Source: Burkholderia sp. WSM2230 | GTDB lineage: Bacteria; Pseudomonadota; Gammaproteobacteria; Burkholderiales; Burkholderiaceae | Assembly (NCBI RefSeq): GCF_000472445.1 | Contig: NZ_AXAJ01000014.1 | Coordinates: 38,308-102,307 of the forward strand | Length of the DNA stretch: 64,000 nt | Direction of reading: 5' to 3' | Shown: in pieces, positions 1 through 64,000 of the stretch | Layout of the letters: every line of letters begins with the position of its first letter | Position numbering within the stretch: position 1 is the first letter of the stretch | Translations under genes and position numbers: made by a program | The notes under the pieces: generated by a model | The model's database searches: none | What the model was told of the DNA's origin: nothing | What the model saw: only the letters and a program-made list of their open reading frames with translations

Positions 1-56
1 TTTTTTATGGGCCGCCGAAATCGCGCTGTCAGGCCTTTCAGAAACGTCAGCGCAAC

Positions 57-710
57 TTACTGGGCAGCGTCCGCTTCACCCTTCGCGTCGGGGATCAGCC
101 AGCTTTCGATCAACTCGTGCGCTTCCTCGATGCCCACCCGCTTGAGCGCAGAAAAAAGCTGCGCCGTCAGTTCACCCTGATAACCCGCAGCGCGATACTC
201 AGCTAAACCCTTTTGCGTGGCGCGCAGCGCATTCACGCTTTCCTGACGCGTCAATTTGTCGCATTTGGTCAGAAGCGCATGGATCGGCTTGCCGGTCGGC
301 GCAAACCATTCGATCATCCGCCGGTCCAGATCGGTCAACGGGCGGCGCGCATCCATCATCAGGATCATGCCGCGCAATTGCGAGCGCGATTGCAGGTACG
401 AGGAAAGCAACGCCTCCCAGTGAGCCTTGGCTGCACCGGGCACTTCCGCATAGCCGTAACCCGGCAGGTCCACCAGATGCCCGGCCGGTTCGTCGGCCTT
501 GCCCACGGAAAAGTAGTTGATGTGCTGCGTACGTCCCGGCGTCTTACTCGCGAATGCCAGCCGCTTCTGATTGCACAAAATGTTGATGGCCGTCGATTTG
601 CCCGCATTGGAACGCCCGGCAAAAGCAATCTCGGGCTGCGCGGTGGCCGGCAAATCGCGCAGGTGATTGACGGTCGTGAAAAAGCGGGATTGGTGGAGCA
701 GGAAGGACAT
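57..710 (-). CDS. engB: Ribosome biogenesis GTP-binding protein EngB (YihA/YsxC)
   Basis: TRAFAC-class GTPase needed for late 50S ribosomal subunit assembly in the cytoplasm. Visible G-motifs from the chosen ATG: G1 GRSNAGKST at residues 32-40, the G2 region around KTPGRTQ, G3 DLPGYG at 81-86 and G4 TKCD near residue 147. At 217 aa it matches the usual family length. An in-frame start 51 bases upstream would add 17 residues. I chose the internal Met because [11 protein letters not shown] matches the N-terminus I know from Burkholderia EngB. The gene is divergent from the cytochrome c gene, with about 217 bases between them. The family assignment is certain; the start is likely. Confidence 0.95.
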
Positions 711-792
711 GAGCAGGCCAGATTTCGAGACGCCGGGGAACCCAGAGTGGGGACGGGTCAAGCCCGACTGGCGTCTTAGCGATTAGCGAGTT

Positions 793-802
793 ATTGTACA
801 AT
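793..802. promoter_or_regulatory. 10-bp perfect palindrome ATTGTACAAT in the engB/cytochrome c divergent region
   Basis: ATTGTACAAT reads the same on both strands and presents TACAAT, a -10-like hexamer, on each. It lies between the divergent engB and cytochrome c genes, where promoters are expected. No good -35 hexamer stands at 16-18 bases on either strand, so this could be a core promoter, an operator half-site or chance. Confidence 0.25.
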
Positions 803-927
803 ACGATGGTTTACTGAAAACCTGAGGGGGCCAGCCCGCGTGCCTCGGCGGCTCCTGGCGGTCACTTGGGTCGCCGTCGTATTGTGCAAAACCTCTAAAA
901 TCCCACAAGACGAGACAGGGTGTGCGA

Positions 928-1596
928 ATGAATCGACTGTGCAAGGCTCTGATGGTGTTTCAGGTAGCGGCAGGTCTTTCAGGTTTGGCAATTCAGGCAC
1001 GAGCAGCAGATCCAGCAAAGGCAGATCCGGCAAAGCCGGACATTAATCGGGGGCAGGCAATCGCAGTGCAGGTTTGCGCGTCGTGTCACGGCGCAGACGG
1101 CAACAGTGCCGGCGGTGCGTATCCGAAGCTGGCGGGTCAGCATCCCGACTATCTCGTCAAACAACTCAAGGATTTCAAGCCGCAGCCCGGCGCCAAACAG
1201 CCCGCGCGCAACAATGCGATCATGACGGGCATGGCTTCGGCGTTATCCGATCAGGACATGGTCAACGTCGCTGCCTATCTCGCGACGCAGGCTCAGAAGC
1301 CCGGTTATGCGCACAATGAAGACACTGTGGCGCTCGGGCAGAAGATTTACCGGGGCGGCATTGCGGACAAGGGCGTGCCGGCATGTGCAAGCTGTCACGG
1401 GCCCACGGGTCAAGGTATTCCGTCGCAATATCCGCGTTTGTCGGGACAATGGGCTGAATACACGGTGGCGCAGTTGAACGCGTTCACACAGGGCCCCGGC
1501 GCGCGCAATAACAACGAGGCGATGCATGCTGTCGCATCGCGTCTGTCGGACAGCGAGATCAAAGCTGTAGCCGATTACATCGCGGGCCTGCATTAA
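928..1596 (+). CDS. Di-heme cytochrome c4-type protein
   Basis: Periplasmic c-type cytochrome with two heme-binding domains, fitting the cytochrome c4 family of electron carriers to terminal oxidases. An N-terminal signal peptide (about residues 1-26, cleavage likely after ARA) is followed by heme site 1 CASCH at 50-54 and heme site 2 CASCH at 153-157. Each half has a downstream Met that could be the sixth ligand (for example in MTGMAS). Length is 222 aa. I took the ATG at 928 over the GTG at 922 because a GACAGGG sequence ends 7 bases before the ATG. A strong terminator follows, and the next two genes are the system II cytochrome c maturation factors, which attach heme to such proteins. Confidence 0.9.
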   Translation: MNRLCKALMVFQVAAGLSGLAIQARAADPAKADPAKPDINRGQAIAVQVCASCHGADGNSAGGAYPKLAGQHPDYLVKQLKDFKPQPGAKQPARNNAIMTGMASALSDQDMVNVAAYLATQAQKPGYAHNEDTVALGQKIYRGGIADKGVPACASCHGPTGQGIPSQYPRLSGQWAEYTVAQLNAFTQGPGARNNNEAMHAVASRLSDSEIKAVADYIAGLH

Positions 1597-1646
1597 GAGG
1601 TTCGCGCGCAAGTGCAACCGGCCCGTCGAGGCCGGTGAAAAACAAG

Positions 1647-1692
1647 AAAAGGGTGGGGGCGTCGTGTTTACGGTCGCCCTTCACCCTTTTTT
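1647..1692 (+). terminator. Rho-independent terminator after the cytochrome c gene
   Basis: A long stem is formed by AAAAGGGTGGGGGCG against CGCCCTTCACCCTTTT, with a loop of about 13 bases and a run of six T. It separates the cytochrome c transcript from the ccsB gene, which starts 21 bases later, so read-through may be partial. Confidence 0.85.
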
Positions 1693-1712
1693 GCTGTTCA
1701 GTCGGAGTATGA

Positions 1713-3911
1713 ATGAGCGTCACCACGTCGGGTTTGCAGTCGAAGTCGGGCAATCGCGTCTTGCGCAGCGCCGTCGAACTACTGAGTTCGATGCGTTTTG
1801 CGATTGCGCTGCTGGTGATTCTGTCTATCGCCAGCATCATCGGCACCGTTCTTACGCAGGACGATCCGTATCCCAATTACGTCAATCAGTTCGGTCCGTT
1901 CTGGGCCGACATCTTCCGCGCGCTGAGCCTCTACACGGTGTACAGCTCGTGGTGGTTCATGCTGATTCTCGGCTTTCTAATGGTGTCGGTGTCGCTGTGC
2001 GTGATCCGCAACGCGCCGAAAATGATCGCCGACGCGAAGAGCTGGAAAGACAAGGTCCGTGAAGCGAGCTTGCGCGCGTTTCATCACAAGAGCGATTTTG
2101 CGCTGCACGGCACGCGCGCGCAGACGGCGGCGGTGCTCGGCAAACTTTGCGCGAAGCTCGGCTACAAGTTTGTCACGCGCGAGTCCGACGGCGCCACGCT
2201 GATCGCGGCCAAGCGCGGCGCATTGACCAGGTTCGGCTATATCTCTGCGCACCTCGCGATCGTGGTTATCTGCCTCGGCGGCCTGCTTGACAGCAATCTG
2301 CCGATCAAGCTGCAAATGTGGCTCTTCGACAAAACGCCGATCCGCGCCAACACGGTCATTAACGAGATTCCGCCGGAGCACCGTCTGTCGCAGTCCAACC
2401 CGACGTTCCGCGGCTACGCGTGGGTGCCGGAAGGGCAGCACGTATCCACCGCGATTCTGAATCAGCCGGACGGCTCGCTGATCCAGGATCTGCCGTTCTC
2501 AATCGAACTGCAGAAGTTCATCGTCGACTATTACTCGACGGGCATGCCGAAGCTCTTCGCGAGCGACATTGTCGTGGTCGATCACAAGACCGGCGCGCGC
2601 GTGCCGGCGCGCATCGAGGTGAACAAGCCGTTCGAGTACGACGGCGTGTCGATCTATCAGTCGAGCTTCCAGGACGGCGGCTCGCAAATGGAGATGACGG
2701 CCTACCCGATGACTGGCGCGAGCGCGAAAACCGCGCCGTTCGGCGGCACGATCGGCGGCAATGCGCCGTTGAGCTCGGCCACGCCGCTCGCCGACGGCCA
2801 GACGGTCGAATTCACCGATTTCCGCGCGATCAACGTCGAAAACATCTCCAACGCCAACGGCCAGACCGATGCCCGGGGCGTCGCCGCGAACCGGTCGCTG
2901 AAGGAAGCCTTCGACGAGCGGCTCGGTTCCGGAGCGAAGACCTCGAAGCCGCTCGACCTGCACAACGTCGGCCCTTCGGTGCAATACAAGGTGCGCGACA
3001 AGGACGGCCAGGCGCGCGAGTACAACAACTACATGCTGCCGGTCGCGGTGGGCGGCGAGAGATTCTTCCTCGCGGGCATGCGCGTGAATCCCGACGATCC
3101 GTTCCGCTACCTGCGCATTCCCGCGGACACGGGCGGCACCGTCAAGGAGTGGATGAACCTGCGGGCCACGCTGGAAAGCGCGGCCGCGCGCGCGCAAGCC
3201 GCTCACCGCTTCGCGCTGCGCTCCGTGCCGCAAGCAAACACCGAATTGCAGCAGCATCTTGAAGAAAGCGCGCTGCGCGTGCTGACCCTTTTTGCGGGCG
3301 CGGACGCAAGCGTCAAGATGCCGAATGGCCAGCCGCTGGGCGGCTTCCAGGCCATCGCCGGCTTTATCGACCATTCGGTGCCGAAGGGCGAGCAGGAAAA
3401 GGCTGCGGGTTTGCTGCTGCGTATGCTGGAAGGTTCGATGTGGGACCTCTGGCAGCTGTCGCGCCAGCAGCAGGGCGAGCCGGACGCGCAGGCGAATGCA
3501 GAGGCGAGCCGCTTCGTCCAAAGCTCGATCAACGCGATATCTGACAGCTTTCTGTATGGATCGCCGGTCTACTTGCAACTCGACTCCTTCAAGCAGGTGC
3601 AAGCTTCGGTATTTCAGCTGACGCGCGCGCCGGGCAAAAAAGTCGTGTATCTTGGCAGCCTGCTCCTCGTATTGGGCATCTTTTCGATGTTCTACGTCCG
3701 CGAACGGCGCCTCTGGTTCTGGCTCAAAGATTCCGGGCAGGGCACGCATGTCGTGATGGCCATGTCGAGCGCCCGCAAAACGCTCGACTTCGAAAAAGAT
3801 TTCGCCCAGACGCGCGACGCGGTCGGCGCCGCGTTGGGCGCCAAACCCGCTGATGCGGCATCCGGCAACGCCGGGGCGCAGTCTGCAAGCTCACAAGATT
3901 CGACCCGGTAA
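1713..3911 (+). CDS. ccsB: Cytochrome c biogenesis protein ResB/CcsB
   Basis: Membrane component of the system II (Ccs) cytochrome c maturation machinery; with CcsA it moves heme across the inner membrane and presents it for ligation. The 732-aa protein has hydrophobic segments near the N-terminus (FAIALLVILSIASIIGTVL, then the WWFMLILGFLMVSVSLCV region), another around residue 180 (ISAHLAIVVICLGGLL), a large periplasmic domain, and a last segment near residue 645 (VVYLGSLLLVLGIFSMFYV). This is the ResB topology. A CGGAG ribosome-binding site lies 5 bases before the ATG. The stop is 4 bases from the ccsA start, so the two are co-transcribed. The C-terminal about 35 residues are Ala-rich and probably dispensable. 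Confidence 0.93.
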   Translation: MSVTTSGLQSKSGNRVLRSAVELLSSMRFAIALLVILSIASIIGTVLTQDDPYPNYVNQFGPFWADIFRALSLYTVYSSWWFMLILGFLMVSVSLCVIRNAPKMIADAKSWKDKVREASLRAFHHKSDFALHGTRAQTAAVLGKLCAKLGYKFVTRESDGATLIAAKRGALTRFGYISAHLAIVVICLGGLLDSNLPIKLQMWLFDKTPIRANTVINEIPPEHRLSQSNPTFRGYAWVPEGQHVSTAILNQPDGSLIQDLPFSIELQKFIVDYYSTGMPKLFASDIVVVDHKTGARVPARIEVNKPFEYDGVSIYQSSFQDGGSQMEMTAYPMTGASAKTAPFGGTIGGNAPLSSATPLADGQTVEFTDFRAINVENISNANGQTDARGVAANRSLKEAFDERLGSGAKTSKPLDLHNVGPSVQYKVRDKDGQAREYNNYMLPVAVGGERFFLAGMRVNPDDPFRYLRIPADTGGTVKEWMNLRATLESAAARAQAAHRFALRSVPQANTELQQHLEESALRVLTLFAGADASVKMPNGQPLGGFQAIAGFIDHSVPKGEQEKAAGLLLRMLEGSMWDLWQLSRQQQGEPDAQANAEASRFVQSSINAISDSFLYGSPVYLQLDSFKQVQASVFQLTRAPGKKVVYLGSLLLVLGIFSMFYVRERRLWFWLKDSGQGTHVVMAMSSARKTLDFEKDFAQTRDAVGAALGAKPADAASGNAGAQSASSQDSTR

Positions 3912-3915
3912 TACC

Positions 3916-5127
3916 ATGGACTTGACTCAGGTTTCCTCATCTTCCCGTTCCTCCGCGCGGCCCGCCAAGGCGCCGGCGGACGGAGCACTCAGCGCCGCCC
4001 AATTCGACGAGCGGCCATTCCTGAAACGGCTCGGTATCGTCGACTGGCTGTTCGCGCTCGCAATGGTCGCGGGCGCCGGCTTCGCACTGTCGCGCTATCA
4101 CCCGTTCATGAATTACTACGACAAGCTGGTGCTGGTGTGCTCGGTGCCGGTGTTCGTCGTGCTCGGCTGGCGCTGGAAACCCGCGCGTCCGCTCATGGCG
4201 GCAATCGCGGCGCTGTCGCTGCTGGCCATCCAGATCTATCACGGCGATCTGAGCCGCGCCGACAACGCGTTCTTCCTGAAGTATTTCCTGTCGAGCCAGT
4301 CCGCGATTCTGTGGATGAGCGCGCTGTTCGTGTTCGCAACGGTTTTCTACTGGATCGGTTTGCTGTCGCGCTCGCCCACCGGCGCGGCCATCGGTTCGCG
4401 AATGACCTGGGTCGCGGTGGCGATGGGCTTTGTCGGCCTGATGGTGCGCTGGTACGAGTCATACCTGATTGGCGCTGACGTCGGCCATATTCCCATTTCG
4501 AACCTGTACGAAGTGTTCGTGCTGTTCAGCCTGATCACCGCGCTCTTCTATTTGTATTACGAGCAGCACTACAACACGCGCGCGCTCGGCGCATTCGTGC
4601 TGCTCGTGATCAGCGCCGCCGTCGGCTTCCTGATGTGGTACTCGGTCGCTCGCGACGCGCAGCAGATTCAGCCGCTCGTTCCGGCCCTGCAAAGCTGGTG
4701 GATGAAAATTCACGTGCCAGCGAACTTCATCGGCTATGGTAGCTTTGCCCTGTCGGCAATGGTCGCGGTCGCCTACATCGGGAAAGAGCGCGGCGTGCTG
4801 GCCGATCGCCTGCCGGCGCTCGAAGTGCTCGACGACGTGATGTACAAGTCGATCGCCGTCGGCTTCGCGTTCTTCACGATTGCGACGATTCTCGGCGCGC
4901 TGTGGGCAGCGGAAGCCTGGGGCGGTTACTGGAGCTGGGACCCGAAGGAAACATGGGCGCTGATTGTCTGGCTGAACTACGCGGCCTGGCTGCATATGCG
5001 TCTGATGAAGGGCCTGCGCGGCGCCGTTGCCGCCTGGTGGGCGCTCACGGGCCTGCTGGTCACGACTTTCGCGTTCCTCGGCGTGAACATGTTCCTGTCG
5101 GGACTTCATAGTTACGGCAAGCTGTAA
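3916..5127 (+). CDS. ccsA: Cytochrome c biogenesis protein CcsA (heme handling)
   Basis: Partner of the upstream ResB/CcsB in system II cytochrome c maturation. The 403-aa polytopic inner-membrane protein carries the tryptophan-rich WWD heme-binding signature WGGYWSWDPKETWALIVWL near residue 335, and conserved His residues such as HSYGKL at the C-terminus. The N-terminus has an approximately 35-residue Ser/Ala-rich cytoplasmic extension. An in-frame start exists 63 bases upstream inside ccsB, but the ATG at 3916 sits just after the ccsB stop and is the natural choice. The ccsB-ccsA pair is followed by a terminator. Confidence 0.92.
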   Translation: MDLTQVSSSSRSSARPAKAPADGALSAAQFDERPFLKRLGIVDWLFALAMVAGAGFALSRYHPFMNYYDKLVLVCSVPVFVVLGWRWKPARPLMAAIAALSLLAIQIYHGDLSRADNAFFLKYFLSSQSAILWMSALFVFATVFYWIGLLSRSPTGAAIGSRMTWVAVAMGFVGLMVRWYESYLIGADVGHIPISNLYEVFVLFSLITALFYLYYEQHYNTRALGAFVLLVISAAVGFLMWYSVARDAQQIQPLVPALQSWWMKIHVPANFIGYGSFALSAMVAVAYIGKERGVLADRLPALEVLDDVMYKSIAVGFAFFTIATILGALWAAEAWGGYWSWDPKETWALIVWLNYAAWLHMRLMKGLRGAVAAWWALTGLLVTTFAFLGVNMFLSGLHSYGKL

Positions 5128-5152
5128 TATCCGCCGTTCTCGACCGACAAAG

Positions 5153-5185
5153 AACCGCCGCGTGTTTTGCACCGGCGGTTTTTTT
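5153..5185 (+). terminator. Rho-independent terminator after ccsBA
   Basis: Perfect 8-bp stem AACCGCCG / CGGCGGTT with a 12-base loop, followed by five more T. It ends the ccsB-ccsA transcript. Confidence 0.88.
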
Positions 5186-5309
5186 ATGGCTGGCGGAATA
5201 TTTGCACATGGAATGTGTTCGTAATTGAGAACGCGTGAAATGGCCCGACGAGCGATCATCACCATGGCCCCGCTGGATGGCTCAAGCAGAGGCCGCAAGG
5301 AGCAGCACG

Positions 5310-6305
5310 ATGTGGATCAAGCGAAGCGACAGGATTCAACTCACCGGCGACGATATCGCTCGCAGCGAAATCACGCCGCAGCACATCTTCGAGAACCGGC
5401 GGCGCGTGCTGCAGGCGGCCGGCGCGTTGGCGCTCGGAAGTCTGATTGGCGTGAACGGCGAAGCGCTGGCGGCCTACACGTCGCCGGACTCGAAGGCGCA
5501 GAAGCTGGCCGCGAAGACGAACGCAAAGTTCGTCGCGCTCGACAAGATCACGCCGTTCAAGGACATCACCAGCTACAACAACTATTACGAGTTCGGCACG
5601 GATAAATCCGATCCGGCCCAACACGCGGGCACCTTGCGGCCGCGTCCGTGGAAAGTGAGCGTCGAAGGCGAAATCAAAAACCCGAAGGTGTACGACATCG
5701 ACGAGCTGCTCAAGCTCGCGCCGCTCGAGGAGCGCGTGTACCGGCTGCGTTGCGTCGAAGGGTGGTCGATGGTGATTCCGTGGATCGGCGTGCCGCTCGC
5801 GGAGCTGATCAAGCGCGTGCAGCCCACCGGCAACGCGAAATACGTGCAGTTCATCACGCTGGCGGATCCGTCGCAGATGCCTGGGCTTTCCACGCCGATA
5901 CTCGATTGGCCATATTCGGAAGGCCTGCGCATGGACGAGGCGATGAACCCGCTTACGCTGCTCACCATGGGCGTGTACGGCCAGGTGCTGCCCAATCAGA
6001 ACGGCGCGCCGGTTCGCGTCGTGGTGCCGTGGAAATATGGCTTCAAGAGCGCGAAGTCGCTCGTGAAAATCCGCTTTGTCGAAAAGCAGCCGCCGACGAG
6101 CTGGAACACGTATGCATCGAACGAGTATGGTTTCTATTCGAACGTGAACCCCAACGTCGATCACCCGCGTTGGAGCCAGGCGGCCGAGCGGCGCATCGGC
6201 GAAGACGGCTTTTTCACGCCGAAGCGCAAGACGCTGATGTTCAACGGCTACGGCGATCAGGTCGCGTCGCTGTATCAGGGCATGGACCTGAAGAAAAACT
6301 TCTGA
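5310..6305 (+). CDS. msrP: Protein-methionine-sulfoxide reductase catalytic subunit MsrP (YedY)
   Basis: Periplasmic molybdopterin enzyme that reduces oxidised methionines in envelope proteins, receiving electrons from MsrQ. The 331-aa protein has a Tat signal with [10 protein letters not shown] (Arg at 30-32), consistent with folded export of a Mo-cofactor enzyme. The sulfite-oxidase-like fold is indicated by the conserved [14 protein letters not shown] segment, in which Cys148 should ligate molybdenum. I chose the ATG at 5310 because AAGGAG lies 7 bases upstream; an in-frame start 75 bases earlier has no such site. The msrQ start follows 5 bases after the stop. Confidence 0.93.
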
Positions 6306-6310
6306 GCGAC

Positions 6311-7060
6311 ATGACGATGGCTTCCGACTCTCAATCCGCCGCTCGCATCGAGCGCCGCGCGCCGCGCGCGCAGGCGGGTGCGAAGGCACCGGCTTCCGCG
6401 GCGGCGAGGCGGCCGGCCGCAGGTTTGCGCTGGGTCGTGCCCGCGAAAATCGCGGTATTCGTCGCCGCGTGGTATCCGCTCGCGCGCATCGTGTTGTTTG
6501 GCTTGACCGACCGGCTGGGCGCCAACCCGATCGAGTTCATCACGCGTTCCACGGGGCTGTGGACACTCGTGTTTCTGTGCATCACGCTGGCCGTGACGCC
6601 GTTGCGCCGGCTCACCGGCGTCGCGGCGTTCGTGCGGTTTCGCCGCATGCTCGGGCTTTACGCGTTCTTCTACGCGACGCTCCATTTCACGACGTATCTC
6701 TGGTTCGACAAGTGGTTCGACGTCGCTGAAATCGTCAAGGACATCGGCAAGCGGCCGTTCATCACCGTCGGCTTTGCCGCGTTCGTGCTGTTGATCGCGT
6801 TGGCTGTCACGTCGCCGCGCGCGATGGTGCGCAAGCTCGGCCGCCGCTGGCAGAGCTTGCATCGCGCGATCTATGCGATCGGCGCGCTGGCGATTCTGCA
6901 CTTCTGGTGGATGAAGGCCGGCAAGCACGACCTGCTGCTGCCGAAGATCTACGGCGCGATCATGCTGATGCTACTGGGCTGGCGTTTGATCGTGTGGTTG
7001 CGCGAGCGTCGGTTAAAGCCGCGATCAACGGTTGATCAGCGGGCAATAAGCGGACGATAA
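6311..7060 (+). CDS. msrQ: Heme-binding membrane subunit MsrQ (YedZ)
   Basis: Inner-membrane b-type cytochrome of the ferric reductase-like family that passes electrons from the quinone pool to MsrP. The 249-aa protein has an approximately 45-residue Ala/Arg-rich cytoplasmic leader, then about six hydrophobic segments. Likely heme-ligand His residues occur in ATLHFTTYLWF, the SLHRAIYAIGAL segment and LHFWWMKAGKH. The second ATG, 6 bases downstream, is an equal candidate. The stop codon sits at the end of the second copy of an 11-bp tandem repeat, so the last residues (AISGR) are repeat-encoded. Confidence 0.9.
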   Translation: MTMASDSQSAARIERRAPRAQAGAKAPASAAARRPAAGLRWVVPAKIAVFVAAWYPLARIVLFGLTDRLGANPIEFITRSTGLWTLVFLCITLAVTPLRRLTGVAAFVRFRRMLGLYAFFYATLHFTTYLWFDKWFDVAEIVKDIGKRPFITVGFAAFVLLIALAVTSPRAMVRKLGRRWQSLHRAIYAIGALAILHFWWMKAGKHDLLLPKIYGAIMLMLLGWRLIVWLRERRLKPRSTVDQRAISGR

Positions 7061-7082
7061 GCGGGCGATAAACGGACGATAA
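7039..7082. repeat. Four tandem copies of an 11-bp unit across the msrQ stop codon
   Basis: Units are GCGGGCAATAA, GCGGACGATAA, GCGGGCGATAA and ACGGACGATAA. The msrQ TAA is the end of unit two, and each unit ends in TAA. Copy-number change would alter the 3' UTR or the last few codons. Confidence 0.85.
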
Positions 7083-7095
7083 ACCCGCACCAATA

Positions 7096-7129
7096 AAAAA
7101 GGCGATGCCACAACGGCATCGCCTTTTTC
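7096..7129. terminator. Bidirectional terminator between msrQ and lysA
   Basis: Stem GGCGATGCC / GGCATCGCC with a 5-base loop (ACAAC), flanked by a run of A on the left and T on the right. It works in both directions between the convergent msrQ (+) and lysA (-). Confidence 0.9.
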
Positions 7130-7152
7130 ATGTGACCGTCCACCCGCGCTGG

Positions 7153-8415
7153 TTATGCCGGCAAGATCGTTTCGCCCGCAAACAGTTGCTGCACTTCCTC
7201 ACGAGCGCGGACCACATGCGCTTGTGTACCATCAACCATCACCTCCGCTGCACGCGGACGGGTGTTGTAGTTCGAGCTCATCACGAAGCCATAGGCGCCG
7301 GCCGAACGAATCGCGAGCAGGTCGCCCGGCTCGACGCAGAGCAACCGCTCGCGCCCGAGCCAGTCGCCGCTTTCGCAAACCGGGCCCACTACGTCGTAGA
7401 CATGCGCGGGCAGTTCGCGCTGAACGACGGCGTCTATGGCGTGATACGCCTCGTACATCGCGGGGCGGGCGAGATCGTTCATGGCCGCGTCGACGATGGC
7501 GAAGTTCTTTTCAGCGCCCGGCTTCAGAAACTCGACGCGCGTGAGCAGCAGACCTGCATTGCCGACCAGCGAACGGCCCGGCTCGAAATACACCTCGCGA
7601 TGGCCGTGACCGCGCGCCTCAATCCGGTCGAGCACGGTGCGCACGAACTCGCCGATGTCCGGCGGCGTTTCGTCGTCGTAGGTAATGCCGAGACCGCCGC
7701 CCACGTCGATATGACGAATCGTGATGCCGTCCTGCTCGAGCTGTTCGACCAGTTCCAGGACCTTGTCCACCGCGTCGAGGTACGGCGCGACTTCGGTAAT
7801 CTGCGAGCCGATATGGCAGTCGATGCCGACCACCTCGAGGTTCGCCATGGCCGCGGCCGCCTGATAGGTGGCGCGCGCCTCTTCGAATGCGACGCCGAAC
7901 TTGTTCGACTTGAGTCCTGTGGAAATGTACGGGTGCGTTTTCGCGTCGACGTCCGGGTTCACGCGCAGCGAAACCGGCGCCTTCTTGCCCAGTTGCGCAG
8001 CGACCGCGTTCAGGCGATCGAGCTCCGGAATCGACTCGACGTTAAAGCACTTGACGCCGGCCTCCAGCGCCTCGCGCATTTCGTTCGCATGCTTGCCGAC
8101 GCCAGAAAACACGGTATGTTCCGCCTTGCCGCCGGCGGCCAGCACGCGCGCCAGTTCGCCGCCCGACACAATGTCGAAGCCCGCGCCAAGACGCGCGAAC
8201 ACGTTCAGCACCGCGAGATTGCTGTTGGCCTTGACGGCGACGTGCACGCTGGCGCGACGGCCGGCGCATGCGCCCGCGTATGCGTTCCATGCGTCGGTCA
8301 GCGCGGCGCGCGAGTACACGTAGAGCGGCGTGCCGAACTGTTCGGCGAGCGAAACGGCGGACACGCCTTCGGCGTGAAGCACGCCGTCGACGTAGTCAAA
8401 TGCAGGTCGAGTCAT
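7153..8415 (-). CDS. lysA: Diaminopimelate decarboxylase
   Basis: PLP enzyme converting meso-diaminopimelate to L-lysine, the last step of the pathway. The 420-aa protein is an alanine-racemase-fold decarboxylase: Lys62 in AVKAN should form the PLP Schiff base, with HIGSQ, the phosphate-binding GGGLG loop, EPGRS, and CESGD bearing the Cys contributed across the dimer interface. The ATG at 8415 (MTRPAFDYVDG) is preferred over a longer frame that would run into lptM. It lies 7 bases after the lptM stop, so the two form an operon. The N-terminal Phe-Asp-Tyr motif is typical of the family. Confidence 0.96.
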   Translation of the reverse strand: MTRPAFDYVDGVLHAEGVSAVSLAEQFGTPLYVYSRAALTDAWNAYAGACAGRRASVHVAVKANSNLAVLNVFARLGAGFDIVSGGELARVLAAGGKAEHTVFSGVGKHANEMREALEAGVKCFNVESIPELDRLNAVAAQLGKKAPVSLRVNPDVDAKTHPYISTGLKSNKFGVAFEEARATYQAAAAMANLEVVGIDCHIGSQITEVAPYLDAVDKVLELVEQLEQDGITIRHIDVGGGLGITYDDETPPDIGEFVRTVLDRIEARGHGHREVYFEPGRSLVGNAGLLLTRVEFLKPGAEKNFAIVDAAMNDLARPAMYEAYHAIDAVVQRELPAHVYDVVGPVCESGDWLGRERLLCVEPGDLLAIRSAGAYGFVMSSNYNTRPRAAEVMVDGTQAHVVRAREEVQQLFAGETILPA

Positions 8416-8422
8416 GCGAGTC

Positions 8423-8788
8423 TTATTGAGCGGGAGTGGCAGCGGAGGCGGGCTGGGAAGCCGATGCGGCCGACGCAGCAGAAGCGGCGGACGTGGACGG
8501 CGCGGACAGTTCGTTCGCCGGAGCAAGCGAGAGCGGCGTGCCGGACGTGTCGGGAATGGAGTCCGCGTCGGATGCGGTTTCAGCGCCAGGTTTCACTTCG
8601 TCTGGCGACGGCGGCTGCGTGCGGTCGATCGGCTTGGCCGGCAACGGCGGCACGGTTGGCAAATACAGCGAACCGCGCTGCCCGCAGCCGGCGAGCGAAC
8701 CGCCGAGCGCGCAACCTGCGAGAATGGCTAAACCCGCTACAATCGCGCGGCCGGGCGCCGCCGCGCGCATCCGAGATACGACTCGCAT
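8423..8788 (-). CDS. lptM: Small lipoprotein LptM (YifL-like)
   Basis: A short lipoprotein family encoded beside lysA and cyaY in many proteobacteria, linked to maturation of the LptD-LptE LPS translocon. The 121-aa protein has a hydrophobic signal and a lipobox ending in LAGC, directly followed by GQRGSLYLP, the conserved core of the family. The remainder is Pro/Ser/Ala-rich and low in complexity. The start could also be the Met 18 bases downstream (MRAAAPGRA). The gene is divergent from cyaY with only 35 bases between starts, so the two promoters must overlap or lie within coding DNA. The role is inferred from family knowledge. Confidence 0.85.
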   Translation of the reverse strand: MRVVSRMRAAAPGRAIVAGLAILAGCALGGSLAGCGQRGSLYLPTVPPLPAKPIDRTQPPSPDEVKPGAETASDADSIPDTSGTPLSLAPANELSAPSTSAASAASAASASQPASAATPAQ

Positions 8789-8823
8789 GACTGTCCCTGA
8801 ATGAATAATCGATGGAGTTTAGC

Positions 8824-9141
8824 ATGTCCGATAGTGATTACCTGACCCGCGCGGAGGCCGCGCTAGCCGCCATCGAACGCGCGCTGGACGACGCCGAGGC
8901 CGACATCGAACTCGAGCGCAGCGGCAACGTGCTGACCCTCGAGTTCGCGAATCGCTCGAAGATCATCGTCAATCTGCAACCGCCCATGAGCGAGATCTGG
9001 ATCGCCGCGAAGGCGGGCGGTTTTCACTACCGTCTGGTCGACGGCGAGTGGCGCGACACGCGAAGCGGCAAGGAGTTTTTCGCGGCGCTTTCCGAGTACG
9101 CGACCCAACAGGCCGGCGAGCCGGTCCACTTCGAAGCCTGA
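8824..9141 (+). CDS. cyaY: Frataxin homologue CyaY
   Basis: Bacterial frataxin, an iron-binding regulator of Fe-S cluster assembly (IscS partner). At 105 aa it matches the family. The N-terminal helix is rich in acidic residues ([10 protein letters not shown]), forming the iron-binding ridge, and the strands carry the conserved [20 protein letters not shown] region. I chose the ATG at 8824 over one 12 bases earlier because GGAG at 8814-8817 is correctly spaced only for the later start. Confidence 0.94.
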
Positions 9142-9174
9142 ATACGCTCGCCGGTTGTTGAGCGAGAGTCAAAG

Positions 9175-9202
9175 GGTCGAAGGTCGAAGGTCGAAGGTCG
9201 AA
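9175..9202. repeat. Four tandem copies of a 7-bp unit after cyaY
   Basis: GGTCGAA repeated four times without variation, between the cyaY stop and the shared terminator. Confidence 0.85.
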
Positions 9203-9241
9203 AAAAAGCCGCCGCGCAGACCATGCGCGGCGGCTTTTTTT
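9201..9241. terminator. Bidirectional terminator between cyaY and mrcA
   Basis: A perfect stem of ten GC-type pairs, GCCGCCGCGC / GCGCGGCGGC, extended by seven A-T pairs, with a 7-base loop. A-rich on one side and T-rich on the other, it serves the convergent cyaY (+) and mrcA (-). Confidence 0.93.
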
Positions 9242-9263
9242 CCAACTGCATGCGGGCCGCTCG

Positions 9264-11657
9264 TCAGTGCCCGCGGAACAGATTCATGATGTCCTGCTTT
9301 TCCTGCTCGCCCACCTGTCCGGGCGCGGCCGACGCGGCGCTCGCCTCGTCGAGTGTCGCCTGACTGACGCCGACCGTCGCGACAAAACCGTGGCCCGGGG
9401 TGAATTCGTCGAAGTACAGCTCTGAGCCCAGTTCGACCACGCCGTCCGGCATCGGCATCTTGTAGTCCGGCACGCCCTTGAGCGCACGTCCCATGTACTC
9501 GATCCACACGGGCAACGCGAGGCCGCCGCCGGTTTCCTTGTCGCCGAGACTGCGCGGGTTGTCGTAGCCGATCCATGCAATCGCGGTCAGCGTGTGCTGA
9601 TAGCCGGCAAACCAGGCGTCGCGCGAATCGTTCGTCGTGCCGGTCTTGCCGCCGAGATCGGTGCGCTTGAGCACGTTCGACTTCGCGCCCGTGCCGCGCT
9701 GCGCGACGCTTTGCAGCAGGCTGTTCATCACGTATGCGTTGCGCGGCTCGATGGCATGCGGCGCGCTTTGCTCCGCGACGAGCGGCTGCGCGTGCGCAAC
9801 GACGACGCCGCGTGGATCGGTGACTTCCGCGATCAGATAGGGATTGATCCGATAGCCGCCGTTCGCGAACACCGAAAATGCGCCCGCCATCTGCAACGGC
9901 GTGACGAGACCCGCGCCGAGCGCCATAGGCAGATAGGCCGGATGACGGTCTGCATCGAAACCGAAGCGCGTGATGTACTGCTGCGCGTACTTCGTGCCGA
10001 TGTGGTTAAGGATGCGTATCGACACCAGGTTCTTCGACTTCTGCAACGCGGTTCGCATGCTCATCGGCCCGTCGAAACCGCCGCCGTAGTTTTTCGGCTC
10101 CCACGCCTGACCACCCGTCTCCGCGGCGCTGAAAAAGAGCGGCGCGTCGTTGATGACCGTGGCCGGCCCAAGCCCCTTTTCGAGCGAAGCCGAATAGATG
10201 AACGGCTTGAAACTGGAGCCCGGCTGACGCCATGCCTGCGTGACGTGATTGAACTTGTTCTTGTTGAAATCGAACCCGCCGACAAGCGCGCGGATCGCGC
10301 CGTCCTGAGGCACGACGGAAATGAACGCGCCTTCCACTTGCGGCAACTGCGTGATCGCCCACTGGCCTTCATCGTTCTTGACGAGACGGATGATCGCACC
10401 GGGCCGCAGGCGCTGGTTCGGCTGCGCGCGTGCGCTAAGCGCCGATTGCGCGAAGCGCAGGCCGTCGCCCTGAATGGTCGCGACGTTGCCGTCGATAAAC
10501 GTGGCCTGCACCTGCTTCGGGCTCGCCGCCGTCACCACTGCCGCAATGATTTCGCCGTTGTCCGGGTGTTCGAGCAGCGCGTCGTCGATGGCCTGCTCGC
10601 GGTCGTCCGCGTCGGAGGGCAAATCGATGAACGCTTCGGGGCCGCGATAACCGTGGCGCCGCTCGTAGTCCATCAAGCCTTTACGCAACGCGCGATAGGC
10701 GACGTCCTGATCGGCGGAGTCGATCGTCGTCACGACATTGAGGCCGCGCGTGTACGCTTCCTCGCGGTATTGGGCGTACATCATCTGTCGCACCATTTCC
10801 GCGACATACTCGGCATGCACGCTGAATTCCTTGCCGGCGCCCTTCACGACAAGCGGCTGACGGCTCGCGTCGTCGTACTGCTGCTGATTGATGTAGTGCA
10901 GCTCATACATGCGTTGCAGAATGTACTCCTGGCGTACCTTTGCGCGCTTCGGATTCACCACCGGGTTGTACGCGGACGGCGCCTTCGGCAAGCCGGCGAG
11001 CATCGCGGACTCCGCGAGCGTCAGGTCCTTCAGATCTTTACCGAAATAGACGCGCGCCGCGCTCGCGAAACCATACGCGCGCTGGCCCAGATAGATCTGA
11101 TTCATATATACCTCGAGAATCTGATCTTTCGTGAGCTTCGACTCGATCTTGTACGCGAGCAGCATCTCGTAGATCTTGCGCGTGTAGGTCTTTTCGCTCG
11201 AGAGGAAGAAGTTGCGCGCCACCTGCATGGTGATCGTGCTCGCGCCTTGCGTCGCATGGCCGTTGGTCAGCGCGACGAATCCGGCGCGCGCGATGCCTGT
11301 GAGGTCGACGCCGCCGTGGTCGTAAAAGCGCGCGTCCTCGATGGCGAGCACCGCCTTTTTCAGACTGTCCGGCACGTCCTGGATACGCACGATATCGCGC
11401 CGTTCCTCACCGAATTCACCAATCAGCACATGGTCGGCCGTATAGATGCGCAGCGGCACTTTCGGGCGGTAGTCGGTGAGGGCGTCGAGCGAGGGCAGGT
11501 TCGGTGTGGCGACCACGAGCGCGTAACCGAGCAGCAGCAGCACGCACACGACACCCGCAACGATCAGCCCGAAAAAGCCAAGGATGAGCTTGAGCCACAA
11601 CGGGCGTTTGCGCTTTTGCGGCGCGGGCGGCGGAGATGTGGGAGACGTGGATTGCAT
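9264..11657 (-). CDS. mrcA: Penicillin-binding protein 1A (bifunctional glycosyltransferase/transpeptidase)
   Basis: Class A PBP that polymerises and cross-links peptidoglycan in the periplasm. The 797-aa protein starts with a short cytoplasmic tail (QKRKRPLWLK) and one membrane anchor near residues 24-45. The GT51 glycosyltransferase domain follows, with EDARFYDHGGVD and QGASTITMQVARN, then the transpeptidase domain with the SxxK motif (Ser481, Lys484 in PGSSFKPF), SKN and KTGTT. An OB-like insertion (about 310-420) lies between them, as in E. coli PBP1A. It is divergent from the pilM operon, the usual arrangement in proteobacteria. A TATAAT lies upstream on the same strand. Confidence 0.96.
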   Translation of the reverse strand: MQSTSPTSPPPAPQKRKRPLWLKLILGFFGLIVAGVVCVLLLLGYALVVATPNLPSLDALTDYRPKVPLRIYTADHVLIGEFGEERRDIVRIQDVPDSLKKAVLAIEDARFYDHGGVDLTGIARAGFVALTNGHATQGASTITMQVARNFFLSSEKTYTRKIYEMLLAYKIESKLTKDQILEVYMNQIYLGQRAYGFASAARVYFGKDLKDLTLAESAMLAGLPKAPSAYNPVVNPKRAKVRQEYILQRMYELHYINQQQYDDASRQPLVVKGAGKEFSVHAEYVAEMVRQMMYAQYREEAYTRGLNVVTTIDSADQDVAYRALRKGLMDYERRHGYRGPEAFIDLPSDADDREQAIDDALLEHPDNGEIIAAVVTAASPKQVQATFIDGNVATIQGDGLRFAQSALSARAQPNQRLRPGAIIRLVKNDEGQWAITQLPQVEGAFISVVPQDGAIRALVGGFDFNKNKFNHVTQAWRQPGSSFKPFIYSASLEKGLGPATVINDAPLFFSAAETGGQAWEPKNYGGGFDGPMSMRTALQKSKNLVSIRILNHIGTKYAQQYITRFGFDADRHPAYLPMALGAGLVTPLQMAGAFSVFANGGYRINPYLIAEVTDPRGVVVAHAQPLVAEQSAPHAIEPRNAYVMNSLLQSVAQRGTGAKSNVLKRTDLGGKTGTTNDSRDAWFAGYQHTLTAIAWIGYDNPRSLGDKETGGGLALPVWIEYMGRALKGVPDYKMPMPDGVVELGSELYFDEFTPGHGFVATVGVSQATLDEASAASAAPGQVGEQEKQDIMNLFRGH

Positions 11658-11682
11658 ATAGGCACCAAAAAACAGTCCCGCG

Positions 11683-11688
11683 ATTATA
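11683..11688 (-). promoter_or_regulatory. Candidate -10 box for mrcA
   Basis: A perfect TATAAT on the minus strand, 26 bases before the mrcA start. No recognisable -35 stands at 16-18 bases, so only the -10 is supported. Confidence 0.4.
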
Positions 11689-11901
11689 GCCGCCCCGCTT
11701 TTCAGCTTTCGGCATGCTTACTGACAGTTCTTGACAAGTGTCTGCACTGCGTTGAACGAGGCTTCACTGTAGCGGGCTTTGATGATCGCCGGCGCGACGT
11801 TAGCCGTTTGGCCGAGTGTCGCTCAGACGCGCCCATACGCACAATTCTTCCTCGCTGCTCGCGTTCGAATGGTTCGCCGCGCGAGTCTCAGGGAGGGCGT
11901 G

Positions 11902-12894
11902 ATGACGATAAGAAGTTCATGGCTGCAAGCCGTGCAGGCAGGTATGCAGCGTTTCGCTGCCGGTATCGACGTGAGTTCGCAGAACGTGCGGCTCGTCGTG
12001 GTGAGTCAGCGGGCGCGCGCCCGCGCTTCGTTGCAGATCGAATATATGCGCACGGTGCCGCTGCCGGCCAATGCGATTGCCGGCATCGAGATCGCCGACC
12101 GCCAGGCGCTTGCGCGCGCATTGCGCGATGCGTTTGCCGATCTGCCTCACTTGTGCGCGACGTCCGTATTGCGATGCGCGATGGCGGTGCCCGCATCGGT
12201 GACCTTGACAGCCACTTTGCCGCTCGCGCGGCTCGCTGCACAAAGCGGTTGCGCGGAAGACGGCGGACACGAACTCGCCGAGCTGGAACCAGCAGTGATG
12301 AGCGAAGTGGAACGCATCGCGGGACTCGAGCGGCACGCACTGGCCGTCGACTGGTTTGTGGATGAGCGCCCCACGCCGATTCGCTCGGTGACTATTGCCG
12401 CGACGGCACGCCAGCACCTCGAAGCGCGCATCGAATGCGCGGCGGCAGCGGGCATTTCGCTGACCACCATCGACGGCGAGCCGCATGCCGCGTTGCGGGC
12501 CATGCGCTACGCGGCGGCTTGCGAACTGGATCCGCACGAACCGTATGTGGCGTTGTGGATCGGCGCGGACGGCGTGCAAGGCTGGCGTTTAGTGGATGAC
12601 AGCGTCGCAGCCGAAATGCGGTACCCGGCGCCCGAGCATTCCGATCTCGCCGACGCATTGCGCGACCTCGTGCAGGGCCCCGAGCTCGATTGCGCGCTGG
12701 TGAGCGGCGAACTGGATCTGCTAGAGGGCGTCGGCTTTTCGATGGCGGATATCGCGGACGTTCTGGGCTGCTCCGTGTTGCCGTTCGAATGTGCTGCATT
12801 GGGCGGCGTCTCGCGCCAGGTGAGCGATCCGCTGCTGCATGAGCCGGCTGCCGCCGTCGCATTCGGGCTGGCGTTGCGCGGGGTGCTCGAATGA
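11902..12894 (+). CDS. pilM: Type IV pilus assembly protein PilM-like (actin-fold ATPase)
   Basis: Cytoplasmic actin-like protein that docks on the PilN tail and forms the inner-membrane alignment platform of type IV pili. The 330-aa protein opens with AAGIDVSSQNVRLVVVSQ, matching the PilM phosphate-1 region, and has an acidic middle. It is divergent from the PilM of well-studied organisms and resembles the HofM type. GGGAGGG lies 4 bases before the ATG at 11902 (GTG at 11899 is also possible). It is first in an operon with 4-base overlaps to the PilN and PilO homologues. The assignment rests largely on context and the N-terminal motif. Confidence 0.78.
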   Translation: MTIRSSWLQAVQAGMQRFAAGIDVSSQNVRLVVVSQRARARASLQIEYMRTVPLPANAIAGIEIADRQALARALRDAFADLPHLCATSVLRCAMAVPASVTLTATLPLARLAAQSGCAEDGGHELAELEPAVMSEVERIAGLERHALAVDWFVDERPTPIRSVTIAATARQHLEARIECAAAAGISLTTIDGEPHAALRAMRYAAACELDPHEPYVALWIGADGVQGWRLVDDSVAAEMRYPAPEHSDLADALRDLVQGPELDCALVSGELDLLEGVGFSMADIADVLGCSVLPFECAALGGVSRQVSDPLLHEPAAAVAFGLALRGVLE

Positions 12895-13631
12895 GAGCGG
12901 TTCTTTTCGATGCAGCGCGTTTGAACGCGGCGGCGCAGTTGCACGTCGCGCATGACATGCGGCGGCTCTGCGCCGTGCGTTCGGTCACGCCGAAGCTCGG
13001 CGGCTTCAACCTTCTTCCGCACAGGCAACGCAAGGCTCGGCTCGCGCGCCGTCGATGTCTTGTTGCATGGGCTGCTGCGGCTCTCGCCGGTTGTGTTGCT
13101 GTCGCCGCGCTGGCCGGATACCAGGCGTTCGAACGAGCGCGGCTCGATGCGCAGCGCGAGTCGGTCGAGCAGGCGCTTGCTCAACTCGCCGCACCGTTGG
13201 CAGAACATGCTGGACTGCTGCAAGCGCGCGACCAGCAACGCGCTGACGCCGCGCGCGCAAAGCGTCTTACCGAGCCGCTCACATATCTGCGGGACCTGCT
13301 CGATGCGCTCAGCTTCGAACCCGGCGACGGCGTGCTGTTGCAGCAGCTTCGGCAGCGCGAGCATGAGACAGAACTGGTGGCGACTTCGCGGGCGCATATC
13401 GATTCCGCACAATGGCTCAAGCGCCTGGGCGCGATTCGCGGCGTGAAGGGCGCGGAGATGAGCGAGTCGCATCACGCGTCGCCTAGGACGAATGCAGATG
13501 GAGGCGCCGCTGGCTCGATCGAGTTCGGCGCTCGCCTGCACTGGGAGGACGCCACGAAAAACGTGGCCGCGAATGCGCTGTCGGCGGGATCGCCGAAAGC
13601 GGGCGCCGATTACAGAGGAGGTTCGAAATGA
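12891..13631 (+). CDS. pilN: Type IV pilus assembly protein PilN-like
   Basis: Bitopic inner-membrane protein linking PilM to PilO. The 246-aa protein carries GGFNLLPHRQRKARLARRR, the PilM-binding N-terminal motif of PilN (normally INLLP near residue 5), here near residue 40 after an unusual N-terminal extension. One membrane helix (about 60-80) and a periplasmic coiled-coil/ferredoxin-like domain follow. The ATG overlaps the pilM stop as ATGA. The extra approximately 38 residues may mean the true start is internal, but I see no better start codon with a ribosome-binding site. Confidence 0.75.
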   Translation: MRAVLFDAARLNAAAQLHVAHDMRRLCAVRSVTPKLGGFNLLPHRQRKARLARRRCLVAWAAAALAGCVAVAALAGYQAFERARLDAQRESVEQALAQLAAPLAEHAGLLQARDQQRADAARAKRLTEPLTYLRDLLDALSFEPGDGVLLQQLRQREHETELVATSRAHIDSAQWLKRLGAIRGVKGAEMSESHHASPRTNADGGAAGSIEFGARLHWEDATKNVAANALSAGSPKAGADYRGGSK

Positions 13632-14563
13632 GTACGACGTTTGCCGACTTTGGCGGCGCGCAACACGCAAGCCCTGTACTGACGCATTGGATCAGGCGTG
13701 CGCGCGCGCCGCTTCATACGTGGAGCAAGCGCCGCCGCTGGGCGGTTGCGCTTGTGATCGCGGTGGTGGTGTTCGGCCTCGGCGCGCATGGCTGGATCGT
13801 GGCCGATCTCAGCCGCGTGGAGGCAAGCCGTGCGGCGCTGCACGCGAGCGTGCAGCATCTCGAGAATGCAAAGCGTGCGCTTGCCCAATTGCCTTTATTG
13901 CGCCGTGAAGCCGACGCGTCAACCAGTACCACGGCTACCGTTGCTGGTTCGCAGACGCAGTGGACTTCGGCGGACGACGTGCGCGTCGTGTCCGAACTCG
14001 CCGCGCAAAACGGCGTTCTGTTGCTCGCAGTCGAGCCTGGAGCGGCCAGCGGCACGGGCACGCAGGGCGAGCGGCCGTTGCGACTTGCCGCCCGCACCGA
14101 CTTTATCCATCTGATGTCGTTCCTGCGCGGATTGACGGAGCTGCCGGTGCTGATGGTTCCGGTCGACGTCGCTATCAAGCGGGATGGCGCGTCGCTCGCG
14201 GTGAACGCGACGCTGCGCGTCTACAGCGGCTTGCATCCTGTGCCCGCAAGCCTCTCGGTGCAGGAGCTCGCCGACGCGAGTCTTGATTCGGGGGACGAAG
14301 AAGATGTCGTATTCTTCGATCCGTTTTCGCCGGCACAGATGCAGGCCACGCTCGATTCGCCGGGACTCGCGCAACTGCGTCTGGTCGGATTGCTGCATGA
14401 TCGCGCGCGCGGCCTTGCGTTGATCGATACACCGGACGGCGCAACCACTGTGGAGTCCGGCCAGCAGATCGGCAACGAGCGCTTCACGCGCTTCGATACG
14501 TCCGCCATCACGCTGGCCAAAGGCGAGGCGACTCGTACGCTTGCGCTCGCGGAGGCGTCCTGA
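13628..14563 (+). CDS. PilO-like protein with C-terminal PilP-like domain (apparent fusion)
   Basis: The 311-aa protein has one N-terminal membrane helix (about residues 38-60, WAVALVIAVVVFGLGAHGW), a periplasmic coiled coil and a PilO-like ferredoxin fold to about residue 200. After an acidic linker, residues about 240-311 (LRLVGLLHDRARGLALIDT, then the DGATTVESGQQIG turn) look like the beta-domain of PilP, which joins the inner-membrane platform to the secretin. No separate pilP gene lies in the operon, which supports fusion. GAGGAGG precedes the ATG, and the start overlaps the pilN stop as ATGA. PilO by context is fairly sure; the PilP-like half is inferred from pattern. Confidence 0.65.
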   Translation: MSTTFADFGGAQHASPVLTHWIRRARAPLHTWSKRRRWAVALVIAVVVFGLGAHGWIVADLSRVEASRAALHASVQHLENAKRALAQLPLLRREADASTSTTATVAGSQTQWTSADDVRVVSELAAQNGVLLLAVEPGAASGTGTQGERPLRLAARTDFIHLMSFLRGLTELPVLMVPVDVAIKRDGASLAVNATLRVYSGLHPVPASLSVQELADASLDSGDEEDVVFFDPFSPAQMQATLDSPGLAQLRLVGLLHDRARGLALIDTPDGATTVESGQQIGNERFTRFDTSAITLAKGEATRTLALAEAS

Positions 14564-16344
14564 TGAGCATGACGAAGCTGTTGGGCGTCGAAGCTCGCGC
14601 CTGCAATCGCGCCATGGTGGTTTCGGGCGCTCGCCGGCGGGTTGGCGTTGGGCTGTCGGGCGGGCTGTCAATCGGGCTCTCAATGGGTCTGTCAATCGGG
14701 CTGCATCTGTGCGTATATGCAGGCGTTGCGCTCGGCAGCAATGCCGCGCAGGCCGCCGTTCCGTCGCTGCCGCCGTTGCCGGCCTACATGACGTCCGACG
14801 AATCCGCTATGCCGTCCGACGCGCCATACCTTGCCACGCCGCTGCCGCGCGCTGCGATTGCCGAAACCCCGAACCCGTTCCGCGACGATTCGTCGGATGA
14901 GACGAACGCCTCCCGAGCGTCGTCGTCGGCGGCGTCGGCATCGGCCACCGACAGCCGCACAGACGGTGCAATCGACCCGGCCGACGGTTCCGTGCCACTC
15001 GGGCGGCAAGCGGCGGCCGCAAGCCGCGACGCCGTGGCGGCCACCCCCGCACTGGAAGGTCCGCCAGTGCCTCTACCGCCGCTCGCGCACCTGAGCGGCG
15101 CGCCGAAAACCGCAGCAGACGCCTCGCTCGCCGCCGACGACAAGCTGATCTCGCTGAACTTCCAGCGTGCCGAACTAGGCACGGTGCTCAATGCGTTCGC
15201 GCAGTTCACCGGCTTGAACATCGTCGCGAGCGAGAGGGTGCGCGGCTCCGTGTCGCTGCGACTCGACAAGGTGCCGTGGCGCGTCGCCTTCGACACGCTG
15301 CTCGACGTTCACGGTCTCGCGATGGAGCGCCACGGCAACGTCGTGTGGGTCGCGCCAATCGCGGATCTGGCGGCGCGCGAGCGGCAACGCTATGAGGCGC
15401 ACGCGCGGGCGGCCGATCTGGAGCCGCTCGCGAGCCGCACGTTCCAGCTGCACTACGCCCGCGCCGAGGACGTGCGGCGCCTGTTGACCGGCTCCGGCAA
15501 TCAGCGCGTGCTGTCAAAACGTGGCGCGGTGACCGCCGATCCGCGCACCAATCTGCTGTTCGTGACCGACCTGGAGGGCCGCCTCGCGCAAATCGCCGCA
15601 CTGCTTGCTTCCGTCGACCGACCGACGCGACAGGTGCTGATCGAGGCGCGCATTGTCGAAGGCGAGCATGGCTTTTCGCGCAACCTCGGCGTGCGGCTTT
15701 CGATGGCGGGCACCAGCGCCGACGGCACGACGCGAGGACTGAGCGGCGGCAAGGACGGTCTCGTCTATGATCTGTCGGCGAGGCCGATCGCAGGCTTCGA
15801 CGCCGCAACCGCCGGCCTTACGCTCTTCGCTGCGGGCGCCACGCGCTTGCTGAATATCGAGCTGAGCGCCCTCGAGGCCGAAGGGCGCGGGGAAGTCGTT
15901 TCGAGTCCGCGCGTGGTCACGGCGGACCGGATGAAGGCCGTGGTCGAGCAGGGCACCGAGTTGCCGTATCAGGCGAAAGTCGGGCAGGGCGTGTCGGGCG
16001 TGCAGTTCCGGCGGGCTACGCTGAAGCTGGAGGTCGAGCCGCAGATCATGCCCGACGGCCGCGTGGTGCTGGACCTGGACGTGGCCAAGGACAGCGTCGG
16101 CGAACAGACCGACGCGGGGCCCGCCATCAACACGAAGCACGTGCAAACGCGGGTCGAAGTGGAAGATGGTGGTACGGTGTCGATCGGCGGAATCTACGCG
16201 ACGGACGGCCGGGACGATGTGACTCGCGTGCCGGTCCTGGGCAAAATACCGTTTTTAGGCGCGCTTTTCCGCCATCGGGCTCATCGCGACCAGCGCAGCG
16301 AACTGGCTGTTTTCATCACGCCGCGCGTCGTTCAGACGAATTAG
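14563..16344 (+). CDS. pilQ: Type IV pilus secretin PilQ/HofQ-like
   Basis: Outer-membrane secretin through which the pilus exits. The 593-aa protein has an atypical N-terminus with a [15 protein letters not shown] repeat forming the hydrophobic signal, then a low-complexity Ala/Ser/Asp region to about 180. An STN domain follows ([20 protein letters not shown] to about 265), then an N-domain ([16 protein letters not shown]) and the secretin core with [21 protein letters not shown] and the C-terminal [14 protein letters not shown] signature. I see no AMIN domain, unlike Neisseria or Pseudomonas PilQ. The start overlaps the previous stop by one base. It is followed by shikimate genes, as in many proteobacteria. 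Confidence 0.85.
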
Positions 16345-16450
16345 GGGCACGCTGCCGCCGCCCGAAAGCGGCGGCGAGCAGGCTCGACAAGGCAGCCGCT
16401 TTGCCAGTAAGCTGCGGCACGAACCATACCGGATTAGCCAGAGGACACCG

Positions 16451-16999
16451 TTGCAAGCGCGGGACGCACACGCCAATGTATTTTTTGTAGGGCTCATGGG
16501 GGCAGGAAAAACCACCGTGGGCCGGGCCATTGCGCGCCGTCTCGACCGCCCGTTCTTCGATTCGGATCATGAAATCGAAGCGCGCACGGGCGCACGCATT
16601 CCGGTGATCTTCGAGCTGGAGGGCGAAGCCGGCTTTCGCGAGCGGGAGGCAAGCGTCATTTCGGAGCTGACCGGGCGCGACAATATCGTGCTCGCAACCG
16701 GCGGCGGCGCCGTGCTCCGGCCGGAGAACCGCGCGGCGCTGCAAAGCCGCGGCGTGGTCATCTACCTGCGCGCGAATCCGCACGATCTGTGGCTGCGCAC
16801 CCGGCGCGACAAGAACCGCCCGCTCCTGCAAACCGAAGACCCGAAAGCGCGCCTCGAGGCGCTTTATGAAGTGCGCGATCCGCTCTACCGCGAGTGCGCG
16901 CATTTCGTCATAGAAACAGGCCGGCCTTCGGTCAACGGACTCGTCAACATGGTTCTGATGCAGCTCGAGATGGCCGGCGTCGCCAAACATCCTGCGTGA
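16451..16999 (+). CDS. aroK: Shikimate kinase
   Basis: Phosphorylates shikimate at O3 with ATP in the chorismate pathway. The 182-aa protein has the P-loop GLMGAGKTT (14-22), the shikimate-binding Asp in FFDSDHEIE, the GGGAVL loop, and the lid [11 protein letters not shown]. The start is a TTG with GAGGA 5 bases before it; the first ATG in frame would remove the P-loop. The gene is 11 bases upstream of aroB and in the same transcript. Confidence 0.94.
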
Positions 17000-17010
17000 T
17001 AATGGGTCGT

Positions 17011-18087
17011 ATGATTACCGTCAACGTCGAACTGGGCGAACGCGCCTACCCCATCCATATCGGTGCCGACCTCATCGGCCAGACTGCTTTGTTCGCGCCG
17101 CACATCGCCGGCAATTCCGTCACGATCGTCACCAACACTACTGTCGATCCGCTTTATGGCGACACGCTGCGCGCGGCGCTCGCGCCGCTAGGCAAACAGG
17201 TGTCCACGGTCGTGCTGCCGGACGGCGAGGCGTACAAGAACCTCGAGACGCTGAACCTGATTTTCGACGCACTCCTCGGCTCGCGCGCCGACCGCAAAAC
17301 CACGCTGATCGCGCTGGGCGGCGGCGTGATCGGCGATATGACGGGGTTCGCGGCCGCCTGCTATATGCGCGGCGTGCCCTTCATCCAGGTGCCGACCACG
17401 CTGTTGTCGCAGGTCGACTCGTCGGTGGGGGGCAAGACGGGCATCAATCATCCGCTCGGCAAGAATATGATCGGCGCGTTTTACCAGCCGCAGGCCGTGA
17501 TTGCCGACATCGGCGCATTGCGCACGCTGCCCGCGCGCGAACTGGCGGCCGGCATTGCCGAGGTCATCAAGACCGGCGCGATTGCGGACGCCGGTTTTTT
17601 TCGCTGGATCGAAGCGAACGTCGAGGCGCTGAATCGCTGTGAACCTGCAGCGCTCGCCGAGGCGGTCAAGCGCTCGTGTGAGATCAAGGCGTCGGTGGTC
17701 GCGCAGGATGAGCGGGAAGGCGGCCTGCGCGCGATTCTCAATTTCGGCCACACGTTCGGCCACGCTATCGAAGCAGGCCTCGGTTACGGCGAGTGGCTGC
17801 ATGGCGAAGCGGTCGGCTGCGGAATGGTGATGGCGGCGGATCTGTCGGTGCGACTCGGCTATCTCGACGAAGCATCGCGCAAGCGGCTCGTCGACGTGAT
17901 CGTCGCCGCGCATTTGCCTACCCGCGCGCCGGCGCTCGGCGAATCGCGTTACGTCGAACTGATGCAGGTCGACAAGAAAGCGGAAGCCGGCGCGATCAAG
18001 TTCATTCTGCTGAAGCGTTTCGGTGAGACGCTCATCACCCAGGCGCCCGACGCCGAAGTGCAAGCCACGCTGGCTGCCGCCGTCTGA
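17011..18087 (+). CDS. aroB: 3-dehydroquinate synthase
   Basis: NAD- and metal-dependent cyclase making 3-dehydroquinate from DAHP, step two of the shikimate pathway. The 358-aa protein matches the family length. Motifs: [22 protein letters not shown] for [29 protein letters not shown], and metal-binding His in [11 protein letters not shown] and LHGEAV. The ATG at 17011 ([15 protein letters not shown]) gives the standard N-terminus; an ATG 9 bases earlier is also in frame. It follows aroK by 11 bases. Confidence 0.96.
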
Positions 18088-18154
18088 CGGGCGGACCCTC
18101 CAGCGGGCGCCGCGCACGGCGTCGAGCGGCGCCGCCCATGTTTCGGAGAACCCG

Positions 18155-19360
18155 GTGACAGACAGGCGCAGCGACGATGTAAAGCAGCAACCCGCGGCAG
18201 GCACGGCAGCGCTCGGCGTCCCGACGCAGGAAGCGCTCGAAGCGCATCTTGCGCCGTATGCCGCGCATTCGGCGCACTCGCGCGGGCGCCGCTATCCGGA
18301 AGCCCCGCCGAGCGCACGCACCGAATTCCAGCGCGACCGCGACCGCATCGTCCATTCGACGGCGTTCCGCCGGCTCGAATATAAAACGCAGGTGTTCGTG
18401 AACCACGAGGGCGACCTGTTCCGCACGCGTCTCACGCATAGTCTCGAAGTCGCGCAAATCGCACGGTCCGTGGCGCGCAATCTGCGCGTCAACGAAGACC
18501 TCGTGGAGGCCATTTCGCTCGCCCACGACCTCGGCCATACGCCTTTCGGGCACGCCGGCCAGGATGCGCTGAACGAATGCATGCGCGAGCACGGCGGCTT
18601 CGAGCACAATCTGCAAAGCCTCGCGGTGGTGGACGATCTGGAGGAGCACTACGGCGCGTACAACGGCCTGAACCTGTGTTTCGAAACGCGCGAAGGCATT
18701 CTCAAGCATTGCTCGCGCGAGAATGCGCGGCGGCTCGGCGCATTGGGCGAGCGTTTTCTGGAAGGACGGCAGCCGTCCATCGAAGCGCAGATCGCGAACG
18801 TAGCCGATGAAATCGCCTACAACAATCATGATGTGGACGATGGTCTGCGCTCGGGTTTGCTCACCGTCGAGCAACTCGCTGAAGTCGAGCTGTGGCAAAC
18901 GCACTACGAAGCGGCGCGCCGTGATTTTCCGCAGATCGAAGGCCGCAGGCTGATTCACGAGACGGTGCGGCGCATCATCAATACGCTGATCGTCGATCTG
19001 ATCGACACTACGCAGGCAAACCTCGTGCGTCATGCGCCGGATTCGCTCGAGGCCGTGCGCGCCGCGCCGGCGCTCGTCGCGCATAGCGGGCCCATTGCGG
19101 CTCAGGCGGCGGCGCTCAAGCGCTTTCTGTTCAAGAACCTGTACCGCCATTACCGCGTGATGCGCATGGCGAACAAGGCGCGCCGGGTCGTCGTCGGTCT
19201 GTTCGACGCGTTCACCGACGATCCGCGGCTATTGCCGCCCAGCTACCAGTCGACGGATGCCGCGCTGCAAGCGCGGTTGATCGCGCATTACATAGCGGGC
19301 ATGACCGACCGCTATGCGCTGAAGGAGTATCAGCGCCTTTTCGTGATCGACGACAACTGA
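18155..19360 (+). CDS. dgt: Deoxyguanosinetriphosphate triphosphohydrolase-like protein (dNTPase)
   Basis: HD-domain enzyme that hydrolyses dNTPs to nucleoside and triphosphate. The 401-aa protein shows [11 protein letters not shown], the first metal His in [13 protein letters not shown], the HD pair in [16 protein letters not shown], and downstream [14 protein letters not shown] with the last metal Asp. This is the short, Dgt-like type 2 family widespread in bacteria rather than the 505-aa E. coli Dgt. I chose the GTG at 18155 because CGGAGAA lies just before it. The aroB-dgt order is conserved in Burkholderia. Confidence 0.9.
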
Positions 19361-19584
19361 GCAGGCCGGGTCCCGTGGGGCGTACGACACGTACAGCACG
19401 CACGCTGCGCCCGCGCAACGCGTCGAGGCACGCGCGCAGCCGGCAGTGGCAGCCGCACAGATCACAGCGACTGTCACTGCCTGGCGCGCGTCGCCGCGAT
19501 TTAACAGGCCGCCGGGCGCCAACACGGTTGCGATGCGTGGCACCCGATCAAGCGCAGTCCGGAACAAACCGCAGGCGCGATCTC

Positions 19585-19750
19585 CGGCGCATCCGGCGAC
19601 GCTCAGCGCATCCGCGAGACGCAGCGCATCCGGCGAGACTCAGCGCATCCGCGAGACGCAGCGCATCCGGCCAGACTCAGCGCATCCGCCAGACTCAGCG
19701 CATCCGGAGACTCAGCGCATCCGGAGACTCAGCGCATCCGCGAGGCAAAT
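19585..19750. repeat. About nine imperfect tandem copies of a 17-19-bp unit overlapping the 3' end of the DUF883 gene
   Basis: Units resemble GCGCATCCGGCGAGACTCA with one- or two-base differences and length changes. The last unit (right end) is the final coding segment of the minus-strand DUF883 gene, encoding SRM-R-stop. The other units lie past its stop and repeat those terminal codons. The rest of the 368-base gap from dgt (19361-19584) shows no convincing gene. Confidence 0.85.
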
Positions 19751-20109
19751 AGCGCGCCCGCGATCAACGCGACGCCGCCGACAATCGCGAGCGTCTGCCA
19801 CGGATTTTCATGCACATAGTCGTCGGCATCGGAAAGCGCCACGTTGGCGCGTTCGCGCACGGCCTCGCGGGTGTCGTTTAAACGGGCGCGCGCGCTGTCG
19901 AGCTGCTTGCGCAGTTTGCCGCGCAGCGCGACTGCGTCGGCCTGCGTGCCGTCCGCCAGGGTGGATTCCAGTTCCGCCATTAGCGTGCGCAATTCGCCTG
20001 CAATATCTTCGGCCGCATGGCGGCCGTGCCGCGCAATACGCCGCGCACGGCGGCTCGTGCTGGTCCAGGATTCGCCGAGGGCGTCTCGCGTGTTTGGAAG
20101 TGCTGTCAT
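19729..20109 (-). CDS. DUF883 family inner-membrane protein (ElaB/YqjD/YgaM-like)
   Basis: The 126-aa protein has a basic N-terminus, a long amphipathic coiled-coil region (about 30-95, with the typical RARLNDTREAVRERA) and the family's C-terminal membrane anchor HENPWQTLAIVGGVALIAGALFASR. In E. coli, members are stress-induced, tail-anchored and can bind ribosomes; the role here is inferred only. I chose the Met giving MTALPNTRDALGESW; a longer frame upstream has no family similarity. The stop codon lies inside a tandem repeat. Confidence 0.82.
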   Translation of the reverse strand: MTALPNTRDALGESWTSTSRRARRIARHGRHAAEDIAGELRTLMAELESTLADGTQADAVALRGKLRKQLDSARARLNDTREAVRERANVALSDADDYVHENPWQTLAIVGGVALIAGALFASRMR

Positions 20110-20360
20110 GGTCGCTCCGTCGATGAGGGTGAAAAGGCCCACGTTCACGGTTGCGTTAAACCACATCGCAACGCAGGAAACACCAGCAGAACGCAACTTC
20201 GGTGCCAAACCCCAACGCCCGGCGCATGGCGGCGCGCGCCGGATTTCCTCAGCACATATTGCACGAAGCGCCCTGAGCGCGGGTCAAATTTACAAACGCA
20301 GTGCCACGCTGCGCGTCACATCGGTAAAGCCGGCGCGATGCCGCATGGCGCGCACGACAT

Positions 20361-20393
20361 AAAAAACGCCGCCATTGGATGAATGACGGCGTT
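20361..20393 (-). terminator. Rho-independent terminator after the OmpW-like gene
   Basis: On the minus strand AACGCCGTCATT pairs with AATGGCGGCGTT (one G-T pair) around a 5-base loop and runs into T residues. It lies 67 bases past the ompW-like stop. The remainder of the 20110-20460 interval shows nothing else I can support. Confidence 0.82.
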
Positions 20394-20460
20394 GTTCAAG
20401 CCTCGGAAATTCGACTACCCTAATCGCACGGCATCATTCGATCGCGCACCGGAAAAGGTG

Positions 20461-21186
20461 TTAGAAGCGGTAACCGATGTTGACGTAGGTAACGATCGGG
20501 TTCAGCTTGATCTTGGTTTGCGACTGCACGGTCAGCGTACCCACCGGCGTCCTCGCCTGCGTGTTGAGTTTGGCAGTCGTGCTGAGCGGCAGATACGACA
20601 CCGACACGCCCGCGAACCAGTGCTGATCGAACGCGTAAGTGAAGCCGGCATTAAACACAGGCTCCCACGAACTATCCGTAGTTACGCTGGTCGGACCATG
20701 CAGAACATTTGCTTCGAATGCGCCGTTCGTGATCTTTTCGTCGGTGAACCAGATACGGCTCACGCCGATACCCAGGTACGGACGGAACGTGGCAGTCGGA
20801 GCGTTGAAGTAGTACTTGAACAGCAGAGTCGGGCTCCACTGTTTTGCCTGGCCCAGCTTGCCGAATTTTTCGAGGCTGCCGGTGCCGTTCAGGTCGAACG
20901 AGGGCGGGTAGCCAATCACGAATTCGGTCGCAATGTGATCGGTGATGAAGTAGCCCGCGGTCAGTCCGATGGTGTCGGCCGAACTGAGCGAGGCTCCGGT
21001 ATTTGCTTCTGTGATGTTGGTCGGACTGCCGCCGATGCTTGTCACCCGCAGTGGCTCGCTACTCGATTGAGGCGCAAGATGGAACCAGCCTGTTGAGACA
21101 AAAAAGCTACCGGCCGATTGCGCATGTGCTGCTGTTGTCATGCTGGCTAGCACTGCGATCCCCGTTACGGCCTGTTTTAATTTCAT
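20461..21186 (-). CDS. OmpW family outer-membrane beta-barrel protein
   Basis: Eight-stranded barrel of the OmpW family, which forms a hydrophobic channel. The 241-aa protein has a signal peptide cut near AAHAQSAG, a strand pattern of alternating residues, the family segment GLTAGYFITDHIATEFVIGY with PTLLFKYYF, YLGIGVSRI, and a C-terminal strand ending in Phe (YVNIGYRF), as Bam substrates do. The start is fixed by GGAGGAG just upstream of the ATG. A terminator follows. The function beyond porin-like cannot be told from sequence. Confidence 0.85.
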   Translation of the reverse strand: MKLKQAVTGIAVLASMTTAAHAQSAGSFFVSTGWFHLAPQSSSEPLRVTSIGGSPTNITEANTGASLSSADTIGLTAGYFITDHIATEFVIGYPPSFDLNGTGSLEKFGKLGQAKQWSPTLLFKYYFNAPTATFRPYLGIGVSRIWFTDEKITNGAFEANVLHGPTSVTTDSSWEPVFNAGFTYAFDQHWFAGVSVSYLPLSTTAKLNTQARTPVGTLTVQSQTKIKLNPIVTYVNIGYRF

Positions 21187-21372
21187 ATGTGCTCCTCCAG
21201 AAAAGGCCCGCTCATTATGACCACAACGTTTGAAACTAACCATACGCGGCGGCTAGAGTTTTCTCCCTAAGCCGCGCGCGCTTTCTGGCCTGGCCGCGCC
21301 GCGCCGAACCTTGGCGCATGCGGCTCTTCGGACCTTCGGGTATGTACCAACGCGACTATCGGATACTCCAGC

Positions 21373-22080
21373 ATGGCACGGCTTGCACGTCTTTATGTTC
21401 CTGACCAGCCGCAGCACGTCATCCTCCGCGGACTCGATCAGCAGCCTGCGTTCGTCGACGACCAGGACTACGAACTCTTCATCGACTGTTTGAAAGCGGC
21501 TTCGCGCGACCATCACCTGTCGATCCACGCATATGCGCTGATGCCGGGCGCGGTGCAACTGCTCGTCACTCCGACCGAGGAGTCGAGCCTGCCCAAGGCG
21601 ATGCAGGCAGTCGGGCGCCGCTATGTGGCGCACTTCAACCGCCGCTACGCGCGGCGCGGCACGCTGTGGGAAGGACGCTATCGCGCCACCGTGATCGAGG
21701 GCGAGCGGTATTTTCTGCTGGCGAGCCGCGTCGTCGAAATGTGTCCGGTGCGCATGCAGCTCGTGAGCGCGCCGGAAGACTACCGGTGGTCGAGCTACCG
21801 GCATCACATCGGTCTTACGCTCGACAGCCTCATCACCGACCATCCGCTTTACTGGTCGCTCGGCAACACGCCGTTCGAGCGGCAGCGCGCGTACCGCGAA
21901 CTGTGCGAGCAGCCGCTCGACGAACGCGAGGCAAGCCAGCTTCAGCAGGCTACGTTAAAGGGTTGGGTGCTCGGTAGCGACACGTACCGCGAATGGGCGG
22001 CGCGCGCGGCGAACCGGCGCGTGTCTCCGTTGCCGCGCGGACGGCCGCGCAAGGTGCGCGAGACGCCGCAAGCGCAATAA
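21373..22080 (+). CDS. RAYT/IS200-like Y1 transposase homologue lacking catalytic residues
   Basis: The 235-aa protein has the REP-associated tyrosine transposase fold: an N-terminal RLYVPDQPQHVILRG strand, the AYALMPGAVQLLV segment, the RRGTLWEGRYRA motif and DYRWSSYRHH. The metal-binding HUH motif, normally MPNHVHLL, reads MPGAVQLL (residues 57-64), so both His are gone. The nucleophile, normally Tyr in RYIxxNPVR, is Val120 in SRVVEMCPVR. The rest of the frame is intact, is long, and has local codon usage. This indicates a domesticated, probably DNA-binding protein rather than an active transposase. It lies 295 bases upstream of gltB. No terminal repeats or REP sequences are visible around it. 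Confidence 0.8.
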   Translation: MARLARLYVPDQPQHVILRGLDQQPAFVDDQDYELFIDCLKAASRDHHLSIHAYALMPGAVQLLVTPTEESSLPKAMQAVGRRYVAHFNRRYARRGTLWEGRYRATVIEGERYFLLASRVVEMCPVRMQLVSAPEDYRWSSYRHHIGLTLDSLITDHPLYWSLGNTPFERQRAYRELCEQPLDEREASQLQQATLKGWVLGSDTYREWAARAANRRVSPLPRGRPRKVRETPQAQ

Positions 22081-22375
22081 GCAGTTTGAATCAAGGCTCT
22101 GTGTTTCGAACGGCATCCTGACATGCCGTTTTATTTTGCCCGGTTTTGATATGGCACCAATAAAAATAGGCCGCAATGCACCAAATTGATAATTGGGGAT
22201 CGAACAATACGTTTTATTTGCTATTCCGTTGATTCGTCGCGTATATTCCGAATTCCGGCGTTTTTGACATGCCTTGCAGTCGGCATCTGGAAGCGCCTTC
22301 GCCGTTGCGGGTGTGCACGTGCGGCAATAGAAAAACGGTTTAACGGCCTGTCGGCCCCTCACAGACGGTGTCCCC
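22081..22375 (+). promoter_or_regulatory. AT-rich upstream region of gltB
   Basis: About 295 bases, clearly more AT-rich than the flanking DNA (stretches such as CACCAATAAAAATAGG), containing no gene I can support. It should hold the gltBD promoter and regulator sites. Several weak -10/-35 combinations are possible, so I do not assign a position. Confidence 0.4.
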
Positions 22376-27079
<4,704 letters not shown>

Positions 27080-27182
27080 TCCGTCAGCACGACGTCACCT
27101 TTAGCCGTACCCGCCGCTGCTCGACAATCCGACGCGCGGCGGGTCCAGATCACCCCTAGATACAGATAGAGAAGAGAACCAC

Positions 27183-28652
27183 ATGGGCAAGGCAACCGGT
27201 TTTCTCGAGTTCGAGCGCCGCCACGAGGCGTACGAAGCTCCGCTCACGCGTGTGAAGCACTACAAGGAATTCGTCGCGGCACTCACCGACGACGAAGCGA
27301 AGATTCAAGGCGCACGCTGCATGGACTGCGGCATTCCGTTCTGCAACAACGGCTGTCCGGTGAACAACATCATCCCGGACTTCAACGACCTGGTGTTCCA
27401 TCAGGACTGGAAGAACGCGATCGAAGTGCTGCACTCCACGAACAACTTCCCGGAGTTCACGGGCCGCATTTGTCCGGCGCCGTGCGAAGCGGCGTGCACG
27501 CTCGGCATCAATGACGACCCGGTCGGTATCAAGTCGATCGAACACGCGATCATCGACAAAGCCTGGGCCGAAGGCTGGGTCGCGCCGCAGCCGCCGAAGC
27601 ACAAGACCGGCAAGAAGGTTGCCGTCGTCGGTTCGGGCCCCGCAGGTCTCGCGGTCGCGCAGCAGCTCGCGCGCGCGGGCCACGAGGTGACGGTGTTCGA
27701 AAAGAACGACCGCATCGGCGGCCTGCTGCGTTACGGCATTCCCGACTTCAAGCTTGAGAAGTGGCTGATCGACCGCCGCATGCGCCAGATGGAAGCGGAA
27801 GGCGTGACGTTCCGCGCGAACGTGTTCGTCGGCAAGGCCGATTCGCTGCCGCCGTATATCGGCAACACCGCGAAGGAAACCATCACGCCGGAGCAGCTGA
27901 AGGAAGATTTCGACGCGGTGGTGATCGCGGGCGGTTCGGAAACGCCGCGCGATCTGCCGGTGCCTGGCCGCGAGCTGGAAGGCATCCATTACGCGATGGA
28001 ATTCCTGCCGCAGCAGAACAAGGTCAATGCCGGCGACAAGGTCCCGCATCAGCTGCTCGCGAAGGGCAAGCACGTGGTGGTGATCGGCGGCGGCGATACG
28101 GGCTCGGACTGCGTGGGAACGTCCAACCGTCACGGCGCGAAGAGCGTCACGCAGTTCGAACTGCTGCCGCAGCCGCCGGAAGAAGAGAACAAGCCGCTCG
28201 TGTGGCCGTATTGGCCGATCAAGCTGCGCACGTCGTCCTCGCATGAAGAAGGCTGCTCGCGCGATTGGGCTGTCGCCACGAAGCGCCTCGAAGGCAAGAA
28301 CGGCAAGGTCGAGAAGCTGATCGCGGCACGCGTCGAATGGAAAGACGGCAAGATGCAGGAAGTGCCGGGCTCGGAATTCGAAATGAAGGCCGACCTCGTG
28401 CTGCTCGCCATGGGCTTCACGCAGCCGGTGTCGCCGGTGCTCGAAGCGTTCGGCGTCGACAAGGACGCGCGCGGCAACGTGCGAGCCTCGACGGAAGGCG
28501 ACAAGGCGTACTACACGTCGGTGGACAAAGTGTTCACCGCAGGCGACATGCGCCGCGGCCAGTCGCTCGTCGTGTGGGCGATCCGCGAAGGCCGTCAGTG
28601 CGCGCGTTCGGTCGACGCTTTCCTGATGGGACATTCGGAACTGCCGCGCTAA
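27183..28652 (+). CDS. gltD: Glutamate synthase small subunit
   Basis: FAD-containing subunit that takes electrons from NADPH and feeds GltB through Fe-S clusters. The 489-aa protein has N-terminal 4Fe-4S cysteine clusters in [17 protein letters not shown] and [10 protein letters not shown], the FAD dinucleotide fold [17 protein letters not shown], the NADPH fold [13 protein letters not shown], and the C-terminal [14 protein letters not shown]. Full length. It starts at an ATG just after AGAGAAGAGAACC. A terminator follows about 100 bases past the stop. Confidence 0.97.
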
Positions 28653-28750
28653 ACGTCGTCTGTTGCGGGCCAAGGCTTGCGGGAAGAGGTGGAGACGACA
28701 CGGTGCTTGCCTGACGTGAAATCGGGTGGCACCGTCAAAGCGGTAAAAAC

Positions 28751-28785
28751 AAAGCCGGGCACCTGAAAGGGTGACCCGGCTTTTT
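28751..28785 (+). terminator. Rho-independent terminator after gltBD
   Basis: Stem AAAGCCGGGCACC against GGTGACCCGGCTTT with one bulged A, a loop of six bases and a T run. It ends the gltBD operon. The surrounding 28653-29217 interval (565 bases) otherwise shows no gene I can support. Confidence 0.85.
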
Positions 28786-29217
28786 AATTTCAGCACGCGG
28801 CCGCGGTATTCACGTGACTTACCGAAACGCGTCTCGAAAGTCGCGGCGGAAATGACCCGGCGACATGTCAACCAGTTCAATCACCTGTCGGCGCTGGCAA
28901 AGGCTGCTCAGGGAGCGCGCGGAGAATCGACATTCTCGCGCGTTCGCTACTAAAAACCGGCACCGTGTGAGTTCTCGATGAGGACGGATGCGCCACCTTC
29001 TTGTCCCCGCACGGCAAGCAGGGCACAACAGGCCGCACGCAAACCGCGAGGGGAGACCGCCACCTGAATGAATCCAAGGAAAGGTGAATGGCTAGAAGGC
29101 GCAACTTGCGCTCTTCCTTTAAAAAACCCGTCAGGTGCCGGTTCACTACTTTCCAGCGCCCCCGGCAAAGATGCGCGACTACTCGCGCTTTCTCGCGGGC
29201 GACGATCCTCCGATCGC

Positions 29218-29580
29218 TTACATTCGGTAGTCTTCGAACTCCCATGCCGCGAACCGGGCGATCTTTACTGCGATGCTTTGCCAGTCGGGCCCGGCGCATT
29301 GTTGCACCATGCGCTGAAGTTGCCCGGTAATCACCGCAAGATCATAGTCAATCACGATCAACGAATGACGCCCCCAGCGCGTACCTGCTTCTCGTTTGAG
29401 TTCCTGGGAAAGCCATTGCGGCGTGCAAACCAAAAGCTCGAAATTGTCAGTACCCGGTTGACCAACCGCACCTATTGAAAGACGGATCCAGGTTCCGAAA
29501 TTGTCTCGCTCGGTAGGTTGATAGCATACCAAGTCATCTTCCACTTCGAGAGAATAGAGCTTTCTAATTTCTGCGTTCAT
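29218..29580 (-). CDS. Imm8 family immunity protein
   Basis: The 120-aa protein matches the Imm8 family of polymorphic-toxin immunity proteins: DNFGTWIRLSIGAVGQPGTD, the FELLVCTPQWLSQEL core, WGRHSLIVIDYDL and the C-terminal AAWEFEDYRM are characteristic. It should bind and neutralise the toxin encoded directly upstream. Its ATG overlaps that gene's stop as ATGA, the normal layout for a toxin-immunity pair. The frame is intact although the toxin gene is damaged. Base composition is less GC-rich than the flanking core genes, consistent with horizontal acquisition. Confidence 0.8.
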   Translation of the reverse strand: MNAEIRKLYSLEVEDDLVCYQPTERDNFGTWIRLSIGAVGQPGTDNFELLVCTPQWLSQELKREAGTRWGRHSLIVIDYDLAVITGQLQRMVQQCAGPDWQSIAVKIARFAAWEFEDYRM

Positions 29581-29960
29581 GGTGCTATGTTCAAGTGTCC
29601 ATTCGCGTAGGGACGACCAGTTGGCGACATTTTCGATTCAAAGTTCGCTTGAACACCTGTCGTTGCGTACGGACTGTTAGGTTTTGAAGAAGGATAACGG
29701 TACACACGCAAGCCGTCAGCGCTGACCAAGCCAGAACCATCGCTTGTCTCGCGGGCCCCCGGTCCAACCCAAGCTTCACCAAGTGCCTGCGCATCTTCCG
29801 CCGTGGCCGTACCTAAGGTAGTGTTACCTTTGTTGCTTGCCGCATCTCGAAGGATACCGCTCATTTCCTCAGCGGTAAGCTGTTGCGGTACCTCTGCGCA
29901 CTGCTTGGCTTCAATTTCAGGTTTAAGCCGTGCCGCTATTGGGATTGACGGGATCGGCAA
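29577..29960 (-). pseudogene. C-terminal toxin module of a polymorphic toxin (detached from its N-terminal part)
   Basis: A 127-codon open frame beginning at a TTG without a convincing ribosome-binding site. The first 11 or so residues are out-of-frame readings of the upstream gene; from LKPEIEAKQC onward it looks like native protein. The body (TAEDAQALGEAWVGPG, SADGLRVYRYPSSKPNSPYA, TGVQANFE, ANGHLNI) resembles C-terminal toxin domains I recall from Rhs/hemagglutinin-type proteins; I cannot name the toxin family or its activity. The stop overlaps the Imm8 start. It probably continued the frame of the secreted N-terminal piece before a frameshift. Confidence 0.55.
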
Positions 29961-30252
29961 CTGGACATGTCGCGTCCGCTTGCACTAGATCTGGAGGCGC
30001 ACCACACCACCGCTTGATTCGTGCCGGTTCGTTGACGCAGTAGTGATTTGACAGATTGATCGGCGTATTGCCCCAAGCGTTCGCGTAGCATGAGGAAGTC
30101 CCTTGTATCGCGCCCGATCTGACATACAGCGCAGCGCAGACGCCGTCTCCACTTTCGGCGTTTGCCCCGATCGCGGTAAGCAGTAATGTGAAGACGGTGA
30201 ACAGACGAGAGAGCATGCCAAATGTGCTGCTCGATAACGTTCTGGTTTCCAT
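29923..30252 (-). pseudogene. Secreted N-terminal fragment of the same toxin locus
   Basis: A 109-codon frame starting at an ATG with AAGGAG 5 bases upstream, encoding a clear signal peptide (about residues 14-32, FTVFTLLLTAIGANA) and a small Cys-containing domain. It ends TCPVADPVNPNSGTA-stop. The CPVADPVNPNSG motif resembles the start of Rhs/YD-repeat proteins, where a long core should follow. Instead the frame stops and the toxin module continues in another frame with a 38-base overlap. I read this as a toxin gene that lost its core and suffered a frameshift, though an intact two-gene arrangement cannot be excluded. Confidence 0.55.
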
Positions 30253-30399
30253 TTTTCTCCTTAATTGTCAGTTGAGCCTTTAAAGGCGTAAGTATTTTTA
30301 AGGAGAATGAAATGTTTCGGAATCCGATAATTCCGAAGATTCTGATTGTTTTTGACGTTGGGGTAGAGCAATCGCATGAAGGTGAAGCCGACCGGCTCG

Positions 30400-31008
30400 C
30401 GCGATATGCATTGTTGGCGCAGACCTTGAGGCGATGTATCCTCAGTCCCGTCCTGGTGTCGATATTGCGCTTGAGCGGATGGCAATGCCGCACGCGTAGG
30501 CGAGCAAGTTACCGATTCGATAAGGATGGAGCGTCGAATTGATGCCGCAGATTTCCGGTTGCGTCGACCATGACGACCGAGCGCGCCGAGCATCAAGCAC
30601 TTGCGGAATCGCGGTGATCTCGTTCCTTTTGTCTGCCGCGCGTATCTGCGCCCGCACCATTCCCAAGCCACCGCCGTAGGCCAACACCAGACGAAGTGCC
30701 CTCTGATCGCGCAATGCGAGCTATGCACTGTCATGCCGTCAACGGCTACCATTTGATCGGTCAGCGCTGGCCGAGATGCGTGGTGCAAGGCAGGCTTCAA
30801 ACTGTCGCGCGAGTACGGCAAACGCGCGTCCGAGTATGGCATGCGACGCCATACCGTTGAACAGCGGCTCGTAGCTCCGCAGTCACAATTCCAGCATCGC
30901 TTCGGCGTACTTCTGAATCGCCGCGCAGCTATCGGTACCCGACAGCATTGCAAACAGTGCAGCCACCAGCATTTCCGTCAGATCATGCGATGGAGTGCGA
31001 CTGCGCGG
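30400..31008 (-). pseudogene. Decayed ISAs1-family transposase
   Basis: No open frame spans it, but conserved ISAs1 (DDE, IS4-like) pieces occur in order on the minus strand in several frames: HDLTEMLVAALFAMLSGTDS (about 31000-30930), then ASHAILGRAFAVLARQFEAC, then TDQMVAVDGMTVHSSHC, then LGMVRAQIRAADKRNEITAI (about 30715-30600), and a tail resembling LKRNIDTRTGLRIHRLKVCA (about 30475-30410). At least three frame changes, an in-frame stop, a missing 5' end and a large internal deletion (about 610 of an expected 1100-1200 bases) show that it is long dead. No terminal inverted repeats were recognised. Confidence 0.8.
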
Positions 31009-31132
31009 AACTCGAAAGTGGGCAAACCCATCTCCAATACCTAATGCGTCTTCCCGCATCTCAACTTCCAGGCATCAAAAGCTGGACTAAAGCGCTTTTA
31101 ACCGGTTTCCAGCTGCCGCTATCTATAACGTT

Positions 31133-32410
31133 TCACGCAATCGTCCCGTTACCATACCGCGCCAAGGTCAGCCCGTCGACATCGATCTCCGGCTCGCGCT
31201 GCGCAATCAGATCGGCGACCACGCGCGCCGAGCCCATCGACATCGCCCAGCCGGTCGAGCCGTGGCCGAGATTGAGCCACAAATTGCCGATGCCGGACGG
31301 CCCGAGCAAAGGCGCGCCGTCCGGCGTCATCGGCCGGCGGCCTACCCAGAAATGCGCGGAGGTGGGCGTCGCGGCGTGCGGAAACCAGTCGGCCAGCACT
31401 TGCATCAGCGTCTGCAAGGCTTGCTCGCGCAGTGTCGCCTCGCGGTTGCCCAGTTCCGCCGTGCCCGCCACGCGCAGATTGTTGCCGAAGCGCGTGATGG
31501 CCGTTTTCAGCGATTCGTCCATGAGCGCGGCGCGCGGCGCCTTTTCATCGTCGATGATGGGCAGCGTCGCCGAATAGCCTTTGACCGGATAGAGCGGCAC
31601 CTTCACGCCGAGCGGCGCGAGCAGCGCCGCACTGTCGACGCCCAGCGCCACCACCACGTTGTCGGCCGCCACCGTCTCCGCACCGCGCTCGCTTTCGAGA
31701 CGCACGCCGCGCACGGCGCCGCCTTCCACGTCGAGCGACGTCACGCGCGTGTCGAAGCGAAAGCGCACTCCATGGCGCTCGCAGATTGCGCGGAGCTCGC
31801 GCGTGAAGCGGGCGCAATCGCCGGCTTCGTCGTCGGGAAGATGGACGCCCGACACCGGCATCGTGCGCGCCCAGCGCAGGCCCGGCTCGATGTCGATGCA
31901 TTGCGCCGCGCTCACTTCCCGATACGCGATGCCCGCGTCGCGCAGCACCGCCAGCGCCGGTTGCGCGAGTTCGACGTCGTACTCGCTGCGAAAGAGTTGC
32001 AGATAGCCCTGGCTGCGGCCGTAATCGAACGGATGGCGGCTGCGGAATTCGCGCAGACACTCGCGGCTGTAGTAGGCGATCCGCTGCATGCGCTGCTTGT
32101 TGACGCGAAAGCGTTCGAGCTCGCATTCGCGCAGCCAGCGCGCGATCCAGCGCCATTGAGCCGGATCGAGTGTCGGGCGAAAAATGAGCGGCGAAGCGGG
32201 CTTGAAAAGGTATTTGAGAATCTTGGCCGGCATGCCGGGCGCGGCCCATGGCGTCACATAGCCGGGCGCGATCACGCCTGCGTTGCCGAAGCTCGTGGCG
32301 AGCGCGACGTCCGGCTCGCGTTCGATCAGCGTGACGTCGCAGCCTTGCTGGCGCAGGTAAAAGGCGGTGGCGACACCAATCACGCCGCCTCCGAGAACAA
32401 TCGTTTTCAT
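31133..32410 (-). CDS. D-amino acid dehydrogenase (DadA family)
   Basis: FAD flavoprotein oxidising D-amino acids to 2-oxo acids with electrons passed to the respiratory chain. The 425-aa protein has the N-terminal VLGGGVIGVATAFYLRQQG dinucleotide fold, SFGNAGVIAPGYV, YPVKGYS, FWVGRRPMTPDGAPLLG and the C-terminal NLWLNLGHGSTGWAMS, all typical of DadA. The start is the Met of MKTIVLGGG, 15 bases inside the open frame. The gene lies 54 bases downstream of an MFS transporter on the same strand and is probably co-transcribed, suggesting uptake of its substrate. Burkholderia genomes often carry several DadA paralogues, so I give no symbol. Confidence 0.88.
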   Translation of the reverse strand: MKTIVLGGGVIGVATAFYLRQQGCDVTLIEREPDVALATSFGNAGVIAPGYVTPWAAPGMPAKILKYLFKPASPLIFRPTLDPAQWRWIARWLRECELERFRVNKQRMQRIAYYSRECLREFRSRHPFDYGRSQGYLQLFRSEYDVELAQPALAVLRDAGIAYREVSAAQCIDIEPGLRWARTMPVSGVHLPDDEAGDCARFTRELRAICERHGVRFRFDTRVTSLDVEGGAVRGVRLESERGAETVAADNVVVALGVDSAALLAPLGVKVPLYPVKGYSATLPIIDDEKAPRAALMDESLKTAITRFGNNLRVAGTAELGNREATLREQALQTLMQVLADWFPHAATPTSAHFWVGRRPMTPDGAPLLGPSGIGNLWLNLGHGSTGWAMSMGSARVVADLIAQREPEIDVDGLTLARYGNGTIA

Positions 32411-32464
32411 GTGCTTATCAGGCAAATCAGCGGCAACGCCGGGTCACAGTCCCAGTCAGCAATC

Positions 32465-33724
32465 TCATGCAGCAGGACTGGCCGTGCCGAGCACCTTGCC
32501 CTTCGTTTCGGGCAGGCACAAGGCGGCGACGATCACGAGCAGATAGCCCGATCCGGCGACAATCCCCATCGCCTTCACAAGCGACATGCCTTGCGAAAGC
32601 GTACCGACGAGAATCGGAAAGAACGAGCCGAAGCCGCGCCCCAGGTTGTAGCAGAAGCCTTGGCCCGAGCCGCGAATCGCATTCGGATAAAGCTCCGACA
32701 GATACGCGCCCACGCCTGCAAAAATCCCCTGCACGACGATGCCCAGCGGAAAACCGAGCGCAAGCATCATGCCGTTTGTGATAGGCAGCATCGTGTAGAC
32801 CATGCCGAGCACGAACGAGCCGAGCGCGAACAGGACAAAAGACGCGCGCCGGCCGATCCTGTCGCACAGAATCGCGCCGACGATATACCCGGCGAACGAG
32901 CCGACGATCAGCACGATCAGATAGCCGCTCGTGTTGAACACGGACAGATGGCGCACGGTTTTCAGATAAGTCGGCAGCCACGTGGTGAGCGCGTAATAGC
33001 CGCCGAGCATGCCGGTGCACAACGCGCTGCCGAGCAGCGTGGTGCGCAGATGCGGCAGCGAAAAAATCTGCAGGAAATGCGCGGTCTCAAAGCCGCCCTC
33101 GCGCGCACGGCGCGTCTGCAGATAAATATCCGGATCGCTGACATTGCGGCGAATGTAGATGATCCACGCCGCCGGCAGCAGGCCGATCCAGAAACACGCG
33201 CGCCACGCGTACTGTTCGGGCAGCAACGCGAAAAACGCCCAGTAGACGATCGCCGCCGCGGCCCAGCCGAACGACCAACTGCTCTGGACGGTGCCCACGG
33301 CTTTCGCGCGATGCTGCGGCGAGCGGATGGTCTCCGCCATCATGATCGTCACGACCGACCATTCACCGCCGAAGCCGATGCCTTGCAGTGTGCGGGTGGC
33401 GAGCAGCTGCCAGAACGAATGCGTGAAGCCGGACAGGAAGGTGAAGAGCGCGAAAGTGGCGATAGTCCACTGAAGCACGCGGATGCGCCCATAGCGGTCG
33501 GCCAGAATGCCGGCGAGCCAGCCGCCGAGCGCCGACGAAATCAGCGAACTGGTGGCGATCATGCCCGCTTCGCTTTTGCTCATGCCCCACGTCGCGATCA
33601 GCGTCGGGATCAGGAACGAGTAGATCATGAAGTCGAACGCGTCGACGGCATAGCCGCCGAAGCCCGCATACAGCGTGCGGCGTTCGCGCTGCGTCAGTTC
33701 GGTGAACCATTGGGGAGAGAGCAT
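32465..33724 (-). CDS. MFS transporter
   Basis: A 419-aa major facilitator with about 12 hydrophobic segments. The N-terminal segment carries AVDAFDFMIYSFLIPTLI; the loop 2-3 signature GILADRYGRIRVL and the RTLQGIGFGGEWSV motif place it among sugar/organic-acid symporters of the sialate or aromatic-acid type. A pair of charged loops follows helix 6. The partner gene downstream is a D-amino acid dehydrogenase, so an amino acid or related acid is plausible, but the substrate cannot be told. The upstream 317 bases (33725-34041) hold no gene I can support; they should contain the promoter. Confidence 0.82.
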   Translation of the reverse strand: MLSPQWFTELTQRERRTLYAGFGGYAVDAFDFMIYSFLIPTLIATWGMSKSEAGMIATSSLISSALGGWLAGILADRYGRIRVLQWTIATFALFTFLSGFTHSFWQLLATRTLQGIGFGGEWSVVTIMMAETIRSPQHRAKAVGTVQSSWSFGWAAAAIVYWAFFALLPEQYAWRACFWIGLLPAAWIIYIRRNVSDPDIYLQTRRAREGGFETAHFLQIFSLPHLRTTLLGSALCTGMLGGYYALTTWLPTYLKTVRHLSVFNTSGYLIVLIVGSFAGYIVGAILCDRIGRRASFVLFALGSFVLGMVYTMLPITNGMMLALGFPLGIVVQGIFAGVGAYLSELYPNAIRGSGQGFCYNLGRGFGSFFPILVGTLSQGMSLVKAMGIVAGSGYLLVIVAALCLPETKGKVLGTASPAA

Positions 33725-34098
33725 ATTTTTCGTGTTTCTCCTGGCTTTTCTTGTGTGCCGGCGGCGCGTGGGGCGGTTTTTCTATTCTACGGGGACGAGG
33801 CGTCGTGCGGCCACGTGTGGTCAAAATTGGCAGGAAACGGTAAGCAGCCGATAACAGAGAGAATGCTGATTGCAACCCGCATACTGGGAACGCGCTCCCG
33901 ACGGGGAAGGTCACGCGACAATATTGCTTACGAACTAATACGTCGTAACCAGAAATTTATTTGGAAACGTTAAACTGCGCCCGCAGCGCATAGGCTGCAC
34001 ATTATTTACTCAGGCTTGCGCCTGCTACGTCGAATCGCCTGATGCCCGCCACCGCAAAAAACTGCCCGGAACGTCGCCGCTATTTTGTCCCCACGGTC

Positions 34099-35010
34099 AT
34101 GCCTGCGAGCCTGCTTGCCGCTAGCCCATCGCGAAGGACCTTCCTGAAGCGCTCCGCCAGCGTGCTGCTGGTGTCCGGCGTGAGCAGCTCGCTGCTCTCC
34201 GCATGCGGCGGCGGCAATCTGGAGGACGAGCAGCGCGAGACGCCGCGGCTCGCATCGGTCGATAATTTTCGCGACGTCGCCGGCGCTGCCGCCGGCTATC
34301 CGACTGTCGACGGCAAAAAGATGCGCCGCGGCGCCTTTTTCCGCTCGAACGTCCTGACGCTCAGCGTGGCCGATCAGAACGAGATGGAAAGGCTTGGCAT
34401 CGTCGGCGTTTTCGATTTGCGCACGCCCGGCGAGATAGAGCGCACGGCGGACATCTTGCCTCGCGGGTCGGTTTCGCAGGCGCTGGATGTACTGGGTGTG
34501 CGCGACTTCGTGCCGCCCGCTTTCAATTCGGCGGCCAACGCCGTCGCATTCATGGAATCGCAGGCGCGCGGCTATGTGACCGGCGCCGCGCAGCGGGCGA
34601 GCTTCGGCGCGCTGTTGCGTCAACTCGCGGACGGCACCGGCGCGCAACTATTTCATTCGAACGCGGGTAAGGATCGCGCCGGCTGGGTCGCGGCGCTGTT
34701 GCAGAGCATTGCCAACGTGCCGCTCGACGTGATCATGCAGGACTACCTGCTCAGTAACGTCTACCGCGCGCAGGCGATCAGGTCGATGAAGGAAACGTTG
34801 CGTGCGCAGGACGGCGACGCGCTCGCCGCGATTCAGGAGCCCTTGCTCGGCGTTCAGGAGAGTTTTCTGCAGGCTGGCTTCGATCAGGTGCAGGCGAGCT
34901 ACGGCACAATGACGCGCTACCTGACTGACGGCCTCGGCGTATCCGATTCCACCATCGAGAGCTTGCGCAGCAGGCTTGTCGTTTCAACCAGCGGGCGCAG
35001 CGGCGGGTAA
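34099..35010 (+). CDS. Tat-exported tyrosine-phosphatase-like lipoprotein with catalytic Cys replaced by Ser
   Basis: The 303-aa protein (from the ATG at 34099; another lies 57 bases upstream) has a Tat motif SRRTFLKRS and a lipobox-like LLSAC followed by GGG, so it is probably a Tat-translocated lipoprotein. The body matches the Y_phosphatase3 (PF13350-like) family: NFRDVAG near the N-terminus, GVFDLRTPGEIER, and a P-loop. That P-loop normally reads HCTAGKDRTGW but here is HSNAGKDRAGW, with Ser187 in place of the nucleophilic Cys. The protein should therefore be catalytically weak or dead. The family call is firm; the functional consequence is inferred. Confidence 0.8.
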   Translation: MPASLLAASPSRRTFLKRSASVLLVSGVSSSLLSACGGGNLEDEQRETPRLASVDNFRDVAGAAAGYPTVDGKKMRRGAFFRSNVLTLSVADQNEMERLGIVGVFDLRTPGEIERTADILPRGSVSQALDVLGVRDFVPPAFNSAANAVAFMESQARGYVTGAAQRASFGALLRQLADGTGAQLFHSNAGKDRAGWVAALLQSIANVPLDVIMQDYLLSNVYRAQAIRSMKETLRAQDGDALAAIQEPLLGVQESFLQAGFDQVQASYGTMTRYLTDGLGVSDSTIESLRSRLVVSTSGRSGG

Positions 35011-35093
35011 GAGCGCACGCAAAAGACGCACGCAGGGGACGCCGGAAAACACGCCGGCAAAACGCGCCAGTAAAACGCACCAGTAAAACGCGC

Positions 35094-35128
35094 GCAAAAA
35101 AAGTCCGCCCCAGATAAGCGGGCGGACT
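35094..35128 (-). terminator. Terminator after the two-component operon
   Basis: Read on the minus strand, AGTCCGCCC pairs with GGGCGGACT around a 9-base loop, followed by seven T. It lies about 130 bases past the kinase stop and terminates the minus-strand response regulator-kinase operon. Confidence 0.8.
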
Positions 35129-35255
35129 GAGAAGGGCGGCATCGAGGTTGCCAAGGCCAACTATAAGGCCCCCTGCCATGCGATATCCGATCCGGTAAGG
35201 CGAGGTAAGCGCACGAGCCGCACCATCTCATTCAGCTGCGGCTCTGGCCGGCGCT

Positions 35256-36620
35256 TCACGCCGACGCCGACGCCACCGGCAATTCGATACACACTTCCAG
35301 ACCACCTTCTGCATGATTGCGTACGTGGCAACGTCCGCCGCGATCGTGCGCGAGCCGCGCGACGATCGCCAGGCCGAGCCCGCAATGGCCTTCGCCGCCG
35401 CGCGCGGCATCGAGTCTGACGAACGGTTTCATCGCGGCGGCAATGCGGTCGTCGGGAATCCCGCCGCCGTGGTCGCGCACGCCGATGATCCAGCATCCGT
35501 CGTTGCGCGCGGTGGAGATCTCCACAGGCGGCGCGCCGTGTTCGAGCGCGTTTTCGACGAGGTTCGTCACGAGCCGGTCGAGCAGCGTGCGCGGCAGCTT
35601 GAACGATGGACCGGCACGCAGATCGAGCCTGAACAGGCGGTCGTCGTCGGGGTTGTCGTCGGGACCGTCGGCAGGGGGGGCGCTGGCGCTGGCGCTGTTG
35701 CGGTTGCGGTCGCGGTCGCTGTCGTTGGTGCTATCGCCATCGTTCCCGCTGTCGGAAAACTGCTCGCGCAAGAATCCGTCGACTTCGACTGGCGGCCCCG
35801 CGTCGGCGGATTGGCCGGCGAATTCCAGAAACTGCTGGACGATGTTGGTCAGCGAATCCACATCGCGAATTAGCCCGGCGCGCTCGCTTTCCGCCACCAG
35901 CACGCTCGCGCGCAGCTTAAGCCGCGTCAGCGGCGCTTTCAGGTCATGCGCGACGCCGGCCAGCATGACCGCCTGGTCGTCGCCGGCCTCATTCAGACGC
36001 CGCATCATGTCGTTGAACGAGCCGATCAGATCGCGCAGTTCGCGCGGGCCTTGCACCGTCACCGGCTCGGGCCGTCCGCCCGAACCGAAGGCGCGCGCGG
36101 CGTCGGCGACGCGCGAGAGCGGGCGCTGCATTTGCCAGACCGCGAACAGCGAGAGGATCAGCGCGGCGGCCAACATCGAAATGGCTTCGATCAGAAAGCG
36201 CGGCGGCGGCGGAAGGTCGACCGGCAGCACCACCCAGTTCGACTTGCCCGGAAACAGCACCCACAGTTGCGGCGGCCGGAGATCGTCGACGGCAATCTGG
36301 GTGCCGGGCGGAAGCGTCTCGCGCAGATGCCGGGTCAACTGGACGACCAGATGGTCCGTGGGTTCGTGCAGATGGACGCTCGGCGGCATGTTCCAGGTCG
36401 GAACGAGATGGACGCGCATGGCGGGCGCGAGCGCCGCGCCCTTGATCGGCTCGCCGTTGATGGCCTGCAAGGCGAGCACGACGCCGCGCGCGAAGCCGTC
36501 GATTTCATGACGCGGCGGCTGCATGACAACGAGTACGAACCAGCCGGCCTGAATTGCCAGGAGCACCGCCGTGGAAAGCAACGCCATTCTGCCGAATAGC
36601 GTGTTCAGCGGGTTTCTCAT
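35256..36620 (-). CDS. EnvZ-type sensor histidine kinase
   Basis: The 454-aa membrane kinase pairs with the regulator immediately upstream. An N-terminal helix (about 10-33) and a second near residues 144-165 flank a periplasmic sensor domain of about 110 residues. A HAMP linker follows, then the H-box with His225 in AHDLKAPLTR, N-box LVTNLVENALEHG and G-boxes DHGGGIPDD and CGLGLAIVARL. Between the dimerisation and ATPase domains sits an insertion (about 285-325) rich in Asp, Asn, Ser and Arg (SDSGNDGDSTNDSDRDRNRN). Its start overlaps the regulator stop as ATGA. The signal is unknown. Confidence 0.88.
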   Translation of the reverse strand: MRNPLNTLFGRMALLSTAVLLAIQAGWFVLVVMQPPRHEIDGFARGVVLALQAINGEPIKGAALAPAMRVHLVPTWNMPPSVHLHEPTDHLVVQLTRHLRETLPPGTQIAVDDLRPPQLWVLFPGKSNWVVLPVDLPPPPRFLIEAISMLAAALILSLFAVWQMQRPLSRVADAARAFGSGGRPEPVTVQGPRELRDLIGSFNDMMRRLNEAGDDQAVMLAGVAHDLKAPLTRLKLRASVLVAESERAGLIRDVDSLTNIVQQFLEFAGQSADAGPPVEVDGFLREQFSDSGNDGDSTNDSDRDRNRNSASASAPPADGPDDNPDDDRLFRLDLRAGPSFKLPRTLLDRLVTNLVENALEHGAPPVEISTARNDGCWIIGVRDHGGGIPDDRIAAAMKPFVRLDAARGGEGHCGLGLAIVARLAHDRGGRCHVRNHAEGGLEVCIELPVASASA

Positions 36621-37357
36621 GCGCCCGATGTGGCCTCTTCGGAAAACGGTGTGCCGTCGGCGTCGGGCACGAAGACGTAGCCTTTGCCGCGTACGGTCTG
36701 CACGTAGCGCGGATTGGACGGATCGTCTTCGATCACGCGGCGCAGGCGCCAGATCGGCACGTCGAGGCTGCGGTCGCGGAAGGCAAGGTTATCGCGGTGC
36801 ACGAGGTCGTGAATCAGCACGCGCGACAACACCTTATAAGGGTTGTTGACGAAGATTTTCAGCAGCGCGAACTCGCTGTCGCGCAACGGCAGCTTGGTAT
36901 CCGCACGCGACAGCGAACGTGTGGCGAAGTCCAGTTCGAACGGACCGAACCTGTACGGCTTGCGAGCTTCCGGTGCGCTCGTGGTGGGTGGGCCGCGGCG
37001 GCGCAGCACCGTGTGGATGCGCGCGAGCAGTTCGCGTGGATCGAAGGGCTTGGTCAGATAATCGTCCGCGCCGAGCGAGAGCCCGACGATGCGGTCGGCT
37101 ACCGTGCCGCGCGCCGTCACGAAGATCACCGGAATGTCGTCGCCGGCGGCGCGCAGCGCGGTGAGCGCCCGCAGCCCGTCGGTGTTCGGCATCATGATGT
37201 CGAGCACGACGACCGACGGCCGTTCGCGCTCGAGCCGGCGCTGGAGATGGGTGCCGTCGTGCAGCACCGACGCGTCGAAGCCGTTCGACTGCAAGAACTT
37301 GCAAAGCAGATCGCGTACGACCGGATCGTCGTCGACGATAAGGACCTGTGGATTCAT
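36617..37357 (-). CDS. OmpR-family response regulator
   Basis: The 246-aa regulator has a receiver domain (DDDPVVRDLL acidic pocket, phospho-Asp in VVVLDIMMP, switch Thr/Lys in TARG and LTKPF) and a C-terminal winged helix with RFGPFELDF, LRDSEFALLKIFV, RDRSLDVPIWRLRR and VQTVRGKGYVF, the OmpR/PhoB type. It is first in an operon with the EnvZ-like kinase (4-base overlap). It is clearly paralogous to the orphan regulator about 2.4 kb downstream, sharing MNP-LxVDDDPVVR and the same domain spacing. Targets are unknown. Confidence 0.9.
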   Translation of the reverse strand: MNPQVLIVDDDPVVRDLLCKFLQSNGFDASVLHDGTHLQRRLERERPSVVVLDIMMPNTDGLRALTALRAAGDDIPVIFVTARGTVADRIVGLSLGADDYLTKPFDPRELLARIHTVLRRRGPPTTSAPEARKPYRFGPFELDFATRSLSRADTKLPLRDSEFALLKIFVNNPYKVLSRVLIHDLVHRDNLAFRDRSLDVPIWRLRRVIEDDPSNPRYVQTVRGKGYVFVPDADGTPFSEEATSGA

Positions 37358-37710
37358 GGCGAAATTCTAGACCGACGCGCGCGACGCGCGGCCGACAGTT
37401 TTCTTACCAATGCTTACCCGTTGCGCGGCAGATTCACTGCGAACCCGGCACATCAGCGCGTAAGGCCGGTCACCAAAGGCTCACAGCATATTTCAGCGGG
37501 GCGCTGTCCGGCAACGCGCAGCGCGCTGCCAAAGCGCATTCGCACCGCTTCGGTCCGCACCGCGGAAATAATCCGGGCGCAACGGGAACTGCTGGAAACC
37601 ACTCGCAACGGGTCGTAAGAACCGCCGGAAAGCGCGCTTTTCTTCGTGCATCGGCGGGGCTGCGGCGGCGAGATGATTCGTCCTGCGATACGTCGCGCCG
37701 CACGCCGGCA

Positions 37711-37743
37711 GAGCCCCGAGCCCCGAGCCCCGAGCCCCGAGCC
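37711..37743. repeat. Short tandem repeat, 7-bp unit GAGCCCC
   Basis: About 4.7 perfect copies, in the 449-base gap (37358-37806) between the regulator start and a small open frame. The rest of that gap holds no convincing gene and presumably the operon promoter. Confidence 0.8.
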
Positions 37744-37806
37744 TTGGTGCAGCCAGCGCGGCGCGCGACCGACATCCAGCCAACCCAGCGCTATGCGAGG
37801 CTCATC

Positions 37807-37995
37807 ATGACCGTTCCAAGCCACCTCAATTCCACACACTTCTCATCGATCGCGCCTGCGAAGCCGGTGGAAAAACCGGCGACTACAGGCAGCTCCGCGA
37901 ATTCGAGCACCACGCAAGCCAAAGGCTCCGCGACCCAGCCGCAGCCGTCGCTGCCTGCGGGCCTCGTGGGCCATCACGTCAACACTACCGCCTGA
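37807..37995 (+). CDS. Small Ser/Thr/Pro-rich hypothetical protein
   Basis: A 62-aa frame with GCGAGG 6 bases before the ATG, encoding a hydrophilic peptide rich in Ser, Thr, Ala, Pro and Gln without a signal peptide or known motif. It ends 15 bases before the next gene on the same strand, so it may be translated as part of that cluster. I do not recognise it. The low complexity makes it uncertain that it is a real gene. Confidence 0.35.
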   Translation: MTVPSHLNSTHFSSIAPAKPVEKPATTGSSANSSTTQAKGSATQPQPSLPAGLVGHHVNTTA

Positions 37996-38010
37996 CGTAC
38001 CGAGGTTCGT

Positions 38011-38208
38011 GTGTCGACTCTGAAACTTTACAGGCGCTTGCTACGCGCCACTGCGTGGCTCGCGCTCGGCGCGGCGCTGCTGCCGCTCGACGGCTGCGCC
38101 GTTGCCGCGCTGCCATGCCGGCTCACGTCGGCCACGTTGAAAATCATCCCGGTCGTCGGCCATGCGGCGGCCGCGCCGTTCGACATGTGTTCATCCGCTA
38201 TCGACTGA
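38011..38208 (+). CDS. Small DUF6726-like lipoprotein
   Basis: The 65-aa protein starts at a GTG with GAGG just upstream. A basic N-terminus and hydrophobic stretch end in a lipobox-like LDGC, followed by AVAALPCRLTSATLKIIPVV and a C-terminal Cys. This is the pattern I associate with DUF6726 proteins of Burkholderiales. It is probably a small envelope lipoprotein of unknown role. The following gene starts 4 bases after the stop. Confidence 0.6.
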   Translation: MSTLKLYRRLLRATAWLALGAALLPLDGCAVAALPCRLTSATLKIIPVVGHAAAAPFDMCSSAID

Positions 38209-38211
38209 ATC

Positions 38212-38931
38212 ATGACAGCCACCCGGATTGTCTGCGCGCTGGCGCTGCTATGCGGCATGTTTTCGCTGAACGTCGCGGCGCGCGATGCCAGTGTTGCGGC
38301 GTCCGCTCCAGCTTCGAAAGACGCTTTGACCGACGCCCGACGGCGTGCGCAGGAGACGCCCTTTGCATTCCGCGGAATTGCGCTTGGCATCACGCTCGAC
38401 GAGTTCCGCGCCGGTTCGAAGGTGCGTGCGACGCCGCTCGGCAGCGTGCCGGTCTGCGAGACGGACGTGCAGGCGGGCGCGCTCGGCATGCGGCTCAAGT
38501 CACGCGAGAGCCTGACCGTCGCGTGCCATTGGGCGCATCGCGGCGACAACGGTTGGGCGCTCTCGCAAGCGGTCGTCGACGGTGCGCCGGCGGCCGAGCA
38601 CGTGCTGCGCTTCGCGCGCATGGAAGGGCAGAGCGATGGCCAAAGCGCGCTGCGGCTCTACGAGATGTCCTTCGTGATCGACGAGGTCACCGCCGAGGAT
38701 CTGCGTGATGCGCTCGCGGAGCGCTACGGCCCGCCGCGTCACGCGACGCAGAACGTGTCGTCGCCCGGCGCGCTGCCGGTCTACGTGTGGGAGAACGCGG
38801 TCAGTTCGATCACGCTGTGTTTCCTGCCGGGCACGCGCAACGGCACGCTCACTTATCTGCTGAAGGGCTCGGACGCGTGGGTCAAGTCCGTCGTGCGGCA
38901 GTGGCAGGCGAGCGATGCAGAAGCCGGTTGA
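38212..38931 (+). CDS. Secreted hypothetical protein
   Basis: A 239-aa protein with a signal peptide (about residues 1-23, cut near NVAARD). A mixed alpha/beta domain follows, with FAFRGIALGITLDEFRA near its start, a form often seen where a protein compares input to a threshold repeat, and four Cys that could pair. I do not recognise a defined family. It is packed 4 bases behind the DUF6726-like gene and about 75 bases ahead of the orphan flgH, which suggests a common envelope role. Confidence 0.65.
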   Translation: MTATRIVCALALLCGMFSLNVAARDASVAASAPASKDALTDARRRAQETPFAFRGIALGITLDEFRAGSKVRATPLGSVPVCETDVQAGALGMRLKSRESLTVACHWAHRGDNGWALSQAVVDGAPAAEHVLRFARMEGQSDGQSALRLYEMSFVIDEVTAEDLRDALAERYGPPRHATQNVSSPGALPVYVWENAVSSITLCFLPGTRNGTLTYLLKGSDAWVKSVVRQWQASDAEAG

Positions 38932-39007
38932 TGTGCGCTGCGGCTCATGCGGCCGGTGCAGTTGAAGATTCGGCCGAATTCAAATCATTCAGGCCAGGAG
39001 TAAAACA

Positions 39008-39676
39008 ATGCTTACGCTACGTGTTTCCGTCGCGCTGTGCGCGGCGGCGTGTTTGTCCGCTTGCGCGAGCGGACAGAGGTCGATTGTCGAAACGCCGATG
39101 GCGCCGCCGCTAGTATCAGCGCCGCTGAACGTCAACACGCAGGGCGCGATCTATCAGGCGGGCACGCTGATGGTTCTCTACGAGACGCCGCGCGCGCAGC
39201 ATATCGGCGATGTGCTGACCATCCGCCTCTCGGAGTCGTATAGCGGCAACAATAGTTCCACTGCGGCCGCGAGCCGTGCGAGCACCATCACCGCCGACGC
39301 CGCCGACAAATCGACCGGCGCGGCCGCGCGACTTGCAAGGCTCTTCAACATCGGCTCCGCAAGCACGGAATACAAAGGGCAGGGCAGCCTGACCGACGTC
39401 AGCGGCATGACGGGCACGCTCGCCGTGACCGTGATCGGCACCATGCCCACCGGCAACCTGGTCGTATCGGGCGAAAAGGTGATTTCGATGAGCGGCAACC
39501 GCGACCGTCTGCGGCTGTCGGGCGTCGTGAATCCTAAGGATATCGAAGCAGGCAACTACGTCGCATCGAGCAAGGTCGCGAATGCGCGCATCGAACAGGC
39601 CGGCACAGGCATGATCTCCGACGCGACGACGATGGGCTGGCTGCAGAGAATGTTCCTGAGTGTGCTGACGTTCTAA
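39008..39676 (+). CDS. flgH: FlgH-like flagellar L-ring protein, isolated copy
   Basis: Outer-membrane lipoprotein that forms the L-ring around the flagellar rod. The 222-aa protein has a signal and lipobox LSAC, GAIYQAGTLMVLYETPRAQHIGD, the conserved GDVLTIRLSESYSGNNSST segment, FNIGSASTEYKGQGS, LVVSGEKVISMSGNRDRLRLSG and the C-terminal GWLQRMFLSVLTF, all FlgH features at the normal length. AGGAG lies 7 bases before the ATG. No other flagellar gene is in the window: it sits alone between a secreted protein and an orphan response regulator, so it is probably a second copy with a separate use. The family call is strong; the symbol describes homology only. Confidence 0.85.
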   Translation: MLTLRVSVALCAAACLSACASGQRSIVETPMAPPLVSAPLNVNTQGAIYQAGTLMVLYETPRAQHIGDVLTIRLSESYSGNNSSTAAASRASTITADAADKSTGAAARLARLFNIGSASTEYKGQGSLTDVSGMTGTLAVTVIGTMPTGNLVVSGEKVISMSGNRDRLRLSGVVNPKDIEAGNYVASSKVANARIEQAGTGMISDATTMGWLQRMFLSVLTF

Positions 39677-39733
39677 TGCTGGCGGCGGCGCATCGCGGCG
39701 CCGTCCGCTTGTGCGCTGCCAAGGTTGCCGCGC

Positions 39734-40477
39734 TTATTCCGAAAGCGCGGCCGGTCCGCGCTCAGCGGCGCCGATCTCGCCGTCCGGCACGAACACATAG
39801 CCGCGTCCCCACACCGTTTGCACGTAGCGAGGCTCGGATGGATCGACCTCGATCAGCCGGCGCAAACGCCAGATCGACACATCGAGACTGCGGTTGCGAT
39901 GCGCCTCGCTGTTGCCGTGCAGTTTCTCGAGCAGTTGCGCGCGCGTGAGCACCGTCATCGCATGCGTGACGAACACTTTCAGCATGGCGAATTCGCTCGA
40001 GCGCAGGGTGATGCGCTCGCCGTCGCGGCGTAGTTCGCGCGCCGGGAAGTTGACTTCGAAGCGGCCAAACCGGTACGGCGCGCGTTGTTCCGGCGCGCTC
40101 GGCGCAATCGAGCCGCGCCGGCGCAGCACCGTGCGAATGCGCGCGACCAGCTCGCTCGGTTCGAACGGCTTGCCGAGATAATCGTCGGCGCCGAGTTCGA
40201 GACCGATCACACGGTCGATCGGGTCGGCGCGCGCGGTGAGAAGAATCACGGGGATATCGTCGCCCGCCACGCGCAACGCGCGCAGTGCACTGATGCCGTC
40301 GAGCTCCGGCATCATGATGTCGAGCACGACCAGCGCGGGACGTTCGTCCCGCAGCTTGTTCTGCAGCGCCATGCCGTGCTCGAGCGTGGCGACCTTGAAA
40401 CCGCGCCCTTCGAGATACTGGCTGACGAGATTGCGTACGACGGGGTCGTCGTCGACGACCAGAATGGATGGGTTCAT
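39734..40477 (-). CDS. OmpR-family response regulator without an adjacent kinase
   Basis: The 247-aa regulator has a complete receiver domain (DDDPVVRNLV, VVVLDIMMPEL, LTARADP, LGKPF) and winged-helix output (RFGRFEVNF, LRSSEFAMLKVFV, NRSLDVSIWRLRR, VQTVWGRGYVF). It is closely similar to the regulator at 36617-37357, so the two likely arose by duplication. No histidine kinase lies beside it; the gene downstream is flgH in the opposite direction. It may be served by the nearby EnvZ-like kinase or a distant one. Confidence 0.88.
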   Translation of the reverse strand: MNPSILVVDDDPVVRNLVSQYLEGRGFKVATLEHGMALQNKLRDERPALVVLDIMMPELDGISALRALRVAGDDIPVILLTARADPIDRVIGLELGADDYLGKPFEPSELVARIRTVLRRRGSIAPSAPEQRAPYRFGRFEVNFPARELRRDGERITLRSSEFAMLKVFVTHAMTVLTRAQLLEKLHGNSEAHRNRSLDVSIWRLRRLIEVDPSEPRYVQTVWGRGYVFVPDGEIGAAERGPAALSE

Positions 40478-40566
40478 CAGGTCATCTTAGTGTTCCGTGC
40501 GGGCGCAGCAAAGCGGCTAACGCTTTCCAATCCTTTCTCGCGTAAGGGAAAGCAAGCGGCGTATGT

Positions 40567-41199
40567 CTAATTGAGCTGCGAAGTTTGCAGTGTCTGGCGG
40601 CCGAAATCGGTGCGGTCGATCACCATTCTGTCGATCAGCCCATTGAGCTTGGTCGACGCGGAGGAGAAGCGGTCGGTATTGAGGCCGCCCGTCTGATAGC
40701 GCGCGGTGACGAGAATGCGGCCGTTCTGCACGAGCGTCAGGTCGATGATCGACAGATACTGGATCGTGTCGTCGCTGAACGAGCGGCGGCCATAGTCGAT
40801 TGCGGCGTTGTATACGAGGCGCGCCTCGCAGCCGGCAGGCGAGGTGCCGGGATTGTAGACGTCCGAACGAATGCCGCGGCGGTCGAGCGCAAGTTGCAGC
40901 GCCGGCACGAAATCGCCGACCGACACCGTAGTGTTCACCTCGATGCACACATGGCGCACATCCGCGGGACGGCCGCTGACGAAAGTCGGCGACGAATAAT
41001 TCGCGGCGATTGCGTAGCCGGCCTGAATCACCGAGCCGGTTGCGTCGGCTGCCTGGATCAGCGTCCACGCGCAGCCGTTCAGTCCGAGCGTCAGCGCCGC
41101 GCACGCGAAAAGCCGCGCGCCGGGCCGCCGCAACATGACCCGCGCCGCCCGAGGGGCTCGCGTGAAAGCGTCAGCACGTGTGCCAGGCAGCGTTGCCAT
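40567..41199 (-). CDS. Lipoprotein of unknown function
   Basis: A 210-aa protein whose hydrophobic segment (LFACAALTLGLNGCAW) has a lipobox-like LNGC. The long frame puts 21 residues ahead of it, so the Met at 41136 (MLRRPGARLF) may be the true start; neither start has a clear ribosome-binding site. The mature part has a YAIAANYSSPTFVSGRPADV segment, several Cys and an alternation of strands. I do not recognise the family with confidence. It is likely an outer-membrane lipoprotein. Confidence 0.6.
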   Translation of the reverse strand: MATLPGTRADAFTRAPRAARVMLRRPGARLFACAALTLGLNGCAWTLIQAADATGSVIQAGYAIAANYSSPTFVSGRPADVRHVCIEVNTTVSVGDFVPALQLALDRRGIRSDVYNPGTSPAGCEARLVYNAAIDYGRRSFSDDTIQYLSIIDLTLVQNGRILVTARYQTGGLNTDRFSSASTKLNGLIDRMVIDRTDFGRQTLQTSQLN

Positions 41200-41218
41200 C
41201 GTCGCGCGGTATCTGAAT

Positions 41219-41680
41219 TTAGCGCGTGATGCGCAGGCGCAATTCGTTTTGACCTTGCACGCTCGCGGTCACATTCACGCGACGTCCCGCAGTGGTCACG
41301 ATGAAATGCTGACGCGTCGGCGTGTTGACGTCATGCACGACATTCGGAAAGCAGGCGGCGATGTCGGCGCCCATTTCCTCGAGCGGGTCGTTGACGAAAC
41401 CGTCTGCCTGCCAGTGAGCGCGCCAGTGGCAATCGTACGCATGCGCGTTGGCGCGGCAGTCTTCGGTGCTTTCGACGCCCGGCAGTTGCGCGGCCGGCCC
41501 GGTGCGCAGTTGCTTGAAGTCAGATGCTTCGACGATGTGCTTCAGCGCGGGGCACACGTCGGCCGGTTCGTTCGGCGGCGTGGTTTGCGCTGCATGCGCG
41601 GCGCCTGCGAACAGCATGGTTGCGCCCACAACAAGCGCGAGACGGTGAATCGAAGAACAGGCGTGACGATGGAGTGACAT
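41219..41680 (-). CDS. Secreted hypothetical protein
   Basis: A 153-aa protein with a signal peptide (cut near GAAHAAQ) and four Cys in the mature part (VCPALKHI, EDCRAN, YDCHWR, AACFPN) that probably form disulfides. No family recognised. It precedes the lipoprotein gene at 40567 on the same strand, with 19 bases between them, so they are likely co-transcribed. Confidence 0.6.
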   Translation of the reverse strand: MSLHRHACSSIHRLALVVGATMLFAGAAHAAQTTPPNEPADVCPALKHIVEASDFKQLRTGPAAQLPGVESTEDCRANAHAYDCHWRAHWQADGFVNDPLEEMGADIAACFPNVVHDVNTPTRQHFIVTTAGRRVNVTASVQGQNELRLRITR

Positions 41681-41877
41681 GAGCGAGAGTCCGTTAGCAG
41701 TGGATGGCGTGCGGGCCGCGGGGGACGGCGCGCACGACTATCGTCGCTGTTTCGGCCTCGTTTCAAAGGGCGGAAAAGCTTGCCCGCTTCGCAAATGCTT
41801 TCCAACTGTTCGCGCGTGTTTCCGGATCTTGCCGCAGATAGGGCGTGTTTCTGCGCCGCAAGGGCGCGAATGCTGAT

Positions 41878-42076
41878 TCAGCCGGGCGTCAGTCCGCCGT
41901 CGACGTGAATCACTGGCCCGTGATCTGGCGTGCGTCGTCGGAAAGCAGGAAGGCGATCAGCGCGGCGACATCCGCCGGGCCAACGCCGCACCGATGCCGG
42001 AACCCGCGCCGGCGATCAGCACGACGCGCTCGAATCCGGCGCTGACTTCGGCGGCTACGTCGCTTTCCATGTTCAT
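41878..42076 (-). pseudogene. Short-chain dehydrogenase/reductase remnant with internal deletion and frameshift
   Basis: The minus strand encodes the N-terminus of an SDR (FERVVLIAGAGSGIGAALAR, the TGxxxGxG cofactor motif) and then, in a different frame, its C-terminus (PADVAALIAFLLSDDARQIT, then GQ-VIHVDGGLTPG). About 170-200 residues that should lie between are missing. Near the end, one base is missing between GQ and VIHVDGGL, a second frameshift. The start overlaps the stop of the upstream ABC transporter gene as ATGA, so the gene was once translationally coupled to it. Confidence 0.8.
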
Positions 42077-43824
42077 GCGGCGACCGCTTCGGCGGCGCGC
42101 TCGACCTCGAGCGTTTCGTTGTGGAACGTCGCCAGCGACTCGCGATGCGCGACGCTGACAATCGCCGCCTTCGGCAGCCGCTCTGTGAAGAGGCGGTAGA
42201 GACGCGCTTCGTTTTCGGCGTCGAGCGCGCTCGTCGCTTCGTCGAGGAACAGATAGTCCGGCTTGTGCAGCAGCACGCGCGCGGCGGCGAGGCGCTGTTG
42301 CTCGCCTGGCGAGAGCACGCGCGTCCAGTGGCCGGATTCCTGCAGACGGTCCGCGTATTGCGACAGATGGCAGGTGACGAGGGCCTCGCGGCATTCGTCG
42401 TCGGTATAGGTGTCCGCCGCCGACGGATACGCGAGCGCCGCTTTGAGCGTGCCGATCGGCATGTAGCTCACTTGTGGGATAAACATCATGCGGGCGTTGA
42501 CCGGCGCGTCGATCGCGCCGTCGCCGAACGGCCACAGGCCGGCGAGCGCGCGCATCAGCGTGCTCTTGCCCGAGCCGGACGGGCCGCGCACGAGCCAGCG
42601 CGAGCCCGGGTGAATCACGATATCGCGGATGCGCGAGAGCGGATTGCCGTTCGGCAGCGCGAGCTTGAGGCCGTCGGTTGCGAGTTTGTCGGCGTCGACG
42701 AAATGCAGATTGATGCCGCCGTGCGCGGTGGCCGGCGAGACCGATTCCTTTAGACGCGGCGCATGCACGACGCGCTTGAATTCGCGCAGACGGTTGACAG
42801 TGGCGCGCCACTCGACGAGCGTGGAATAACTGTTGATGAACCACGAGAATGAATCGCTGACGGTGCCGAACGCGCTGGAAATCTGCATGAGCACGCCGAA
42901 GGTAAAGGCGCCGGCGAAATAGCGCGGCGCGGCGACGACGAGCGGAAAGATGATCGCAATCTGGCCATAGAAGCTAAGCACGAAGGTGAGCCGCTTGGTG
43001 TACTTCATGACCTGCCACCAGTTGTCGCGGATCCGGCCGAACAGCGAATACGCGTTCTTCTTCTCCGTGTCCATGCCGTTGTAGAAAGCGATCTGCTCAG
43101 CGTTTTCGCGCAGGCGGATCAGGCCGAAACGGAAATCCGCCTCGACCTTCTGTGCCTGGTAGTTGATGGGCACGAGTGGATGCCCGACTTTCTGGATCAC
43201 GAGCGATCCGACTACCGCGTAAAGCGCGGCCGCCCACACCATGTAGCCAGGAATATGCAGCGGCACGCCGCCGAGCGTGATGGTCAGCGCGCCGGCAAGC
43301 GTCCACAGGATCGTGATGAACGACACCAGCGTGACGACGGTGGACAGCAGATCGAGCGTGAGCGAAAGCGTCGTGGTGGCGAACGACTGCAGGTCGTCGC
43401 TGATACGCTGGTCGGGGTTGTCGGCGAGACGGTCGCGCTCGATCCGGTAGAACGCGCTGTCGTGCAGCCACTCGTTCAGATAGCGCGTGGTCAGCCACTG
43501 GCGCCAGCGAAAGCCGAGCATCTGCCGCAGATAGCGCCCGTACACGGCGAGAATGATGTAGCCGAACGCGAGCCCGGAGAAGATCGTCAGCAGATGCGGG
43601 AAATCGCGCACGTTCTTGGTTTGCAGCGCGTTGTAGAAATCCGCGCTCCAGCGGTTCAGGCGGACGTTGATCCACACGACCATCAGGTTCATCACGATGA
43701 TGGCGATAAGGAGCGCCCACGCCGTCTTTTTTTCTTCCGACACCCAGTAGGGCTTGATGAGGCTCCAGGCGGAGACTTTCTCGTCGGGCGGCAGGGCGGG
43801 GCTGGCAGAAGTGTTCGTTCTCAT
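42073..43824 (-). CDS. SbmA/BacA-like ABC transporter with fused ATPase domain
   Basis: The 583-aa protein joins a transmembrane domain of the SbmA/BacA type (PF05992/ABC_membrane_2-like: NRWSADFYNALQTKNVRDF, RWRQWLTTRYLNEWL, IERDRLADNPDQRISDD) to an ABC ATPase with Walker A GPSGSGKST, signature LSPGEQQRLAAARVLL and Walker B YLFLDEATSALD. Half-transporters of this class import peptides, vitamin B12 or very-long-chain acyl substrates; the substrate here is unknown. The start at 43824 has AGGA upstream; a longer frame adds 73 implausible residues. It is divergent from the thiamine operon, with about 409 bases between that hold no further gene. Confidence 0.85.
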   Translation of the reverse strand: MRTNTSASPALPPDEKVSAWSLIKPYWVSEEKKTAWALLIAIIVMNLMVVWINVRLNRWSADFYNALQTKNVRDFPHLLTIFSGLAFGYIILAVYGRYLRQMLGFRWRQWLTTRYLNEWLHDSAFYRIERDRLADNPDQRISDDLQSFATTTLSLTLDLLSTVVTLVSFITILWTLAGALTITLGGVPLHIPGYMVWAAALYAVVGSLVIQKVGHPLVPINYQAQKVEADFRFGLIRLRENAEQIAFYNGMDTEKKNAYSLFGRIRDNWWQVMKYTKRLTFVLSFYGQIAIIFPLVVAAPRYFAGAFTFGVLMQISSAFGTVSDSFSWFINSYSTLVEWRATVNRLREFKRVVHAPRLKESVSPATAHGGINLHFVDADKLATDGLKLALPNGNPLSRIRDIVIHPGSRWLVRGPSGSGKSTLMRALAGLWPFGDGAIDAPVNARMMFIPQVSYMPIGTLKAALAYPSAADTYTDDECREALVTCHLSQYADRLQESGHWTRVLSPGEQQRLAAARVLLHKPDYLFLDEATSALDAENEARLYRLFTERLPKAAIVSVAHRESLATFHNETLEVERAAEAVAA

Positions 43825-44191
43825 GTGCGTCCTGAGGAGTGCTGTTCTGTTCGGGCGGACCTGGGCGGACCAACCGGTCGCAGGTGCCTGTATCGTCCGG
43901 GCGCCGCGTCTGGCGAGCGAACGCCGCGGCGATCGCCAATTCTGGCGCAAAGCGCTTAAGCGAGGATTAATTGTCGGCGCGGCGCTTGCCGCAAAGCGGT
44001 CGCAGGCGCGCACCGCGATGTGCCCCGCCTGGCTTACGCCCACGCCGCATTCGCCGCGCCATCTCTGCCGGCATTGTGCCAGAGCGCCGGGTGCTCACTC
44101 GCGAGAGCGCCCAGCCGGCCGTCGCGCGGAAGCGCAACGGCGCAAAAGGTGGTGCCGGATCAAGTCGCGTGAGAGGCGATGCACCGCTCGT

Positions 44192-44221
44192 TTGCGAGCG
44201 CCGCGCCTTTTATGGTCTAAT
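44192..44221 (+). promoter_or_regulatory. Candidate promoter of the thi operon
   Basis: TTGCGA (44192-44197), an 18-base spacer and TCTAAT (44216-44221). Transcription would start near 44228, just before the TPP riboswitch. The position is right; the hexamer matches are moderate. Confidence 0.45.
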
Positions 44222-44233
44222 GACCTTTGACGA

Positions 44234-44332
44234 AACAGGGGTGCTTCGCACTTGAGCGGCGTGATTCTCACGCTGCGGCAGCGAGGCTGAGAGAGACCCT
44301 TTGCACCCGATCCGGGTAATACCGGCGCGGGA
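44234..44332 (+). ncRNA. TPP riboswitch (THI element)
   Basis: Classical features in order: GGGGTGC at the 5' side, a variable P3 arm, the nearly invariant GGCTGAGAGAGACCCTTT, ACCCGATCCGGGTAATACC and the closing GCGCGGGAAG. This binds thiamine pyrophosphate and controls the downstream thiOSGE genes. About 240 bases separate it from the thiO start. That leader could hold an expression platform, but no clear terminator is evident, so repression may act on translation or on an antiterminator I cannot define. Confidence 0.95.
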
Positions 44333-44569
44333 AGTTTCCGGAAGCAGCCAGTCTTCCATTCCCCGCCGGGCGGCGTACTTCAACCAAGCACGCCTGTTGC
44401 CCGGCCGGCCTCGCCCGCCGGTTTCGTCCTGGGTACGCGCTTCTTTTTGGCCGTACGGAAAGGACTCGATGACCGCCTATTACTCAGTTATGTGTTTTGC
44501 TCCTTGTCGCGCTGTCAGTCACGCGCGCTGCATTGCTATTGCCCACCGCATTCAGTTGGAGCGAGCCCA

Positions 44570-45700
44570 ATGAGCCGCGCTGCCCAACCCGATTTCGCCG
44601 TGCTCGGCGGCGGCCTGTGCGGGCGCCTCGTCGCATGGCGGCTCGCCGGCGAAGGGCATCGCGTGGCGCTGTATGAGCGCGGCGACGCCGCCGGTTCGCA
44701 GGCCGCCGCGTGGGTCGCCGCGGCCATGCTGGCGCCGCTCGCCGAAGCCGCCAGTGCCGAACTTCTGATTACGCGATTGGGCGCGGCATCGCTCGAAACG
44801 TGGCCGCAAGTGCTGGCCGAGCTGCCGGAGCCGGTGTTCTTCCAGCGCAATGGCACGCTCGTGGTCTGGCATCACGCGGATCGAACCGAGGCGCCGTTAT
44901 TCGAAAGACGCGTGCGCGCGAACGCGCCGGCCGGATTGCTCGACGGCGGCTTCGTCACGCTCGCAGGCGCGCAACTCGGCGCAGCGGAACCTGCGCTCGC
45001 GGGGCGTTTCAACCAGGGCTGGCTGTTGCCGCGCGAGGGACAACTGGACAACCGCCAGGTGCTTGCCGCGCTCGCGGCGGGCCTCGCGCAACGCGGCGTC
45101 GAAACACACTGGAATACGCCTGTGCGCGAAGACGCGCTGCCTCCGGCGCGCATTACGATCGACTGCCGCGGTCTCGGCGCCAAGCCCGTGCTGCCGACGC
45201 TGCGCGGCATCCGCGGCGAAGTGGCGCGCGTGCACGCGCCGGGCATCCATCTGACGCGGCCGGTGCGGCTGTTGCATCCGCGCTATCCGCTCTATATCGC
45301 GCCGAAGCAGGACGATCTCTACGTGATCGGCGCGACAGAAGTGGAAGGCGAAGACATGTCGCCCGTCAGCGTGCGCTCCGCGCTGGAGCTGCTGAGCGCG
45401 GCGTTTTCGGTGCATCCCGGCTTTGGCGAGGCGCGCATTCTCGAACTGAATTCGCAGTGCCGTCCGACCTTGCCCGATCATCGGCCCGCGCTGCTGTGGG
45501 ACGGCGGCCAGACGCTGCGCGTGAACGGGCTGTACCGGCACGGCTACATGATCGTGCCCGAAGTCGCCGACGAAGCCGCGCGTTTCGCGGCGGCGCTGCT
45601 GGACGGGCGCATCGGCGACGCCGACGCGTTCGCGGACTGGCAGCGCGGCGCGCGCTGGAGCGAGCTGTTCCAGCAGGACCGCGCGCGGGAGCCGGCATGA
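44570..45700 (+). CDS. thiO: Glycine oxidase ThiO-like FAD oxidoreductase
   Basis: Makes dehydroglycine for thiazole formation by oxidising glycine with O2. The 376-aa protein has the FAD fold VLGGGLCGRLVAWRLAGEG, the AAAWVAAAMLAPLAE motif, EGEDMSP and the C-terminal LRVNGLYRHGYMIVPEVADE, as in ThiO/DAO-family proteins. The ATG at 44570 has GGAG upstream; a long frame into the riboswitch leader is rejected. It is first in the operon with thiS, thiG and thiE behind a TPP riboswitch, which fixes the role. Confidence 0.9.
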   Translation: MSRAAQPDFAVLGGGLCGRLVAWRLAGEGHRVALYERGDAAGSQAAAWVAAAMLAPLAEAASAELLITRLGAASLETWPQVLAELPEPVFFQRNGTLVVWHHADRTEAPLFERRVRANAPAGLLDGGFVTLAGAQLGAAEPALAGRFNQGWLLPREGQLDNRQVLAALAAGLAQRGVETHWNTPVREDALPPARITIDCRGLGAKPVLPTLRGIRGEVARVHAPGIHLTRPVRLLHPRYPLYIAPKQDDLYVIGATEVEGEDMSPVSVRSALELLSAAFSVHPGFGEARILELNSQCRPTLPDHRPALLWDGGQTLRVNGLYRHGYMIVPEVADEAARFAAALLDGRIGDADAFADWQRGARWSELFQQDRAREPA

Positions 45701-45769
45701 GCGCCGGCTCGTGGCGCGGCGCCGCGCTCGCTCGCGGATTGGCCATCGACTGAACTGTATTTGAACGCC

Positions 45770-45967
45770 ATGGATATTCATATCAATCAGAAGCCGTTGT
45801 CGCTGCCCGAAGGCGCGACTGTCGCCGATGCGCTCACCCTGTACGGCGCGCGGCCGCCGTTTGCCGTCGCGCTGAACGGCGATTTCGTCGCGCGCACGCA
45901 GCATGCGGCGCGCGCGTTGCAGCCGGGCGACAGGCTGGACGTCGTGCAGCCGGTGGCCGGCGGCTGA
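45770..45967 (+). CDS. thiS: Sulfur carrier protein ThiS
   Basis: A 65-aa ubiquitin-fold protein whose C-terminal Gly-Gly (PVAGG) becomes a thiocarboxylate and donates sulfur to ThiG. The core shows MDIHINQKPLSLPEGATVAD, ALNGDFV, RTQHAARALQPGDRLDVV. The ATG at 45770 is preferred over the TTG 9 bases upstream. It lies between thiO and thiG. Confidence 0.95.
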   Translation: MDIHINQKPLSLPEGATVADALTLYGARPPFAVALNGDFVARTQHAARALQPGDRLDVVQPVAGG

Positions 45968-46008
45968 GCGCGGTTGCGCAATAACCGGCCTGAACGCGAG
46001 GCAATCGC

Positions 46009-46075
46009 CACGCAACGACCACGCAACGACCACGCAGCGACCGCGCTAATCCACGCTAATCCACGCTGATCCGCA
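46009..46075. repeat. Short tandem repeats between thiS and thiG
   Basis: Three copies of an 11-bp unit CACGCAACGAC are followed by three of a unit close to GCTAATCCAC. They fill most of the 138-base thiS-thiG gap; the thiG ribosome-binding site lies just after. Confidence 0.75.
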
Positions 46076-46105
46076 AAAGCCCCGTCTTGCATTGCAGGAG
46101 ACCAG

Positions 46106-46930
46106 ATGATGCAAATGACTTCCCCCCAAACCGTCGACGCGCTCACGCTCTACGGCCAGACCTTCGCGAGCCGCGTGCTGCTCGGCACGTCGCGCTATCC
46201 GTCGCTGCAATCGCTGTCGGATTCGATCGACGCCGCGCGGCCCGGCATGGTGACCGTCGCGCTGCGCCGGCAAATGAACGAAGGCGGCGCCGAAGCCGGC
46301 TTCTTCGATCTGCTCAAGCGCCACGGCGTGCCGCTGCTGCCCAACACGGCCGGCTGCCTGACCGTCGGCGAAGCGGTGACGACCGCGCATATGGCCCGGG
46401 AAATTTTCGAAACCGAGTGGATCAAACTGGAACTGATCGGTGACGACTACACGCTGCAGCCCGATCCGGTCGGCCTGATCGAGGCGGCCGCGAAGCTCGT
46501 CAAGGACGGCTTCAAGGTGCTGCCGTACTGCACCGAAGACTTGGTGATCGGCCGCCGTCTGCTGGACGCTGGTTGCGAGGCGCTGATGCCGTGGGGCGCG
46601 CCGATCGGCACCGGCAAGGGCGTGATCAATCCGTATGGCCTGCGCGTCTTGCGCGAACGGCTGCCCGACGTGCCGCTGATCGTCGACGCCGGACTCGGCG
46701 TGCCGTCGCATGCGGCGCAGGTGATGGAATGGGGCTTCGACGGCGTGCTTCTCAACACGGCCGTGTCGCAGGCCACGCATCCCGAGGCCATGGCGCGCGC
46801 GTTTGCGCTGGGTGTCGAGGCGGGCCGCGAGGCGTTCCTCGCCGGACCTATGGCAGAGCGCGAAAGCGCGCACGCGAGCACGCCGGTGATCGGCATGCCG
46901 TTCTGGCATCAGGACGGGAGCGCCGCATGA
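46106..46930 (+). CDS. thiG: Thiazole synthase
   Basis: Condenses deoxyxylulose phosphate, dehydroglycine and ThiS-thiocarboxylate to thiazole phosphate. The 274-aa TIM-barrel protein has [12 protein letters not shown], the Lys that forms the imine in [30 protein letters not shown] and [11 protein letters not shown]-like [15 protein letters not shown] lies 5 bases before the ATG; three close Met codons make the exact start uncertain by up to 9 bases. Its stop overlaps the thiE start as ATGA. Confidence 0.95.
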
Positions 46931-48039
46931 CGCAGACATTGGCTCTGAAAGACCGCGACCTGTTCTGGCCGCCCGCCGACGAACTCACCGAAGCCACCGA
47001 GCGCATCCGCGCCCGCCTCGGCGACTGGCCGCCCACGCATGCGCCGTGGCGCATCTGCCTGACCGCCCCGGACGAGCCGAACGGCGGCGATCTGATCGTG
47101 ATCCTGGACGCCGCGCGGCACGGTGAACTCATGGCGGCCTGGCTCATGCAAGGCGCAGCGGTGGTCGAAGCCGCCGAGCACAACGCGACGCTGCACCTGG
47201 GCGGCGAAAAATACCAGCTCGAAGGGCATCTCGCGGAGGACTGGATTCCCGCGCTTGCCGCGTTTCTGGATTGCGGCTTCGATCCGCATGACGCGCTCGT
47301 GCTGGCGCTGGCGTGGCGCGACGGCGACGAAACCCGCACCCATGCCGGTGGTGACTCCTTCCCTTGCGATCTCGCGACGTTTCCGCGACTGGCCGGTCTG
47401 CCGCAGGCGCCGTCCGAGGCGTTCCCGCGCTGCCCCGAGCGGCTCGGGCTGTATCCGGTGCTGCCGAGCGCGGAGTGGGTTGAGCGCGTGCTTGGCTTTG
47501 GCGTGAAGACGGTGCAATTGCGCCGCAAATCGGCCCATCCCGCCGACGAACTCAAGCGCGAAATCGCCCGCTGCGTGGCGGCGGGCCGGCGTCACGACGC
47601 ACAGGTCTTCATCAACGATCACTGGCAGGCCGCGCTCGAGGCAGGCGCATACGGCGTGCATCTCGGCCAGGAGGACGTGCACACGGCCGACCTGTCGGCG
47701 CTGGCGGCGGCCGGCATCCGCCTCGGGCTGTCGACGCACGGCTTCTACGAGATTCTGAAGGCGCTGCATTTCCGCCCCAGCTATATCGCCTTGGGCGCAG
47801 TGTTCCCGACCACCACCAAGGTCATGCCGACGGCGCCGCAAGGCCTCAAGCGTCTTGCGCGCTACGTGCGGCTGCTGGAGGGCGTGGTGCCGCTCGTGGC
47901 GATCGGCGGAATCGATCTGCAGGTGCTGCCCGAGGTGCTCGCGACCGGCGTCGGTTGCGCGGCAGTGGTGCGCGCAGTGACCGAAGCGCCGGATCCCGCT
48001 GCCGCCGTTTCTGCGCTGCAACAAGCGTTTACGCAATAA
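46927..48039 (+). CDS. thiE: Thiamine-phosphate synthase with an N-terminal extension
   Basis: Joins hydroxymethylpyrimidine diphosphate and thiazole phosphate to thiamine phosphate. The 370-aa protein is about 160 residues longer than usual (about 210 aa). The synthase domain fills about residues 175-370, with [59 protein letters not shown] and VAIGGID. The N-terminal part (1-170, with [16 protein letters not shown] and [20 protein letters not shown]) is not the HMP kinase found in other fusions; I do not recognise it. It is the last gene of the thi operon. Confidence 0.9.
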
Positions 48040-48094
48040 TCGTCCCGTATCGATAAGGAGAGGGCACCTCACGGCAACTTTTGCATGATGGCCC

Positions 48095-48100
48095 TATAAT
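48095..48100 (+). promoter_or_regulatory. Candidate -10 box for the mla operon
   Basis: Perfect TATAAT 31 bases before the mlaF start, in the 92-base gap after thiE. It lies in GCCCTATAAT, the same context as the candidate at 52741. No clear -35 was seen. Confidence 0.35.
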
Positions 48101-48131
48101 TCGGCCTTCCGTGTAAAAGGACTGTCAGTCA

Positions 48132-48953
48132 GTGTCTTCCTCTTCCGAGACTCTTCTCGAACTGCGCGACGTCGACTTCGGTTACGGCGACCGGCTCGTA
48201 CTGTCGAACCTGAATCTGCGCTTTCAGCGCGGGCAGGTTGTCGCGGTCATGGGCGGTTCGGGCTGCGGCAAGACCACGGTGCTGCGGCTGATCGGCGGTC
48301 TCGTGCGCGCGCAGCGCGGCGAGATTCTGTTTCACGGCGAGGACGTCGGCGGCCAGACCCGCGAGGGCTTGTACGCGCTGCGCCGCAAGATGGGCATGCT
48401 GTTCCAGTTCGGCGCGCTGTTCACGGACATGTCGGTGTTCGAGAACGTGGCGTTTGCGCTGCGCGAGCACACCGACCTTCCCGAGGAACTGATCCGCGAC
48501 CTGGTGTTGATGAAGCTCAACGCCGTCGGCCTGCGCGGCGCGCGCGACCTGCTGCCTTCGGAAATTTCCGGCGGCATGGCGCGGCGTGTGGCGCTTGCGC
48601 GCGCCATCGCCCTCGATCCCGAACTGATGATGTACGACGAGCCGTTCGCCGGCCTCGACCCGATCTCGCTCGGCATCACCGCCAACCTGATCCGCGCGCT
48701 CAATCAGGCGCTCGGCGCGACGTCCATTCTGGTGACTCACGACGTGCCGGAGTCGTTCGCGATCGCCGACTACGTGTACTTCCTCGCCAACGGCGGCGTT
48801 CATGCCGAGGGTACGCCGGCGGAGCTGCGCGCGTCGACCGATCCGACGGTGCGGCAGTTCATCGACGGCGCGCCTGACGGCCCGTTCAAATTCCACTATC
48901 CGAGCAGGACGCCGCTCGCGGCGGACTTCGGCGTGGGCGGAGGTCAGTCATGA
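48132..48953 (+). CDS. mlaF: Phospholipid ABC transporter ATP-binding protein MlaF
   Basis: ATPase of the MlaFEDB complex that moves phospholipid between the outer and inner membranes. The 273-aa protein has Walker A GGSGCGKTT, signature ISGGMARRVALARAIAL, Walker B LMMYDEPFAGLDP and the H-loop VTHDVPES, as in YrbF/Mkl-type ATPases. The start is a GTG. The stop overlaps mlaE by 4 bases. It is first in a six-gene operon with mlaA included. Confidence 0.95.
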   Translation: MSSSSETLLELRDVDFGYGDRLVLSNLNLRFQRGQVVAVMGGSGCGKTTVLRLIGGLVRAQRGEILFHGEDVGGQTREGLYALRRKMGMLFQFGALFTDMSVFENVAFALREHTDLPEELIRDLVLMKLNAVGLRGARDLLPSEISGGMARRVALARAIALDPELMMYDEPFAGLDPISLGITANLIRALNQALGATSILVTHDVPESFAIADYVYFLANGGVHAEGTPAELRASTDPTVRQFIDGAPDGPFKFHYPSRTPLAADFGVGGGQS

Positions 48954-49741
48954 TCGGCTCGTTGATCAACTCATCGATCCGCACAGTCGGCCGCTCGGTG
49001 CTCGACGGCCTCGGCACGGCCGGCTATGCGACGCGCTTTTTCTTCCGGCTGCTATTCGAATTCTTTCCGCTGCTGCGCCGTCCGCGCCTTGTCACGAAGC
49101 AGATCCACTTCGTGGGTAATTATTCGCTGGTGATCATCGCGGTATCGGGGCTGTTCGTCGGCTTCGTGCTTGGCTTGCAGGGCTACTACACCTTGAACCG
49201 CTACGGCTCCGAACAGGCGCTCGGGCTGCTCGTCGCGCTTTCGCTCGTGCGCGAACTCGGGCCGGTGGTCACGGCGCTGCTGTTCGCCGGCCGCGCCGGC
49301 ACGTCGCTCACCGCCGAGATCGGTCTCATGAAGGCCGGCGAGCAATTGACCGCAATGGAAATGATGGCGGTCGACCCGGTCAAGGTCGTGGTCGCGCCGC
49401 GTCTGTGGGCCGGCATTATTTCTATGCCGATTCTCGCGGCGATTTTCAGTGCGGTCGGCGTGACCGGCGGCTATGTGGTCGGCGTGCTGCTGATCGGTGT
49501 GGACGCCGGCGCGTTCTGGTCGCAAATGCAAGGCGGCGTGGACGTCTGGCGCGACGTGGGCGCGGGCGTCGTCAAAAGCGTGGTGTTCGGCCTTGCCGTG
49601 ACGTTCGTGGCGCTCTTCCAGGGCTACGAAGCGCGGCCCACGCCGGAAGGCGTGTCGCGCGCCACGACCAAAACGGTCGTGTACGCGTCGCTCGCGGTGC
49701 TCGGCCTCGATTTTCTGCTGACCGCGCTGATGTTCAGCTAA
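48950..49741 (+). CDS. mlaE: Phospholipid ABC transporter permease MlaE
   Basis: Membrane core of the Mla complex. The 263-aa permease has the family segments FVGFVLGLQGYYTLNRYGSE, RELGPVVTALLFAGRAGTSL, TAEIGLMKAGEQLTAMEMM and about five hydrophobic helices with a C-terminal ending LTALMFS. The start overlaps mlaF as ATGA. The mlaD start follows about 95 bases after the stop. Confidence 0.95.
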   Translation: MIGSLINSSIRTVGRSVLDGLGTAGYATRFFFRLLFEFFPLLRRPRLVTKQIHFVGNYSLVIIAVSGLFVGFVLGLQGYYTLNRYGSEQALGLLVALSLVRELGPVVTALLFAGRAGTSLTAEIGLMKAGEQLTAMEMMAVDPVKVVVAPRLWAGIISMPILAAIFSAVGVTGGYVVGVLLIGVDAGAFWSQMQGGVDVWRDVGAGVVKSVVFGLAVTFVALFQGYEARPTPEGVSRATTKTVVYASLAVLGLDFLLTALMFS

Positions 49742-49835
49742 GACTGCGTTGGCTGCCGGACGCTGCGGCGCTGGGCGCGCGCGGCGGAGCAACGGTGGAG
49801 CGACGACGGCGCGGCGGATTCACTTTGGGATGACA

Positions 49836-50444
49836 ATGAAAAAGACTGCTCTCGACTTCTGGGTCGGCCTGTTCGTGGTGTTGGGTTTTGTGGCGTTGCT
49901 GTTTCTCGCACTGAAGGCCGGCAACATGAGTTCGCTGTCGTTCCAGGCGACCTATCCGGTCAAGCTGAAGTTCGACAATATCGGCGGATTGAAGGCGCGC
50001 GCGCCTGTGAAGAGCGCGGGCGTGACGGTCGGCCGGGTCGCCTCGATTGGTTTCGACAGCAATGCTTATCAGGCGCTCGTCACGATCGACATCGACAGGC
50101 AATACCAGTTTCCGAAAGATACGTCGGCGAAGATCCTGACTTCCGGGCTGCTCGGCGAGCAATACATCGGGCTCGAGCCGGGCGGCGATTCCGAGGTGCT
50201 TAAAGCCGGCGACACGATTTCCATGACGCAATCGGCAATCGTGCTCGAAAACCTGATCGGACAGTTCCTCTACAGCAAAGCGGCCGATTCGGGCGCATCG
50301 AAGCCGGGCGCCGCATCGACGGCACCGACGGCACCGACGGCACAGACGGCACCGGCGGCACCGACGGCACAGACGGCACCGGCGGCGGCCCCTGCGCCGG
50401 CGCCCGCGGCGGCTGTGCCCGCTTCCGGCTCGGCCGGTCAATAA
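49836..50444 (+). CDS. mlaD: Outer-membrane lipid asymmetry maintenance protein MlaD
   Basis: MCE-domain protein that forms the hexameric substrate channel on MlaE. The 202-aa protein has a membrane helix (about 6-30), then an MCE domain (VKLKFDNIGGLKARAPVKSA, GVTVGRV, ILTSGLLGEQYIGLEPGG). The C-terminus (about 155-202) is a low-complexity Ala/Pro/Thr/Gln tail made by a 9-bp repeat, not part of the conserved domain. I took the ATG at 49836 (MKKTALDF) with GGGA upstream; one 6 bases earlier is possible. Confidence 0.92.
   Translation: MKKTALDFWVGLFVVLGFVALLFLALKAGNMSSLSFQATYPVKLKFDNIGGLKARAPVKSAGVTVGRVASIGFDSNAYQALVTIDIDRQYQFPKDTSAKILTSGLLGEQYIGLEPGGDSEVLKAGDTISMTQSAIVLENLIGQFLYSKAADSGASKPGAASTAPTAPTAQTAPAAPTAQTAPAAAPAPAPAAAVPASGSAGQ
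50318..50389. repeat. In-frame tandem repeat of a 9-bp unit within mlaD
   Basis: Eight imperfect copies of GACGGCACC (some read GACGGCACA or GGCGGCACC) encode the Thr-Ala-Pro/Gln tail. Unit length is a multiple of three, so copy-number change would keep the reading frame. Confidence 0.85.
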
Positions 50445-50455
50445 GGAGAACAACA

Positions 50456-51535
50456 ATGCAGACCTTACAGGCCGGAGGCGCACGCGTCTTCCGGGTGGCC
50501 AAACTGGCCGTCGCGGCCGCGGCGCTCGCCGGCTGCACCACGGTGCAGACGCCGACCAAGGGCGATCCGCTCGAGGGCCTCAACCGCACCATCTTCACCG
50601 TCAACGACAAGCTCGACCAGTACGCGCTGAAGCCGGTCGCCAAGGGCTACGTGTTCATCACGCCGCAGCCGGTGCGCGACAGCGTGACAAACTTCTTCTC
50701 GAACATCGGCGACGTCTACATTGCGGCGAACAATCTGCTGCAGTTGAAGATCACCGACGGCGTAGAGGACATCATGCGGATCGTGATCAACACGGTCTTC
50801 GGTGTCGGCGGCCTGTTCGACGTGGCCACGCTCGCCAAGCTGCCCAAGCACGACAACGACCTCGGGCTCACGCTCGGCCACTACGGCGTGCCGGCGGGTC
50901 CGTATCTGGTCCTGCCGCTCTTTGGCCCGAGCACCGTGCGCGACGCGGTCGGCTCGATCGGCAATTACTATGTGAACCCGCTCAGCTATGTCGATCCACC
51001 GGGCCTGAGCTGGGCGCTGTACGGCCTGAACATCGTCAACACGCGCGCGAATCTGCTGAATGCGAGCGACGTGCTGGAAGGCGCCGCGCTGGACAAATAT
51101 TCGTTCGTGCGCAACGCGTATCTGCAGCGTCGCCAGTATTTGTTGTCGGATGGCAAGCAGTCGCAGGCGCTGCCGAACTATGGCGATGAAGCGCCGCTGC
51201 CGAAGTACGACGACGTCGACGGCACGGCCGCCGGCGCGCCGGCAGGCGCGGTGACCGGAACGGCGGGCGCGGCGGGAACGGGCAGTGCTGCTGCGAAGGC
51301 GCCGGCGGCGTCCGGCGCGAGCGCCGCGACGCCACCGCAGACGGCTTCGGGTGCGGCGGGGACCGACAACGCCGCCAACAACGCCGCCAACAACGCGGCC
51401 GCGCCCCAAGCCGCTTCGGGCGCTGCTGAGACGCCGCCGCTCGACATCAACGGCGGTCCGGAAACCACGCAAATCCCGGCGGGGCAACTGGTGCCGCCCA
51501 CGCGCTTCAACTTTCCGTCGTTCAAGTTGCGTTGA
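50456..51535 (+). CDS. mlaA: Phospholipid-removing lipoprotein MlaA (VacJ)
   Basis: Outer-membrane lipoprotein that removes mislocalised phospholipid from the outer leaflet and hands it to MlaC. The 359-aa protein has a lipobox LAGC, the conserved GDPLEGLNRTIFTVNDKLDQ, TNFFSNIGDVYIAANNLLQL, VFGVGGLFDVAT, LGHYGVPAGPYLVLPLFGPS and YVDPPGL. The domain ends near residue 235; a 120-residue Ala/Pro/Asn-rich tail (with NAANNAANNAA) follows, which is unusual in length. In E. coli mlaA is elsewhere; here it sits between mlaD and mlaC. Confidence 0.93.
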   Translation: MQTLQAGGARVFRVAKLAVAAAALAGCTTVQTPTKGDPLEGLNRTIFTVNDKLDQYALKPVAKGYVFITPQPVRDSVTNFFSNIGDVYIAANNLLQLKITDGVEDIMRIVINTVFGVGGLFDVATLAKLPKHDNDLGLTLGHYGVPAGPYLVLPLFGPSTVRDAVGSIGNYYVNPLSYVDPPGLSWALYGLNIVNTRANLLNASDVLEGAALDKYSFVRNAYLQRRQYLLSDGKQSQALPNYGDEAPLPKYDDVDGTAAGAPAGAVTGTAGAAGTGSAAAKAPAASGASAATPPQTASGAAGTDNAANNAANNAAAPQAASGAAETPPLDINGGPETTQIPAGQLVPPTRFNFPSFKLR

Positions 51536-51655
51536 CGGCGGCGGTGCGGCCGTAACAGATCGATACGACTCTCGCAGTTTGCGCATGGATTGCCGCTGAA
51601 CTCGCGTGTTAATGTCCGCTCAAACGGTTGCACTATTTTTTACGCAAGGCTCGAT

Positions 51656-52288
51656 ATGAAAAAATTCTTCCTCATTCCGTTGTTTGCCGCGTTGTTCTCG
51701 TTCATGAGTGCCGGCGCATCGGCGCAAGCTGTGGACAGCAGCGCGCCTGACGTACTCATCAAAACGGTGACCCAGCAGGTGATCGACGCAGTGCGTGCGG
51801 ACAAGTCGATCCAGCAGGGCGACATTTCGCATATCACGCGTCTCGTCAACGAAAAGATCCTGCCGTACACCGACTTCCGCCGCACCACGCAACTGGCGAT
51901 GGGCCGCAACTGGCGCACGGCGACGCCCGAGCAGCAGGCTCAGGTGGTCGAACAGTTCAAGATGCTGCTGATCCGCACGTATTCGGGCGCGCTCGCGCAG
52001 GTGCGCGACCAGCAGATCCAGTACAAGCCGTTCCGCATGAACCCGGACGACACCGACACGGTGGTGCGTTCGGTCGTCATGAACAACGGTTCGCCGATCG
52101 AGCTGGACTATCGTCTCTACAAGACGCCGCAAGGCTGGCGCGTGTATGACATCAACGTGCTCGGCGCGTGGCTGATCCAGGCTTATCAGCAGCAGTTCAA
52201 CGAGCAGATCCAGCAGAAGGGCGTCGACGGACTGATCCAGTTCCTCACGCAGCGCAACCAGCAACTCGCCGCGGGCAAGCAGTCGTGA
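51656..52288 (+). CDS. mlaC: Phospholipid-binding periplasmic shuttle MlaC
   Basis: Ferries lipid between MlaA and the MlaFEDB complex. The 210-aa protein has a signal peptide (MKKFFLIPLFAALFSFMSAG, cut near ASAQA) and the Tol-Tol-like MlaC fold: YTDFRRTTQLAMGRNWR, VVEQFKMLLIRTYSGAL and GWRVYDINVLGAWLIQAYQQ. The start is the Met after a longer, unlikely frame. Its stop overlaps the mlaB start as GTGA. Confidence 0.95.
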   Translation: MKKFFLIPLFAALFSFMSAGASAQAVDSSAPDVLIKTVTQQVIDAVRADKSIQQGDISHITRLVNEKILPYTDFRRTTQLAMGRNWRTATPEQQAQVVEQFKMLLIRTYSGALAQVRDQQIQYKPFRMNPDDTDTVVRSVVMNNGSPIELDYRLYKTPQGWRVYDINVLGAWLIQAYQQQFNEQIQQKGVDGLIQFLTQRNQQLAAGKQS

Positions 52289-52596
52289 GCGAAGTGCTGA
52301 GCCCCGTCGCCAATCGCTTCGCGAGCGGCGCGACGCTGACCCACGCGAGCGCGAGCGCCGCGCTCGCGGCGGGGCTGGAGCGGATCGCGGCAGGCGCGCG
52401 CGGCGTCGACTGCGCGCCGCTTACGCAGTTCGATTCCTCGGCGCTGGCTGTGCTTCTCGCGTGGCGGCGAGCCGGCGAGGCGCGCGGCGGCGCGTTCGAA
52501 GTTCACAATCTGCCGGCCGGGCTGGCCAGTCTCGCACAAGCCTACGGCGTGGACACGCTGATCGCCGGTGCCATGAATGACGGTCGCGCCGACTGA
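52285..52596 (+). CDS. mlaB: STAS-domain protein MlaB
   Basis: Cytoplasmic STAS-fold protein that binds MlaF and controls its ATPase activity. The 103-aa protein starts at a GTG overlapping the mlaC stop. The conserved SSALAVLLAWRRAG region, which follows the Ser/Thr loop DSSALA, matches MlaB. It is the last gene of the mla operon. The 267 bases to the next gene hold a candidate promoter and no further gene. Confidence 0.88.
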   Translation: MSEVLSPVANRFASGATLTHASASAALAAGLERIAAGARGVDCAPLTQFDSSALAVLLAWRRAGEARGGAFEVHNLPAGLASLAQAYGVDTLIAGAMNDGRAD

Positions 52597-52740
52597 GCGA
52601 TTCGGCGCCTGCCGGCGGTCCCACCGCCCGGTTCTTGTCTTACAGAGCGCTGGCCGCCAGGGCGGCGCTCGCATCGCCCGGCGCGCTGATCGCGCCTGTT
52701 CGAATCCCCCCAACTGAGATAGGGCCGGCAGGTTTTGCCC

Positions 52741-52746
52741 TATAAT
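52741..52746 (+). promoter_or_regulatory. Candidate -10 box for the ABC-2 exporter operon
   Basis: Perfect TATAAT in the context GCCCTATAAT, about 120 bases before the ATPase start. No clear -35. The same ten bases occur before mlaF. Confidence 0.35.
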
Positions 52747-52863
52747 CAACCGTTTTTTGGGGCATGGTTCGGGCCACCCAACCCGCCCCGACTCCGTTTC
52801 TTTCCAGCACTTTGCGCCCGCCCAGGGCTCCTTTAAGCGCCGCGATGCACGCGGCGCACTGTC

Positions 52864-53796
52864 ATGTCAGCCATAGAAATTCGTAACGTCAAAAAGCGCT
52901 ACAAGGACTTGCAGGCGCTCAAGGGCGTCAGCCTCACGGTGGAAGAAGGCGAGTTCTTCGGGCTGCTCGGTCCGAACGGCGCGGGCAAGACAACGCTCAT
53001 CAGCATTCTCGCGGGCCTCGCGCGCGCGGACGAAGGCAGCATCGCCGTGCGCGGCCACGACGTGGTCGACGATTTCCGCGCGGCCCGTCGCGCGTTGGGC
53101 GTGGTGCCGCAGGAACTCGTGTTCGATCCGTTCTTCACCGTGCGCGAAACGTTGCGCATCCAGTCCGGCTACTACGGGCTGCGCAACAACGACGCGTGGA
53201 TCGACGAGATCATGGCCAACCTCGATCTCACGGATAAAGCCGATGCCAACATGCGCGCGCTGTCGGGCGGCATGAAGCGCCGCGTGCTGGTCGCGCAGGC
53301 GCTGGTGCACCGGCCGCCCGTCATCGTGCTCGACGAGCCGACTGCCGGCGTCGACGTCGAATTGCGCCAAACGCTGTGGAAGTTCATTTCGCGCCTGAAT
53401 CGCGAAGGCCATACCATCGTGCTGACCACGCACTATCTGGAAGAGGCCGAGTCGCTGTGCGACCGCATCGCCATGCTGCGTCGCGGCGAGGTGGTGGCGC
53501 TCGATCGCACGAGCACGCTGCTGCAACGCTTTGCCGGCATGCAGTTGTTCGTGCGCTTCGCGCAAGGCGTACTGCCCGCTGAACTGCGGCTGCTCGAAGC
53601 CGAAGGCGGCGCAGGCAACGGCAATGGCCGCCAGCACCTGCTGCGCCTCGCGAGCTATGACGACGTCGAGAAAATTCTCGCGCAATGCCGTGCAGCAGGC
53701 TGTACGTTCGAAGAAATCGAGGTCCGCAAAGCCGACCTCGAAGACGTATTCGTTCAGGTAATGAACGGTCCGGAAGTAATCGAGGGGCTCGCATGA
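52864..53796 (+). CDS. ABC-2 type transporter ATP-binding protein (YadG-like)
   Basis: A 310-aa ATPase with Walker A GPNGAGKTTLI, signature LSGGMKRRVLVAQALVH, Walker B VIVLDEPTAGVD and the H-loop TTHYLEE. It forms an exporter with the permease behind it (4-base ATGA overlap). YadGH-type; the exported compound is unknown. In Burkholderia this pair is commonly found between the mla operon and bolA-murA. Confidence 0.9.
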   Translation: MSAIEIRNVKKRYKDLQALKGVSLTVEEGEFFGLLGPNGAGKTTLISILAGLARADEGSIAVRGHDVVDDFRAARRALGVVPQELVFDPFFTVRETLRIQSGYYGLRNNDAWIDEIMANLDLTDKADANMRALSGGMKRRVLVAQALVHRPPVIVLDEPTAGVDVELRQTLWKFISRLNREGHTIVLTTHYLEEAESLCDRIAMLRRGEVVALDRTSTLLQRFAGMQLFVRFAQGVLPAELRLLEAEGGAGNGNGRQHLLRLASYDDVEKILAQCRAAGCTFEEIEVRKADLEDVFVQVMNGPEVIEGLA

Positions 53797-54557
53797 GCGG
53801 CTATAGCGGTTTCGGCACGCTGTTCTACAAAGAAATTTTGCGCTTCTGGAAAGTGTCATTCCAGACGGTGCTCGCGCCTATCATCACGGCGCTGCTGTAT
53901 CTGACCATTTTCGGCCACGCGCTGCGCAATCACGTGCAGGTTTATCCGGGCGTCGAATACACGAGCTTCCTCGTGCCGGGCCTCGTGATGATGAGCGTGC
54001 TGCAGAATGCGTTTGCGAACAGTTCTTCTTCGCTGATCCAGTCGAAAATCACCGGTAATCTGGTGTTCGTGCTGCTGCCGCCGCTTTCGCACTACGAGAT
54101 GTTCGCAGCCTACGTGCTCGCGGCGGTCGCGCGCGGCCTCGCGGTCGGCTTCGGCGTGTTCATCGTGACGATCTGGTTCGTGCCGGTGAGTTTCGCGGCG
54201 CCGCTCTACATCATTCTGTTTGCGATTTGCGGCGCGGCGATTCTCGGCACGCTCGGTCTGATTGCGGGCATCTGGGCCGAGAAATTCGACCAGCTCGCCG
54301 CGTTCCAGAACTTTCTGATCATGCCGCTCACGTTTCTCTCCGGCGTGTTCTACTCGACGCATACGCTGCCGCCGGTGTGGCGCGAGGTGTCGCGGCTCAA
54401 TCCGTTTTTCTACATGATCGACGGCTTTCGCTACGGTTTCTTCGGGATGTCGGATATCGATCCGCTCGCGAGCCTTGCGATTGTCGCCGGTTTCTTCGTG
54501 GTGCTGGCCGTGGTGGCGATGCGCATGCTCGCATCCGGCTACAAGCTGCGCCACTGA
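53793..54557 (+). CDS. ABC-2 type transporter permease (YadH-like)
   Basis: A 254-aa ABC-2 membrane protein with six hydrophobic segments: TVLAPIITALLYLTIFGHAL, SFLVPGLVMMSVLQNAF, AVGFGVFIVTIWFV and the NPFFYMIDGFRYGFFG motif of the family. It partners the ATPase upstream. It is followed 15 bases later by the BolA-like gene. Confidence 0.9.
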   Translation: MSGYSGFGTLFYKEILRFWKVSFQTVLAPIITALLYLTIFGHALRNHVQVYPGVEYTSFLVPGLVMMSVLQNAFANSSSSLIQSKITGNLVFVLLPPLSHYEMFAAYVLAAVARGLAVGFGVFIVTIWFVPVSFAAPLYIILFAICGAAILGTLGLIAGIWAEKFDQLAAFQNFLIMPLTFLSGVFYSTHTLPPVWREVSRLNPFFYMIDGFRYGFFGMSDIDPLASLAIVAGFFVVLAVVAMRMLASGYKLRH

Positions 54558-54572
54558 CGAGGAGCTTCTCTC

Positions 54573-54812
54573 ATGTTGCCGACTCCCGAACAGGTCAAGC
54601 AATACATAGCCGCTGGGCTCGCCTGCCAGCATCTCGAAGTCGAAGGCGACGGTCAGCATTTCTTTGCGACCATCGTTTCGCCGAGCTTCGAGGGCAAGCG
54701 GCTGATCCAGCGTCATCAACTCGTGTACGCGGCGCTCGGCGACCGCATGCGCGAAGAAATCCACGCGCTCAGCATGAAAACGCTGACGCCCGCCGAATGG
54801 CAGAACGCGTAA
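54573..54812 (+). CDS. BolA family protein (IbaG/YrbA-like)
   Basis: A 79-aa BolA-fold protein (QYIAAGLACQHLEVEGDGQH, FFATIVSPSFEGKRLIQRHQ, VYAALGDRMREEIHALSMKT) with the His/Cys-type pocket that binds a shared 2Fe-2S cluster with a monothiol glutaredoxin. It lies upstream of murA, as ibaG does in many proteobacteria. AGGAGC is placed before the ATG. Confidence 0.88.
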   Translation: MLPTPEQVKQYIAAGLACQHLEVEGDGQHFFATIVSPSFEGKRLIQRHQLVYAALGDRMREEIHALSMKTLTPAEWQNA

Positions 54813-56881
<2,069 letters not shown>

Positions 56882-56942
56882 CATCTGGATCGAACCAGTC
56901 TGACCTTGCTTTAAAGCGCGCCTTACCGAAACGGATACCCGT

Positions 56943-58265
56943 ATGTCTATCAAGATTCGCAAACTCGATTCCGCCGCTGCCGACTTCAGGAAGTCGCTGC
57001 ATGCGGTGCTCGCGTTCGAGGCGAGCGAAGACGAAGCAATCGAGCGCTCGGTCGCGCAGATCCTGAACGACGTGAAGGCGCGCGGCGACGCGGCGGTGCT
57101 CGAGTACACGAACCGCTTCGACCGTCTGAACGCCCAGAGCGTCGCGGCGCTGGAGTTGCCGATTTCGGAGCTGGAAGCGGCGCTCGAAAGTCTGGAACCG
57201 AAGCGCCGGGCCTCGCTGGAAGCCGCGGCGGCGCGCGTGCGCGGCTATCACGAGAAGCAGAAAATCGAGTGCGGCAGCCATAGCTGGCAATACACGGAAG
57301 CCGACGGCACCGTGCTCGGCCAGAAAGTGACGCCGCTCGACCGCGTCGGCATTTACGTGCCGGGCGGCAAGGCGGCGTATCCGTCTTCGGTGCTGATGAA
57401 TGCGATTCCGGCGCGGGTGGCCGGCGTGCGCGAAATCATCATGGTCGTGCCCACGCCGGACGGCGTGAAGAATCCGCTGGTGCTGGCGGCTGCGTTGCTC
57501 GGCGGCGTGGACCGCGTGTTCACCATTGGCGGCGCGCAGGCCGTGGCCGCGCTCGCGTACGGCACCGAAACCGTGCCGGCCGTCGACAAGATTTGCGGCC
57601 CGGGCAACGCGTATGTGGCGTCGGCGAAGCGCCGCGTATTCGGCACGGTGGGCATCGACATGATCGCCGGGCCGTCGGAAATTCTCGTGCTGTGCGACGG
57701 CACGACCGATCCGCGCTGGGTCGCGATGGACCTGTTCTCGCAGGCCGAGCACGACGAACTCGCGCAGTCCATCCTGCTGTGTCCGGACGACGCGTTCATT
57801 GGCCGCGTGCAGGACGCCATCGACGAACTGCTGCCCACCATGCCGCGCCGCGACGTGATCCAGGCGTCGCTGGAAGGACGCGGCGCGCTCATCAAGGTCC
57901 GCGACATGGCCGAAGCCTGCGCGATTGCCAACGACATCGCGCCGGAACACCTGGAAATTTCGGCGCTGGAGCCGCATCAGTGGGGGCAACTGATCCGCCA
58001 TGCGGGCGCGATCTTCCTTGGCCGCTACACGAGCGAGAGTCTCGGTGACTACTGCGCCGGGCCGAACCACGTTCTGCCTACGTCGCGCACCGCACGGTTC
58101 TCGTCGCCGCTCGGCGTCTATGATTTCTTCAAGCGCTCCAGCGTGATAGAAGTGAGCGCGGAAGGCGCGCAGACGCTTGGCGAGATCGCTGCCGAACTGG
58201 CGTACGGCGAAGGCTTGCAGGCGCACGCGCGAAGCGCGGAATACCGGATGCGGCAAGGTAGCTGA
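56943..58265 (+). CDS. hisD: Histidinol dehydrogenase
   Basis: Last two steps of histidine synthesis, zinc- and NAD-dependent. The 440-aa protein has [35 protein letters not shown], the GPSEILV and [10 protein letters not shown] metal/catalytic segments (His/Glu pair), and [20 protein letters not shown]. Full length. The last codons (CGGCAAGGTAGC) match the unit of the tandem repeat that follows the stop. Confidence 0.96.
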
Positions 58266-58300
58266 GCGGCGAAGCCAGCAAGTCTCGGCTGAGCAGAGAG

Positions 58301-58364
58301 GCAGCAAGGCGGCAAGGCAGCAAGGCGGCAAGGCAGCAAGGCGGCAAGGCAGCAAGGCGGCAAG
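58301..58364. repeat. Four perfect tandem copies of a 16-bp unit after hisD
   Basis: Unit GCAGCAAGGCGGCAAG, itself two 8-bp halves differing by one base. It begins 36 bases past the hisD stop and matches the hisD terminal codons in part (GGCAAGGTAGC). The rest of the 379-base hisD-hisC gap (58266-58644) shows no convincing gene. Confidence 0.88.
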
Positions 58365-58644
58365 GCAACGAAGCGGTCGGGCGCGACCGGATCACGACCA
58401 CGAAGCATCACCAAGGCATGCGCGAGCCGCCCGCTGGAACCACGAGTCCGGCTCAAAGCATGGTCGAGCCGGTCAACCGACTCGGCGTAGCTTCCGCCTG
58501 ACATCGCACAAGCCGTTCGACCACCGCGCATCTTATAACGACAACCCAGACCAACCCGGCGCGGCGAGCCAGCCGCGCAACGAGGCGTGTCCGAAGCGTT
58601 GCATGCCCCTGATGCATGCGACGCCCGGCCCGGCCCACTGACTT

Positions 58645-59715
58645 ATGACAACACCTCAAGACATCATTCGCCAAGACGTGCTCGCGATGACGAGCTATCC
58701 GGTACCGGACGCCACGGGCTACATCAAGCTCGACGCTATGGAAAATCCGTTTCCGCTGCCGCCGGTTCTGGCCGCGCATCTCGGCGAGCATCTGGCTGGC
58801 GTCGCGCTGAACCGTTACCCGGCGCCGCGCCCCGAAGCGCTCATCGAGAAGATCAAGCGCGTGATGGGCGTGCCAGCCGGTTGCGACGTACTGCTCGGCA
58901 ACGGCTCGGACGAGATCATCAGCATGCTCTCGGTGGCGTGCGCGAAGCCGGGCGCCAAGGTGCTGGCGCCAGTGCCGGGTTTCGTCATGTATCAGATGTC
59001 GGCGAAGCTCTCGAACATGGAATTCGTCGGCGTGCCGCTAAACGCCGATTTCACGCTCGACACGGACGCGATGCTCGCGGCAATCGCGCAGCACGAACCA
59101 GCGATCATCTACCTCGCGTACCCGAATAATCCGACCGGCACGCTGTTCGACAATGCCGACATGGAGCGCATCATCGCCGCCGCGACGAAGAGCCTCGTGG
59201 TGATCGACGAGGCCTATCAACCGTTCGCACAGCGAAGCTGGCTGCCGCGCGCGGACGCGTTCAACAATGTGGTCGTGATGCGGACTGTATCGAAGCTCGG
59301 TCTTGCCGGGATCCGGCTCGGCTATCTGGTCGGCAAGCCCGCGTGGCTTACGGAGCTGGACAAGGTGCGCCCGCCGTACAACACCAACGTGCTGACCCAG
59401 GCGGCGGCCGATTTCCTGCTGGATCACGTCGACGTGCTCGACTCGCAGGCCGAGAAACTGCGCGAAGAACGTGCGAAACTGGCCGCGGCTGTTGCTGCAT
59501 TGCCAGGCGCCGAAGTGTTTCCGAGCGCCGGCAACTTTCTGCTGGTGCGCGTGCCCGACGCCTCCATTCTGTTCGAAACCCTGCTCACGGCGCGGGTATT
59601 GATCAAAAACGTGAGTAAAATGCACCCATTGCTGGCGAATTGCGTGCGTTTGACCGTTGGTTCTCCCGACGAAAACGCCCAGTTGCTCGCCGCTCTCAAA
59701 CTCGTTTTGCACTGA
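58645..59715 (+). CDS. hisC: Histidinol-phosphate aminotransferase
   Basis: PLP enzyme making L-histidinol phosphate. The 356-aa fold-type I aminotransferase has [46 protein letters not shown], the PLP-Lys in [17 protein letters not shown] and the C-terminal [16 protein letters not shown]. Full length, downstream of hisD after a repeat-bearing gap. Confidence 0.95.
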
Positions 59716-59778
59716 GCCGCGGCCTGCCGCTTCCCGCCCACACTACTATCGCTTTCTAGCTCGATTCGAGGAATTACC

Positions 59779-60366
59779 ATGCGCCTTGCGGAAGTCGTTC
59801 GCAACACTAGCGAAACGCAGATCCGTGTGAAGATCAACCTGGACGGCACCGGTCAGCAGAAGCTGGCCACCGGCGTGCCGTTTCTGGACCACATGCTCGA
59901 CCAGATCGCGCGGCATGGCCTATTCGATCTCGACATTGAAGCGCATGGCGACCTGCATATCGACGACCACCACACGGTCGAAGACACCGGCATCACGCTC
60001 GGCCAGGCTGTCGCCAAGGCAATCGGCGACCGCAAGGGCATTCGCCGCTACGGCCATTCCTACGTGCCGCTCGACGAGGCGCTGTCGCGCGTCGTGATCG
60101 ACTTCTCGGGCCGTCCGGGCCTCGAATTCCACGTGCCGTTCACCCGCGCGCGCATCGGCACGTTCGATGTGGATCTGTCGATCGAATTTTTCCGCGGCTT
60201 CGTGAACCACGCGGGCGTGACGCTGCATATCGACAATCTGCGCGGCATCAACGCTCACCATCAACTGGAAACGGTGTTCAAGGCCTTCGGCCGCGCGCTG
60301 CGCATGGCGGTGGAACTGGACGAACGCGCGGCGGGGCAGATTCCGTCGACCAAGGGCAGCCTTTAA
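59779..60366 (+). CDS. hisB: Imidazoleglycerol-phosphate dehydratase
   Basis: Manganese enzyme dehydrating imidazole glycerol phosphate. The 195-aa monofunctional protein has [27 protein letters not shown]-like [16 protein letters not shown] and [20 protein letters not shown], the metal-binding His repeats. No phosphatase domain, unlike the E. coli bifunctional HisB. GAGGAAT lies before the ATG. Confidence 0.96.
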
Positions 60367-60415
60367 GCGACTTTTTACCCGGACCGGGACGCGCTTTACG
60401 CGCGCCCGATGTTCA

Positions 60416-61036
60416 ATGGATATTCTGAAGTCGTTTATCTCGCTGCTTGCGCTGATCAATCCGATCGGCGCCATTCCGTTCTTCATGAGTCTGACGGCGC
60501 ATCAAAGCGACGCCGAACGGCGCAGAACGATCCGGATCGCGGCTATTTCGGTGTTCTGCGTGATTGCGGTGACCACGCTGTTCGGACAGCAGATCATCAG
60601 CTTCTTTGGCATTTCGGTCGGTTCGCTGGAAGTGGGCGGCGGGATCATCATGCTGTTGATGGCGATCAACATGCTCAACGCGCAGATCGGGAACAGTCGT
60701 TCGACACCCGAAGAGCGCGATGAAGCCGAGCAGAAGGACAACATCGCGGTCGTGCCGCTGGCCATTCCGCTGTTGACCGGCCCGGGCGCAATCAGCACGA
60801 CGATCGTCTACGCGGCGAGCTCGCCGCACTGGTACGACCGGATTGGCTTGATTGTCATCGGCGCGGTGCTGGCGGCGATCTGCTTTTTTTCGCTGCGCCT
60901 TGCTGAACCGATTGCACGCTGGGTTGGTCGCACCGGTATCAACATCGGCACGCGGCTGATGGGTTTGATGTTGTCGGCGCTGGCGGTGGAATTCATCGTC
61001 GACGGATTGAAGGCTTTGCTGCCTAACTTGAAATGA
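60416..61036 (+). CDS. MarC family integral membrane protein
   Basis: A 206-aa protein with about six hydrophobic segments, of the MarC/YchE family: [20 protein letters not shown] at the N-terminus, [14 protein letters not shown], and [18 protein letters not shown]. The molecular function of the family is not established. It lies inside the his operon between hisB and hisH, with its stop overlapping hisH as ATGA, so it is co-expressed with histidine genes. No histidine-related role is known. Confidence 0.9.
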
Positions 61037-61674
61037 AAACTTCGATAGCGATTGTGGATTACGGCATGGGCAACCTGCGCTCGGTGGCGCAGGCGTTGCG
61101 CAAGGCCGCGCCGGAAGCGGACGTGGCGATCGTCGACAAGCCGGAAGCGATCCGCGCGGCCGACCGCGTGGTGCTGCCCGGCCAGGGCGCGATGCCCGAC
61201 TGCATGCGCAGTCTCGCCGAATCGGGCCTGCAGGAAGCGGTGGTGGAAGCGTCGCGCGCGAAGCCGCTGATGGGCGTGTGCGTCGGCGAGCAGATGCTGT
61301 TCGACTGGAGCGCGGAAGGCGACACGCCGGGCCTCGGCCTCTTGCCGGGCAAAGTGCTGCGCTTCGACCTGGAAGGCCAGGTGCAGGACGACGGCTCGCG
61401 CTTCAAGGTCCCGCAAATGGGCTGGAACCGCGTGCGTCAGGCGCAGCCGCATCCGCTGTGGGACGGCGTGACGGACAACGCGTTCTTCTACTTCGTGCAT
61501 AGCTATTACGTAGCGCCGGACAATGCGGCGCACACGTCCGGCGAGACGGTGTACGGCGTGCCCTTTACCTCGGCGGTGGCGCGGGATAACATCTTCGCCA
61601 CCCAATTCCACCCGGAAAAGAGCGCCGAAGCGGGGCTGCGCGTGTATCGCAACTTCGTGCACTGGAACCCGTGA
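61033..61674 (+). CDS. hisH: Imidazole glycerol phosphate synthase, glutaminase subunit
   Basis: Supplies ammonia from glutamine to HisF. The 213-aa class I glutamine amidotransferase has [25 protein letters not shown], the nucleophile in [19 protein letters not shown], and the His/Glu of [11 protein letters not shown]. Overlaps the marC gene by 4 bases. The 214 bases to hisA show no gene. Confidence 0.96.
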
Positions 61675-61888
61675 GCGCCTTTCTTCCTTCTGTCGCCGCG
61701 CGCTGTCCCGCCACCAGCGGGGCTCTCGTCGCGCGCCGCAGCCGCCGCACCCTCATTGCGCCTTGCGCCGCCTGGGCGCAAGGGCGTCGAAAGAGTTGTA
61801 CTAAACTAGCGAGACGGCGTTCCGGCAGGCTGGCCGACCAGCCGCCGCCGCCGACCATCAACCCCTTCCCAGACAACACCCGATTGCT

Positions 61889-62641
61889 ATGCTGCTGATC
61901 CCCGCCATCGACCTGAAAGATGGTCAGTGTGTACGCCTCAAACAGGGCGATATGGACCAGGCGACGATATTCTCCGAGGAACCGGCGGCGATGGCCCGAC
62001 ATTGGGTCGAACGCGGCGCGCGTCGTTTGCACCTCGTCGACCTGAACGGCGCATTCGCCGGCAAGCCGAGGAACGAAGACGCGATCCGCGCGATCATCGA
62101 GGAAGTGGGCGGCGAGATTCCCGTGCAGCTTGGCGGCGGCATCCGCGACCTGAACACAATCGAGCGCTATCTCGACGACGGTCTCGAGTACGTGATCATC
62201 GGCACGGCCGCGGTCAAGAATCCGGGCTTTCTGCAGGACGCGTGCACGGCGTTCGGCGGCCATATCATCGTCGGGCTCGATGCGAAAGACGGCAAAGTCG
62301 CAACCGACGGCTGGAGCAAGCTGACCGGCCACGAAGTGGCCGACCTCGCGCGCAAGTTCGAGGACTACGGCTGCGAGTCGATCATTTACACCGATATCGG
62401 CCGTGACGGCATGCTCCAGGGCATCAACATCGAGGCCACGGTGCGCCTTGCGCGCGCCGTGAAGATTCCGGTGATCGCGAGCGGCGGGCTGTCGAACCTG
62501 ACGGACATCGAATCGCTTTGCGAAGTCGAGGACGAAGGCATTGAAGGCGTGATCTGCGGCCGGGCCATTTATTCGGGCGACCTGGATTTTTCAGCGGCGC
62601 AGACTCTGGCGGACCGGCTGCGCGAATCGGACGACGCCTGA
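61889..62641 (+). CDS. hisA: ProFAR isomerase (phosphoribosylformimino-5-aminoimidazole carboxamide ribotide isomerase)
   Basis: TIM-barrel sugar isomerase of the histidine pathway. The 250-aa protein has the catalytic Asp in [43 protein letters not shown] with the second catalytic Asp, and [12 protein letters not shown]. Paralogous to HisF. The 325-base gap to hisF (62642-62966) is GC-rich and I see nothing in it that I can support. Confidence 0.96.
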
Positions 62642-62966
62642 GCGGCCGCAACGCGCGCGGGCGAATGCGCGCGGGCGGGCACGGCGGCGCGAGTGGCATG
62701 GTTGGCAACGTTTTGCCGCGCCTGCGGACGGCGCTAGAACCGGCGCTCGGACCACTGCTTGAACCACCGCCCGGCGCGGCGCACGCAACACCCACGCCGG
62801 CATGCCGCACGATCCACGGCGCAACGGGCGGCGGCTGCGAAAGCAGCGCCTTAGCGCCAGCCGTGGCACCTGCCTGCGGAAACACGGCTAGCCACCCGGC
62901 ACATCACCGCTCGCGTGCACCGGAAGCGAGCGGCCCCATCAGCGGTATTGGCAGAATTGCAAGATC

Positions 62967-63740
62967 ATGGCTCTAGCTAAACGCATCATTCCCTGTCTCG
63001 ACGTCACCGCCGGCCGCGTGGTCAAAGGCGTCAATTTCGTCGAACTGCGCGACGCGGGCGATCCCGTGGAAATCGCGCGCCGTTACGACGATCAGGGCGC
63101 GGACGAACTCACTTTCCTCGACATCACTGCGACTTCGGACCAGCGCGACCTGATCCTGCCGATCATCGAGGCGGTCGCCTCGCAGGTCTTTATCCCGCTG
63201 ACGGTCGGCGGCGGCGTGCGCGCCGTCGAAGATGTGCGGCGCCTGCTCAATGCGGGCGCGGACAAGATCAGCATGAACTCGTCGGCGGTCGCGAATCCGC
63301 AGCTCGTGAAAGACGCCACCGACAAATACGGCTCGCAGTGCATCGTCGTCGCTATCGACGCGAAGCGCGTGTCCGCCGAAGGCGAGCCGCCACGCTGGGA
63401 AGTCTTCACGCACGGCGGGCGCAAGGCGACCGGCCTTGAAGCCGTTCAATGGGCGCGCAAGATGGCCGAACTCGGCGCCGGCGAAATTCTGTTGACCAGC
63501 ATGGACCGCGACGGCACCAAAAGCGGCTTCGACCTTGCGCTCACGCGCGCGGTATCCGACGCGGTGCCGGTTCCGGTGATCGCCTCGGGCGGCGTCGGCA
63601 ATCTGCAGCATCTCGCCGACGGCATCAGGAGCGGCCACGCGGACGCCGTGCTTGCCGCCAGCATCTTCCACTATGGCGAACACACGGTCGGCGAGGCCAA
63701 GCGCTTCATGGCCGAGCAGGGCATTTCGGTGAGGTTGTGA
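62967..63740 (+). CDS. hisF: Imidazole glycerol phosphate synthase, cyclase subunit
   Basis: With HisH makes imidazole glycerol phosphate and AICAR. The 257-aa TIM barrel has [20 protein letters not shown] with the catalytic Asp, [47 protein letters not shown] (second Asp) and [12 protein letters not shown]. hisI begins 1 base after the stop. Confidence 0.97.
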
Positions 63741-63741
63741 A

Positions 63742-64000
63742 GTGGTAAATCCGACGGCAGTCAATTGGCTCGACAAGGTGAAGTGGGACGCGAACGGCCT
63801 CGTGCCGGTCATCGCGCAGGAAGCGTCGACAAACGACGTGCTGATGTTCGCGTGGATGAACCGCGAGGCATTGGCCAAAACCATAGAACTCGGGCGCGCC
63901 GTGTACTTTTCGCGCTCGCGCCAGCGCCTGTGGTTCAAGGGCGAGGAGTCCGGCCACGTGCAGCATGTGCATGAAGTGCGGCTCGATTGCGACGAAGACG
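63742..64000 (+). CDS. hisI: Phosphoribosyl-AMP cyclohydrolase, 5' part (runs off the window)
   Basis: Opens the purine ring of phosphoribosyl-AMP in histidine synthesis. The visible 86 codons, from a GTG with a TGAGG-type site before it, encode [36 protein letters not shown], the [20 protein letters not shown] metal/substrate segment and [10 protein letters not shown]. The C-terminal zinc Cys should lie beyond the edge. No fused HisE domain can be judged. Confidence 0.93.

Follow-up and report, generated by a model that had tools for sequence, protein, structure and literature searches.

The window analysed here is a stretch of 64,000 nucleotides from Burkholderia sp. WSM2230 (assembly GCF_000472445.1, contig NZ_AXAJ01000014.1, positions 38,308 to 102,307 of the forward strand), in which an open reading frame at 21373–22080 (+) codes for an intact RAYT/Y1 homologue of 235 amino acids. 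The stop codon of this gene is followed, after 295 bp, by gltB (22376–27079, +), coding for the large subunit of glutamate synthase, and by gltD (27183–28652, +), which on the grounds of established family knowledge codes for the small subunit. On the other side, an ompW-like porin gene (20461–21243, −) lies between dgt and the RAYT gene in this clade, but is absent from that place in several other genera and families. The region between the RAYT gene and gltB contains a terminator-like hairpin (22108–22137, +), which is unique in the genome and has a conservation of 0.86, and the gltB promoter (22218–22247, +), composed of TTGCTA, an 18 bp spacer and TATATT.

The product of the gene matches Pfam Y1_Tnp above the cut-off (5.5e-6), whereas its match to NCBIfam REP_Tyr_transpos (51.7 bits) falls below the curated cut-off of that model (80 bits). 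The AlphaFold2 model of the protein (pLDDT 92) matches the E. coli TnpA-REP/REP-hairpin structure 4er8 with a VIA Z of 16.6 over 156 residues at 2.3 A. Alignment with mobile relatives (MTNHVHLL...RYIELNPVR) showed that the former HUH motif, codons 60–62 (21550–21558, +), now reads A-V-Q, and that within codons 120–124 (21730–21744, +) the former catalytic Tyr (Y---NP context; PMC6006769) is V120 and the former metal-ligand Asn is C124. The C-terminal part comprises a predicted helical extension (residues 158–215; 21844–22017, +), with helices at 158–213 in the model, which appears to correspond to the region described as helix-turn-helix-like in subclass 2.1 proteins (PMC6006769). It is followed by a basic, AT-hook-like tail motif RGRPRK (22036–22053, +), of which G223, R224 and P225 are nearly invariant in 87 homologues, although this part of the model is of low confidence.

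The gene is present in a single copy in its genome. Eighty orthologues with 90–100% identity were retrieved from Paraburkholderia, Trinickia and Caballeronia, and all of them are open; none has retained H60 or Y120, and H62 was found only once, in Caballeronia glathei (locus L077). In one Paraburkholderia group (loci L064, L066, L069, L072–L076 and L078–L081) the protein carries a C-terminal extension of about 100 residues, which is rich in Gly/Ser and ends in KPGTG(T/A)H. The NG86 dN/dS, calculated on 1910 common pairs by a counting method limited to dS of 0.15–1, is 0.044, compared with 0.074 for gltB, 0.115 for dgt, 0.137 for aroB and 0.235 for ompW. The gene was found in 134 of 150 Burkholderiaceae, next to gltB in nearly every locus examined, and 15 of the 16 genomes without it lack gltB as well, although such co-loss is confounded by genome reduction. 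The main texts of published transposon screens (PMC4993015, PMC9816413, PMC5086560, PMC9166356), supplements not included, do not mention the gene.

A comparison of the positions of RAYT hits and gltB in 150 genomes of the order revealed that the gene lies just upstream of gltB in nearly all gltB-positive members of seven families. The exceptions are two genomes, given here by their codes: G249, from which the gene is absent, and G204, in which the two genes are separated by about 3.8 kb. In the sampled other families gltB has no RAYT in front of it, and in several of them dgt directly precedes gltB. In the phylogenetic tree, rebuilt after the removal of long-branch rows, the gltB lineage and 21 mobile-type relatives from elsewhere in genomes fall on two sides of one branch with an SH-aLRT support of 98, and the same split was obtained with the long branches included. 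The simplest history is a single insertion followed by vertical retention; since the tree is unrooted, however, this inference rests on the empty sites as well. HUH and Tyr are retained by 21 of 22 relatives located elsewhere in the genome, but by only 20 of 62 members of the gltB lineage, within which the catalytic residues changed state at least 7 times. Catalysis is thus dispensable for what keeps the gene. A second, also catalytically dead paralogue (about 60–63% identical) occurs elsewhere in some Paraburkholderia and Caballeronia (L085:2986–3693, L086, L087 and plasmid hits H1–H9), often on large secondary replicons.

In agreement with the first-pass annotation, which proposed an intact, catalytically dead RAYT kept for a host function tied to gltB, the position next to gltB is conserved, the gene is under strong purifying selection and the catalytic positions are substituted in its near orthologues. 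One must bear in mind, however, that outside the Burkholderia/Paraburkholderia/Caballeronia/Trinickia clade several orthologues adjacent to gltB keep HUH and Tyr, and the substitution is therefore a recurrent loss inside an ancient host gene and not a defining feature of it. The same annotation suggested that the protein binds the region 22081–22375, and although direct evidence of binding is lacking, this suggestion gains strong comparative support from two sites described below.

Members of this subclass are known to be flanked by terminal inverted repeats (TIRs) with the consensus GGGGWSAS (PMC3733652, PMC6006769), and the mobile relatives examined here show them as AAATGGGGTCAGACCCCATTT-like ends. 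The same sequence is contained in the gltB promoters of RAYT-bearing genomes. A matrix trained only on the TIRs of relatives not associated with gltB was significant (p <= 0.05, dinucleotide shuffles) in 36 of 55 gltB upstream regions of RAYT-positive genomes and in 1 of 19 of RAYT-negative ones (Fisher 6e-6, not corrected for phylogeny). In this clade the sites are diverged, and some individual loci (L022, L062 and L071) miss significance with this matrix. In the window, site A (22150–22164, +), TATGGCACCAATAAA, is a diverged TIR half-site, whereas site B (22191–22211, +), AATTGGGGATCGAACAATACG, is a diverged TIR palindrome centred at 22201, 17 bp upstream of the −35 hexamer (22218–22223; the −10 hexamer is at 22242–22247). 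The centre of site B lies 17–19 bp upstream of −35 in most of 42 loci, and the TATGNCCCYAWTWAA-like site A lies 45–47 bp upstream of the B centre in 33 of 33. Within 79 close loci, site A (majority fraction 0.90), site B (0.82) and the promoter (0.96) are conserved, while the spacer between A and B (0.62) and the middle of the leader (0.60) are not. A third conserved element, ATGCACCAA (TGCACCA/TGGTGCA; 22176–22184), is located between A and B and recurs in other families in either orientation; it seems to resemble an NtrC half-site.

The joint A+B score was significant in 48 of 54 adjacent loci and in none of the gltB promoters of genomes without the gene, including two that have lost it (genome G001, locus L226, and genome G249, locus L184), which were the only gltB-positive genomes of this kind available. 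In eight genomes the gene is not next to gltB (six with the gene elsewhere, G006 with the gene about 13 kb away, and G204 with an insertion), yet the gltB promoter still carries A and B in 8 of 8 by the joint score, although only in 4 of 8 (p <= 0.05) by the independent matrix. Among the displaced copies, those of two genera (loci L104–L107) carry Trp at the former Tyr position. That the sites follow the presence of the gene rather than its position argues for a trans-acting DNA-binding role and against mere relict ends. A genome-wide search with the composite pattern gave 5 hits in 150 genomes, all between RAYT and gltB, and no control hits; its Paraburkholderia version gave 4 hits in 150 genomes, again with no control hits, the hit in the own genome lying in the gltB promoter. 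It should be noted that the consensus of A and B used in the geometry, joint-score and pattern analyses was drawn from these very promoters, and hence those p-values are partly circular, which applies neither to the independent matrix nor to the genome-wide positions. The TIR upstream of the gene itself, which is absent from this clade, is retained mainly by catalytically intact copies (11 of 20 versus 2 of 42), while the site on the gltB side is retained either way. Although the species are not independent, this is what selection for promoter control, and not for transposition, would leave.

Other potential targets were searched for without success. No dispersed palindromic repeat was found in 464 kb of the own genome or in 200 kb of each of two genomes with intact copies, the repeats detected being tandem, including those of 177 bp inside a probable coding region of the own genome (L172:13056–14290). 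No GTAG hairpins were present within 400 bp of the gene in 24 loci. The terminator-like hairpin and a motif upstream of the RAYT gene are each unique in the genome, and the search for known RNA families near the gene gave only a sub-threshold match to MicL elsewhere (17.7 bits against 56). No second copy of the own site was detected in the genome, so the regulon may be this operon alone. No convincing A or B sites were found near the second dead paralogue (L085–L087).

Taken together, these data are best explained by a domesticated transposase of the RAYT/TIRYT (Y1) type, which inserted once between dgt and gltB in a common ancestor of seven Burkholderiales families and was kept as a host gene, its 3′ transposon end becoming a two-site operator in the gltB promoter. 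In many lineages, including this one, the cleavage residues and the 5′ end were then lost, while the fold, the C-terminal helices, the basic tail and the operator were kept. The most likely mechanism, inferred from sequence comparison in the absence of binding, expression or mutant data, is that the dead protein binds A and B as double-stranded DNA, probably through its C-terminal helices and the RGRPRK tail, and regulates the transcription of gltBD. With B centred about 53 bp and A about 102 bp upstream of the presumed start site, activation looks somewhat more likely than repression. We hold this explanation with fairly good confidence.

It is also possible, though unlikely, that A and B are bound by another host regulator, for example an NtrC-, Lrp- or IHF-like protein, and that the RAYT protein does something else, such as binding structured single-stranded DNA or RNA. 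The conserved element between the two sites, the control of E. coli gltBDF by Lrp and IHF (PMC1784095) and the fold of a hairpin-DNA binder are compatible with this view; however, the sites resemble the TIRs of this very transposase family and are missing both from the gltB promoters of relatives without RAYT and from the two genomes that lost it. An even less likely alternative is that the protein acts at many genomic sites, for example on replication-fork or folded single-stranded DNA, such as its relatives recognise, and that its place near gltB is merely historical, since no second copy of the site was found in the genome and the promoter geometry is fixed across families.

Selfish retention of the gene, or a still partly mobile TIRtron with A and B as relict transposon ends, seems similarly improbable. 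About a third of the gltB-lineage copies do keep HUH and Tyr, and several keep a 5′ TIR, but the gene is single-copy here, no phage copies were found, no REP-like repeat population was detected in 464 kb, the dead active site is under strong purifying selection and the sites remain at gltB where the gene has moved away. Despite the loss of all catalytic residues, a decaying pseudogene is refuted by the open frame in all 80 near orthologues and by the dN/dS value.

RAYTs are widely viewed as domesticated transposases of unknown host benefit, and this lineage offers a concrete, testable one. On a reading that is somewhat more likely than not, it would represent a first class of bacterial transcription regulators made from catalytically dead HUH/Y1 transposases, with the exapted ends of the ancestral transposon as operators and with the control of central nitrogen assimilation (gltBD) in most Burkholderiales as their role. 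No report of a Y1 transposase regulating gltB was found in the literature searched. If correct, many "transposase" annotations beside gltB in Burkholderia-type genomes hide a metabolic regulator, and the independent catalytic losses constitute natural replicates.

Among known systems, the protein shares with TIRYT, RAYT group 1 or TnpA-Y1 subclass 2.1 (PMC3733652, PMC6006769) the Y1 fold, a length of about 235 amino acids, what appears to be the C-terminal extension with the SS motif (DYRWSSYRHH), ancestral TIRs fitting GGGGWSAS and the absence of REPs found nearby. It differs in that HUH, Tyr and Asn are all replaced, the 5′ TIR is absent, the gene is present as a single copy at one locus and the former 3′ end now lies inside a host promoter; the phylogeny published in 2018 kept only sequences with intact HuH and Y, so dead members were not in it. 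E. coli TnpA-REP (RAYT group 2; 4er8) has a similar core fold, but it is catalytic, cuts single-stranded REP hairpins with GTAG, has a repeat population as its partner and lacks this C-terminal extension. In transposase-derived transcription factors of eukaryotes, such as the PIF/harbinger-derived protein (PMC11893794) and CSB-PGBD3 (PMC3459987), a transposon protein or its DNA-binding ability has also been reused to regulate nearby genes, but these have unrelated transposase folds, whereas the case described here concerns a bacterial operator of a single operon.
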